DNA from: a virus
Virus record (IMG/VR): IMGVR_UViG_3300047498_000022
Coordinates: 1-37,541 of that record
DNA: 37,541 nucleotides
Reading direction: 5' to 3' (one strand)
The notes under the pieces were generated by a model. It was not told the origin of the DNA and did not search any database. It saw only the letters and a list, made by a program, of their open reading frames with translations. Positions 1 to 37,541 of the stretch are shown piece by piece (positions within the stretch are counted from its first letter, which is position 1; each line of letters begins with the position of its first letter). Made by a program: the position numbers and the translations under genes.

Positions 1-1
1 C

Positions 2-190
2 ACGGCGGCATCCAGTGGCGACTACAGCACGGCGGCATCCAGTGGCTACTCCAGCACGGCGGCATCCAGTGGCGACTCCAGCACGGCGGCATCCAGTGGC
101 AACTACAGCACGGCGGCATCCAGTGGCGACTCCAGCAAGGCGGCATCCAGTGGCGACTCCAGCACGGCGGCATCCAGTGGCGACTCCAGC
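2..190 (+). repeat. Seven tandem 27-bp coding repeats
   Basis: Seven direct copies of a 27-bp unit, each encoding nine residues in the frame of the left-edge gene. Units start at 2, 29, 56, 83, 110, 137 and 164. The copies are almost identical. Differences fall almost only at codons 7 and 8 of the unit (Asp/Tyr/Asn and Tyr/Ser), plus one Thr-to-Lys change in the sixth copy. The array may continue to the left of the window. There are no unique spacers, so this is not a CRISPR array. Confidence 0.95.
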
Positions 191-763
191 GGATGTACTG
201 CCATAGGCTATCGTGCTGCTGTCAAAGGCGATAAAGGCAATCTATTGATGGCATCTGAATACATCATCAAGGACGTTAAATATATCCCAATAGGTGGTAA
301 AGCTGACATTGTGGATGGTAAGATTCTTAAACCTGATTGCTGGTATATCGTTGAATCGAGTAAATGGGTTGAAGTTGACTTTTCGGATAACATCTTCTCG
401 CGTGTCATATCCAATAAAGCTGGCGTGAAAAAGGTAAAAACCGATAACGGGAAAATACTATTTGTTGTAAGTGATGCTAATGGAAACTCAGCGCATGGCG
501 AGACCATCAAAAAAGCGCGTGAGGATTTAATTTACAAAGCAGTTGCTAAGTTTGATGGAAAAATCCCTAAGAAAGCTACGGGCAAAGAATGGATTGGTAT
601 TTACCGAGCTATAACTGGCGCTTGTGCGATTGGAACAAAGATGTTTGTGGAAAGTACAGGAAAAAGCCTTGATGACACTTATACAGGAGAGCAAATAGCT
701 ACCCTGGTTAAGGGGCGATATGGCGCAGATAAATTTGCCGAAAAACTTAAAGAAGCGGCTTAA
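2..763 (+). CDS. Repeat-containing phage protein, C-terminal part (DUF7666-like)
   Basis: The frame is open from the left edge, so the start lies outside the window; 253 residues are visible. It opens with seven copies of a nine-residue repeat (consensus TAASSGDSS, positions 2-190). Then comes a short GYRAAVKGDKGN segment and a domain with the pattern ADIVDGKILKPDCWYIVE followed by WVEVDF. From memory this order (Ser/Gly/Ala repeats, then a GDxGN turn, then a small beta domain ending in WVEVDF) is typical of the phage/bacterial proteins grouped as DUF7666; I could not search to confirm. The last 80 residues (KKAREDLIYKAVAKFDG onward) look helical. Function is unknown. The codon after position 245 is only an internal TTG/ATG, not the real start. 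Confidence 0.8.
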   Translation, partial: TAASSGDYSTAASSGYSSTAASSGDSSTAASSGNYSTAASSGDSSKAASSGDSSTAASSGDSSGCTAIGYRAAVKGDKGNLLMASEYIIKDVKYIPIGGKADIVDGKILKPDCWYIVESSKWVEVDFSDNIFSRVISNKAGVKKVKTDNGKILFVVSDANGNSAHGETIKKAREDLIYKAVAKFDGKIPKKATGKEWIGIYRAITGACAIGTKMFVESTGKSLDDTYTGEQIATLVKGRYGADKFAEKLKEAA

Positions 764-793
764 CGAATAACGGTATGGGTAGGAGAGGTTAAG

Positions 794-979
794 ATGGTAG
801 AAAATGAAGTATATGCGATTATTGCTGAAACGCTTTTTCGCAACCATAACAAGATGGTGGTGAAAAAATTCGGTATACCTCCATATAAATTTAATGGGTT
901 GCCAGATCGTGTCAAAGAAGAAATAGACATACAAGCAACTGAAATTACCAAGGCAATAGCGGATTATTTAGCCGCGTAA
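794..979 (+). CDS. Hypothetical protein, 61 aa
   Basis: Small, mostly helical protein (many Lys, Glu, Ile and Ala residues) with no motif I recognise. GGAGAGG just upstream is a good ribosome binding site for the ATG at 794. It lies 30 bases after the repeat protein and 39 before the next gene, in the same rightward operon. Confidence 0.7.
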   Translation: MVENEVYAIIAETLFRNHNKMVVKKFGIPPYKFNGLPDRVKEEIDIQATEITKAIADYLAA

Positions 980-1018
980 TACGATAGAATTAACGGTTCA
1001 GTAAAGAAAGGGATAATT

Positions 1019-1429
1019 ATGGGTGAATACGCAGAATACATATTGAACGGCGATGACTGTCAATATTGCGGTGAATATCTCGGTGAAGGCGATGGAATCC
1101 CGCGCACATGCAGGTCGTGCCGCGATGAAGAACGCAAGCGCCCAGCAGTAAAGGCAGTTGCTGGCAAGGATATCAAACCACAAGGCCAGATCATGGGCAA
1201 GAAGCTATGCCGTGCGCTGCGCTATCCGGTTACATGCGAAGGTGGAATGTACGAAGGGTGCCACCGTGAATTAGCCCCGGCAATGTTCGCCAAGTTGGAA
1301 AAGTGGGGCTTTGTCGAAACCCGCTATCCACACAACGCAGTCCATAAGCCTCGCATTGTTTTGACCGAAAAAGGCGAAGACGCGCTCAAGGCAATTAAGG
1401 CTGGTCAGCCAGTCTACATACCAAACTGA
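1019..1429 (+). CDS. Zinc-ribbon phage protein, 136 aa
   Basis: Residues 14-35 hold a CxxC ... CxxC pattern (CQYC and CRSC), a small zinc ribbon. The C-terminal half (from about residue 80) reads like a winged-helix segment: APAMFAKLEKWGFVETR, then RIVLTEKGEDALKA. The latter is the helix-wing pattern common in MarR/ArsR-like folds, but this is inference only. Proteins starting with a short acidic helix followed by CxxCG are common in the early regions of phages of Proteobacteria. It may bind nucleic acid; no substrate can be assigned. Confidence 0.75.
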   Translation: MGEYAEYILNGDDCQYCGEYLGEGDGIPRTCRSCRDEERKRPAVKAVAGKDIKPQGQIMGKKLCRALRYPVTCEGGMYEGCHRELAPAMFAKLEKWGFVETRYPHNAVHKPRIVLTEKGEDALKAIKAGQPVYIPN

Positions 1430-1450
1430 TGTAAATTTCGGGAGTAAGGA

Positions 1451-1684
1451 ATGAAGCAGAAATACGACACAACGCCATTAACTGGAAATGAGAAATTGAC
1501 ATTCTCTCCCATGGAAGATGTGCCAACATTAAAAGACTGCGTTTTAGTCCTTACGGCTTTTGCTGCTGAGGCCAATAAATGCACACCTGAGTTACAGGCG
1601 GTGATGGCTATGTGCATAAATAAAGCTAGTAATCCTCCATATATCGTTAACCAAGACTTTAGTACGAGGGATTCGGTAGGGTGA
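1451..1684 (+). CDS. Hypothetical protein, 77 aa
   Basis: No recognised domain. GGAGTAAGG upstream gives a good ribosome binding site. The stop ends two bases before the methyltransferase start, so the two are probably translated together. Confidence 0.7.
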   Translation: MKQKYDTTPLTGNEKLTFSPMEDVPTLKDCVLVLTAFAAEANKCTPELQAVMAMCINKASNPPYIVNQDFSTRDSVG

Positions 1685-1685
1685 A

Positions 1686-2603
1686 ATGGCAGCTTATTAT
1701 AACGAGATTGACCCCTATGCAGCGCAGTGGCTCCGCAACCTTATTAAGGCGGGGCATATTGCCCCGGGTGACGTTGATGATAGGAGCATAAAAGATGTCA
1801 GACCAGACGATCTCAAAGGATATGAACAATGCCATTTCTTCGCAGGAATCGGCGGGTGGTCAATTGCGCTTAGACTTGCCGGATGGAGCGATGACCAACG
1901 GGTGTGGACAGGAAGCTGCCCCTGCCAGCCCTTCTCAGTTGCCGGTAAAGGCAAAGCGCAAAGCGACGAACGCCACCTCTGGCCCGCATGGTTTAATCTC
2001 ATTAAGTCCGTCCAGCCTCCAGTCGTGTTTGGAGAGCAGGTTGCAGGAGCGATTGCCCACGGGTGGCTTGACGATGCCTTCGATGATCTGGAAGGGCAAG
2101 GTTACGAAACGGCAGCGTGTGTACTCCCAGCTTGCAGTGTCGGTGCGCCGCACAAACGCGACAGGCTCTGGTTTGTGGGCCACTCCGAATTGCTTGGACT
2201 ATCTACCGCAGCGCAGCCCGGAGAGCCTACTGAGGCAGGCGACAACAACACGGAAAGGCAGAAGCCGACCAGCGATTTTACGGGAACAAGTCGATCTGGA
2301 AGTAGTGAAACTATGGCCGACACCAACAACAAGGGATCACAAGGACGGAACAGCGCAGAGTTGTCAGAATGTTCCAGTAAACAGTTTGCTGGGCAGAGCG
2401 GTGCATATGTTTCCGACACCTCAAACGCAGGGGCTAAAGGAGTGTGTGAACGGAAAGACCTACCCGGTGCAGGGCAATGGGACGTTGAACCCCCACTGGG
2501 TCGCGTGGCTAATGGGATACCCGCAAGAGCACATAAATTGCGCGCCTACGGAAACGCCATCGTCCCGCAAGTCGCGGCGGAATTTATCAAAGCAACAATG
2601 TAA
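1686..2603 (+). CDS. C5 cytosine DNA methyltransferase
   Basis: Transfers a methyl group from S-adenosylmethionine to carbon 5 of cytosine in DNA; in a phage this usually protects its DNA from host restriction. The motifs appear in the family order: FAGIGG (motif I, residues 52-57, cofactor binding), GSCPCQPFS (motif IV, nucleophile Cys80), GEQV (motif VI, about 116-119), RDR (motif VIII, 158-160) and YGNAIVPQVA near the C-terminus (motif X). Motif I is preceded by an N-terminal segment (YYNEIDPYAAQWLRNLI) typical of phage enzymes. The region between motifs VIII and X (about 170-280) is the variable target-recognition part and is rich in Ser, Gly, Asp and Asn, with ADT/SDT motifs. At 305 residues it is complete and all catalytic residues are present. 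Most of it is overlapped by another gene in a second frame (1795-2628). Confidence 0.95.
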   Translation: MAAYYNEIDPYAAQWLRNLIKAGHIAPGDVDDRSIKDVRPDDLKGYEQCHFFAGIGGWSIALRLAGWSDDQRVWTGSCPCQPFSVAGKGKAQSDERHLWPAWFNLIKSVQPPVVFGEQVAGAIAHGWLDDAFDDLEGQGYETAACVLPACSVGAPHKRDRLWFVGHSELLGLSTAAQPGEPTEAGDNNTERQKPTSDFTGTSRSGSSETMADTNNKGSQGRNSAELSECSSKQFAGQSGAYVSDTSNAGAKGVCERKDLPGAGQWDVEPPLGRVANGIPARAHKLRAYGNAIVPQVAAEFIKATM

Positions 2604-2628
2604 CCGAACAAAGGGCTCAGGAGTATGA
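1795..2628 (+). CDS. Out-of-frame gene inside the methyltransferase (WPTPT-motif protein)
   Basis: A 277-codon frame lies almost wholly inside the methyltransferase gene, shifted by one base. It carries features I know from a widespread phage protein type found beside such methyltransferases: APASPSQLP near the N-terminus, LESRLQERLPTGG (about residues 80-92), IWKGK, ARRTN-like SVRRTNATGSG followed by LWATPN, RSPESLLRQ, KLWPTPTTRDHKDG, MFPTPQTQG, and NPHWVAWLMGYPQEH near the C-terminus. It has its own upstream GGAG eight bases before ATG 1795. It runs 25 bases past the methyltransferase stop and ends in an ATGA overlap with the next gene, as expected of a translated member of this operon. Function is unknown; a methylation or DNA-modification partner is a guess. 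It could instead be a frame shadow that databases have copied, since the same bases encode the ADTN and SDTS motifs of the enzyme. Confidence 0.6.
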   Translation: MSDQTISKDMNNAISSQESAGGQLRLDLPDGAMTNGCGQEAAPASPSQLPVKAKRKATNATSGPHGLISLSPSSLQSCLESRLQERLPTGGLTMPSMIWKGKVTKRQRVYSQLAVSVRRTNATGSGLWATPNCLDYLPQRSPESLLRQATTTRKGRSRPAILREQVDLEVVKLWPTPTTRDHKDGTAQSCQNVPVNSLLGRAVHMFPTPQTQGLKECVNGKTYPVQGNGTLNPHWVAWLMGYPQEHINCAPTETPSSRKSRRNLSKQQCNRTKGSGV

Positions 2629-2834
2629 TGAACGAGATACTAGAGTTGGATGAGCGTGAAGACGGGCTGATGGAGCCTCATAACGATTCGGACATGCAGA
2701 TGTTCATGCACTGCACTGCTGGATCGTGCGCCATAACATATTGCTATTTTCAGGATTTAGCACCTGTGTTTGCTTGCCACGGTTGGACAATGTTTAAAAG
2801 ATTCCGCAACGGAAAGGTTGATTTCATATCATGA
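2628..2834 (+). CDS. Hypothetical acidic protein, 68 aa
   Basis: Two ATGs are adjacent at 2625 and 2628. AGGAG at 2619-2623 is too close to the first, so the second (MNEILELDE) is preferred. The N-terminal half is strongly acidic. The second half has scattered Cys and aromatic residues (HCTAGSCAITYCYF). No family is recognised. It overlaps the following gene by four bases (ATGA). Confidence 0.7.
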   Translation: MNEILELDEREDGLMEPHNDSDMQMFMHCTAGSCAITYCYFQDLAPVFACHGWTMFKRFRNGKVDFIS

Positions 2835-3091
2835 CCAAAACCGATCTGATAGTACGAACGTGGAACAGATTCAAGCGATGGCTGTTGCTTCCTGAAATCG
2901 AAGATTTGGAAGACCATTTTCGGTGGAAGCGCGATAGCATGGAGCGCGAGTTCGCCCAGCGCCGCCAATATCTGGAAGATAGCCATCAGCAGATTCGATA
3001 TATGAATGACCACTTGATGAATTTAATCACCGAGAAAGCATCGCTCGATCCTGTGCCGCCGATGATTATAGCGAAGGATAAACTACAATGA
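2831..3091 (+). CDS. Hypothetical coiled-coil protein, 86 aa
   Basis: Highly charged and helical; residues 20-65 have heptad-like spacing (EIEDLEDHFRWKRDSMEREF, then RRQYLEDSHQQI). ATGA overlaps join it to both neighbours. No family is recognised. Confidence 0.7.
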   Translation: MTKTDLIVRTWNRFKRWLLLPEIEDLEDHFRWKRDSMEREFAQRRQYLEDSHQQIRYMNDHLMNLITEKASLDPVPPMIIAKDKLQ

Positions 3092-3291
3092 CCCAGCTCC
3101 CAGACACGAACACGGTTGAGGAGCTTGAACGAGAGAATTATGCCCTCAGAAAGGCTCTGCGAAAGCTAGATAAGAAAATGTTGAGCTGGCTTCGTAACGG
3201 GCTTCCGCGAGGTAGGTACGCCATCCACAATATACGAACAGATTACGCAGAACTTTTAGGGATAGATAACGATGTCAAAAACTACCAATAA
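3088..3291 (+). CDS. Hypothetical coiled-coil protein, 67 aa
   Basis: Residues 9-30 form a short leucine-rich heptad segment (VEELERENYALRKALRKLD). The start overlaps the previous stop (ATGA) and the end runs 20 bases into the next gene in another frame. Function is unknown. Confidence 0.7.
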   Translation: MTQLPDTNTVEELERENYALRKALRKLDKKMLSWLRNGLPRGRYAIHNIRTDYAELLGIDNDVKNYQ

Positions 3292-3640
3292 TACCCAACC
3301 ACTGACTACGAGCTTCGTTGAGGTTAAGCCGTGGATGAAGCAAGAGGGAGAGTGCTTCGACAAGAAGGGCTATCCAATTTATTCTGGTGACTTGCTAAAA
3401 ACCCTTCATTTCATCACGGGCAAAAATACGAAGCATTATCATTATCATTATCATGTGGCGGCCTACAAAGACGGGTGTATGCGTTTGTTTACCCCGTCTA
3501 TGGCCGAACCTAATTGCAGACCCGGTATGCGTCTTGATGCCCTAATGAGCCAAGAATTAGTAAATGAGTCGGAAATATTAGAAGGTGCTGGGCCGGGCGA
3601 TTTTTACAGTTTTAAGCAACGTGAAAGGCGGAAAATATGA
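3272..3640 (+). CDS. Hypothetical phage protein with His/Tyr run, 122 aa
   Basis: The central pattern YSGDLLKTLHFITG, then KHYHYHYHVAAYKDG, resembles small phage proteins built around GDxLxxxHF...KHYMYKxV, a family I know only as uncharacterised. Here the usual KHYMYK becomes an alternating His-Tyr run, encoded by a CATTAT microsatellite at about 3433-3453. The start lies 20 bases inside the previous gene, with AGGG upstream. The stop overlaps the next small frame. Confidence 0.7.
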   Translation: MSKTTNNTQPLTTSFVEVKPWMKQEGECFDKKGYPIYSGDLLKTLHFITGKNTKHYHYHYHVAAYKDGCMRLFTPSMAEPNCRPGMRLDALMSQELVNESEILEGAGPGDFYSFKQRERRKI

Positions 3641-3720
3641 CCACCCCTAAAGGACACTATTTGCACAAAGGCGCCTATCTGGGTTGGTGCGCGGCATGGG
3701 AGGTGTTATGCAAGAACTGA
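3637..3720 (+). CDS. Possible 27-aa small protein
   Basis: A short frame (MTTPKGHYLHKGAYLGW at its start) begins in an ATGA overlap with the previous stop, with GGCGG upstream. It ends 13 bases inside the next gene. The coupling matches the rest of the operon and it fills an otherwise empty 67-base gap, but the length alone does not prove translation. Confidence 0.4.
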   Translation: MTTPKGHYLHKGAYLGWCAAWEVLCKN

Positions 3721-4400
3721 AGTCTTGTCCGCATTGTGGTGATGGCCGGAGCATCGTGGCTTGCATGCAAGACGATTACGGCTATTGGAGCGTCTGTTGT
3801 GGGGCTTGCGGATCATCGAGCGGCAAGTTGCCAGATAGCATTCCGAATGCGAGGGAGCGGATCATCGCTGGTTGGAATACAAGAGCAACGGAGCGGGAAT
3901 CCGCACACCCAGATGATTTTTCTATTAAAAGTGCTATTAATTGGTTACAGCTTGAGGCTGATTTGCACCCAAACTCATCATTTTCGCATGACTGCCTTGA
4001 AACGATAGGTCTGATAAAGCGGCTTTCCTCACCCGTGCGGGAATCCGCACAGCCGGTTCAGGAGTCGGACACTTTAAAACGGTTTAGCCAATGGATTAAA
4101 GACAATCCGAATAATCCTTATGCTGCGATGACGCTGGCCGTTCATAGGTATTTCCACGGTTTATGTGAGAACGGAAATAATGTAGATTTTGGTGATGACC
4201 CTTACCACGATAACGAGGCAATGAAGTTTGCCTTTTTAACCTCACGCCCGAAGCGGGAATCGGGAGAGGTGGAAAAGAGATTAAAAACAGCAATTGGTGG
4301 CTTGCGTTCTATCGCATATGGCGATGCTCAAACATGGCCTAATTGCTCTAGCAGAGAAGTGGCTAAACAAGCATTAGCAGACTGCGGAGGTGAAAAGTGA
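3708..4400 (+). CDS. Lar-like zinc-ribbon protein with repeated RES linkers, 230 aa
   Basis: ATG 3708 is chosen because GGAGG lies five bases upstream; the product then starts MQELKSCPHCG. Residues 1-57 match the Lar (restriction alleviation) zinc ribbon: CPHCG, CCGACG, then ARERIIAGWNTRA. E. coli Rac Lar modulates type I restriction; many phage relatives are uncharacterised. Three further segments follow, each introduced by a near-identical linker: RESAHP, RESAQP and RESGE. The first two linkers use the same 15 bases (3893-3907 and 4037-4051); the third repeats nine of them (4253-4261). The gene therefore looks like domains joined by a repeated DNA linker. It overlaps the next gene by ATGA-type coupling. 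Confidence 0.75.
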   Translation: MQELKSCPHCGDGRSIVACMQDDYGYWSVCCGACGSSSGKLPDSIPNARERIIAGWNTRATERESAHPDDFSIKSAINWLQLEADLHPNSSFSHDCLETIGLIKRLSSPVRESAQPVQESDTLKRFSQWIKDNPNNPYAAMTLAVHRYFHGLCENGNNVDFGDDPYHDNEAMKFAFLTSRPKRESGEVEKRLKTAIGGLRSIAYGDAQTWPNCSSREVAKQALADCGGEK

Positions 4401-4879
4401 AAATAGAAATATCAATTGACTGCATTGATGAAACGCACAGGATTCCGAAGGGGCAAACTATACTTTGGGAAATCAAAAGCGATGGGAAAGATTTGTCCCG
4501 CGATGTGCGTATGCGTAAATTGGGCGCAGTAATTTTGAAAGCTTTGCGTTCAGAATATCCGTCACATTTAAAACGCAAAAAGATGACCACCGATATAGAA
4601 GAACTGACGAATCAGTTGTCGCTTGAAGATATTAAAAGCTATTGCGACGATGAGGAGTATATCGTTGGGGCATTAGCTAGACAACTCCTTGCCTCTATGA
4701 AACGAGAAGCGAAGCTAAAAGGTGCTTTAGAATATATTTCCTGCATAGAAACGCCTGCGGAGATACCGTTGGAGGCTGTTCAATGGCGCGTCACTAGCCA
4801 GCAACAATCAGATGCGGCTTATGACGTTCTAAAGGAAGCCTATGCTAGCGAGTATCCGGTAGGGGAGATTAAAGAATGA
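4397..4879 (+). CDS. Hypothetical protein, 160 aa
   Basis: No family is recognised. The N-terminal 60 residues look like a small mixed domain rich in Ile and Lys. From an internal Met at residue 63 (MTTDIEELTNQL) the sequence is helical and acidic, so this may be a fusion of two small phage proteins. It is coupled to both neighbours by four-base overlaps. Confidence 0.7.
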   Translation: MKIEISIDCIDETHRIPKGQTILWEIKSDGKDLSRDVRMRKLGAVILKALRSEYPSHLKRKKMTTDIEELTNQLSLEDIKSYCDDEEYIVGALARQLLASMKREAKLKGALEYISCIETPAEIPLEAVQWRVTSQQQSDAAYDVLKEAYASEYPVGEIKE

Positions 4880-5139
4880 GTGATCTATGCCTAGAAAAAA
4901 TCAAAAACATGCTTGGGGCGCATGACGACGGTGTTTACGCACTGGAGGCGCGAGATAATCTGTACCATATCATCAGCTACCTAGTGGTGGAAGTGGAGCT
5001 AAATGACATGGCAATAGATACCTGCCGCACTACTTTGGATAAGTGTCAGGAAGCACTGGGTGATGCCGCGCCTTACTGTAACCAATCTTTTATTGACGAG
5101 GCTCTAGTAGCAATCAAGAAAGCGAGGGAGGTTATATGA
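4876..5139 (+). CDS. Hypothetical protein, 87 aa
   Basis: Mostly helical with four Cys (DTCRTTLDKC is the densest part). It resembles the small helical proteins common in phage early operons, but no family is recognised. ATGA overlaps at both ends. Confidence 0.7.
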   Translation: MSDLCLEKIKNMLGAHDDGVYALEARDNLYHIISYLVVEVELNDMAIDTCRTTLDKCQEALGDAAPYCNQSFIDEALVAIKKAREVI

Positions 5140-5333
5140 AAACACGTTTTTGGAACTTTATAACCAGAAGCAATTACACGCGAGTCATCCGCATTAAAAG
5201 TCTAACGCCGTCATGGGATGAGCATCACAACGCTTTGGCATGGCCTACGTTGCTGGTGGATGAAGGTAGCCGGCGAAGGAATGCTACGCCGATATGGACA
5301 GCGCCACGTTATACATTTTGGAGGAAGTTATGA
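5136..5333 (+). CDS. Hypothetical basic protein, 65 aa
   Basis: Rich in Arg and Trp, with no recognised domain. The start and stop each overlap a neighbour by four bases, which supports real translation. The end of this gene carries the strong GGAGG that serves the following gene. Confidence 0.65.
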   Translation: MKTRFWNFITRSNYTRVIRIKSLTPSWDEHHNALAWPTLLVDEGSRRRNATPIWTAPRYTFWRKL

Positions 5334-5872
5334 ACGATGATCCAATTTTCAGTAATAACTATTACACTGCACAGGGTATAAGTTCTGTATTTGATAATCC
5401 TGTTTATGACCGTCCTGTGCCGAGGAGTAGTAAGCTCGAACGGGAAACCGTAGAAATGCAGGTGCAACCCCTGCCGGACGGTCACCACGTTGTAAGACAA
5501 GAATGTATGTGGACGCTATCCAGCGAATACATGAGTGAAGCGGCCATAAAATCATGGATGCAATTTCTCTCAATGGCTAATAACGCTCATACCATAGATA
5601 CTACTATCCGCGCCGATAGCAAAGAGTACGCCTTTCAGACGGATTTTCTGAAATATGTTAAATGGCTTCCGGTTTATAGAAACGATGTGACGAAAGAATT
5701 GGAAGACCCTGCTTATATGCTTCTGGCAAAAACCGTCGCTCACAATGCCGAAAAAGCTAAGGAAGTCGAAAAATTGAAGTATGCACTAGAGCGCATCACT
5801 AAATGCCGCATGAAAGACCCCGACATGATGGTAGATATCGCAGCAAACGCATTAAAGGGTATTTATGATTGA
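5330..5872 (+). CDS. Hypothetical protein, 180 aa
   Basis: The start at 5330 is set by GGAGG six bases upstream and the ATGA overlap with the previous stop; an in-frame codon at 5294 lacks a ribosome binding site. No family is recognised. The middle (about residues 60-120) is mixed and the last 60 residues are a charged helix (EKAKEVEKLKYALERI). Confidence 0.7.
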   Translation: MNDDPIFSNNYYTAQGISSVFDNPVYDRPVPRSSKLERETVEMQVQPLPDGHHVVRQECMWTLSSEYMSEAAIKSWMQFLSMANNAHTIDTTIRADSKEYAFQTDFLKYVKWLPVYRNDVTKELEDPAYMLLAKTVAHNAEKAKEVEKLKYALERITKCRMKDPDMMVDIAANALKGIYD

Positions 5873-6092
5873 GCAATTCAGGAAATGGTGCAATGAAAAT
5901 GATCTGCTTTGCACAGTCTTAATCAACGCCGGGCCTAAGATGGAGGGATACAGTTGCGCGATTGATTCTTTTATTGATGGGAAGCATAAGGAAAAGTTTG
6001 AAGGATTGCGGTGTTGCATAGATGGAGATAATTTAGATGCGTGCCTAAGATGGTTGATGCAAGAAGTAACATACAAAATTTATCAGCATTGA
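5865..6092 (+). CDS. Hypothetical protein, 75 aa
   Basis: Overlaps the previous gene by eight bases. The protein is acidic with four Cys, including adjacent Cys in GLRCCIDG. No family is recognised. Confidence 0.65.
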   Translation: MIEQFRKWCNENDLLCTVLINAGPKMEGYSCAIDSFIDGKHKEKFEGLRCCIDGDNLDACLRWLMQEVTYKIYQH

Positions 6093-6103
6093 GGAGAGCG
6101 ATA

Positions 6104-6355
6104 ATGACTGAATTTAAACCTATTGTATCCATGGTGACATTAAACGGTGTTGTCATAGTAGCAATGCCAGATGGTGTTTATAAAATCGTAGATGGAAAGC
6201 CTGTATTGATTGCCGATCAGGAAGATTTTCGCCGGGCTGATGAAGAATGGGCGAAAAAGCGTGACATTAATAGGGTCACCATAATATCGCCGGGGAATGG
6301 ATATACTTCGGAGCCTTCTTACAATCCATTTCCTGATAAAGTAACAAAGGAATAA
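6104..6355 (+). CDS. Hypothetical protein, 83 aa
   Basis: The start at 6104 is chosen because GAGGAG lies just upstream and the position follows the previous stop; an upstream codon at 6041 would overlap that gene heavily. The N-terminal half is beta-rich (IVSMVTLNGVVIVAMPDGVY), the rest charged. Function is unknown. Confidence 0.7.
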   Translation: MTEFKPIVSMVTLNGVVIVAMPDGVYKIVDGKPVLIADQEDFRRADEEWAKKRDINRVTIISPGNGYTSEPSYNPFPDKVTKE

Positions 6356-6356
6356 A

Positions 6357-6725
6357 ATGAAAACGGTAACTATACAATTCCTGCGCTGTAATATGGGCAA
6401 GATGTTCCACGAAATATCGGAACGGAAAATATCGTACTTGCTTACAAAGGCAGGAAAGCCAGTCGCTAAATTAGTTCCTTTGGATGATACGATTGAAATT
6501 ATGCCGGATGGAGAGATAAGAGGTGAACGTCCCATGACTATGGCTGATCGCTTTCTAGAGCAATGCAAAGTATGTCGAGGTGCGGGTTACACTAAAGCGC
6601 ATTATTACGGAGGCGATATAAACCAAATAAAGGTAATGGCCGAGCATTTCCCAAATAGACCCGTTCCCGTTCACAGGGATGAATGTAAGCGATGCGGCGG
6701 GACTGGAAAAGTCTATGCTGGTTAA
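6357..6725 (+). CDS. Phd/YefM-like domain fused to a CxxCxGxG zinc module, 122 aa
   Basis: Residues 1-43 follow the Phd/YefM antitoxin DNA-binding pattern: a short strand MKTVTI, a helix, then SYLLTKAGKPVAKLVPLDD, where KPVAKLVPL is the family signature. Residues 70-122 replace the usual toxin-binding tail with two DnaJ-type zinc motifs, CKVCRGAG and CKRCGGTG, separated by about 35 residues. No toxin gene is adjacent: the next gene is the convergent integrase, whose stop codon shares bases 6722-6725 with this one. AAAGGAAT precedes the ATG. A transcription regulator with a metal-binding tail is the simplest reading. Confidence 0.75.
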   Translation: MKTVTIQFLRCNMGKMFHEISERKISYLLTKAGKPVAKLVPLDDTIEIMPDGEIRGERPMTMADRFLEQCKVCRGAGYTKAHYYGGDINQIKVMAEHFPNRPVPVHRDECKRCGGTGKVYAG

Positions 6726-7567
6726 TCCCCTAACGCCTCGCGTAAATGTGCTTCCTCTTGGCTCACATGACTGTAAACGCGGCCTATCATGGAACCATCC
6801 GTATGCCCGACCGCCGGTGCGATCACCATATGATTTACCCCAGCCTTGATCTTTTTCGTTATATATCCATGTCTTAGGTCGTAGCTGGTCATCTTCACAC
6901 CGCAGCGTTTTGACAGTGCAGCCATTCTTTCACATACAGCGTATTTGCTCCATGCGTTTCCTCGTGAATCACGGAACAGCTTACCTTCGGAGTATTGCGC
7001 CAGCCGCTTCTCAATGATTGGCATCGTGGTGCTGTTGAGAAGTATCTTACGCGGCGCGCGTTTGCCTTTGGACTCACTGGCTGGGAATACGATACGCATA
7101 GCCGCCAATTCAACATGCCGCGCTTCGATGTGACGCGCCTCCTGGGGGCGGCAGCCACATGCCCACATAAATGTAATGAAGTCATGGAACGGGTCTGAAG
7201 GGGCTATGTCAGCAAGGAAACTCTCTACCTCGTCTTGCTTGGCGTAGCTTAAGCGGCGTTGCGCCGTAGGCTTCTTTAGCTTCTTAATCGGATTGCCCTC
7301 ACCATGGCCCATTTCTTCGGCCCAATTGAATACACGCTTGATGGCGACAACAGCCCCGCCGCGATAAGTGCTACCCCAGTCTTTACCGTGGCTGTCGATC
7401 CATTCCTGTACCTGGAATGGCTTCAGGTCATATGCGGGTGTATCGCCCATGGATTGGTACGCACAAGCCATGTCGATGTAATTTTTATACCACGCATAAG
7501 TACGTTCAGCCTGATGGTTGAAGCACCAGTCCAGATATTTTCCCGATAATTCTTTGAAAGTCAGCAT
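6722..7567 (-). CDS. Tyrosine-family phage integrase
   Basis: Site-specific recombinase that would integrate and excise the phage chromosome. The N-terminal 90 residues form a helical SAM-like core-binding domain (YAWYKNYIDMACAYQSMG). The catalytic domain follows with WACGCRPQEARHIE (box I Arg), a Lys/Arg-rich strand KGKRAPRKILLN, YDLRHGYIT (box II, with Tyr where His is more usual), GHTDGSMIGRVYSHVS (second His and the nucleophilic Tyr). At 281 residues it is short but complete. It is the only minus-strand gene in the left third, and its promoter must lie within the 114-base divergent gap to the regulator at 7682. AGGAAAT is a plausible ribosome binding site. Confidence 0.93.
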   Translation of the reverse strand: MLTFKELSGKYLDWCFNHQAERTYAWYKNYIDMACAYQSMGDTPAYDLKPFQVQEWIDSHGKDWGSTYRGGAVVAIKRVFNWAEEMGHGEGNPIKKLKKPTAQRRLSYAKQDEVESFLADIAPSDPFHDFITFMWACGCRPQEARHIEARHVELAAMRIVFPASESKGKRAPRKILLNSTTMPIIEKRLAQYSEGKLFRDSRGNAWSKYAVCERMAALSKRCGVKMTSYDLRHGYITKKIKAGVNHMVIAPAVGHTDGSMIGRVYSHVSQEEAHLREALGD

Positions 7568-7603
7568 TTTGTAAATTTCCTATATTTTTGTTCTAAAAAT
7601 CGT

Positions 7604-7632
7604 TTGACTCAATCAAACATACAGCGTATAAC
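7604..7632 (+). promoter_or_regulatory. Sigma70-like promoter for the regulator gene
   Basis: TTGACT (7604-7609) and TATAAC (7627-7632) are separated by exactly 17 bases, a near-consensus bacterial promoter pointing right toward the small regulator at 7682. Its -10 box overlaps the first arm of the operator below, so binding there would block transcription. Confidence 0.7.
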
Positions 7633-7662
7633 AACGTTATAAGATGTTATACACCGTAATAC
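7626..7662. promoter_or_regulatory. Inverted-repeat operator array between integrase and regulator
   Basis: GTATAACA (7626-7633) and TGTTATAC (7645-7652) are perfect inverted arms, eight bases each, separated by 11 bases. Related half-sites lie between them (GTTATAA, 7636-7642) and just after (GTAATAC, 7656-7662). Short spaced half-sites of this sort are what ribbon-helix-helix dimers bind. The site overlaps the promoter -10 box and lies just upstream of such a gene, so autorepression is likely, with possible control of the integrase on the other strand. Confidence 0.65.
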
Positions 7663-7681
7663 ATATCCGGTAAAGGACAAA

Positions 7682-7813
7682 ATGCAGATACGATCTATAA
7701 GAATGGACGATAAAACGTGGAAAAGGCTTGAAAAGCTTGCTGAACCTGAAAATGTCAGCATTCTTATCAGGAAAATACTGAGAGAATTTTTAGAAAACCA
7801 GACTAGAACTTAA
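7682..7813 (+). CDS. Ribbon-helix-helix (Arc/CopG-like) regulator, 43 aa
   Basis: Short frame starting at ATG 7682 with AAAGGA upstream. The sequence opens with a strand MQIRSIRMDD, followed by two helices (TWKRLEKLAE and VSILIRKILREFLEN), the ribbon-helix-helix layout: the strand pairs in the dimer and enters the DNA major groove. The 43-residue length matches minimal family members. It probably represses its own promoter through the half-sites at 7626-7662 and may control the divergent integrase. No CI-type repressor is visible in this window. Confidence 0.75.
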   Translation: MQIRSIRMDDKTWKRLEKLAEPENVSILIRKILREFLENQTRT

Positions 7814-7821
7814 GTGAATAT

Positions 7822-8055
7822 ATGAAAACGCATGATTTCTATAATATGCTCGAAGGAAGAGTCGGTAATCGTCAGCACTTGAAAAGTGGGATATGGGAGT
7901 ATCCAGACGATTTCTTGCAGCGTTACAATGGATGCATAGATAAATTAAATGCTCTAGTGAATCTTGTTTCACATGCCGTAGAAGAATTGACGGTTTTGGA
8001 AAAAGAACAAATGCAATATACGGCTGGTAGCCGTAAAACCACTACTAGAACTTAG
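7822..8055 (+). CDS. Hypothetical protein, 77 aa
   Basis: Follows the regulator after eight bases. It is helical with no recognised family. The C-terminus ends Thr-Arg-Thr, as does the regulator, because both genes finish with the same nine bases ACTAGAACT. Confidence 0.65.
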   Translation: MKTHDFYNMLEGRVGNRQHLKSGIWEYPDDFLQRYNGCIDKLNALVNLVSHAVEELTVLEKEQMQYTAGSRKTTTRT

Positions 8056-8197
8056 AAATACGGAAGCCCTGAAGGCGTTTTGGCGAATTAGGCCGCAGCA
8101 GGGGATAAGCTGGCAGAGTGAAAGCTCTTAAAACCCATACGCCTAGGGGCCAAGCACCAAATAAACAGACTAGAACTCCGGTAGGGAAGGAATAATT
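8056..8197 (+). other. 142-base intergenic stretch with structured elements
   Basis: The gap holds several small signals. AGGCGT (8073-8078) and ACGCCT (8139-8144) are inverted repeats that could close a long stem. Inside is a compact hairpin AGAGT-GAAA-GCTCT (8115-8128) with a GNRA-type loop. TGGCAGAGTG (8111-8120) recurs in the tRNA-like element at 8217-8226. CAGACTAGAACT (8166-8177) repeats the end of the regulator gene. A possible 25-codon GTG frame (8118-8195) exists but has no well-placed ribosome binding site. Confidence 0.45.
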
Positions 8198-8656
8198 ATG
8201 ACAGTAGATAGCTCAGTGGCAGAGTGCGGTGAAAGCGGAAACGTGTTGCAACACCAATCCCAAGAAGTAGCCGAAGCCGATGGTTCGACTCCATCTCTAC
8301 TGTCGCCCGCTGAAACGGCGGTTCCTTTGAAACTTTGCCCTATATGCGCTTCTATCGCTGAAAAACGCGGCGGATATGATTGGGGAAAAGTAGGATGCAG
8401 TAGTTGGGAGTGTCCGATACGGGGCATAGCCTTTTATCCTGAACGGTGGAATGATCGTCCCTTAGATAAGGCAGTAGATGAAAAATATAAGAAAATGCAA
8501 GAAAAACTACATAATTACGGCAGTTGTGTGGCCAGCATCTATTCTCTTGCTGAGCCACTGAGAAAAACCAATGGCGTATGTGGAGCAATAGCGGAATTTA
8601 TTGAGAAGTACGCTCCTAAAGCCGTTGAGAATTCGAAAAAGGAAAGAACATCATGA
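8198..8656 (+). CDS. Lar-like zinc-ribbon protein with tRNA-like 5' end, 152 aa
   Basis: From residue 45 the protein has the Lar-like pattern LKLCPIC ... VGCSSWECP ... AFYPERWNDRP: two Cys pairs, then an aromatic segment ending in W-N. The first 35 codons coincide with the tRNA-like element and have a composition unlike a conserved domain, so translation may really begin later, for example at the TTG just before KLCPIC. Against this, ATG 8198 has a good AAGGA eight bases upstream and the frame stays open throughout. Lar-like proteins relieve host restriction in the characterised case; the role here is inferred. It overlaps the next gene by four bases. Confidence 0.7.
   Translation: MTVDSSVAECGESGNVLQHQSQEVAEADGSTPSLLSPAETAVPLKLCPICASIAEKRGGYDWGKVGCSSWECPIRGIAFYPERWNDRPLDKAVDEKYKKMQEKLHNYGSCVASIYSLAEPLRKTNGVCGAIAEFIEKYAPKAVENSKKERTS
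8200..8304 (+). tRNA. tRNA-like element (non-canonical or pseudo-tRNA)
   Basis: A nine-base acceptor-type stem pairs 8200-8208 with 8296-8304 (seven are expected). T8-A9-like bases follow, then a D-arm GCTC-AGTGGCA-GAGT (8211-8225). A textbook T-arm GATGG-TTCGACT-CCATC (8279-8295) ends directly against the 3' strand of the acceptor. The 52 bases between the arms are too long for an ordinary anticodon arm plus variable loop, and I find no clean 5-bp/7-base anticodon hairpin; GGTG/CACC (8228-8231 with 8252-8255) is the best pairing. No CCA is encoded. It may be a degenerate tRNA, a tRNA mimic, or host-derived sequence acting as an attachment site near the integrase. Confidence 0.5.
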
Positions 8657-8868
8657 GTAATAACCCTAGCCAGTTTAATGCTAATTATGCGGCAAATGAG
8701 ATCAATAAGTTAAACTATGGATTACAACAAGCGCAGGAAACGGTAGTTACGCTTAAAAAGCGCATTAAAACAGCTTTGCGCGTTCTCGAAGGCATGATTG
8801 ATGGCGACTCACCGATGGATGGTGAGATTAGCGATGTAATACGCATACTGGATGGGACTCAGCCATGA
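8653..8868 (+). CDS. Hypothetical protein, 71 aa
   Basis: Helical, with a likely coiled coil at residues 15-45 (INKLNYGLQQAQETVVTLKK). Joined to both neighbours by four-base overlaps. No family is recognised. Confidence 0.7.
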   Translation: MSNNPSQFNANYAANEINKLNYGLQQAQETVVTLKKRIKTALRVLEGMIDGDSPMDGEISDVIRILDGTQP

Positions 8869-9065
8869 TTGATTTCATACAGGAAATGCATGAGGAAATG
8901 GCTAAACGTCCGTGTACATGGAAACCGTCGCCAAAGGACATCAGCGATGCTTTAACGGCATCATTTAATTGGGACATGGCTAAAATATCCATGCACAATC
9001 TGCGAACGCTACGAGTGGCGGCGGGATTATGGTTAGAGCATCTTACTAACACCCAAACTGAATAG
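8865..9065 (+). CDS. Hypothetical protein, 66 aa
   Basis: Overlaps the previous stop by four bases (ATGA). Helical, with Trp residues near both ends (CTWKPSPKD and GLWLEHL). No family is recognised. Confidence 0.7.
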   Translation: MIDFIQEMHEEMAKRPCTWKPSPKDISDALTASFNWDMAKISMHNLRTLRVAAGLWLEHLTNTQTE

Positions 9066-9076
9066 GAGATACGGAC

Positions 9077-9247
9077 GTGGAATGGTTAGCGCAAGATAAT
9101 CCGCCAGAAGTAACACCGATCAATGATCTGCGCCCACATACGGTTGGTAAGAGATGCTGGTGCAAACCATTTTACGATGAAGATGTCCTTGTGCATAACG
9201 CTTTGGATGGCAGAGAAACACTGGAATTTGGAAGGAAAATTTCGTGA
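9077..9247 (+). CDS. Small conserved-looking phage protein, 56 aa (GTG start)
   Basis: A GTG start at 9077 follows TAGGAGAT. The frame fills the 179-base gap between its neighbours and ends in a GTGA overlap with the next gene. The pattern INDLRPH ... CWCKPF ... DEDVLVHNALDGRE matches a short phage protein type I have seen as uncharacterised (NDLRPH, CWCxP, HNAxDGRE). Two Cys in CWC may bind metal. Confidence 0.75.
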   Translation: MEWLAQDNPPEVTPINDLRPHTVGKRCWCKPFYDEDVLVHNALDGRETLEFGRKIS

Positions 9248-9612
9248 CTGAAAATATTTATTGGAATGTACCTGATTACCCAATGCCAGAGGTTGACCAT
9301 CATGCTTTGCGTTTTGCCGAGGATGTCAATTCAACGTTTGTGAATGAATTGTCAGATACGCAATTAAAGACAGTATTAGGTGCATACGAAGCGGGGAAAA
9401 GCAAATCACTGAGGTATTGGAACCCTATCCATACGGCAACACTGAATAGCATTCCTAAATTGCTATGGGATAAAAACGAAGGCGTATATATCGGGCATTA
9501 CTTCCCAAGAGTCGATAACGCCGTATTGCCCGGATGGTGGGTAAGGAACTCAATGCCTGTTTATCCTACCCACTGGATGCCGCTGCCTCTCTCACCGGAG
9601 AAAACAGAATGA
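9244..9612 (+). CDS. DUF551-like phage protein, 122 aa (GTG start)
   Basis: The C-terminal 30 residues, GWWVRNSMPVYPTHWMPLP, fit the short DUF551-type ending (a Trp-rich strand, then THWMPLP) common in phage early proteins of unknown function. The first 90 residues have no recognised family. GTG 9244 is read through a four-base overlap with the gene before. The stop overlaps the next start (ATGA). Confidence 0.75.
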   Translation: MTENIYWNVPDYPMPEVDHHALRFAEDVNSTFVNELSDTQLKTVLGAYEAGKSKSLRYWNPIHTATLNSIPKLLWDKNEGVYIGHYFPRVDNAVLPGWWVRNSMPVYPTHWMPLPLSPEKTE

Positions 9613-9848
9613 GTGTTAAATGCCAGTATTGCGATAAGAAGTTTATCAGTTCAGCACATGCTCGGTCGCATGCGGATATTGCACATCCTGAGCTTATGGA
9701 CGGAACTGACGTTGAGCTTAAAAGGAAGGGATGGGTTACGCCATATGGATTTAGCGATTGGACATATCCCGTTACCTACGAATACGCTTGCGAGCAAATG
9801 AAGGCCATGATCGCAACAATAAAATGGCCTGAACCTAAAACTGAATAA
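9609..9848 (+). CDS. C2H2 zinc-finger protein, 79 aa
   Basis: ATG 9609 overlaps the previous stop. Residues 5-26 form a classical C2H2 finger: CQYC, a 12-residue spacer with Phe and Ala, then His and a second His (SHADIAH). The rest has a Trp/Tyr-rich helix (GFSDWTYPVTYEYACEQM). Single-finger phage proteins of this type may bind DNA or protein; the target is unknown. Confidence 0.75.
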   Translation: MSVKCQYCDKKFISSAHARSHADIAHPELMDGTDVELKRKGWVTPYGFSDWTYPVTYEYACEQMKAMIATIKWPEPKTE

Positions 9849-9891
9849 ACACATCGAACACTTAGATTAACAACAACCAAAGGAGACTACT

Positions 9892-10200
9892 ATGAATTTC
9901 GGAGAAGCAATACAGGCATTGAAGGCAGGTCGCATGGTCGGACGTTCCGGATGGAACGGCAAGGGCATGTATCTTTACTATGTTCCTGCCAATAATTATC
10001 CGGCACAAACCGAGGTAGCAAAATCCTATTGGTCTAACAAAGGAACTGGTACGCATGAGTCTGGCGTTCCGTTGGTTCCTTATGGCGCATACATTGCCAT
10101 GAAAACTGCACAGGAAAATGTCGTGCCTTGGCTGGCATCACAAACAGATGTGCTGGCAGAAGATTGGGAAGATTTAAGCACCGTAGCAATCGCAGCGTAA
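9892..10200 (+). CDS. DUF2829 / Tad2-like protein (candidate anti-Thoeris sponge)
   Basis: Strong match to the DUF2829 layout: MNFGEAIQALKAGR at the N-terminus, GRSGWNGKGMYLYYVPA, then a variable middle, YIAMKTA, and NVVPWLASQTDVLAEDWE at the C-terminus. The 102-residue length is normal. DUF2829 is the domain of Tad2, a phage protein that traps cyclic ADP-ribose-type signals of Thoeris and, in some members, cyclic dinucleotides. Which ligand this copy binds, if any, cannot be read from the sequence. An excellent AAAGGAG precedes the ATG. Its 3' end abuts a tandem 22-bp repeat. Confidence 0.85.
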   Translation: MNFGEAIQALKAGRMVGRSGWNGKGMYLYYVPANNYPAQTEVAKSYWSNKGTGTHESGVPLVPYGAYIAMKTAQENVVPWLASQTDVLAEDWEDLSTVAIAA

Positions 10201-10246
10201 TCAGTTGTTGGGGATGCCGAAATCAGTTGTTGGGGATGCCGAAATC
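10199..10246 (+). repeat. Tandem 22-bp duplication
   Basis: Two exact 22-bp copies (10199-10220 and 10221-10242) plus the first four bases of a third. It begins in the stop codon of the Tad2-like gene. The second copy supplies the 5' arm of the inverted repeat described next. Recent slippage or a protein-binding site are both possible. Confidence 0.9.
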
Positions 10247-10307
10247 GCAAGATTAGGCCGGGAATTTGAGTAGGACACGTTGGTAAACTCGCTTGGCCTG
10301 CCATCCC
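10233..10307 (+). other. Nested inverted repeats (structured leader RNA candidate)
   Basis: Three nested arms pair in register: GGGATG (10233-10238) with CATCCC (10302-10307), AGGCC (10255-10259) with GGCCT (10295-10299), and GAGT (10268-10271) with ACTC (10287-10290). The span is 75 bases and lies 35 bases before the next gene. I see no canonical tRNA D- or T-arm motif. It could be a structured leader or small RNA; it is not a known riboswitch that I recognise. Confidence 0.45.
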
Positions 10308-10341
10308 TTACAACCGAAGCAACTAATCAGGAGTAAATGAA

Positions 10342-10635
10342 ATGCAATACCAAGGAAACCCAGTAATCGTTGACGCTTTTAAGATTGTCAGTTTTGACAA
10401 AAAGGAAAAAGACTTCGCAGAAGATAATAGCAACTCCACCATTACCCTAGATGATGGGAAAGTTATCACTCTGGAAGATGGTATGATGAGCCGCTATGTG
10501 CCTATGGCTGGCGATTACTATGTCATTCAATCTGATGGTTATGCTTACCTGAATCCCAAGGATGTTTTTGAGCGTAAATATTCGCCAGTTCCCACAATTC
10601 TAACCAAAGAAACACCCTTAGGCGGTGATTACTAA
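10342..10635 (+). CDS. Hypothetical phage protein, 97 aa
   Basis: AGGAG lies nine bases before the ATG. The protein reads MQYQGNPVIVDAFKI at the start and GDYYVIQSDGYAYLNPKDVFERKY near the end (quoted in parts: GDYYVIQ, then YLNPKDVFERKY). The second pattern recurs in uncharacterised phage proteins. It is mostly beta. Function is unknown. Confidence 0.75.
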   Translation: MQYQGNPVIVDAFKIVSFDKKEKDFAEDNSNSTITLDDGKVITLEDGMMSRYVPMAGDYYVIQSDGYAYLNPKDVFERKYSPVPTILTKETPLGGDY

Positions 10636-10636
10636 T

Positions 10637-10909
10637 ATGGAGACGGCACACACCATAGAGTTCAAAGAAAGCGGTAGGGGGAAAGCACAATGCCCTGCTG
10701 ACCCATTATACCCAAACGGCAAAGCAATGGATTGTTCGGAAGGACTGACTGCTTGTAGCATTGAGCTTCCTTACCCTGCGCCTGAGTGTGGGGCTTGGAT
10801 AGTGCGCTGTAACGCTTGCGGTATGAGTGTAGGAGTCACTGCGGCTGGTAGGACGGATGATCCGATCAGCGTCAAGATGCCCTGCAAAGTCGAACGTAAA
10901 GACAACTGA
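10637..10909 (+). CDS. Cys-rich hypothetical phage protein, 90 aa
   Basis: ATG 10637 directly follows the previous stop; an in-frame GTG at 10625 would overlap it. Five to six Cys, including CNACGMS and ACSIELPYPAPECG, suggest a small zinc fold. The WIVRCNACGMSVGVTAAGR segment is typical of an uncharacterised phage protein type. Its neighbours on both sides are unknown accessory genes. Confidence 0.7.
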   Translation: METAHTIEFKESGRGKAQCPADPLYPNGKAMDCSEGLTACSIELPYPAPECGAWIVRCNACGMSVGVTAAGRTDDPISVKMPCKVERKDN

Positions 10910-10934
10910 AGATAATAATCTAAAGGATATTCTT

Positions 10935-11156
10935 ATGAGCAACGTTCATGAAAACAAATTCAATACAATCTATAAGGCTCGCGCCCCAGAAATAGAACGT
11001 TTATTGAGCATAGGTATGCCAAAGAAAACTATTGCCAAGCACCTAAGAATAAGCATTTCAACTTTGAAAGATTATATTAAAAGATACCAAATAAAAACAG
11101 ATTGGCCGGATGCCCACAAGCATAGAGCCAATACAACCGATGTGGAGGATGAGTAA
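10935..11156 (+). CDS. Helix-turn-helix protein, 73 aa
   Basis: ATG 10935 is taken over an upstream codon at 10857 that overlaps the previous gene; AAAGGATAT precedes it. Residues 17-50 form a helix-turn-helix: EIERLLSIGMPKKTIAKHL, then ISISTLKDYIKRYQI, resembling resolvase- or transposase-type DNA-binding heads. With only this domain it is probably a small regulator. The stop shares a base with the next start. Confidence 0.7.
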   Translation: MSNVHENKFNTIYKARAPEIERLLSIGMPKKTIAKHLRISISTLKDYIKRYQIKTDWPDAHKHRANTTDVEDE

Positions 11157-11362
11157 TGGGAATGTTTAGTAGTGATGAACAGCCAAGTTATAGTGACTTA
11201 TGGCGCAAAGGCGATGAAATTAAAAAGCTAAAGGAATTGCTTAAGGAAGTCTTAGAATCGAATATGGCAATGCGGGAGGAAGATGAAGGAAATATATCGC
11301 CTTTGTTGGCAAAAGTTCGTTCAATTATCGGCATAACCGAATCGGATAATCAGAATGGATGA
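11156..11362 (+). CDS. Hypothetical acidic coiled-coil protein, 68 aa
   Basis: Residues 19-37 form a charged helix (DEIKKLKELLKEVLESN). No family is recognised. The start is coupled to the previous stop (TAATG-type) and the end overlaps the next gene. Confidence 0.65.
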   Translation: MGMFSSDEQPSYSDLWRKGDEIKKLKELLKEVLESNMAMREEDEGNISPLLAKVRSIIGITESDNQNG

Positions 11363-11525
11363 CGAAATCGTAGTAAAGACAGCGCCATTATATTTCACCG
11401 AGCCGAAACTCGGAGATACGCTTTATGCATGGGGAAAGGTCAGCACTTACGTCATGACAAAAGAAGAGTACATGGAGTTGTTTGGCGATGTAACTCCAAC
11501 CGATCAGAAAGATGAAACACCATGA
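11355..11525 (+). CDS. Hypothetical protein, 56 aa
   Basis: Frame starting at ATG 11355, eight bases inside the previous gene, and ending in an ATGA overlap with the next start. It fills a 159-base gap. The pattern APLYFTEPKLGDTLYAWGKV suggests a small beta protein. No family is recognised. Confidence 0.65.
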   Translation: MDDEIVVKTAPLYFTEPKLGDTLYAWGKVSTYVMTKEEYMELFGDVTPTDQKDETP

Positions 11526-11767
11526 CTGAACAGGAAGAAGAGGCTTACATGCAGGGTAGTGCTTCTGCTTATCTTGCGGTATTCAACCAGTGTATTCGGC
11601 ATCTTCCTGATTTAAAGGATGAAGCCCGTCGCCTTTCCGAGCGGGCGGCGGTTATCTCCGTGTTGCGGAGGATTTGCACGGAACATGGTGACAATGATTG
11701 GGATGATGGCCTGCATATGGTAGATATTATTACCAAACACTTAGAGCCATACTTGAGCAACGAATAG
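11522..11767 (+). CDS. Hypothetical helical protein, 81 aa
   Basis: Helical throughout, with an acidic start (MTEQEEEAYMQG) and acidic end. No family is recognised. It is coupled to the previous gene by ATGA. Confidence 0.7.
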   Translation: MTEQEEEAYMQGSASAYLAVFNQCIRHLPDLKDEARRLSERAAVISVLRRICTEHGDNDWDDGLHMVDIITKHLEPYLSNE

Positions 11768-11780
11768 ATGATAGGAACGT

Positions 11781-11930
11781 ATGACCGACAGATTCAATAA
11801 TACGGTAAGGAAGACGGAAGCAGAACTTTATGCTGATCTTATTCGTATTGCAAAACGGAGGTTTCTATCTAGATGCCTCATGTTGGTGGGCGTAATCGGA
11901 AACATCGCAATTTTATTGTATTATAGGTAA
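11781..11930 (+). CDS. Small single-pass membrane protein, 49 aa
   Basis: Short frame with AGGAA before ATG 11781. An amphipathic basic segment (IRIAKRRFLSR) leads into one transmembrane helix (residues about 31-47, CLMLVGVIGNIAILLYY). It is the last gene of the rightward operon. Role unknown. Confidence 0.6.
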   Translation: MTDRFNNTVRKTEAELYADLIRIAKRRFLSRCLMLVGVIGNIAILLYYR

Positions 11931-11975
11931 CTTATCACCCCAACCCGATAAGCTGATCAGCCGCCAGCAGGGCGG
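11931..11975. terminator. Hairpins at the meeting point of the two operons
   Basis: Three short hairpins follow the last rightward stop: CTTATC/GATAAG (11931-11936 with 11947-11952), a perfect palindrome GCTGATCAGC (11952-11961), and CCGCC-AGCAG-GGCGG (11961-11975). They sit where the converging operons meet and could slow transcription from both sides. No U-rich tail follows on either strand, so a true intrinsic terminator is doubtful. Confidence 0.3.
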
Positions 11976-12103
11976 GTTCCCGTGTGACCATACGGCTCAC
12001 GGACGGTTGGAAATGACTGGCAACCGATTACTTCTGGTTCGCATTTAGCGCAGCCAGAAAGCATAATCAACGCGATTGCGACAAGGCTGTATCTCTGTCC
12101 CAT
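11957..12103 (-). CDS. Outer-membrane spanin lipoprotein (Rz1-like), 48 aa
   Basis: Short frame with a signal peptide (MGQRYSLVAIALIM) and lipobox LSGC at residues 15-18, so Cys18 would be lipidated and the protein anchored in the outer membrane. The mature part is short and Pro/Gly-containing, ending TRPAGG, as in o-spanins. Its first 37 bases overlap the end of the inner spanin gene in another frame, the standard Rz/Rz1 arrangement. With its partner it fuses inner and outer membranes at lysis. Confidence 0.85.
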   Translation of the reverse strand: MGQRYSLVAIALIMLSGCAKCEPEVIGCQSFPTVREPYGHTGTRPAGG

Positions 12104-12468
12104 AACGCTATTGCCTTGGCTTTTACGGTATCGCATTGCTGTAAAGTAAGCTTATACTTTTTGCTTACACAAGATTGGGATTGAGTTCCTGCGGTGGCAC
12201 TGGAAAGTTTGGGCAAATGTTTACTGGTCGTCCTTGGCAAGCTGTCAACGTACAAAGCATTAATATCAGTGCTAGTTTTCGCATAAGAATTCTCCGACTG
12301 GCTGTTGATAACGTCGTCTTTCTTTTGGATGTTTAGCGCATTCTTTTCGCTGGCAGAATCCAGGGCGGCCTGCTCACCTTCACATAGTTTAGCTGTAATC
12401 GTATAGGTTACACTGGATGAGAATATTGCAGTGAATAGAGCTAAATATAAAATCCCTGCGTTACTCAT
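12067..12468 (-). CDS. Inner-membrane spanin (Rz-like), 133 aa
   Basis: ATG 12468 overlaps the preceding stop (ATGA); an upstream codon at 12510 would overlap that gene. Residues 5-25 form an N-terminal transmembrane anchor (ILYLALFTAIFSSSVTY), followed by a charged periplasmic helix (ALDSASEKNALNIQKKDD) and a C-terminal segment with two Cys. The layout is that of i-spanins, though shorter than lambda Rz. The overlapping lipoprotein gene supports the call. Confidence 0.75.
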   Translation of the reverse strand: MSNAGILYLALFTAIFSSSVTYTITAKLCEGEQAALDSASEKNALNIQKKDDVINSQSENSYAKTSTDINALYVDSLPRTTSKHLPKLSSATAGTQSQSCVSKKYKLTLQQCDTVKAKAIALWDRDTALSQSR

Positions 12469-12677
12469 GACCCACTCGATAGTTTCTGAGCGCCCGCCGC
12501 GCTTGTCCAAACACCGCCATGAGCAACAGCATATTCAGTGAGCGTAGGCGCATGGTCTTTCATAATTAAATAAAGCGCCAATAGCAGCAAAACGACGGAA
12601 CCCCATATCGCAGCGACTATGTGCTCATTAGGGGAACCGTCCTTATCTGCAATTAGTTTTTTAAACCATTCACTCAT
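12465..12677 (-). CDS. Small membrane protein, holin candidate, 70 aa
   Basis: One clear transmembrane helix at about residues 22-40 (VAAIWGSVVLLLLALYLIM) is preceded by a short hydrophilic N-terminus (MSEWFKKLIADKDG). Position directly before the spanins fits a holin. The MSxWFxxLIxxxDG start is common in such phage proteins. A holin is inferred from context; a second membrane segment is not evident. Confidence 0.6.
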   Translation of the reverse strand: MSEWFKKLIADKDGSPNEHIVAAIWGSVVLLLLALYLIMKDHAPTLTEYAVAHGGVWTSAAGAQKLSSGS

Positions 12678-12856
12678 TATGCAGCGGGAACTACTGGTGT
12701 CGGTGTCAAGTCCGCCAGGATAGCACCGGTATCGCTTTTAACAGCGGCTACGGCGGTTTCTACCGTAGTAAGATCAACGGTTGCAACAGGTGCAGGTGCG
12801 GCTTTAATGGCGGCAACGTCAGCTTTAATCTGGGCAATATCATCTGCGAGTGTCAT
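12677..12856 (-). CDS. Hypothetical Ala/Val-rich helical protein, 59 aa
   Basis: ATG 12856 is chosen over 12886 because AAGGA lies eight bases upstream and the longer start overlaps the previous gene. The N-terminal helix (DDIAQIKADVAAIKA) leads to an Ala/Pro/Val-rich tail. No family is recognised. Stop and next start overlap. Confidence 0.6.
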   Translation of the reverse strand: MTLADDIAQIKADVAAIKAAPAPVATVDLTTVETAVAAVKSDTGAILADLTPTPVVPAA

Positions 12857-12878
12857 AATCAATTTCCTTAATTTACGG

Positions 12879-13058
12879 TTAAACATGTTTTTTTAGGTCT
12901 GCAATTAACGCTTCAATCTTTTCGTGGCTCCAGCTTTCAATGCTCTGCCAGATTGTGTTGATATGGGTTTTAGCGGCATTTTCGGCTTCTTTGCGTACAT
13001 CAGTTCCGGCTGTTAATACGGCAGTTTCGGTAACTGGAGTTGTAATTTCATCAGTCAT
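12879..13058 (-). CDS. Hypothetical protein, 59 aa
   Basis: Frame starting at ATG 13058 with GAGGAG upstream, ending at 12879. The C-terminal part is an amphipathic helix (WQSIESWSHEKIEALIADL); the N-terminus is Thr-rich. No family is recognised. It fills most of the gap before the next gene. Confidence 0.65.
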   Translation of the reverse strand: MTDEITTPVTETAVLTAGTDVRKEAENAAKTHINTIWQSIESWSHEKIEALIADLKKHV

Positions 13059-13210
13059 TTGGACTTCTCCTCATTGAATTTTTGCTTGGTAATTATTTTA
13101 TCACATATACGAGTAATTTCAACCTCTATATCAATCCCCAATATATGCGCTTCCCTTTCGCCGCTACGAAATGCGCGTATTAACATGGCATATTCACACT
13201 TTGGGAGCAT
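13055..13210 (-). CDS. Hypothetical basic protein, 51 aa
   Basis: Short frame joined at both ends: its ATG shares a base with the phosphoesterase stop (TAATG) and its stop overlaps the next start (ATGA). It reads MLPKCEYAMLIRAFRSG at the start and is otherwise helical and charged. The coupling is the main support. Function is unknown. Confidence 0.6.
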   Translation of the reverse strand: MLPKCEYAMLIRAFRSGEREAHILGIDIEVEITRICDKIITKQKFNEEKSK

Positions 13211-14115
13211 TATAAACTCCCCACCCAATTCCCGTTAATATCTGTAATCATGGGGATGAATGTGGCTCGATGTCCGCCAAATACCATCATGCAGCCAAGA
13301 CTTGGCCGTATAGGGAAATGCTTGCCATAGGCGAAAGCATATGCATCTTCGTTAATTAAGCATCCAGCATTCCCGCCAAAATGATGCCCCTCGTAGTTAA
13401 CACCAGCGAAGCTGTGGATATGTCCATGTATAAGAGATTGCTTGAACATCTTAAGATATTGCATATGCGCATATTGCCCTGATCGGCCAGCGTCGCCATG
13501 GAAATATCGCACGCCATCAATAATCCAATGGTTAGCCCATTTCCACCCATCAGGTGCGCTTAGAATGGTTGCTATGTGGTTTAGAAAGGCGGATGGTAAA
13601 CCGGAGCCAAATGCTAACTTATGGCCTCTTATTGTGTGATTGCTCTCGCACACCATTACTTCGGGGAATTCTTTATAGAACGGGATTAGGTGCTCCTTGG
13701 CTTGCTTTAGTTCATTGCCAGCCGATAGTCCATTCGGGTCGTGGTCATATCTGGACATGGCATGGAAGTCTACCTCGTCTCCCAGACAAATTATATGAGT
13801 TGGTGAGTATTTTGCACGAACCGCCTGCAAGAAAAGCAATGCATGAGGGTGCTCGAAAGGGCAATGTAAATCAGGAATTGCCAACACTACGGCATCTTCT
13901 GGTTTTGGTATTTTCAATCTGGGAATTGCGGAGGGGACAGGCTGTGCAGTAATGGAATTTGATTCTTTTTCTAGCCTATTATTTTTTCGCCACCTGCGCT
14001 GGGTGGATTCAGTTACGCCGGTATCCCGGTAAATATCTCGCTGATCATCACCGGCAGCAAGCCTTTCTAAGACAATTTTGACAATAGCGCTATCATAGGG
14101 AGGAGTCCACGTCAT
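13210..14115 (-). CDS. Helix-turn-helix/metallophosphoesterase fusion
   Basis: Calcineurin-like metal-dependent phosphoesterase. Metal-ligand motifs appear in order: DLHCP (D-x-H, about residue 82), GDEVD (GDxxD, about 112), SNHTIRG (a variant of GNHE/D, about 160), HGD and HGHIHS (GHxH, about 235). The usual GNHD is altered to SNHT, seen in some phage members; activity is likely but not certain. Residues 10-45 form a helix-turn-helix head (DQRDIYRDTGVTESTQRRW), suggesting DNA targeting. It could cleave nucleic acid or small phosphodiesters; the substrate cannot be read. It lies in the lysis part of the late operon, coupled to both neighbours. Confidence 0.85.
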   Translation of the reverse strand: MTWTPPYDSAIVKIVLERLAAGDDQRDIYRDTGVTESTQRRWRKNNRLEKESNSITAQPVPSAIPRLKIPKPEDAVVLAIPDLHCPFEHPHALLFLQAVRAKYSPTHIICLGDEVDFHAMSRYDHDPNGLSAGNELKQAKEHLIPFYKEFPEVMVCESNHTIRGHKLAFGSGLPSAFLNHIATILSAPDGWKWANHWIIDGVRYFHGDAGRSGQYAHMQYLKMFKQSLIHGHIHSFAGVNYEGHHFGGNAGCLINEDAYAFAYGKHFPIRPSLGCMMVFGGHRATFIPMITDINGNWVGSL

Positions 14116-14276
14116 TTGTGCTCTCCTCGCAATTTGCGGTGAGCCATTATAAGCGCCCTTAAGATTATGCGGCGCGGCGGCGTTCCCCCATGCTTATTAT
14201 AAACTTTGACAATATTACCTTTCTTATCTTCAAACGTATAGCCACGTAATTGAATAAAATCGATAATATTGGTCAC
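14112..14276 (-). CDS. Small hypothetical protein, 54 aa (GTG start)
   Basis: GTG at 14276-14274 lies five bases after GGAGG, one of the best ribosome binding sites in the window, just after the lysozyme stop. The stop overlaps the phosphoesterase start (ATGA). The product is basic (FIQLRGYTFEDKKGN, then GGTPPRRIILRALIMAHRK). No family is recognised. Confidence 0.7.
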   Translation of the reverse strand: MTNIIDFIQLRGYTFEDKKGNIVKVYNKHGGTPPRRIILRALIMAHRKLRGEHK

Positions 14277-14277
14277 A

Positions 14278-14697
14278 CTATCCTCCGTTGAGCATTAGCT
14301 CCGCAAGTTCTTCGCACCTATTAGGGGTCTGTTTATGCCATTCGCTATTCAGCATCTCTTTGGCTGCCGTTGCGTAATCCTTTTCTCGCAAGGCATTTAA
14401 CATTTTGGCGAATTTCTGCACTCCGCCAATACCAAGCTGGAAAACCATCTCTGTTATGATGGCTTGGCGGTTATCATCAACGCCTATAATCCATGGGAAC
14501 GCTTTGGCAATTTCCGCTTTTGCTTTATCAATATCGGTTATTAGAATATCCACCGCTTGTTCCTCGGTAATTCCATCGCTAAAATCTTCATTTGATAAAA
14601 TCTTATGGCCGTAACCTATCGTTGGGTTTCCATCCTGATCATTATAGGCCGTAAGCCGAAGCCCCTCATTGGTTTTTATGTCACCGATGAGATCCAT
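14278..14697 (-). CDS. T4-type lysozyme (endolysin, GH24)
   Basis: Cleaves the peptidoglycan glycan strand for lysis. The catalytic set falls at exactly the T4 lysozyme numbers: Glu11 (KTNEGLRL), Asp20 (AYNDQDG) and Thr26 (PTIGYGHK). The conserved C-terminal helix region (MVFQLGIGGVQKFAKML, then EWHKQTPNRCEELAELM) follows. Length 139 is slightly short of T4 lysozyme (164) but normal for phage members. No signal peptide, so it needs a holin. The start shares a base with the previous stop. Confidence 0.95.
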   Translation of the reverse strand: MDLIGDIKTNEGLRLTAYNDQDGNPTIGYGHKILSNEDFSDGITEEQAVDILITDIDKAKAEIAKAFPWIIGVDDNRQAIITEMVFQLGIGGVQKFAKMLNALREKDYATAAKEMLNSEWHKQTPNRCEELAELMLNGG

Positions 14698-14930
14698 TAT
14701 TTATGCCCCGTATATACAATTCCAATTATTGCACCAATAAATCCCGCAATAACTGAATAAAGAGCCATGGCAAACTTTGCCGCGCCACGTTGCTCCATGC
14801 GTGTTTCCCATAATGGGCGTATAAAGTCTTGTTGGATTTTCTCATCGTGCTCAATGTGGGTTTCAAGCGCATCTGCTATGTACAAAACCTTAGTGTGTAT
14901 TTCTGTAAGCAAGTCTAAACCGTCTGGCAT
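14697..14930 (-). CDS. Small membrane protein, 77 aa
   Basis: ATG 14930 (MPDGLDLLTEIHTK) is chosen; a codon at 15032 would overlap the previous gene by over 100 bases. A charged helical N-terminal half (DALETHIEHDEKIQQDFI) leads to a C-terminal transmembrane helix (about residues 52-74, MALYSVIAGFIGAIIGIVY). A small lysis or virion-associated membrane protein is possible; a second holin-like candidate. Confidence 0.6.
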   Translation of the reverse strand: MPDGLDLLTEIHTKVLYIADALETHIEHDEKIQQDFIRPLWETRMEQRGAAKFAMALYSVIAGFIGAIIGIVYTGHK

Positions 14931-15400
14931 ATAAAAAACTCCGTCAATCCAATTAATCCACCTATGGTATACTCTGAGTACTGGACTGCCTTTTCCTTGA
15001 TAAATATACCATAAAGAAAATAAGGCAGCCAATAAATTGAAGCTGTTGAAATAAAATAATAGTTACCATTTGTTAAGTAACATTGGGCGGCAAACATCGG
15101 GACAATTAATAATTGGCGCAAAAACATCATGCAGCACCCCCATAATTTGCTATGGGCGCTATCCCCAATCTCAGCAGACCAGTAAGAATCCCAAGCGGGA
15201 GTGCACCAGAGCATGAGTCCGGCAAAGGTAATGGGAAGTAAAAGTGCATTACTTGTCAAAATAGTAAGGCTCATAGCGATCAGTGCCATCGAGACCAGTC
15301 TACCGACAACGGTAGAATTCGTTATCCCAAACAATTGGGAGCCACGGCCACGGTTGGCTATAGCGCAAATTGGTATTAAAAGACTAAGAAGAATATGCAT
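14915..15400 (-). CDS. Multi-pass membrane protein, 161 aa
   Basis: ATG 15400 (MHILLSLLIP) overlaps the end of the beta-helix gene by 17 bases. Four hydrophobic segments are seen: near residues 2-15, 35-65 (two helices around LTILTSNALLLPITF), 90-105 and 115-135. Between late tail and lysis genes, it may be a membrane accessory of lysis or ejection. No family is recognised. Confidence 0.6.
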   Translation of the reverse strand: MHILLSLLIPICAIANRGRGSQLFGITNSTVVGRLVSMALIAMSLTILTSNALLLPITFAGLMLWCTPAWDSYWSAEIGDSAHSKLWGCCMMFLRQLLIVPMFAAQCYLTNGNYYFISTASIYWLPYFLYGIFIKEKAVQYSEYTIGGLIGLTEFFICQTV

Positions 15401-17297
15401 AACCCACCGTTCCTGCCGTACCACCTGTCGCCTGAGCCTGAATCGCGCCCGGAGTTGGATAGCCTGTCGTTAAACTTCCCGTTGTATTGGTAAACGATGG
15501 GAAACCCGCGCCCTTTAATGACGAATTGCCAACCGTGAAATTATGCCCTACCGTAATCCAGTACACGCCTGTTGCTGCACCAGTGCCGGGGCTGTTATTC
15601 AAGGTGAGCGTATCGTTAGTGTTTGTGGTAGTAGTTATAGCAGTAATTAAATACCCCCCGGCGGTTAATGACCCTCCGCTTGTAATATGAAGATAGTCTC
15701 TATTAGCAACTACGCCCGCTGTAACAAAATTTTGCGTGATGTCTTGAAATTTACTTCCAGCCAAACCTTGACCAACCGTACCAGTAACTTGTGAAACGCT
15801 GGTGAAAGTGGGGTTTAGGGCTAAATCAGTGGATCCCTTGTTTACGAGCGTTACGTCCGTAGTATTATTAAAGTAGTCGTTATACATACTTATTATACTA
15901 CCGGCGTTAGTTGTCGTATTGGTGAATCCAGTGGTAAGGCCATAAAATATATTATTGAATATTTGACTAGTTGTAGACGCGCTAGTAAAATCCAAACCAA
16001 TACCCATTTTTGCTTCGCTGCCGTAGAAAGTATTGTTTTGAATAGTATTAAAAGTAGCATTCGTTATCCTTATAGCGTTGGTTGTATTAGATTCCATAAG
16101 GTTATTGGAAATTAGATTACCGATACTTGTGCTATGCGTATCAGCAATACCGTTAACAGAATCATGGATATAATTACCCACTATGCAGCATGGATTGGCT
16201 ACAGATATGTTTAGGGCGTTTCCATTTTGGGAAATAATTTCACTGCCAAGTATTGATGTGTTCGCTCCGTTTTGGTTGGCTGGTTGTACTGCATTACGTG
16301 ATGTGGTAATACTACTATTTGTGATTTTGCAATTAACTATATTGTTTCCGGTTCCGAAAGTAACTGTATTAGCAGCGGTGCCAGTTATTATAATATTAAT
16401 AAAATACTGGGATTGACTCCATGTCACGGAATTAGCACCGAGTGCAAATATTGGCCTATTACCTTGATTACAAACATCGCCGGGTATGATATTATATCCA
16501 ACTATACTTGATGGGCTTGTGGATGTGGAATTGGTAGAACCAGTGCTTATTCCCGCACTAAAGGTATATGTTCCATTTTTAACCCAGACATTGCTGGCTG
16601 CTGGCCACATAGCTTGAAAGGTGTTTTCTAGGCCATTGAAGCGCCCCGCTCCCCCCACATATCCAGTACAGGCAACCGAGGTCGTGCCCGTATTTTCGGT
16701 ACGGTCTAAAACAACTGTGGTTGCGCTGACATAGCTAACAATCTCATACCAGCCAACCACACCGAAAGCGCCCGTTCCAGTAGTCGTCTGGTGAAAGAAG
16801 TTGCCAACCATCACAGGGGTGAAGTTTGCAGTGGCCGAGGTCATCGTGGTTGATGCACCTAATGCCGTGAAGTCGGCTACGCCATTGATGATAGCCGTAT
16901 CTTGCATCGCATAATTCACGCCGTATTCAATACCTGTTGGCGCAGATGTTGTCGCACATCCGGCAACGGTAGATGGCGCGTACATATTGGTGGCTGCATT
17001 GAATTGCCAAGCAGCACCCACTGCTGCATTTAATGTGGCAACGCCACCAGCCACGCTTGCAATCGGATAAAACCCCTGCACTATATTGGCCTGAGTTGGT
17101 AGGAATATGGCAGCACCCACATCGCCAGCAGCGAATGAATGGGTGGCTGAGGATATGGTCGGAGATGCACCCGTGCCGGAAGCGATTACGCCATCAGTGG
17201 GGAAGTTTACATTGGCCGGGTTAAAGCCCGCGCCATTCACGTTTCCCGTTGTTGCTGTCGCGGTGACGTTGAATAAGGAGCCAGATGCCAACGCCAT
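15384..17297 (-). CDS. Beta-helix tail protein (NosD/pectate-lyase-like), 637 aa
   Basis: Low-complexity Gly/Thr/Ser/Asn sequence with regular short repeats. From about residue 290 to 470 it shows the parallel beta-helix pattern, with strands such as VNCKITNSSI, ILGSEIISQNG, IVGNYIHDS, LISNNLMESNT and TIQNNTFYG. Right-handed beta-helix domains in phages are usually tail spikes that bind or degrade surface polysaccharide. No lyase or hydrolase catalytic site can be identified by eye. The N-terminal half is a beta-rich attachment region. It is followed by lysis genes, as many tail-spike genes are. Confidence 0.8.
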   Translation of the reverse strand: MALASGSLFNVTATATTGNVNGAGFNPANVNFPTDGVIASGTGASPTISSATHSFAAGDVGAAIFLPTQANIVQGFYPIASVAGGVATLNAAVGAAWQFNAATNMYAPSTVAGCATTSAPTGIEYGVNYAMQDTAIINGVADFTALGASTTMTSATANFTPVMVGNFFHQTTTGTGAFGVVGWYEIVSYVSATTVVLDRTENTGTTSVACTGYVGGAGRFNGLENTFQAMWPAASNVWVKNGTYTFSAGISTGSTNSTSTSPSSIVGYNIIPGDVCNQGNRPIFALGANSVTWSQSQYFINIIITGTAANTVTFGTGNNIVNCKITNSSITTSRNAVQPANQNGANTSILGSEIISQNGNALNISVANPCCIVGNYIHDSVNGIADTHSTSIGNLISNNLMESNTTNAIRITNATFNTIQNNTFYGSEAKMGIGLDFTSASTTSQIFNNIFYGLTTGFTNTTTNAGSIISMYNDYFNNTTDVTLVNKGSTDLALNPTFTSVSQVTGTVGQGLAGSKFQDITQNFVTAGVVANRDYLHITSGGSLTAGGYLITAITTTTNTNDTLTLNNSPGTGAATGVYWITVGHNFTVGNSSLKGAGFPSFTNTTGSLTTGYPTPGAIQAQATGGTAGTVGYAYSS

Positions 17298-17298
17298 A

Positions 17299-17592
17299 TC
17301 AGTTCAATTGTGAAATAAAGTTGTTGTTTTCGTCCACCAGCCAGTCCGAATTATCATCCGGATTATTCATGAACCTGCGCGTTGAGCATGTGGGATCAAC
17401 TATGTTGCCGGGTGGAATTAAAACATTATCCAAATTACACGCAAGGAACGTCACGCCAGTTAAATTCGCTGGCAAGCAAGCGGTGTCTGGAACATGCTGG
17501 GATAAACATATCCCATGTATCGTCAGACCATCCATATCCGTTCGGTCTGACAAATCCCAGCCAGTGCAGTCTTTATCGTCGTAATCGCTCAT
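17299..17592 (-). CDS. Small pentapeptide-like protein, 97 aa
   Basis: Residues 10-60 have a short repeat flavour (CTGWDLSDRTDMDGLTI, LTGVTFLACNLDNVLI), with pentapeptide-like A/N-x-L-x-x spacing and a few Cys. Coupled to the fibre gene before by ATGA and immediately followed by the beta-helix gene. Probably a virion or tail accessory. Confidence 0.65.
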   Translation of the reverse strand: MSDYDDKDCTGWDLSDRTDMDGLTIHGICLSQHVPDTACLPANLTGVTFLACNLDNVLIPPGNIVDPTCSTRRFMNNPDDNSDWLVDENNNFISQLN

Positions 17593-18506
17593 GATGCGCT
17601 CACCCGTATAGTTAAACTTGCCTTTGTTATAGTAGATGCGCTATTGACGTTAAACGCGAATACATCGCCGACCGATACAGTCGATTTCCATCCTGCTATA
17701 CTTCCAGAAAATGCCGATTGTGCAGAAGTAAGGGTTGGGAGGGACGATGCCGTTATTGTACTCGATGCGGTTGGTACGGACGCATTTTGCTTCCAGACAT
17801 CAATTACTATTGAACCACTTTTGTCTGCAACTATATTCCACCCTGTAATCGTCCCTGCATATGGTATTGACGCAAGATACCATGTCCCCGAACCGGCAAT
17901 AGCGCTACCTTGCCCATCCAAATCAAAGGTAATCTGGCGGTAAGTTTGATTCACTGGCATGTTGGTTGTAGCGATATTTCCAGTCAATGTAGATGTGCTA
18001 AGAGCCACCGTAAATCCGGCACCTGTTGAACCGCCAGTTAATGTCCCAACGGACGTTAAAGATGACGTTACAACGGTTGAGCCTATCGCAGTGCCAGTAA
18101 GAGAAGATGCGGGGGCAGAAATTAATGTAGTACCCGCCGCTGTTAGAATCCCCTTAGCATTTACAGTAAATGTAGGTATAAAATTTGAAGAGCCAAATGA
18201 CCCTATATTGGAATTAACCGTCGCCAAGGTCGCTGTGGCTCCAGAAGTAGTTATGTCGCCTACGAGACTTGTGCTCGTTATAGAAGTAGAGCCAGAGAAT
18301 ATTGCAATGCCATTTAGGGCTGGAGTACCCGTGGTAGTTACTGTCCCAGATCCTGCACCAGTTGCAGTTATTACTGTATCACCCCCAGAAGTATTGACAT
18401 TAATTCCTGTGCCGCCTGTTATTAACTGGGCTGCTGTTGTATCCCCATTAATCGAAGATACTCCACCACCGCCACCGGCCTGAGTCATGCTGCTTTTGTA
18501 GACCAT
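17589..18506 (-). CDS. Tail fibre-like protein, 305 aa
   Basis: Gly/Ser/Thr-rich fibre shaft. It begins with GGGGGVSSINGDTTAAQL, which resembles the GVxSLNGLTGxxQ start of other fibres. A module TLATVNSNIGSF ... FTVNAKGILTAAG is shared with the fibre gene at 19719. The C-terminal 120 residues form a beta-sandwich-like head (QITFDLDGQGSAIAGSGTWY, then IVIDVWKQNASVPT). Likely part of the host-recognition apparatus. Downstream genes are coupled. Confidence 0.8.
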   Translation of the reverse strand: MVYKSSMTQAGGGGGVSSINGDTTAAQLITGGTGINVNTSGGDTVITATGAGSGTVTTTGTPALNGIAIFSGSTSITSTSLVGDITTSGATATLATVNSNIGSFGSSNFIPTFTVNAKGILTAAGTTLISAPASSLTGTAIGSTVVTSSLTSVGTLTGGSTGAGFTVALSTSTLTGNIATTNMPVNQTYRQITFDLDGQGSAIAGSGTWYLASIPYAGTITGWNIVADKSGSIVIDVWKQNASVPTASSTITASSLPTLTSAQSAFSGSIAGWKSTVSVGDVFAFNVNSASTITKASLTIRVSAS

Positions 18507-18515
18507 TACGCATAC

Positions 18516-19082
18516 CTAACTGTTGGCTTCGGCTGCCAATCTACCGGCTTTTTCTTTTAGTCTTTTATCTTCTTTTTTAAGGCGAAAATCTTCATCCGCC
18601 AATAATTTTTCTTTTGCAGAAACCGCATCAAATCTTTGCTTGAATTCCGCTTCCAAAGAAAGGCGCTTATCTAAAATTTCCTTTTCTTGTATTTGAAGCG
18701 CATTTTCGCGCTCCTTATGACTTTTTTCAGTTTCCTGATGAGATGCAGAAATATTGTTAAGCGTTTTCTCGCGCTCAGCCAGTCGCTCAGTTTCTGACTT
18801 TACTTTTTTATTGTGCGCATCAACATTTGCAATGTGAGCGGCCCTTTCTGCTTCCAACGATGTTTTTTGTTCCGCAATTTCTTGTTTTATTTTATCGGCT
18901 GTAGCAATAGTTGCGCGAGCCTCTTCTGATTTTTTAACTTCTTCATCAGTTAAGGCCGCTGCTTTCCTCCGGCGCTCATATGCATCATCGATTGATTTGG
19001 GGTCTTTGACAATCGCCACAATGTCTTTTAGCAACGCAAAACCCGCATCGGTTTCTTGCTGATTGAATGTTGAACTAGCCAT
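18516..19082 (-). CDS. Long coiled-coil virion protein, 188 aa
   Basis: ATG 19082 (MASSTFNQQETDAG) lies two bases after the previous stop; an upstream codon at 19211 would overlap it. Residues 40-185 are almost continuous charged heptads (IKQEIAEQKTSLEAERAAH, then KLLADEDFRLKKEDKRLKEK), with few Gly or Pro, so a long coiled coil is expected. It sits among tail fibre genes, which suggests a fibre shaft, scaffold or assembly protein rather than an enzyme. Confidence 0.75.
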   Translation of the reverse strand: MASSTFNQQETDAGFALLKDIVAIVKDPKSIDDAYERRRKAAALTDEEVKKSEEARATIATADKIKQEIAEQKTSLEAERAAHIANVDAHNKKVKSETERLAEREKTLNNISASHQETEKSHKERENALQIQEKEILDKRLSLEAEFKQRFDAVSAKEKLLADEDFRLKKEDKRLKEKAGRLAAEANS

Positions 19083-19084
19083 AA

Positions 19085-19495
19085 TTACTGTCCTTCGCCA
19101 ATGCTGATTTCCAGAGTCGTTGAGTTTGTTGCGCCACAAATAGCTGAGATTGTGTCGGTGAAAGCTATATAATCCAAAGTATGAATAGATCCGGCGGGTA
19201 TTGCGTCGCATGTGGACGTACTAATAAGCGTGGACGTCGGTTGAGGTGTCGCAGTGGATGCCACAGCAGCAACAATCCCATTCGTACTGGTTGACCCGCT
19301 TCCGCAAATATAGGCCGTCTTTGTGCCCGTGTTGGCAATCTTGAACGTTACGCGCTGTGTGCTGGGTATATTGGTAAATGTTACCGACATACTACCCGTT
19401 CCCGGCGAAAGTAAAGCCGACTGAACCGCAATAAAGTTGTTCATCAGCACAGGTGCCGATAACATACTTCTTAGTCTTGGTGGTAATTGAGCCAT
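19085..19495 (-). CDS. Hypothetical virion protein, 136 aa
   Basis: Begins MAQLPPRLRSMLSAPVLM and continues as Ser/Thr/Gly/Ala-rich beta sequence with three Cys (ICGSGS, STCDAIPAG, ICGATNS). The composition and position among fibre genes suggest a tail or fibre accessory. No family is recognised. Confidence 0.7.
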   Translation of the reverse strand: MAQLPPRLRSMLSAPVLMNNFIAVQSALLSPGTGSMSVTFTNIPSTQRVTFKIANTGTKTAYICGSGSTSTNGIVAAVASTATPQPTSTLISTSTCDAIPAGSIHTLDYIAFTDTISAICGATNSTTLEISIGEGQ

Positions 19496-19518
19496 AATTT
19501 TTCCTTTTTATTTTTCTA

Positions 19519-19722
19519 TCATTGTGACGGCGGTACATAAGCCGCGATTGCGCCATATTTACCTGAATTAAGATCAGCCCAAAGCTGCATACCATGGGGT
19601 GTATTATCATATGCTGCTGCGGTGTAAGGATAAGTCTGGCCATTATCAAATGTGGCTTCCACATCGATGGTAGAATTATCAGATTTGGAATAAATGGGGT
19701 TTGATGCTGATGTAATGTTCAT
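19519..19722 (-). CDS. Small tail-associated protein, 67 aa
   Basis: The start at 19722 is an exact ATGA overlap with the fibre stop. The pattern MNITSASNPIYSKSDNSTID, then HGMQLWADLNSGKYGAIAAY ending in VPPS, matches small proteins I know after phage fibre genes (NPxYxxxDNxxID, F-x-x-x-YPYTA, L-x-x-G-x-Y-G-x-I-x-x-Y-x-P). They are usually annotated only as hypothetical; a fibre assembly role is inferred. Confidence 0.75.
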   Translation of the reverse strand: MNITSASNPIYSKSDNSTIDVEATFDNGQTYPYTAAAYDNTPHGMQLWADLNSGKYGAIAAYVPPSQ

Positions 19723-20954
19723 GTTACCCTCTGCCAAAGTGTCAAATTCGCTGTATTAGCACTTCCATTACTCATTAACGGATTCCATGTGCCTGCTATA
19801 GAATCCCCACTACTAGCGATCCCTGGACCCGCCGCCAAGTAGACAGGAGTAATATGGGATGCAGCTTGTGGTGTCCCCGGAACGGCGGGATTGATGGTAG
19901 CATTAGTAGTGCCAAAAATAATCGATCCCACCCCTAATGCTGTCATTAAACTAACTGGCACGTTTGTACAGTTCGATAGATTGCCAGATGTAGGCGTACC
20001 CAATAAGGGCGTGACCAAAGAGACTGAAGCAGGTATATCGGCAGAAACCAAACTCCTGAAGGTCGGAGTAGCGTTTCCACCTGAAGATGGGCCAGATAAA
20101 ACTTTATTTGCAGCTTGCGATATCAGCGCCGCCGCCAAAGTGCCGCTAGTCGTTACAGCAGAAGATGGTGTTGAGCTTTGTAATACTCCATCACCAGTGA
20201 ACGTTACACTAGTTACCGTACCGGATGTCGCAGAACCACTGCTTGCAGCCGTCACCAGCCCCTTGGCATTAACGGTAATACTGGCATTGGTAAAAGCGCC
20301 TACGTTTGAATTTACCGTCGCCAAGGTCGTAGCGATGGGAGTAACCCCAGAACCAGCTACGTCACCAGTAAGAGTCAAGTTTCCAGTTGGCACGGATGCC
20401 AGTGCTGAAATTGCCCAATAACCAGAGGCAAGGTCAGTAGACCATGTGCCAGAAACATTTCCGACTTGGGCGATATAATAATTTAAAGTATCTAAGCCAT
20501 TTGTTCCGTCCTGAACAATATCGCCGGTAGTATAAGATACCCCCGTTTTCCATGTGCCGCGAAATTGGGTGGTACGAGCGGCCAATTGTTGAATCTGCAT
20601 TTCAAGGGTGTCACCCATTTCTTCAATAACTTGAGGAGAAAAATCACCTTGGTTGGCAATAGTTATATTTTGTGTGTACGGAAGTATTCGAGCAACCGTA
20701 AGTGTGGTGCCGTTAGCGATAGGGGATCCTACCAACGGATAAGTCACAGTTCCGCCTACGCCCCAAATAGAATTTGTAGCAGCAGGATTTATAACCAACG
20801 TATACTGTGTCGGATTAACTATTGTGACGGTATTGCCGGAAGTGAAAATAACTTCAATATCAGAAGCAGAATCCGCAACAAAATTGAAGGTAAATGAAGT
20901 GGTTGCTCCATTTCCTAAAAATGTTTGAGATGAGGAAGTTGTAGAAATTGTTAT
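19719..20954 (-). CDS. Tail fibre protein, about 411 aa, probable ATA start
   Basis: The frame extends upstream of the first usable standard codon (TTG 20798). The extra 52 codons read TISTTSSSQTFLGNGATTSF, then TFNFVADSASDIEVIF and VTIVNPTQYTLV, an N-terminal fibre domain common in phages, where homologues start M-T-I-S-T-T. Here the Met position is an ATA at 20952-20954, preceded by GGTAGG. The rest has QIQQLAART followed by GTWKTGVSYTTGDIV (a carbohydrate-binding-like GxWxxGxxYxxGDxV module), then fibre repeats including TVNAKGLVTAAS. The C-terminus is a short fibre head. Confidence 0.8.
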   Translation of the reverse strand: MTISTTSSSQTFLGNGATTSFTFNFVADSASDIEVIFTSGNTVTIVNPTQYTLVINPAATNSIWGVGGTVTYPLVGSPIANGTTLTVARILPYTQNITIANQGDFSPQVIEEMGDTLEMQIQQLAARTTQFRGTWKTGVSYTTGDIVQDGTNGLDTLNYYIAQVGNVSGTWSTDLASGYWAISALASVPTGNLTLTGDVAGSGVTPIATTLATVNSNVGAFTNASITVNAKGLVTAASSGSATSGTVTSVTFTGDGVLQSSTPSSAVTTSGTLAAALISQAANKVLSGPSSGGNATPTFRSLVSADIPASVSLVTPLLGTPTSGNLSNCTNVPVSLMTALGVGSIIFGTTNATINPAVPGTPQAASHITPVYLAAGPGIASSGDSIAGTWNPLMSNGSANTANLTLWQRVT

Positions 20955-21028
20955 CGCACACCTACCCGGCGCTTAACGCGCTCTTGTTTTGATGTATTTT
21001 AGCGTATATTCAAGTAAATGGAAAGAGG

Positions 21029-23413
21029 TTATTGAGGTGCTCTATTTGGCATTGATTGACCATGTGGCCAGAAAAAATGCTGCCCATATGTATGCTGATA
21101 ATACTGATTTGTATGGTTCCATTCATTTTGGGCATTTGGGTCAATTTCACGCTGTGCCGCATCTAAAGCACCGTGCTGCATCAATAATTGTGACCACCAA
21201 CCATCGGCACCAGGCACAAAATGTCGCGCCTCATTAAATATCTTACCTGCCGCATGGGGATTTTTATTGGTTAATCCGCCCTCGTATTCCGCCCCTTTAA
21301 TCCCAGCCTCTGCTACCTTTCCTATGGTACTGGTTACGCTACCGGAGTGCTGGGGATTAAGTAAATCAAGTGATGGGCCAGCAAAACCGCTGGACATAAG
21401 GTTAGTCTTCCAGAACTCGCGGCCTTGGGGTGTTGTCGGATTCATCGTATAGAAATCCCTGCCTGAAACTACCGCCTTAGCCTGCATACGCATGGCATTA
21501 GCCGTCAATAGAGCCATACCAGCAGCACCTGCAAAACCAATTTTAGAAGCCAGCCCCTGTTTTAACATAAATCCCCGCTGCAACATCATCATGGTGGACA
21601 TAGTGAATTGCAAGGCAATCGTCATATCTCTGGCAATCATACCCGATACACTATTTGGATCTGGATTGCCAATAAGGGCATAGCGGTTCCTGAGATTAGG
21701 CGCAGGCACCGTTTCCCGTGATTCCCCATTGATATACATGCCTATTCTTGTTGCAATATCTCGGAGAGTCTTAGAATTCATGTCGGTGCGCTTAAGCATA
21801 TCCACTGGCTGTAGCATCTTAACGCCATTATGTTCAGCAACCTCGGTTTGCCTAAATGCATTCCAATCTGATTCACTAATGCCGTTACGCTCCATTGAAT
21901 CCCGTATCGGCAAATCTTTGAATTCCATATCTTTCCATCGAGCAAAATTGCTTAGGAAATCAAGAGCCATGATTCGTGGTAGACTTTCCATGTGCGCGTG
22001 TACGAAAAATGCCCGCGCCATAGGGTCATTAACGCTCATTACGCGCCCCATAATAGGATGATCGCGTATGATAGCATCATTGCCCTTATGCAATTCACTA
22101 AAGAAGTTATCCCCGGCCACACCGGCACGTAATGCCAATTGCCGCGCATCGTCACTACCAAGCGTTTTTAGATAGTTGCCGAACATATGCGTTATCGAAG
22201 AAGCGGGAAGATTATTAATCATTTTAAGTGTGGGCACCCTAGAAAACAAATCTACCGTAGCCTGTGACAAGTATGCAACTTCAGCAATCCGCATATAAAT
22301 AGCACTACGAAATCCCTGATAAAAAGCCCCGGCCTTAGAAAGCGGCGAATCGGTATCGGTCATGCTTCTATAGATGCCATCAAATTTCTTAAGGTCGCGA
22401 GCTATTTGTGATACATCATTACTTGTCTCACTGGCGGTTTTAAAAGCAAAATCCCTAAGATGCTTTATCATTGCCACCGGCTTGGGGCCGAATTCTTCCA
22501 TCATGGAAATCTTGTTGGCAGCGGCAGACAGATGACTTTGAATAGCATTTACGGGATCGCCCGCCGACATGCCGAAATCCTTATTATAGGCTTTCCATTT
22601 ATCGTAATCATTACCAAAACCAATTACGCGATGCTGCTCAAGTGAATCAGAAGGTGACAGCCCAGCATGTTGACTTCTAATATCGTCAAACATTTGCTTT
22701 AATACTTTTGGCAAATCTTTAATTGCCTTTAATGGCTTTCCACCAATTGTCGCAAAGTTTTCCATTGCGCTTTTAGACCAAGCAGCAAAGCCGCTTTTGC
22801 CCATTGCAATACCGTCATGGTTTGTGGGCAGTCCATAGTGAGATAATCTTTTAATATCTTCACCGGCATCACTACGCCGCCTTACTGACTCATCCATGAC
22901 TTTTTGCACGTCTTTGGCCAGTCCGCCATGCTCGCCGCTTTTACTGCTTCCCTCAACCATCATTTCACGGCCAAACTTGTCGCGGTCAGTTTCATTACGA
23001 AGGAAATTTCCTAGGAAGTTCCCTTTAGCATATTTCTGGAAAAATTTATCTATCTGTGCGCCCCACTGTTGTTTAATGACGGATGAACGATTATCAATCT
23101 TTTGTAATGAATCTATTAGCGTTGACATCACAGGATTTTCAATAATGGTCGGCTTATTTACGCCCGTTCGCAGCATTTTTTCATTACGTTCTCTTGCTTC
23201 TGTGGCCAGAACTAGTTGCTTCTTCTTTAGCGCCATTTGCTCATCAACATTACGGATGGCATCTTCAAGGATTTTTCTTTCTTCGGGAGTGTGAAAATCT
23301 GATTTTTGCAAATCAATACCATTGGCTTTCAGGTGATCCTCCATCCCCTGATACATCTTTTCGGTAACGCGCCCCTCTTTTAGGGCTTTTACCATACAAT
23401 CAAAAAATGCCAT
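21029..23413 (-). CDS. Large internal virion (ejection) protein, 794 aa
   Basis: ATG 23413 is preferred to a TTG at 23425, which would overlap the previous stop. The protein is helical, with a coiled N-terminus (RKILEDAIRNVDEQMALKKK), a middle rich in Asp, Lys and Met, and hydrophobic segments near residues 610-660 (MTIALQFTMSTMMMLQRGF, then KIGFAGAAGMALLTANAM). Size, position and composition fit the T7 gp16-like class of ejection proteins that cross the cell envelope, but I see no catalytic motif. It is the last of three such genes. Confidence 0.75.
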   Translation of the reverse strand: MAFFDCMVKALKEGRVTEKMYQGMEDHLKANGIDLQKSDFHTPEERKILEDAIRNVDEQMALKKKQLVLATEARERNEKMLRTGVNKPTIIENPVMSTLIDSLQKIDNRSSVIKQQWGAQIDKFFQKYAKGNFLGNFLRNETDRDKFGREMMVEGSSKSGEHGGLAKDVQKVMDESVRRRSDAGEDIKRLSHYGLPTNHDGIAMGKSGFAAWSKSAMENFATIGGKPLKAIKDLPKVLKQMFDDIRSQHAGLSPSDSLEQHRVIGFGNDYDKWKAYNKDFGMSAGDPVNAIQSHLSAAANKISMMEEFGPKPVAMIKHLRDFAFKTASETSNDVSQIARDLKKFDGIYRSMTDTDSPLSKAGAFYQGFRSAIYMRIAEVAYLSQATVDLFSRVPTLKMINNLPASSITHMFGNYLKTLGSDDARQLALRAGVAGDNFFSELHKGNDAIIRDHPIMGRVMSVNDPMARAFFVHAHMESLPRIMALDFLSNFARWKDMEFKDLPIRDSMERNGISESDWNAFRQTEVAEHNGVKMLQPVDMLKRTDMNSKTLRDIATRIGMYINGESRETVPAPNLRNRYALIGNPDPNSVSGMIARDMTIALQFTMSTMMMLQRGFMLKQGLASKIGFAGAAGMALLTANAMRMQAKAVVSGRDFYTMNPTTPQGREFWKTNLMSSGFAGPSLDLLNPQHSGSVTSTIGKVAEAGIKGAEYEGGLTNKNPHAAGKIFNEARHFVPGADGWWSQLLMQHGALDAAQREIDPNAQNEWNHTNQYYQHTYGQHFFWPHGQSMPNRAPQ

Positions 23414-23417
23414 GCTA

Positions 23418-25541
23418 TTATCCAATCATACAAGTTGTCATAGCTTTGAATAAATCCTCGTGATCCTTAATTTCTTTGATGGCGTCTTTTACTGTAGTCT
23501 GCTTATCATCGTCAATTGGCGCGGCAGAATCTGGCTTTACATCCTTAAATAATTCGTCTTGTTTCTGAGCGCCAGTATCAAACAATCCCTCATTGGCTGG
23601 CTTTTGTTCTTTGTTAGACTTCATCAGGCGACTCATTACCCGTTCAGCCAAACTTTTTTCGCTTATCTTTTCCGCACCCGGAATAACACCTTGTTCACCA
23701 GCGGCAGTTTTTTCTGTTGGCATCACCTTTTCTGCAAGGGCGTCATATTTAATTTGCGTTTCCTGATCTAATGCTTCTCTTTCTGCTTCTCTGGCACCAA
23801 TAGATTCTTTTTCCTCATCCGCAATCCGCGCCCATTCTAACTGCTCTTGCTGATCTTTTATTTCCTTCAGAACATCATCTACGCTTTTATCTCCGGTTTC
23901 CACGCCGTGCTCTTCAGCATATCGTTCTAAATCTTCATGACTACCTGCCTCAACGCCAGTAGATTTCTCAGCATTATTGGATATGCCCTTTTGTTCTTTT
24001 TCAATTTCGTCTAGAATATGCTGCTTACTGACATAATTCCCGGTTTCATCCGTAGGTGCATGACCAAATTCTTTTACCCATTCTTCATGGGGAATATTAT
24101 CAACATCACCCAATCTGCCAAGCGTGCGAATCAATCCTGGCTTACGAATACCCATATTCTTCAATTCACCGGCCAGATTGGAACCAGCACGCACACCACC
24201 TTGACGCTGTAACCATGCCCGAATTGGCTTTTTGATAATGGGGACTTTTGGTTTCTGTGGCTCTTGTGTTGAAGGCAACGGAACATTATCCATAGAGTCC
24301 GCAGTTTTTTCTACCTTCAATACTCCAGATCCAGCGGTTTTTGCCATGCCGCTTTGCGGAGTTTCCGGTATGGGCTTTCCGGCCTCGATAGCTTTCTCCA
24401 CTTTATCTGCATGTTGTATGCCATCTGGATACTCAATATTTGCTTCTTTAAAACCATTCTCCAAGAGCAAATCACGCTCACCGGCCTGTATAACACCGCG
24501 TGTTTCCGCTGATGGTTTTGGATTTACTTCATGCAAAACGTCAAGCCTTGTTTCAAGTGGCAAATTAGCTGCGATTGCCGATGCTTCGTCAGGGGTTTTG
24601 GCTGCACTTAATTCGCGCACCGCATCGCCAACTACGCCAGATTGTTTTGCGGCACCATCAACTGCATCCCTCACTTCTCCCATGCCCTTAACAGTTGTTG
24701 CTGGTAAATAATGCTCGCCTATCTCATGTACACCAGAAAGCATCCCGCCAAGTAACGTGTTAGTTAAAACCCCAAACGCCTCCTGCTTGTAATCCCGCTC
24801 TACGCCGTACTGCTCAGCGGCAGGAGCAGCAAGAACGGATTGACTAACTGCTGACAATACGCCATTAGACACGGCATTAGCAGTGATCCTGCTTCCCATA
24901 TTCGCTATAATGTCTTTGCTTATTCCACCAGTACCAGCCAGAGCTATATTGAAAGCAGCTTGTGCGGGGTTACTGGGGGCAAATGAGGCGGTTATACCAC
25001 CAAGTAAGCCAGAGCCAGTTACCTTGCCAACACCAGGAATATTGACACCAGATGCCCGCTGCTCAGCTTCTTGTGCCTCCTGATCAACAATGTCTTGTTG
25101 ATTTTTTACTTGAGCAATCCCCTGATTGATAGAAGGAACATCCGCTGCTTCTGGGTGGTTTCTTTTCCACTCCTCAATTTTATGCTGTGATTCTATGGTA
25201 TCAACCAAATCCTGCTTTGGATTCGCACCCGCCAAATGAGCAGCGAAAGTACCAATTTCTGGATTGCCAGAGAACATCCCATTTTCAACATCAGGCAGCG
25301 CACCATAATGATTTTTTAAACTAGCTGCAAAATCTGGGTCATGTGCCCTGATTGCTTCTGTCTGATCATGAAGAAACCTCTGCCCAAGATAGACACTACC
25401 AATTTCTGAGTTATGTCCCATCGCACCACTGACACCAGATGAAATAACATTTTCTAAAAATGAAGGCGGCGGACGCATGGAATCTGGCTGACTCGCTGCC
25501 CCACCCGCATCAAGCACATCATTCTGAGTATTTCCAAACAT
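23418..25541 (-). CDS. Large internal virion protein, 707 aa
   Basis: Residues 150-280 have Gly/Ala-rich hydrophobic stretches (VTGSGLLGGITASFAP, then LTNTLLGGMLSGVHEIGEHYLP). The C-terminal half is highly charged and Glu/Lys-rich with probable coiled coils (ILDEIEKEQKGISN, then LKEIKDQQEQLEW). No family domain is recognised. It is coupled to the transglycosylase gene before (TAATG) and followed within five bases by the next large protein, so it belongs with the ejection machine. Confidence 0.75.
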   Translation of the reverse strand: MFGNTQNDVLDAGGAASQPDSMRPPPSFLENVISSGVSGAMGHNSEIGSVYLGQRFLHDQTEAIRAHDPDFAASLKNHYGALPDVENGMFSGNPEIGTFAAHLAGANPKQDLVDTIESQHKIEEWKRNHPEAADVPSINQGIAQVKNQQDIVDQEAQEAEQRASGVNIPGVGKVTGSGLLGGITASFAPSNPAQAAFNIALAGTGGISKDIIANMGSRITANAVSNGVLSAVSQSVLAAPAAEQYGVERDYKQEAFGVLTNTLLGGMLSGVHEIGEHYLPATTVKGMGEVRDAVDGAAKQSGVVGDAVRELSAAKTPDEASAIAANLPLETRLDVLHEVNPKPSAETRGVIQAGERDLLLENGFKEANIEYPDGIQHADKVEKAIEAGKPIPETPQSGMAKTAGSGVLKVEKTADSMDNVPLPSTQEPQKPKVPIIKKPIRAWLQRQGGVRAGSNLAGELKNMGIRKPGLIRTLGRLGDVDNIPHEEWVKEFGHAPTDETGNYVSKQHILDEIEKEQKGISNNAEKSTGVEAGSHEDLERYAEEHGVETGDKSVDDVLKEIKDQQEQLEWARIADEEKESIGAREAEREALDQETQIKYDALAEKVMPTEKTAAGEQGVIPGAEKISEKSLAERVMSRLMKSNKEQKPANEGLFDTGAQKQDELFKDVKPDSAAPIDDDKQTTVKDAIKEIKDHEDLFKAMTTCMIG

Positions 25542-27898
25542 TACAGAACTCCGCCCTCTTTCTCTAATTGCGAAGTCTTATCTGGTTGGGCAGCTATTTC
25601 ACTATTCTTTCCTACTATTTGTTCGGGATTAAATTTCAAAAACATCTTGCCTCCCTTCATTCCCGGTGCAGCATATGCCTCACCATTTGGTTGCAACGCC
25701 AAATACAATCCGGGGCCAACAGATTGCAAGGTGAATGGGGTTTGCCCCACCTGAAATGTATCGCCATTTTTCCCGCGTGGTAATTCTATATTGGAGGGGC
25801 CAATGCTGTTAGTTAACTGCATATTAGCGTTTTGCATACCAACCAAAAGATCATTGTTGGTTACACCATTTAAAAAAGTTTCCATCTGATTGGCACTTAC
25901 GTGCGGAGGCGTCAAAATTGTCTTCCCATTATATGTAGACTGACTCATGCCGCCAAGGGAGTCTTTTATAACGCCATCTATAGCATCGTCCTGTATATTT
26001 TGCCCAGAACTATATCTTGCCGCGAAAACAGACCTAGCGGCAGATTTTACCTGATCGTATTGCTGAGGCAGAAGCGTTTGGTCATATCCCGCCGCTTGCA
26101 TACGTGCATCAACTTTTGAAAGTGGCAAATCCTTGTCTTTATCTTCTCTAATTCTTTCGTCGCCCTTAACAATTTCCATGGCGGTTTTTGGATCGTCAAT
26201 TCCTGCCGCATATACAATGTTTGGACTTGTCGCCTTAAGAGGGGCAAGCACATCGGCAGCATATGGCCCAGCACCCTCTCGAATGGCCATAAGCGTTGAC
26301 TGTTTCGATTGTACACCATTATCATCAGAATTTAATGGCATCGATTCCCAATTGCTGACTAGTCTTGCGGCATCGTTTTTACTCCATACCGCCTTTGCTA
26401 CGGGCACATTATATTGGCCAGAAATTGCCAACGCAGTTTGTATTCCTGATGCCACGCTTTTTGAATCACTGATGTTAATTGGTTGTCCGCCACCATGCAT
26501 AGAATCCCATGTGCCGCGAGGATCATCATTAATTTTTTTGAGATACTTATTAGCCGCATCTGCAACGGTATCATGTAGCCAATTATCCTGAGATGTGGCC
26601 ACTTGCGTAACGCCAGTTCCCTTGCCGATACGGTCTTGCACATCCTTAACATAAGATGATACAGTTTTTCCATTACCGTCCTGAGCGTCCTTAATCCACG
26701 GTGTAGGACTTCCCGCTGGGGCAACATTGCCCGTACCAGAAAAATAAGCAGTTGCTATGCGGGCAGGATCGTTATTATATTTTTTCTGATAATCGGCCAT
26801 AATACGGCCATAAACCGCGTCATTGTCTGCCGGATTATCTATCTTTTCGCCCGGTTTTGCGTACAGAGCAAATGTATCCGGCATTATCTGATGATTACCG
26901 ACAGCACCATCAATGCTTACCGGCTCTGGCTTTGATCCTGGATGCTCTTGTTTGCTAATTGCGCTACTAATATCCGATGACGCACCATCAGAAGAATCTG
27001 GTTTCTTCTTTAAACCAGCAACTGTATTCTGAATTTCTTCAGTCGTCATATTGGGGAATTGATCGGTGTATTGCGATATCTGACGCTCCTGATTGGCTGT
27101 GCCCATCATGGTTTCAATGCGAGCACGATGCTCCGCGTCAAGATATGGTATTGTTACCTGCTTGCCATCCCTAACAGCAGTAATGCCGCCATCCCTCATT
27201 TTTTCGTAAAGTGCTTGTGCGGCATTAGGGTCGCTATTGGTTAATGAGCGAATGCTAGCATAGGTAGCCTCGCCAATATTATGGGACATTATTTGATCTG
27301 CTGTGGCGGAGTCATGGCCACTATAGGCTGATTTTTCTGCACTCAATGTTGCGATATCGCTAAGATCATCATTAAATCTACTCGTGTCTCCAGCGTGCAT
27401 AGCGGCAAGATTCACCTTGGCCGCAATTTGAGAATCATAAGACTGCAAATGTGCCGCTTCTGCTTGCTGACCAGCCCAATCACCCGCGCTTCGCATTGAG
27501 TTGTCTACTTCTCTGGCAAAATCTGCCTTGACCTTATCTGCGGCCATAGGATTACCTGCGCTAGTGACCATTTGGGACTGTAAATCTAATGCTTGCTTTT
27601 GAAAACTTTGCAAAGCTCCAACCGCATTATTCCCGCGATTCTGTTTATACTGCGCTTCCAAATTACCAAGTTGCAATGATCCTTGCGTAACAATATTGCG
27701 CGCTCTTGAGTCGTTATAAATGTCCTGATAATGCTGGGCTACATCAAACCCCTCCTTACCCGCCGCTTCAGTTGCCTGACTTACTTGTGCGCCAAAATCT
27801 TCAGGCGTTGCCCGAACACCCATAGGCGTACCACCGCCGCCGCCAGCTTGCTCGGTGGGGTATGGGGTATATGGGACTGGTGCGGCGCGTTCAGGCAT
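25541..27898 (-). CDS. Internal virion protein with lytic transglycosylase domain, 785 aa
   Basis: Residues about 310-400 form an SLT-like lysozyme fold: ISKQEHPG with probable catalytic Glu318, SIDGAVGNHQIMPDTFALYA, YGRIMADYQKKYNND, and RIATAYFSGTGNV. These follow the transglycosylase pattern (ES/EHP, GxxQIMPxT, N-x-x-A-Y-x-x-G). The domain would cut a path through peptidoglycan during DNA ejection. The flanks are helical and Gln/Ala/Asp-rich. Its place between the Ala-rich small protein and two other large proteins corresponds to the T7 gp14-gp15-gp16 order, though in T7 the transglycosylase is in gp16. Confidence 0.88.
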   Translation of the reverse strand: MPERAAPVPYTPYPTEQAGGGGGTPMGVRATPEDFGAQVSQATEAAGKEGFDVAQHYQDIYNDSRARNIVTQGSLQLGNLEAQYKQNRGNNAVGALQSFQKQALDLQSQMVTSAGNPMAADKVKADFAREVDNSMRSAGDWAGQQAEAAHLQSYDSQIAAKVNLAAMHAGDTSRFNDDLSDIATLSAEKSAYSGHDSATADQIMSHNIGEATYASIRSLTNSDPNAAQALYEKMRDGGITAVRDGKQVTIPYLDAEHRARIETMMGTANQERQISQYTDQFPNMTTEEIQNTVAGLKKKPDSSDGASSDISSAISKQEHPGSKPEPVSIDGAVGNHQIMPDTFALYAKPGEKIDNPADNDAVYGRIMADYQKKYNNDPARIATAYFSGTGNVAPAGSPTPWIKDAQDGNGKTVSSYVKDVQDRIGKGTGVTQVATSQDNWLHDTVADAANKYLKKINDDPRGTWDSMHGGGQPINISDSKSVASGIQTALAISGQYNVPVAKAVWSKNDAARLVSNWESMPLNSDDNGVQSKQSTLMAIREGAGPYAADVLAPLKATSPNIVYAAGIDDPKTAMEIVKGDERIREDKDKDLPLSKVDARMQAAGYDQTLLPQQYDQVKSAARSVFAARYSSGQNIQDDAIDGVIKDSLGGMSQSTYNGKTILTPPHVSANQMETFLNGVTNNDLLVGMQNANMQLTNSIGPSNIELPRGKNGDTFQVGQTPFTLQSVGPGLYLALQPNGEAYAAPGMKGGKMFLKFNPEQIVGKNSEIAAQPDKTSQLEKEGGVL

Positions 27899-28563
27899 TA
27901 ATATAGCCCACCCGTTCCAGATGTTACGGCACCAGAGCCAGTAGTTACACTACCCATTGCCCCTTCATTTAGGAAACTATTCCACATACCATTTTGAGCA
28001 CCAGTAGCCACATTGCCCAAAAGGGTTGTACCCGCCTTAACTACTCCAGCCTCCGTATCATATTGCGCCTGTTGTTTATCTAATGCTGCCTGCGCAGTAT
28101 CGCTCGCAGCAGCAGTTTGATATCCATACGCAGTTCTGGCAGCATTACTTCTGATTGTAATGGCGTTCAATTCACCAAGCTCTGCCGCACTGCTGCGTAC
28201 ATCAACCGCCGAGCCGCTATTAACATCGACATTATTAGCCGCCTGAGCAGCCTTAATGCCGCCGACCTGAGCGCGTGTTTTTTGCTGCTCTGCTCCAGCA
28301 TTGGCCGCGCCCTCTTCACCTGCAAAAGTAGCGTTCTGTTGAGCTATTTGAGCGTTGTTAGATTGTATCTGCGCGTTGTATTTCGCAGATTGCGCTTGCT
28401 GCATCCCCCCAGCAATCGAACTCGCAGCAGATAGTCCTGTGCCAATTAGTCCAATAGCGCCAGCATTAGCGGCTGCCGCAGCAGCGGCAACACCTAAAGT
28501 ACTGGCACCACCAGCAGCGGCTGCGGCACCTGCGGCAGAAACAGCGGAAATAGCACCTGACAT
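27898..28563 (-). CDS. Ala-rich internal virion protein (T7 gp14-like), 221 aa
   Basis: N-terminal 50 residues are Ala/Gly-rich and hydrophobic (AGAIGLIGTGLSAASSIAGG), followed by a Gln/Ala-rich helix (YNAQIQSNNAQIAQQNATFA) and QVGGIKAAQAANNVDVNSGS. This matches the T7 gp14-type ejection protein pattern of AQ-rich helices with a GVDVNSGS turn. In T7, gp14 enters the outer membrane. The stop shares a base with the next start (TAATG). Confidence 0.8.
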   Translation of the reverse strand: MSGAISAVSAAGAAAAAGGASTLGVAAAAAAANAGAIGLIGTGLSAASSIAGGMQQAQSAKYNAQIQSNNAQIAQQNATFAGEEGAANAGAEQQKTRAQVGGIKAAQAANNVDVNSGSAVDVRSSAAELGELNAITIRSNAARTAYGYQTAAASDTAQAALDKQQAQYDTEAGVVKAGTTLLGNVATGAQNGMWNSFLNEGAMGSVTTGSGAVTSGTGGLY

Positions 28564-28564
28564 C

Positions 28565-28999
28565 CTATTCTCCTGTCTTGCGCGAAATTAACATATCTGC
28601 CTCATCGGTAAATTGCTCTTCCGCATCATTGATATTATCGACATCGGTAGGAAAAATCATCGTTAAATATGTATCTGTTTTTGCCAAAAATGCTTGCTTA
28701 CGATTCTCGCTCGCTGGCAGAACATTATACCCGGTAAATTCGATTGTTTCACTACCAATATAAGCGATAACATTGCCGTTAATTATAAGGATGGTGGCGA
28801 TTTTAATAAGAGCACCAGTTAAAATTGTTCCCGCAGGAATCATTATTGTGCGGGCATACATGCCCGCATGAATAACATGAGACGTTGGGATATCTATTTG
28901 CGGCATGGATAATGCTTGCGATTCAAACTGGCGAACCTTATCTATAGCGGCGTCAGACATAGTAGGAATTGTGTTTGTTATGGGCGCTATACTAAACAT
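28565..28999 (-). CDS. Cupin-like phage protein, 144 aa
   Basis: ATG 28999 (MFSIAPITNT) overlaps the preceding stop; a codon at 29044 would overlap it more. From residue 38 the pattern is cupin-like: PTSHVIHAGMYARTIMIPAGTILTG, IKIATILIINGNVIAYIG, YNVLPASENRKQAFLAKTDT (quoted in parts: HVIHAGMYARTIMIPAG; ILIINGNVIAY; ASENRKQAFLAKTD). Similar cupins often sit in podovirus structural operons. They are thought to bind sugar or metal; the role is unknown here. Confidence 0.7.
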   Translation of the reverse strand: MFSIAPITNTIPTMSDAAIDKVRQFESQALSMPQIDIPTSHVIHAGMYARTIMIPAGTILTGALIKIATILIINGNVIAYIGSETIEFTGYNVLPASENRKQAFLAKTDTYLTMIFPTDVDNINDAEEQFTDEADMLISRKTGE

Positions 29000-29453
29000 T
29001 GTGCAAACTCTTGAAAAATACCCTATTCGTTTCATTATAGCCAATATGCGGTAAAACTTCGGCTAAATTTCCGCCAAATGGAGCGCTAACTAAAAGGCCG
29101 GGTGAGCCAACTGCCCTTGCGTGGCTTTCGGCCTCATGAAGAAGTTTTAGCCCCGCCCCAGTTTTCCTGTACTCTTTAGCCACAAAGAAACTCTCTGCCA
29201 CGGCAATAATAGTGCTATAATGAGGCATAATAGGTGACAATACCGTAATGTACCCAATCAACGCATCATTAATAAATGCGCCAAAAGTAGACAGCGTACC
29301 AAGGCTTTCAAGGTGCTTATACATATCCACTTTAGCGGATGGCTTAGGTAATCCATCAATGGACGATTCTGCGGCGTATTCCACCAGCAAATCTGCAATA
29401 TTGGGTGCGGACTCTAAATCGGCTATAGTGCATTTTTTAATAACAGCGGCCAT
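28992..29453 (-). CDS. GNAT-family acetyltransferase, 153 aa
   Basis: The GNAT fold order is clear: a helix, GAFINDALIGYITVLSP, then AVAESFFVAKEYRKTGAGLKLLHEAE, in which the R-x-x-G-x-G acetyl-CoA motif reads YRKTGAG, and a C-terminal strand GSPGLLVSAPF with LPHIGYNETNRVFFK. Transfers an acetyl group from acetyl-CoA; the acceptor is unknown. Such enzymes are common between the tail-tube and ejection genes of podoviruses. Its end overlaps the cupin-like gene. Confidence 0.85.
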   Translation of the reverse strand: MAAVIKKCTIADLESAPNIADLLVEYAAESSIDGLPKPSAKVDMYKHLESLGTLSTFGAFINDALIGYITVLSPIMPHYSTIIAVAESFFVAKEYRKTGAGLKLLHEAESHARAVGSPGLLVSAPFGGNLAEVLPHIGYNETNRVFFKSLHNV

Positions 29454-29454
29454 A

Positions 29455-29952
29455 TTACCTTACCAACGTAGCCCTTACAAAGTTTGCTTGCCCAACTGCT
29501 CGGTTTTGCTTTTCAAACTTAAAGCCGATCAAACCAAGCAAGCGTATTGTTTTTTCATCATTAATGTCAACATAATCTTCCAGTACTGGAAAATACTTTA
29601 GCATATTTTTAACTTCACTTCTATAGCGGAAGGCCAATTTCAATGGATACCCCTCAACAAATGGACACGCCACGAACCACGGGCGACCTGTTTTACCCAT
29701 TATACTGCCAGTCAAACCAAAAATAGCCACTACCATACCATTTACAAATACGGTTTTGCATATGATGGATTTTTTATATATCCGCCAAAGTGCCCGATGT
29801 GCGGGAAAGCCAACTTTGCTCCCTAACTGTATTTCCCTATCCCTCAAATTTGCGCCCAAATACCGAACATGCTCAGGCTCAGTTTCCACGACTATAATCT
29901 CTGGGTCGTGCCCATCGGGGTCTATAGTGTCCATTTTATATACTGCTCCCAT
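29455..29952 (-). CDS. T7 gp13-type internal virion / acetyltransferase-like protein (DUF2833-like)
   Basis: Two close starts, ATG 29952 and ATG 29934 (MDTIDPDGHDPEIIVVETEP), are possible; the second has GGGAG upstream. The longer frame to 30012 overlaps the tail-tube gene and is less likely. The pattern EPEHVRYLGANLRDREIQ, VFVNGMVVAIFGLTGSIMGK, GRPWFVACP and NMLKYFPVLEDYVDINDEKTIRLLGLIGF (parts: EDYVDI; LLGLIGFKFE) is that of phage GNAT-like proteins in the DUF2833/gp13 position. The C-terminal LxxxGF is the usual GNAT ending. An adjacent GNAT gene follows. Confidence 0.8.
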   Translation of the reverse strand: MGAVYKMDTIDPDGHDPEIIVVETEPEHVRYLGANLRDREIQLGSKVGFPAHRALWRIYKKSIICKTVFVNGMVVAIFGLTGSIMGKTGRPWFVACPFVEGYPLKLAFRYRSEVKNMLKYFPVLEDYVDINDEKTIRLLGLIGFKFEKQNRAVGQANFVRATLVR

Positions 29953-29956
29953 AAGA

Positions 29957-32900
29957 CTAGCCCGTAGAATCCCCTGTCTGAAATTCTGGTATGATTGCCA
30001 ATATGTTAACACCTATTGGATATGTTGTTTGTATGGCTATCTGCCCCGGTTTTGCCCATTCAGACATAATCAATTCACGCAAGTCCCCTGTGTATAACGG
30101 AATTGGCGTTCCCGGAAAATTTGTGGAATTCCTTTGCTTCATTTCGTATAAACCTGTCCATGTGGGTGCCACATTATTTGGCTGTGTTGATGCGTCAATC
30201 TGGTTGCTCCCGACGAATATACCACGAGTATTTTCTACACGCACAGTCACAGCAGATAGGTTTTTACGTTTTCCTTGCATAGTTTGCTGGGCTGGAGCAT
30301 CGAGATAAAGCGTCTGAAGTTGCGCAGTAAACGGCAAGCCTATAGTTATTGCTGAATAAGATGTCGGTAGGGTTATGCTATTATTTGTCACAACCTGATT
30401 GGCCACAACATTACCATCCGCAAGAATTGCAACCTGCATACCATTCAGGTGATTAAGGCCGCTTACCGACGAAACCGGTGTTGAAATAGACCAATAATTA
30501 GAGTTAACTGGAATTGGTGTGTTATTGGGGTCATCTGTAACAACATTAGTAATCGGAGTAATAATATTCGCTATTACAGAGGTTCCCGAATTATAGCTAG
30601 TGATTACCGCCTTACCGCCGCCGCTTGGGGCAATAGTAAAACCCGTAGATGGTGATGCATTATTGTTTCCTATGCGTATCACATCACCTACCATCCCCGC
30701 CGTAAATACACTGGCTGATGCTAAAAAAGCAACATTATTGGTTATAAGCGGGGCGAGAATAGCGCCAGATCCAGTAATATCCGATACGACTAACTGAGTT
30801 CCTGGCTGATAATTTATTCCCTGGTTGGAAATGCTATACCCCGTAATGACCCTGCCAGTTAAAGATAACGTTGCGGCAAATCCACTGCCTTCTCCCGTTG
30901 GATCAATCGCAGTTACGGTTGGTGACGTATATAGGGTGCCACCGGATATTAAATTGATCCCTGAAATATTACTAGTTCCATTAGCTGCCGCAGGGGTCAA
31001 TGTTGCATTTGGGTAGGACATTGGCAGAGATAGTCCTGCGTCCACACAAAAGCACTGCTCAACTGTTTCCCAGTTACGGTTATCCATACGCTCAGAATAA
31101 TAACACCAAACACCCGGAGTTGTAATATAGCGTTGCGTAATGACATAAATAGCATCAACGGGCGGTTCTGTTACTGAACAGACACTTATGAACAATCCAT
31201 TTGTATCGTGCCGCGCCCAAGCATAAACATCCTGCTCCTTAAGATATGTTAGCGATAGCATTATGCCATCATCGCGCACCACCCATATAATCTTAAATGG
31301 CTCTTCAGCATATGCCCATCGCTGCATCTGATGAAAATCGAATAAATGATTGGAAAGAACCGTTACATCAGTGCCGGTATAAATATTAACAAAAAAGTTA
31401 TAGGAAAGATCCCGCACGATACTGCCCTTGGCCTGTACATAAAGTATATCGTAATTGATAACAATAGGCTCAAGATGGAAGTGGCAGCCATTATAGGCTT
31501 GCGGAGCCGCTGTTTGATCAGCGGGAGTGATGGCAGCACTCGTGCCGCCATTAAGCTGCCACGCACCCTTACCAGTGAGAATAACCAATCCTCCGGGCAT
31601 GGGCACAAGAAATTGAATGCCATTAATCTGCTGCGCCCACGGTGCGCCTGTAATTGAGTCTGAATCAGTGGCAGGGATAGATGAGTCCATGTTGGAAAAT
31701 GCACCGGGCTGACTCATGAAATATGTATCGGGATTATTAAGCGTGTAAGCATATACGCGGCGCTGCTGAAAATATGCACATGTGCCGGGATATGTGCCGG
31801 TTTCCGGCCCAACATTTAATGTAGCAGTTGCCAGCATTCCTGAACCGGAACTGGTTATACTTATAGTATCTGATAAGGAATATGCTTGGCCTCCATTATT
31901 AATAATATAACCGGACACCTTTCCATTGGTTACTACTGGTGTAATGCTAGCGCCACTACCAGTAGAAGTAGAAATGGTATAACTTGTGGTTGACTGTGAA
32001 TAACTGAATCCTACGGCAGTCGGAGTTACACCGGCTATCGAGCCGCGAGCAAAGGGATTATTATGTACTGGGGGCACGGTAGTAAAATCCGCGACAATAT
32101 TGGTATCAACAAATTGAGTGCCGAATGATGTGCCCAGATAACCAAAAGACGAACCAACAGGTACAGCAACACTATATGATGGTGTTGCGCCATAAACATT
32201 ATAGCTGCTTGCCCCAGCGACGGTATTCCATGTAATTGTATTAGATCCGGCATTAATTGCTATATCATTGTTTTCTACCGTACCCGCAGTCGATGCAACG
32301 CTTTCTTCACCAGTAGTTGCGTCAACAGCAGTTACAACGTAGCTATAAAACGTAGTCGTTGTAGTAGAAGATTGCGCGGTGACAACAACGCCCGTTGGAG
32401 CCGCAATAGCTGAGGCAAAACTATCAGCAGTAAAAGTCCAATTGGTAGCGCCATTTCGCACTAACTCATAAGATTGATATTCCGTATTCGTCTCTTGATT
32501 TACCAAGGTAAGAGTCATCGTATCGGCACTTTGCGTGTATTTCAGGAATGGTAAATCAACGGCATTATATGGGGAAACAACAGTATAAATTCTTGCTGCC
32601 GTTCCGCCGGAAGTCCATGTAGGATAAGAAGATGTCGCAATAGAATTGCCAAATAAATCGGTAACAGAAAAAGTATTGGTAGTTTTGTTTTGTACTATCC
32701 AAGTTAATCCATTAAATTCGGTCATTCCGCCAACACTAGAAATATACACCCAGTCACCATTATTATAGCCATGACTATTTATAGTAAAAACACCGGGGGT
32801 AGCTTGAGTGATTCCAGTAATATTTTTTGCTGACTCTGTAACATATGCGCCATTTGATTTTATACGCATATAAACGTCGCCAAATTCCAGCGCGTACCCT

Positions 32901-33154
32901 TGGCTAATTGAGAATTGGAATGGAATATCCCTTGGCGGATTGTTTGTTGCAGTCCCGCCTGCGTTTGGTGCGCCTTGTTTGCACATACCAACATAAGCAA
33001 GACCTGGGCGAGAAGATGCGCCGCCGCGATAATCTACAAAGAAATTACGAAGTGTTGAGCAGCCAAGCTTATACTTTGCAAGGTCTGTCCTGCCGAATAA
33101 ACGCGGGCTTATCTCACCTGCTGAAAAACCGTTCTGGATGGAATTATATGACAC
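29957..33154 (-). CDS. Tail tubular protein B-like (nozzle), 1065 aa
   Basis: Starts with GTG (rc of bases 33152-33154) and reads MSYNSIQNGFSAGEISPRLF, then YKLGCSTLRNFFVDYRGGA, the hallmark N-terminus of T7 gp12-like tail tubular B proteins. A ubiquitin-activating-enzyme-type FCCH module lies at about residues 135-190 (FTINSHGYNNGDWVYISSVG, then WIVQNKTTNTFSVTDLFG). The middle carries immunoglobulin-like beta modules (GVVVTAQSSTTTTTFYSYVV). Length 1065 is longer than T7 gp12 (794), which the added modules explain. It forms the tail nozzle that binds fibres and conducts DNA. Confidence 0.92.
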   Translation of the reverse strand: MSYNSIQNGFSAGEISPRLFGRTDLAKYKLGCSTLRNFFVDYRGGASSRPGLAYVGMCKQGAPNAGGTATNNPPRDIPFQFSISQGYALEFGDVYMRIKSNGAYVTESAKNITGITQATPGVFTINSHGYNNGDWVYISSVGGMTEFNGLTWIVQNKTTNTFSVTDLFGNSIATSSYPTWTSGGTAARIYTVVSPYNAVDLPFLKYTQSADTMTLTLVNQETNTEYQSYELVRNGATNWTFTADSFASAIAAPTGVVVTAQSSTTTTTFYSYVVTAVDATTGEESVASTAGTVENNDIAINAGSNTITWNTVAGASSYNVYGATPSYSVAVPVGSSFGYLGTSFGTQFVDTNIVADFTTVPPVHNNPFARGSIAGVTPTAVGFSYSQSTTSYTISTSTGSGASITPVVTNGKVSGYIINNGGQAYSLSDTISITSSGSGMLATATLNVGPETGTYPGTCAYFQQRRVYAYTLNNPDTYFMSQPGAFSNMDSSIPATDSDSITGAPWAQQINGIQFLVPMPGGLVILTGKGAWQLNGGTSAAITPADQTAAPQAYNGCHFHLEPIVINYDILYVQAKGSIVRDLSYNFFVNIYTGTDVTVLSNHLFDFHQMQRWAYAEEPFKIIWVVRDDGIMLSLTYLKEQDVYAWARHDTNGLFISVCSVTEPPVDAIYVITQRYITTPGVWCYYSERMDNRNWETVEQCFCVDAGLSLPMSYPNATLTPAAANGTSNISGINLISGGTLYTSPTVTAIDPTGEGSGFAATLSLTGRVITGYSISNQGINYQPGTQLVVSDITGSGAILAPLITNNVAFLASASVFTAGMVGDVIRIGNNNASPSTGFTIAPSGGGKAVITSYNSGTSVIANIITPITNVVTDDPNNTPIPVNSNYWSISTPVSSVSGLNHLNGMQVAILADGNVVANQVVTNNSITLPTSYSAITIGLPFTAQLQTLYLDAPAQQTMQGKRKNLSAVTVRVENTRGIFVGSNQIDASTQPNNVAPTWTGLYEMKQRNSTNFPGTPIPLYTGDLRELIMSEWAKPGQIAIQTTYPIGVNILAIIPEFQTGDSTG

Positions 33155-33157
33155 AAG

Positions 33158-33943
33158 TTAATACCCCGGCCAGTTCATGGATGAATAAGCGCCATAACCT
33201 TGGTATCCAAAGCGGCCAGCCATCCCAGTAGCACCATTACGCGCACGAATAAAATCGGGAACATGATCCATTGATGTAACGCCTTCATTGCCGTCACGTA
33301 CTCTCGCCTGCTGAATCATTGCCTCTGCAAGTTTGATCTGGACATTCATCAGGGGAAGATGCAACGAAAGAGCGGGTACAAAATATGCTGCCAATGAGGC
33401 GACCATCGCGGCCTGAAACAATGAATCCCATATTTGAGGATTGGGCTGGTTGACAGTATAAACAGCAATAGCCTGCGACTGGTTTGTAAGTATCACATTC
33501 AGCGGGTTATTATTGCTATCCGTAGCATAGGCTACCGCATACGGTATTTGACCGCCATTAGGGAGCCATGTTGATGAACTGGTATTGCTGGAAAATATCG
33601 GCACACCATTTGTTGGCGCAGGAAGCTGCGGCTGAATCCAGCGCATCTGCAACATATCGCTGGGATACTGATACTGGTATAACCACGGCACGGGTGGAAG
33701 TGGTAATGTAGTGCCATTTGGATTTTCTGGCGTACCATTGGCTGCCGCAAGCAACGTGAGTGTTGCTTCTTTACGCAAACAGTTCCATGGCGCAGTACGG
33801 GCTAATTGTTCAAAGGTTGGAGTAAAAAGCGTATTGGCAACGTTAGCTTGTGCAGAGTTTTCATTAAGCGATGATATCTGGGCTTGGCTACCAATACTAA
33901 GAAGCGCACGATTGCAGATACTTATGATATTACCAGTTGCCAT
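33158..33943 (-). CDS. Tail tubular protein A-like (head-tail adaptor), 261 aa
   Basis: The pattern IISICNRALLSIGSQAQISS, then LARTAPWNCLRKEATLTL, LPPVPWLYQYQYPSDMLQMR, and a C-terminal half with SLAAYFVPALSLHLPLMN matches the gp11-like tail tubular A family. It connects the portal to the tail nozzle. The next gene in the operon is the B protein, the standard pair. Confidence is high because both order and motifs agree. Confidence 0.92.
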   Translation of the reverse strand: MATGNIISICNRALLSIGSQAQISSLNENSAQANVANTLFTPTFEQLARTAPWNCLRKEATLTLLAAANGTPENPNGTTLPLPPVPWLYQYQYPSDMLQMRWIQPQLPAPTNGVPIFSSNTSSSTWLPNGGQIPYAVAYATDSNNNPLNVILTNQSQAIAVYTVNQPNPQIWDSLFQAAMVASLAAYFVPALSLHLPLMNVQIKLAEAMIQQARVRDGNEGVTSMDHVPDFIRARNGATGMAGRFGYQGYGAYSSMNWPGY

Positions 33944-33946
33944 GGA

Positions 33947-34264
33947 TTAGTACTCCTCGGCTTCTTCATCCTCATCCTCACCAGCCAGAGCAACTATTTG
34001 CATTTCTACACGACAATTTTTGCCACCTTCGGTTTCGTTCTCGCTGATGCTGGTAATTTTTGCCATAGCCTGAAGATGAAAGTGATCGCCAACAGCCCAA
34101 TCGCTATAGTCAACACCAAGTTTTTCAAGTTCATCTTGTGTTAAGCAAATACCAAGCCCATAGGGATAGCGAGGTTTATCTGATACGGCACCAACAATTG
34201 GAGAACTGGATTCTGATTGATCGGCAGATATACTCATATCCACCATGTGTGGGAAACGTTCCAT
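33947..34264 (-). CDS. Capsid staple-like (decoration) protein, 105 aa
   Basis: The pattern MVDMSISADQSES, SDKPRYPYGLGICLTQDELEKLG, AVGDHFHLQAMAKITSIS, and an acidic C-terminus resembles small phage proteins that NCBI labels capsid staple (KxPYGLxIxLxxxxLxKLG; GDxxxxxAxAxVTSVSxN). They are thought to stabilise the head. The assignment is from memory of the family. GAGAAGG precedes the ATG, behind a small hairpin. Confidence 0.7.
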   Translation of the reverse strand: MERFPHMVDMSISADQSESSSPIVGAVSDKPRYPYGLGICLTQDELEKLGVDYSDWAVGDHFHLQAMAKITSISENETEGGKNCRVEMQIVALAGEDEDEEAEEY

Positions 34265-34312
34265 ATTGTATCCTTCTCATCTTAAAGCGTGAGATTTTGG
34301 ATTATTCTAACA
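34262..34312 (-). promoter_or_regulatory. Leader hairpin beside the staple gene ribosome binding site
   Basis: In the 48-base gap, on the coding (minus) strand, TCTCA and TGAGA form a five-base stem around a loop of about ten bases; the 3' arm touches the GAGAAGG ribosome binding site. It could tune translation of this abundant head protein. It is short and may be chance. Confidence 0.3.
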
Positions 34313-34960
34313 TTAAAGCGGTGATACTTCTACTGATTTTATAATATCTGGGAATTTGTCCTTCATGAATTTAATATAGGTTCTTTCGTCAACACCATGA
34401 TCGGGCTGCTCCCTATAGGTTCTGTCCATCTGTGCCCTGCCATTAGTATAATGAAGATGTGTTAATTTTACCTCATCAAGATACACTCCACACTGTAAGG
34501 AATCCGCTATATTTTTCCATACATTATCCACAAACCAATGCTTTAAACCGGGTGCCGCCCACCATCCCAATTGTCTTACCAAATCGCCGCCAATAAATGG
34601 GTGAACGGGCAGTTTTTCATTCTGCAAATCATCCCTAGCCCATACGATTTTATCTGGCTGGCAGTGTGCGGCCATAATTATATCCCACTCAGCGGTTTCC
34701 GGCACAACATCATCCGCTACCATGGCATAGTAATCTTCATTCGGATATTTTTTAAATATGAGATCAAATATGCCGCCAAGGCTAGTACCGGCTGGCGCAG
34801 AAACCCTTTTCCAATGATCAGGGGTTTCTACATCATTATACCTATATGCATCAGCGGCATCAAATATAACCCATATTGGTAATGTGGATTCGGTTTCTTT
34901 ATATGCCCTAATGAACCGCTTTAAGTTTAAGGGGCGATTCTTGGTAGGCAATATAATCAT
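34313..34960 (-). CDS. Glycosyltransferase-like protein (GT-A), 215 aa
   Basis: Begins MIILPTKNRPLNLKRFI, a GT2-like start (PTKNRP), and contains YYAMVADDVVPETAEWDII, in which ADD plays the DXD-type metal/sugar-nucleotide role. A C-terminal part has WWAAPGLKHWFVDNVW and DEVKLTHLHYTNGR. A sugar transferase is the best reading. Donor and acceptor are unknown. It is the last of four coupled genes of this kind. Confidence 0.75.
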   Translation of the reverse strand: MIILPTKNRPLNLKRFIRAYKETESTLPIWVIFDAADAYRYNDVETPDHWKRVSAPAGTSLGGIFDLIFKKYPNEDYYAMVADDVVPETAEWDIIMAAHCQPDKIVWARDDLQNEKLPVHPFIGGDLVRQLGWWAAPGLKHWFVDNVWKNIADSLQCGVYLDEVKLTHLHYTNGRAQMDRTYREQPDHGVDERTYIKFMKDKFPDIIKSVEVSPL

Positions 34961-35679
34961 AGTTTAATATCTACATTAGAAGATTTGTGAATATCTGGCT
35001 GCTGAATATAAAACACTGTACTACCTATATGTCCGATTTCCATAGATAATTCCATGTCACACCAAATATCAAACCCAGCATTAATAACTAAATTGCAAAA
35101 ATACTCATCCTCACCGATAAGAGGCTCAGTTCCCTCAACTTCCATCCCCACCTTTCTCATTAACCAGCGCGGTGGCTCGGCAAAATAGCATCCGCCTTGC
35201 GTCACTTCCATTTCATCAAGCTTATCAAAAACCTTCATTTTTGTAAGCATAAACGGAAAGCCGATCTGCCGCATTTTAACAAGAACCTGATTCTGTGTAA
35301 TGGATGACATATCAAATGGCACAGCAATAGGCGACCTATCATTACCCTTTCTGCGGCATGTGGTAGCACAGACAATATCCTTATCGTGCATAAGAAGCTT
35401 CACTAAGGAATGAACTGGATATGTGCTATCAGAATCAATCCATAAGATATCGGTAGCCCCCAATTCGCGGGCACTTTTAACAATCGCATTCCTATTTGCA
35501 GCTATTCTTGAGCTATTAGAGTTAGTTAACCCCAATGGCACAAACTGAGAAGTTTGTGTAACCAACTGCATCATTGCATTGTGGAAATCAACCGATATGT
35601 GATCTGGCGATGGAAAACCGATACAAATTTTTCTACCTTTTAAATCAAGCGGTGTACCCAGTGTTTCATTATCATTCAT
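34957..35679 (-). CDS. Glycosyltransferase-like protein (GT-A), 240 aa
   Basis: Contains SSRIAANRNAIVKSARELGA, ATDILWIDSDSTYPVHSLVK (DSD is the DXD motif), and IGEDEYFCNLVINAGFDIWC. These blocks are shared with the protein at 36560-37264, so the two are paralogues. Coupled at both ends by ATGA overlaps. Predicted to transfer sugars; no signal peptide, so cytoplasmic. Confidence 0.78.
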   Translation of the reverse strand: MNDNETLGTPLDLKGRKICIGFPSPDHISVDFHNAMMQLVTQTSQFVPLGLTNSNSSRIAANRNAIVKSARELGATDILWIDSDSTYPVHSLVKLLMHDKDIVCATTCRRKGNDRSPIAVPFDMSSITQNQVLVKMRQIGFPFMLTKMKVFDKLDEMEVTQGGCYFAEPPRWLMRKVGMEVEGTEPLIGEDEYFCNLVINAGFDIWCDMELSMEIGHIGSTVFYIQQPDIHKSSNVDIKL

Positions 35680-36563
35680 GACTCTACCTGCTTATATAAT
35701 GCTTTTTTAAGAAACTTAACGTCCATGGCTTTCATGGCTTTGTGCATTAGCACAAAATTCATAATACTTTGGAATGTCATTTTTTCTTCGGTGTAATAAT
35801 ACGCGCTACCATGGGTTGTCCATTTATCACCCTCACCATAGTGATGCACCCAGCCACGGGGCATTAACTTCATTTCGCCACCGACTGCCTCGCACATATA
35901 GGCCAGAAACGACTCACTGAAGCAATTCCTGAATATGGTAGGATACCCGTCATAAGTCCTGAGAAAATCCATCCTGAATATCATCGCATACGCATTTAAA
36001 ACCCGTGCGCGAGCCACATCCTGATATGGTGGATTTATTAAATCCAAATCTCGTGGGCCAGAGGCAATTTGACATGGTAGGTTAGGATCACCGCGATTAA
36101 CGCAGGGAAATATTATTTGCAGTTTTGGATCTTTATCAAATTCCTTTATTGCCTCTGCAATCCAATCCATTGTCCAGATTACATCCGAACTGCTATATAC
36201 AAAATATTTTGTTTCTTCCGTGCAATATGTCTTGATAATATCATTAAAAATGACCCATTGGGACATTTTATCTGGATAGAACATGATGTCATGTTTTGCC
36301 TCAGTAGCCAAATGATGATTACTCATTTCCTGCCTGATAGACTCCGTGCTCCTTCCATCACCAACAACCAGCTTAATGTCTGGCCTGATGTTAGAAATAG
36401 AGTCTATGCAATCCATGTAAACCCACGGCTTGATATGGCCAAAACCACTTGCAATTCGAGCGGATATTTCATCATTAGAAAGGCGCGTGTAGGGGCGGCT
36501 ATGAATGGTATCGGCCTCGGTGGTTGGCGAGTATGTTGGCATATAGCATACGATATCACTCAT
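35676..36563 (-). CDS. Glycosyltransferase-like protein, 295 aa
   Basis: A GT2-like layout: VCYMPTYSPTTEAD, DIKLVVGDGRSTESI, MSQWVIFNDII, KYFVYSSSDVIWTMDWIAEA with SSDV at the DXD position, and a C-terminal ESFLAYMCEAVGGEMKLMPRG with HHYGEGD. The last pattern, Glu then His-His, fits the catalytic and acceptor side of such enzymes. It lies between the two paralogues and is coupled to both. Confidence 0.72.
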   Translation of the reverse strand: MSDIVCYMPTYSPTTEADTIHSRPYTRLSNDEISARIASGFGHIKPWVYMDCIDSISNIRPDIKLVVGDGRSTESIRQEMSNHHLATEAKHDIMFYPDKMSQWVIFNDIIKTYCTEETKYFVYSSSDVIWTMDWIAEAIKEFDKDPKLQIIFPCVNRGDPNLPCQIASGPRDLDLINPPYQDVARARVLNAYAMIFRMDFLRTYDGYPTIFRNCFSESFLAYMCEAVGGEMKLMPRGWVHHYGEGDKWTTHGSAYYYTEEKMTFQSIMNFVLMHKAMKAMDVKFLKKALYKQVES

Positions 36564-37264
36564 AGCTTTTCATCCACTTTGCCCTCTGGAACAATGAGGT
36601 TGTTCGGAGATATATAAAACACCGTACTGCCGATATGGCCTATTTCGGTAGTCATCTCCATGTCACACCAAATGTCGAAACCGGCGGAGATAGCCAAATG
36701 GCAGAAATATTCATCCTCGCCAATAAGCCCATCATTTACTGTATTTATTTCTGGACATTTCCAGCGGGGAGGTTCTGCAAAATATACCCCTTTACCTTGT
36801 GGCCAAAGCTCATCCATTTTATCAAAAACACTCATTCTAGTGAGAATAAACGGAAACCCAATCATCGCCATCTTTATTAGAGGAGCCTGAACGCCGATTT
36901 CAAGCTGTGTGCCAACAGGAATTCCATCACCATTCCTTTGGCATGTGGTCGCACCGATAATATCTTTATCGTGTTCCAAAAGACGCAAAAGACCATTAAT
37001 GGGGAATTTACTATCTGTATCTATCCAAAGTATGTCGGTGGCACCAACAGCCCTAGCGTCTCTTACTATATTATTCCTATTGACGGCAATCCGGCTACTA
37101 ACCGCTTTGTGCAGTCTCATTTGTAGTAAAGGAGAGTTTTGCACAATAAGCTCTATAAGGGCTATATTATAACGGTAATCTGTTTTTTCTGGTGAGGGAG
37201 ACGCGACACAAATAATACGATTTTTATATTTTTCTTTGATCGTATTTAAAAAATCATCAGACAT
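36560..37264 (-). CDS. Glycosyltransferase-like protein (GT-A), 234 aa
   Basis: Paralogue of the protein at 34957-35679: SSRIAVNRNNIVRDARAVGA, ATDILWIDTDSKFPINGLLR (DTD motif), YFAEPPRWKCPE, and GEDEYFCHLAISAGFDIWC. It is the first of the four coupled glycosyltransferase genes and follows the promoter candidate at 37298-37326. The N-terminus has IICVASPSPEKTDYRYNIAL, a GT-A start. Confidence 0.78.
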   Translation of the reverse strand: MSDDFLNTIKEKYKNRIICVASPSPEKTDYRYNIALIELIVQNSPLLQMRLHKAVSSRIAVNRNNIVRDARAVGATDILWIDTDSKFPINGLLRLLEHDKDIIGATTCQRNGDGIPVGTQLEIGVQAPLIKMAMIGFPFILTRMSVFDKMDELWPQGKGVYFAEPPRWKCPEINTVNDGLIGEDEYFCHLAISAGFDIWCDMEMTTEIGHIGSTVFYISPNNLIVPEGKVDEKL

Positions 37265-37297
37265 GAGATAACCATTAGGGGTGCTTAACGTAACCCA

Positions 37298-37326
37298 AGA
37301 TTATCTGCACAGAATTATAAATGCAA
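37298..37326 (-). promoter_or_regulatory. Possible sigma70-like promoter before the glycosyltransferases
   Basis: On the minus strand TTGCAT (37326-37321) and TAATCT (37303-37298) are 17 bases apart, pointing into the glycosyltransferase genes. The boxes match the consensus moderately. It lies in the 67-base gap after the right-edge gene, the only sizeable gap in this part of the operon besides 34265-34312. Confidence 0.45.
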
Positions 37327-37331
37327 GTTAT

Positions 37332-37541
37332 TTATGAGAAGCGCGTCAGATTTAAATATGAATAAGCATTCACAGTTGTAGTTGATGCGTTACCACCAAC
37401 ATTCTGCGCTACGTATACAGCAAATGTGCCGGTTTTGGTAGCAGTAAATGCTCCGGAAATAGCCACAGCAGTTGCAATACCTGTATAGGTTGTCAGGTTA
37501 TTCGCAATTGCACTAGTGTTCCCTTGGGCAGCAACGGTGGT
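37332..37541 (-). CDS. Structural protein, C-terminal fragment
   Basis: The frame is open at the right edge; the visible 69 residues are the C-terminus. They read as a beta protein (VAAQGNTSAIANNL, then ATAVAISGAFTATKTGTFAVY and YSYLNLTRFS), Ala/Thr/Gly-rich like a phage virion domain. It could be part of a head or tail protein. The start and remaining domains are outside. Confidence 0.6.
   Translation of the reverse strand, partial: TTVAAQGNTSAIANNLTTYTGIATAVAISGAFTATKTGTFAVYVAQNVGGNASTTTVNAYSYLNLTRFS

Follow-up and report, generated by a model that had tools for sequence, protein, structure and literature searches.

Among the closest described systems, motifs I-VIII and X of the C5-methyltransferase M.EcoHK31I (YGGCCR) lie in its larger subunit and motif IX in its smaller one, and the predicted target-recognition domain (TRD) of this enzyme has been placed in the larger subunit (PMC3404938). 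An alternative frame within the large-subunit gene reportedly encodes the small subunit (Lee, Kam, Shaw 1995). In M.AquI the split falls inside the variable region, which both of its subunits share (PMC3404938). The C5-methyltransferases of phages SPR, SPbeta and phi3T contain several tandem target-recognition modules that confer several specificities (PMC8936443); modules of this type are about 38 residues long. Additionally, out-of-frame HNH genes of the ShiLan type have been described within phage methylases (PMC11855218).

The locus analyzed here lies in the window, meaning the whole 37,541-nucleotide stretch of virus record IMGVR_UViG_3300047498_000022 that was examined, and consists of two overlapping open reading frames (ORFs), called alpha and beta. 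Its features, with the evidence for each, are listed below.

1686 to 2603, plus strand: alpha, C5-methyltransferase ORF of 305 aa with motifs I-VIII and X (PF00145/phrog_363; hhalign)
1783 to 1786, plus strand: GGAG, ribosome-binding-like site for beta, within alpha codons R33-S34 (sequence; AGG enrichment)
1795 to 2628, plus strand: beta, 277 aa, inner frame within alpha (ORF, phase conservation, codon and substitution tests)
1839 to 1856, plus strand: alpha motif I, FAGIGG (sequence; hhalign)
1920 to 1937, plus strand: alpha motif IV, PCQPFS, with the catalytic Cys (sequence; hhalign)
2089 to 2094, plus strand: beta invariant W99-K100 (IWK), over alpha D-L-E (Leu codon test; W99 invariance)
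2151 to 2171, plus strand: alpha motif VIII, HKRDRLW, where the constrained frame switches (substitution positions; hhalign)
2176 to 2313, plus strand: beta module 1, WATPNCLDYLPQRSPESLLRQATTTRKGRSRP... (module typing)
2202 to 2552, plus strand: alpha residues 173-289, mostly predicted disordered, shadow of beta (pLDDT for 197-289; first-position substitutions)
2314 to 2409, plus strand: beta module 2, WPTPTTRDHKDG...NSLLGRAVHM, read as ADTN in alpha (module typing)
2410 to 2481, plus strand: last beta module (FPTPQ...), SDTS in the alpha frame, running into motif IX (sequence; module survey)
2482 to 2538, plus strand: beta motif IX, TLNPHWVAWLMGYPQEHIN (profile alignment to ordinary C5-methyltransferases)
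2550 to 2570, plus strand: alpha motif X, GNAIVPQ, starting 26 nt after beta MGYP (spacing survey; hhalign)
2625 to 2834, plus strand: next ORF, 69 aa, its start overlapping the beta stop as ATGA (ORF list, sequence)

Both ORFs are open throughout and share 809 bp. A beta codon is made up of the second and third bases of an alpha codon and the first base of the next, so that the alpha wobble base is the second base of beta and the beta wobble base is the first base of alpha. The GGAG lies 8 nt upstream of the beta ATG at 1795, and the beta stop TGA (2626-2628) overlaps the ATG (2625) of the next ORF. Alpha matched PF00145 (E 4.5e-21) and phrog_363 (E 4.5e-83), and beta matched phrog_1008 (E 2.7e-27); no family was found for beta in Pfam and NCBIfam. 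Beta carries LESRL and NPHWVAWLMGYP, and the DNA read as ADTN and SDTS in alpha gives WPTPT (from 2314) and FPTPQ (from 2410) in beta. A preliminary description had claimed the two open overlapping frames, the GGAG, the ATGA coupling and the motifs, all of which held when set against the ORFs and the sequence, as did its proposal that WPTPT is a frame-shift of ADTN arising from one DNA pattern.

As in M.EcoHK31I, alpha has motifs I-VIII and X and lacks IX, while a match to motif IX, if a weak one, is found in beta; and, as is reported for M.EcoHK31I, the small subunit is encoded in the other frame within the large one. By arrangement the locus probably works like M.EcoHK31I, although sequence homology and the requirement for two polypeptides remain untested. 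It differs in that the predicted TRD of M.EcoHK31I is in the large subunit, whereas our data assign a module array to beta, and in that neither wide spread nor module shuffling was described for that system in the literature searched. The window does not show the M.AquI-type split: its motif X belongs to alpha, and the overlap of the two frames is nearly complete. Four other loci, discussed below, resemble M.AquI, with I-VIII in alpha and the variable region and IX-X in beta. The SPR, SPbeta and phi3T enzymes are single-frame monomers, unlike the window, where the array, whose function is inferred, sits in a separate overprinted subunit. In the ShiLan type, too, a phage methylase gene conceals a protein in another frame, but that protein is a homing-endonuclease insertion, whereas beta is no insertion and its conservation extends over both classes of alpha. 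The family of beta itself has been annotated in a few phages, as phrog_1008, "Mte8-like protein" or "g55 internal gene", with the labels DNA methyltransferase or hypothetical, and no statement of dual coding or of a role was found with these annotations. None of the literature searched on overlapping genes and methyltransferases describes the alpha/beta family. As far as that search reaches, the following are new: how widely the pair occurs, the map of selection along it, the gradation of arrangements between an M.AquI-like split and full overlap, and the attribution of a shuffled specificity array to the overprinted frame.

The pairing proved to be general. A same-phase partner frame was present in 336 of 336 loci, whichever frame was used to find them: alpha accompanied beta in all 176 loci found through beta (phage records, IMG/VR and bacterial genomes), and a beta homologue was present in all 160 found through alpha. 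The latter were chosen by the N-terminal half of alpha only, and comprised two alpha classes (i and ii) of 80 loci each. Single phage records with the pair include N15, K1ind1, BcepC6B, PMG1 and Mycobacterium SG4, as well as phages of Paenibacillus, Lacticaseibacillus, Komagataeibacter and Rhodobacter, and the pair also occurs in bacterial genomes of many phyla. In N15 the homologue is gene 58. Within the phyla of two seed genomes, G015 and G009, matches were found in 2 of 148 and 2 of 149 genomes, respectively, seed genome counted; the pair is sporadic there, in line with a mobile gene. Beta was never seen without alpha in the loci examined. PMG1 has an intact beta, the sole annotated frame, and a broken alpha frame; separately, one locus (L063, ~1706-1709) has a single in-frame stop in alpha with beta intact. 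PHROGs labels both phrog_363 and phrog_1008 as DNA methyltransferase, and annotation therefore cannot separate the subunits.

Such a pairing could be explained by a frame shadow, in which alpha alone is translated and the conservation of beta mirrors that of alpha. This explanation is favored by the first ~127 residues of beta, which overlie conserved alpha motifs where alpha is the chief constrained frame, and by the lack of a Pfam or NCBIfam family for beta. Against it, the beta frame is open far more often than the alpha sequence dictates. Between motifs IV and X it was stop-free in 64 of 69 class i loci versus 4.3 expected and in 41 of 57 class ii loci versus 1.3 expected, with a stop within the tested interval in the other 5 and 16, respectively; expectations came from shuffles of alpha synonymous codons in alpha-selected loci. 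The third sense frame was open over the same interval in none of the tested loci, and a control set of 20 ordinary C5-methyltransferases from the same genomes contained no open case (mean of 10.0 stops versus 11.3 expected).

Alpha codon choice, moreover, is dictated by beta. Where alpha [VLM]A[DNHY] precedes Gly (WLMG in beta), GCT and xAT were used in 94-100% of cases, whereas elsewhere (WPTP in beta) the choice was GCC (80-87%) and xAC (93-98%), compared with a background of 18-23% for GCT and 36-45% for xAT. Only alpha-selected loci entered this test, because beta-selected loci had been found via the WLMG DNA pattern. The residues tolerated in alpha (D/N/H/Y, then A/T/S/P) are those allowed by the free third base of beta Pro/Thr codons. 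Under beta W99, which is invariant in 85 betas, the alpha Leu codon (D-L-E) was CTG or TTG in 89 of 89 cases versus a background of 24-38%, and in the N half the Pro of APH was CCG in 85% of class i versus 24%. Control sites in motifs IV and X showed no comparable codon enrichment. At the beta start site the alpha Asp was GAT, which gives ATG, in 67 of 87 loci (background 40%), and at the GGAG site the alpha Arg was AGG in 29% versus 8%. These codon tests correct only partly for shared ancestry.

Substitutions were mapped in 20 independent pairs of 80-99.5% identity as changes per codon at alpha bases 1/2/3. The values were 0.097/0.079/0.232 upstream of beta (third/first ratio 2.4), 0.070/0.041/0.150 in the motif I-VIII overlap (2.15), 0.195/0.095/0.110 in the overlap from VIII to the beta stop (0.56), and 0.077/0.045/0.203 downstream of beta (2.6). 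Third-base changes were fewer than first-base changes in the module part in 19 of 20 pairs (sign test p 4e-5) and exceeded them in the N part in 17 of 18. The constrained frame therefore switches at motif VIII and reverts after the beta stop. In the motif I-VIII half, alpha is the chief constrained frame and the first ~127 residues of beta are largely secondary, with exceptions such as W99; from VIII to X, beta is the constrained frame and the alpha ADTN text a by-product.

Both frames are thus under selection and beta is a genuine protein rather than a shadow, a conclusion inferred from sequence alone, as neither peptide nor ribosome-profiling data are available. Together with loci, described below, in which the module region codes in the beta frame only, the openness, codon choice and first-base substitutions largely refute the shadow explanation, which is all but excluded even without a beta peptide. 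The preliminary description had posed a dual-coding pair conserved across phages against a shadow, and had suggested looking at alpha synonymous sites, at stops in the inner frame of relatives and at whether WPTPT proteins overlap a methyltransferase in the same phase. Alpha synonymous sites are not free, the inner frame is open in most relatives, and the phase is the same in every locus examined. The conserved dual-coding pair held, and extends beyond phages to bacteria of many phyla; the shadow option held in part, region by region, for the secondary N part of beta and the ADTN region of alpha.

A further explanation, programmed frameshifting from alpha near motif VIII to yield an alpha-beta fusion, would agree with the phase being fixed everywhere and would give back the order I-VIII, TRD, IX. 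It is opposed by the conservation and constraint of beta upstream of VIII (W99 and its codon test) and by beta's own enriched start and Shine-Dalgarno site, and we consider it very unlikely, although slippery sites were not searched for.

The catalytic motifs are divided between the two frames. In hhalign comparisons with ordinary C5-methyltransferases, the alpha alignment was confined to motifs I-VIII (E 5e-16) and X, and beta aligned solely at their motif IX (short-segment E 2e-4), a match that is short and statistically weak (whole-profile P 0.12). Window alpha does not meet the criterion for a monomeric C5-methyltransferase (PF00145), which is a TRD and motif IX in one chain. The usual arrangement, seen in 295 loci, places I-VIII and X in alpha and the modules and IX in beta, and the distance from beta MGxP to alpha GNA was exactly 26 nt in 253 of them. 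In three loci (L258, L260 and L289) alpha ends directly after motif VIII, and beta, which starts within alpha, continues alone through WPTP modules, LNPxWxExLMGFPxGWTD and GNAV (IX and X), with 16-22 stops in the alpha frame across the beta-only region. The same split is found in an isolated phage, Gordonia phage Gmala1, where alpha ends after VIII and beta runs through module(s), IX and X.

Several individual arrangements were also observed. Two apparent cases of beta with motif X (L055 and L318) fit a single frameshift and were hence excluded. Gordonia phage Baddon (L381, 2158-2317) has a beta-type motif IX in alpha's own frame, upstream of motif X, and its beta frame retains module-like text. 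Alpha motif X lies 467-497 nt 3' of beta motif IX, not 26 nt, in L004, L052, L102, L112 and L201, which have apparent insertions. In Klebsiella phages KpV2811 and ZX4 (L011, 1456-2802; L336, 1444-2790) the beta frame extends into an endonuclease VII ORF; L337, a relative without the interruption, shares its terminal SQRNSLKHS with L011, which suggests that a nuclease gene was inserted where beta and alpha end. Class i alphas have apparent motif II-III text (YYNEIDPYAAQWLRNLI...GDVDDRSI) ahead of motif I (window 1686-1860), in agreement with a secondary hhalign match (E 0.065) and the strand order of the model. The alpha N-terminus may possibly represent a local permutation, unlike those located at the TRD.

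Beta contains 1-7 WxTP modules with a median length of 37 residues. At 55% identity these form 330 types, 49 of which occur in at least 3 loci at differing array positions, and in 608 of 1115 pairs of similar modules the identity is over 10 points higher than between the alpha N-halves. With class labels taken from a rough regex, the type of window module 1 is found elsewhere mostly with classic (class ii) alphas (41 of 43 loci), and that of module 2 is common to class i and class ii loci at differing array positions; the window beta combines one type seen mainly with class ii alphas and one seen mainly with class i. The array meets the criterion for multispecific tandem TRDs, namely tandem interchangeable modules in the specificity region. 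We read it as target recognition because monomeric methyltransferases of Bacillus phages are known to have recognition domains in tandem (PMC8936443); that the WPTP modules have this role is likely, by analogy, in the absence of specificity or DNA-binding data.

The AlphaFold model of alpha was confident and M.HhaI-like in the catalytic part, and confident likewise in the motif X helix, whereas residues 197-289 had pLDDT <50 and no structure. Beta alone was modelled poorly (pLDDT 61, pTM 0.26); its model matched no solved fold, and no relative was found among the sequences of solved structures. These results bear on a two-subunit enzyme with the TRD in alpha between VIII and X, where beta would provide only motif IX and stability, as stated for M.EcoHK31I from sequence prediction (PMC3404938). 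Against this unlikely alternative, the VIII-X region of alpha is predicted disordered, varies mainly at first codon positions and is missing in L258, L260, L289 and Gmala1, while beta has a module array that is both conserved and shuffled. These observations favor beta as the carrier of the TRD, although specificity data are lacking.

Beta could also be an independent protein, such as a regulator or antitoxin, that merely shares DNA with alpha; no experiment links the two, and beta has no solved relative. The motif IX-like end of beta, the continuation of the same ORF into motif X in four loci and the absence of beta without alpha make this very unlikely.

The reading that we prefer, and regard as likely, is that alpha and beta are the two subunits of a C5-methyltransferase of the same kind as M.EcoHK31I, with a swappable WPTP array and motif IX in beta; assembly, activity and specificity are inferred. 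The preliminary description named no function for beta. Alpha (1686-2603) would supply the catalytic and cofactor domain (motifs I-VIII and X). Translation of beta would begin at its own Shine-Dalgarno site and ATG inside alpha, in the other frame, and provide motif IX together with an array of interchangeable WxTP modules of ~37 residues, which most likely serve target recognition. Alpha and beta would then assemble into an enzyme methylating phage DNA, probably as protection against host restriction. Between VIII and X, the ADTN-type text of alpha would for the most part be a by-product whose openness allows alpha to extend to motif X. Selection on both frames, the distribution of motifs, modularity and conservation of phase are shown from sequence, whereas assembly of alpha and beta, DNA reading by the modules and the anti-restriction role are inferred. 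A bolder reading, which we regard as fairly likely, is that in a widespread class of C5-methyltransferases the entire machinery for DNA specificity, a shuffling library of ~37-residue modules, is encoded in an overprinted second frame of the catalytic gene; if so, many of the methyltransferases annotated in phages and bacteria would represent only half of an enzyme, and the annotated protein would not reveal the specificity.

Beta is almost always overlooked in gene annotation. If the proposed explanation is true, alpha and beta are a dual-coding pair on the same strand whose conservation across phages and bacteria is very wide, and in which the switch of selection between the frames can be seen at a single point; this would explain recurring annotation conflicts. 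The annotated methyltransferase expressed alone is predicted to be inactive or poorly specific. Modular, separable specificity subunits would be available for reading and engineering methylation targets, and it would become testable how two proteins share DNA while one keeps exchanging modules. Elsewhere in the window, at the record edge (1-190), seven 27-bp tandem repeats (CACGGCGGCATCCAGTGGCGACTCCAG) encode repeats of the TAASSGDSS type.

Follow-up and report, generated by a model that had tools for sequence, protein, structure and literature searches.

A tRNA-like element is located at positions 8200–8304 on the plus strand of a virus record of 37,541 bases, which was analysed at its full length and is called the window in the following. 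The element is almost certainly related to tRNA, and it is placed in the first codons of a gene with a zinc ribbon. Our tentatively favoured reading is that it is a tRNA mimic that forms part of the gene start and would act in cis by limiting translation, while an RNA acting in trans is nearly as likely. The element thus offers a testable case of a tRNA-like RNA lying over a start codon, and the question that it raises is whether a tRNA mimic can gate an antirestriction-type gene of a phage. The features that are needed for the discussion are the following:

6722–7567, minus strand: tyrosine integrase (profile match to PF00589), its start 0.63 kb from the element
8186–8192, plus strand: Shine-Dalgarno strand GAAGGAA, predicted to pair with 8322–8328 (pair probabilities)
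8198–8656, plus strand: open reading frame of 152 aa, running from the ATG at 8198 through the element (ORF list, start-site scoring)
8200–8304, plus strand: whole tRNA-like element with a 9-bp closing stem, 105 nt or 35 codons (sequence, folding, Rfam match)
8202–8303, plus strand: extent of the match to the Rfam tRNA model RF00005 (42.4 bits, E 1.3e-7)
8211–8225, plus strand: D-arm GCTC-AGTGGCA-GAGT (sequence, Rfam match)
8227–8230, plus strand: 5' strand CGGU of an anticodon-type stem, pairing with 8270–8273 (constrained fold)
8231–8269, plus strand: 39-nt insert replacing the anticodon loop, with a predicted inner hairpin, GGA/UCC and GUGU-UGCA-ACAC (constrained pair probabilities 0.61–0.72)
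8270–8273, plus strand: 3' strand GCCG of the anticodon-type stem (constrained fold)
8274–8278, plus strand: variable loop AAGCC, 5 nt (sequence, constrained fold)
8279–8295, plus strand: T-arm GATGG-TTCGACT-CCATC (sequence, Rfam match)
8307–8321, plus strand: hairpin separating the element from the anti-Shine-Dalgarno strand (dot-bracket of the 8056–8400 fold)
8322–8328, plus strand: anti-Shine-Dalgarno strand UUCCUUU just beyond the element, overlapping an alternative TTG start at 8327–8329 (pair probabilities)
8327–8653, plus strand: codons 44–152, where the zinc ribbon starts with LKLCPIC; weak Lar-like match (E 0.023) and Vibrio phage homologue

The tRNA-like element

The acceptor stem can be read directly from the sequence, with seven pairs between CAGTAGA (8202–8208) and TCTACTG (8296–8302), and it is extended to nine by GA at 8200–8201 and TC at 8303–8304. 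T8209 and A8210 stand directly 5' of the D-arm, and the bases of the tRNA elbow are present, namely T8, A14, G15 with C48, G18, G19 and TTCGA, in the usual tRNA numbering. A 3' CCA is not encoded, since 8303–8307 reads TCGCC. Run with permissive filters, cmscan places the RF00005 match well above the curated cut-off of 29 bits, with 41 positions in the middle compared to 11 in the model. The tRNA-like fold that the original prediction had proposed is thereby confirmed, with acceptor stem, D-arm and T-arm at tRNA spacing and consensus letters in the loops. A purpose-written structural scanner, applied to both strands, gave this one match in the window and none in 200 dinucleotide shuffles.

Standard searches miss the element, presumably because of the insert that enlarges its middle. 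It was not reported when the whole window was searched with the same Rfam library at default filters, and a default run of ARAGORN, one of the checks suggested earlier, called no tRNA for it. Neither ARAGORN nor the Rfam tmRNA models detected it as a tmRNA.

The energetics of the fold are less distinctive. Plain folding of the element is modestly stable (z −1.33, equalled by 20 of 200 shuffles), and the unconstrained optimum of −29.7 kcal/mol is not a cloverleaf. The forced cloverleaf is found at −29.0 kcal/mol, that is, 0.7 kcal/mol higher, and the pair probability of the D-stem is only ca 0.1 in unconstrained folding, where tertiary contacts are not included. The cost of the cloverleaf, the rarity of the D-stem and the z-score mean that it is the sequence and the layout which carry the case, and not the free energy.

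It had also been stated that the element lacks a normal anticodon hairpin. This holds for the loop, where the seven bases of a tRNA are replaced by ca 39 between the stem strands and where no U is found at position 33, but not for the stem, as one of 4 bp can be drawn. When the three arms are held, the best fold adds this CGGU/GCCG stem with a 1-base linker and the 5-base variable loop, which are canonical junctions. With an anticodon stem and normal connectors in place, the whole change consists in the exchange of the anticodon loop for the larger one. An origin from tRNA-Cys may be considered on the basis of TTGCAAC in the element's loop and of T-arm letters that are the same in tRNA-Cys. 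By its layout, the element groups with the phage tRNA-like RNAs discussed below, and as it stands it is not a decoding tRNA.

The gene and its start site

The ATG at 8198 is four bases 5' of the acceptor stem, and the good ribosome binding site claimed for it holds, with −8.0 kcal/mol, a value reached by 1.25% of random positions. The encoded protein matches phrog_599 only weakly, at the E-value given above. A Vibrio phage protein is 50% identical to it over residues 44–87 (44 residues, E 6e-6), and this homologue has the N-terminus MSKELKPCPFCG, with no counterpart of the element stretch, which means that the N-terminal extension here is the element. The window contains a second Lar-like zinc-ribbon gene at 3684–4400 (phrog_599, E 9.9e-8), with VMQELKSCPHCG near its start. 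As both the Vibrio homologue and this second gene have short N-termini, the one considered here appears to have been lengthened by about the element. Removal of 8200–8304 leaves, by inspection, the ATG and the same frame (MPAETAVPLKLCPIC), for which the chance is ca 1 in 12.

Read in frame, the insert has a coding-like codon use, at +0.20 per codon (in-frame 0.43, sd 0.23; out-of-frame −0.49), a score that is reached by 8 of 115 other tRNA-like inserts, so that the support is modest. The original prediction had regarded it as unusual that a frame stays open through a tRNA shape. This turned out not to be the case, as 53 of the 115 other elements are also free of stops in this frame, and same-strand open reading frames of at least 60 aa run over 16 of 71 other viral elements.

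We now consider the start site itself, which the folding calculations predict to be sequestered by structure. The Shine-Dalgarno bases 8187–8191 are paired with probabilities of 0.90–0.99 in five sequence contexts, mainly with 8322–8328, and of 200 shuffled versions of the downstream stretch, 2 give such values (shuffle mean 0.48). G8200 of the start codon is within the outer stem, paired at 0.87–1.0. Among 11 other starts of the phage, one has a Shine-Dalgarno pairing of 0.98 and three have 0.74–0.78. Paired Shine-Dalgarno regions are therefore not rare in this phage, and the signal for a lock is suggestive rather than decisive.

Upstream of the gene, 8056–8197 comprises 142 bases without a clear gene and shares TGGCAGAGTG with the D-arm. 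It was considered as a second RNA and dismissed, its fold being no better than shuffles (z 0.12) and no tRNA model matching it.

As to the phage, one structural protein has distant counterparts in Salmonella phage SPN1S and further small phages (ca 20–24% identity), a similarity for which the label epsilon15-like is used, and no relative of it was found in the viral contigs. No relative of the zinc ribbon could be confirmed in the viral contigs, nor of the whole protein in the genome contigs.

Oversize tRNA-like elements in phages

Relatives of the element were sought in several ways. In the phage collection, blastn gave none for 8040–8700, and no DNA relatives were found for the first 20 kb of the window either. 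A blastn search with 8190–8315 at E up to 10 returned only short scraps, a search with an exact 20-mer gave no match, and a degenerate pattern of the insert found no relative. A relaxed arm pattern gave one stretch, an oversize element on the minus strand of a 233-kb contig (L061, ca 322–425). This is the only other viral element with GAGTGC after the D-loop, and it has ACCAATC in the loop. It ties for the best of 135 inserts, but its alignment score (0.0045 relative to shuffles, before correction for the 135 comparisons) does not make it a convincing relative.

The general plan, in contrast to the particular sequence, is widespread. In viral contigs, a pattern of two consensus arms 42–72 bases apart matches 112 stretches. 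The genome contigs have 69, among them many tRNA genes of archaea and a set from Flavobacterium. All 7 acceptor pairs and all 5 T-stem pairs are formed in 71 of the 112 and in 45 of the 69. With the window's own element the viral count becomes 72, near-identical contigs not being merged, and of these 14 have 5/5 and 15 have 4/5 anticodon-stem pairs, compared to 37 and 215 of 2000 random pairings. The middles differ widely, and some loci carry two or three oversize elements each. The layout of this phage pseudo-tRNA class, with intact acceptor, D- and T-stems around an oversize middle, is that found at 8200–8304.

Two loop families could be distinguished. In the first, F1, the anticodon loop is replaced by TTAC-stem-TTCG-hairpin-GCA-stem-GTTCCT. 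Its rows were picked by the arm pattern and GTTCCT alone, which gave 17, of which 4 identical ones were dropped and 13 aligned (A1: L017, L022, L024, L030, L045, L055, L063, L073, L101, L105, L107, L128, L188). Besides viral contigs, the family is found in a Marinicella (L128) and in an Emcibacteraceae MAG (L188). In the alignment, 97.9% of the cells pair, 17 of 26 pairs are changed on both sides, and the covariation is 0.495, compared to 0.180 for shuffles and at most 0.120 for a slid alignment. The inner loop helix is paired in all 13 rows, with 3 of its 5 pairs changed on both sides; against this, one anticodon-stem pair fails in 7 of the 13. Phage pseudo-tRNAs are usually dismissed as broken, but the F1 covariation speaks otherwise for at least some of them: an inner helix that changes in step on both strands says that these are working RNAs. 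The F1 motif GTTCCT is absent from 8231–8269 of the window.

The second family, F2, has a hairpin, often with a GNNA loop, followed by ca five bases and GCA. The criterion was a perfect hairpin of 5–7 bp, 2–7 nt before GCA, and ten rows were aligned (A2: L007, L020, L029, L059, L062, L085, L147, L172, L193, L194). The pair counts of this alignment are partly circular, since the scan that chose the rows let through only elements with the hairpin and with fully paired acceptor and T stems, and no claim is based on them. The window's element is not among the matches of the F2 scan; its GCAAC comes without the hairpin.

Vibrio phage KVP40 (L062) has several oversize elements, one of which is annotated as tRNA-Pseudo-3. 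A conservation of the KVP40 element in 56 phages was considered and discarded, as the non-Vibrio matches cover ca 20–30% of the query around the T-arm and mostly lie under annotated tRNAs. Vibrio phage D479 (L194) carries two adjacent oversize elements, at 63–186 and 214–332, annotated as tRNAs without an amino acid. Outside the phages, ten Flavobacterium genomes (L131, L133, L156, L163, L171, L176, L180, L181, L183, L184) and a Saprospiraceae MAG (L143) share a closely similar tRNA-like gene with a middle of 70–72 nt, and L180, L181 and L184 have a second one. In the open-licence literature, no description of phage tRNA-like RNAs with altered anticodon parts was found among titles and the openings of abstracts, which is a weak negative.

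Possible roles of the element

The mimic and the RNA regulating its own mRNA, both named as options in the original prediction, are the best fit to the canonical junctions, the start codon in the stem and the predicted Shine-Dalgarno lock, while the mechanism is one that we infer. In this proposal, a tRNA-derived or tRNA-mimicking domain with an enlarged, structured loop would sit in frame in the first codons of a Lar-like, antirestriction-type gene. In the folded state, the 9-bp stem would take up the G of the start codon and bring the anti-Shine-Dalgarno strand at 8322–8328 to 8186–8192, resulting in low initiation. Ribosomes that do load would read through the element, yielding a protein with a 43-residue N-terminal extension. 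If the fold persists, RNase P and the 3' tRNA endonuclease could excise the element just behind the AUG, which would end translation of that mRNA and release a tRNA-like RNA. One can speculate that a ligand or a protein binds to the large loop.

The cis-acting mimic accounts together for the tRNA-like sequence and layout, the predicted start-site lock, the coding-like frame and the homology that starts only past the element. Against it are the D-arm, which is not favoured in unconstrained folding, and the modest codon support. Processing is uncertain because the stem has 9 bp, where a normal acceptor has 7, and because CCA is absent, and the many similar elements outside genes argue for a trans role of the class.

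The element could instead be an independent small RNA gene, a possibility that we rank only slightly lower. It would be a tRNA mimic acting in trans, transcribed with the operon and excised by tRNA-processing enzymes, whose tRNA body serves as a stable carrier for the loop, as a sponge, decoy or scaffold. The overlap with the frame would be incidental, and the zinc-ribbon protein would be made from the TTG at 8327 or at a low level. Such a role is suggested by the 71 viral elements with the same plan, by the strong covariation in the F1 loop, by the annotated tRNA-Pseudo-3 of KVP40 that is conserved in Vibrio phages, and by T4, which makes the stable rnaC and rnaD of unknown role. However, the ATG with its good ribosome site, the coding-like codons and the start-site lock would then all be coincidence, and the element, with its 9-bp stem and no CCA, has neither the F1 nor the F2 loop motif. 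In a further scenario, a tRNA gene would have inserted close to where the zinc-ribbon gene begins and would now be decaying, with its anticodon already lost and without a present function. That the homology starts right past the element, that its deletion restores start codon and frame, and that none of the relatives found has kept it would all be explained. This is nevertheless unlikely, as random decay would strike every arm, whereas the acceptor and the T-stem are made up of standard pairs throughout, the D-stem is undamaged and the anticodon loop is the one part that departs, and as the frame is open and coding-like.

Very improbable is that the element is a decoding tRNA whose anticodon loop contains a small intron. 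ARAGORN with introns allowed does propose a tRNA-Ser(aga) after removal of 28 bases, and the arm pattern also finds archaeal tRNAs with such inserts. In this mode, however, the program calls some tRNA, with such an intron, for nearly every element given, so that the Ser(aga) identity means little; the usual intron site would need a U at position 33, which is missing, and we know of no splicing system of that kind in bacteria or their phages. A chance likeness of coding sequence to tRNA, to which the low folding z-score would correspond, can hardly be reconciled with the score of the Rfam match, the empty shuffles of both strands and loop letters that match the consensus as well as the pairing does. 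We finally considered the element as an attP core derived from a host tRNA, with the ACTAGAACT repeats as integrase arm sites, and judge this to be quite unlikely. The integrase start is indeed close, in agreement with the ca 0.6 kb noted originally, and three exact direct copies of ACTAGAACT lie between integrase and element, at 7802–7810, 8044–8052 and 8169–8177, within 376 bases and nowhere else in the window (0.10 expected). On the other hand, there are no repeats on the far side of the element, the first two copies coincide with gene ends, both TRT followed by the stop, and the element has a complete 5' half, which to our knowledge is not expected of an attP core.

The earlier suggestion of a degenerate attachment site found no support in the genomes either, and an attachment site is unlikely: the 3' 21-mer was absent, at up to 2 mismatches, from all 398 genomes sampled from one phylum and, at up to 3 mismatches, from 5 others. 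The integrase has only distant matches in the 398 genomes (216 of them, best E 1.3e-11) and relatives at three loci in viral contigs, none of which shows a tRNA-like element by ARAGORN or the scanner. For the ACTAGAACT repeats, a role as integrase arm sites, as operators or as recombination joints is possible.

Returning to the cis-acting mimic, one may ask how it relates to the wider population. A broader idea, which is possible but doubtful, is that the tRNA body serves phages as a general chassis, in which acceptor and elbow are kept and the anticodon loop is swapped for structured, covarying modules. The element at 8200–8304 would then be one of these RNAs, displaced into a coding frame, where folding or processing competes with translation, and one and the same sequence would fold as RNA into a tRNA shape and also supply a protein gene with its first 35 codons.

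Comparison with known systems

Archaeal tRNA genes with anticodon-loop introns resemble the element in that an insert enlarges the anticodon loop of a tRNA body, and the same pattern finds both, but they are cellular and have a usable anticodon and a removable intron. The bacterial Y RNAs (YrlA), noncoding RNAs reported also from phages, have a tRNA-like module that is joined through the anticodon side and has a closed acceptor stem, which is the reverse of the topology seen here. In the thrS operator of E. coli, an mRNA domain resembling a tRNA lies at the translation start and prevents initiation. It mimics the anticodon arm for a synthetase, whereas the window's element has no anticodon loop.

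A tRNA-like fold that controls translation in cis is described for the yjdF riboswitch (PMC9142559). It differs in binding azaaromatic compounds, and the excerpted text of that paper does not claim D- and T-loop consensus letters or an in-frame location for it. The species 1 RNA of T4 (rnaC) is, like the element, carried by a phage and has a perfect T-arm. It is a stable RNA of ca 139 nt located in a tRNA cluster, for which the scanner finds no canonical D-arm, and it scores 17.5 bits on the tRNA-Sec model, below the cut-off. In the excerpted text of PMC3014915, rnaC is stable and its role unknown, and the same is said of rnaC and rnaD together in the excerpts of PMC3014915 and PMC12685909.

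For the Vibrio phages, the excerpted phi-pp2 paper mentions three low-score pseudo forms in both phi-pp2 and KVP40 (PMC3468402). Compared to the element, tRNA-Pseudo-3 of KVP40 is located in a tRNA cluster, where it covers no start codon with a ribosome binding site, it ends in CCA, and its middle contains a hairpin and a GCA motif that are absent here. What the two have in common is a phage-borne tRNA body with acceptor stem, D-arm and T-arm around a large middle, 68 nt there and 57 nt here, and in the case of tRNA-Pseudo-3 this body is kept in the KVP40-like Vibrio phages.
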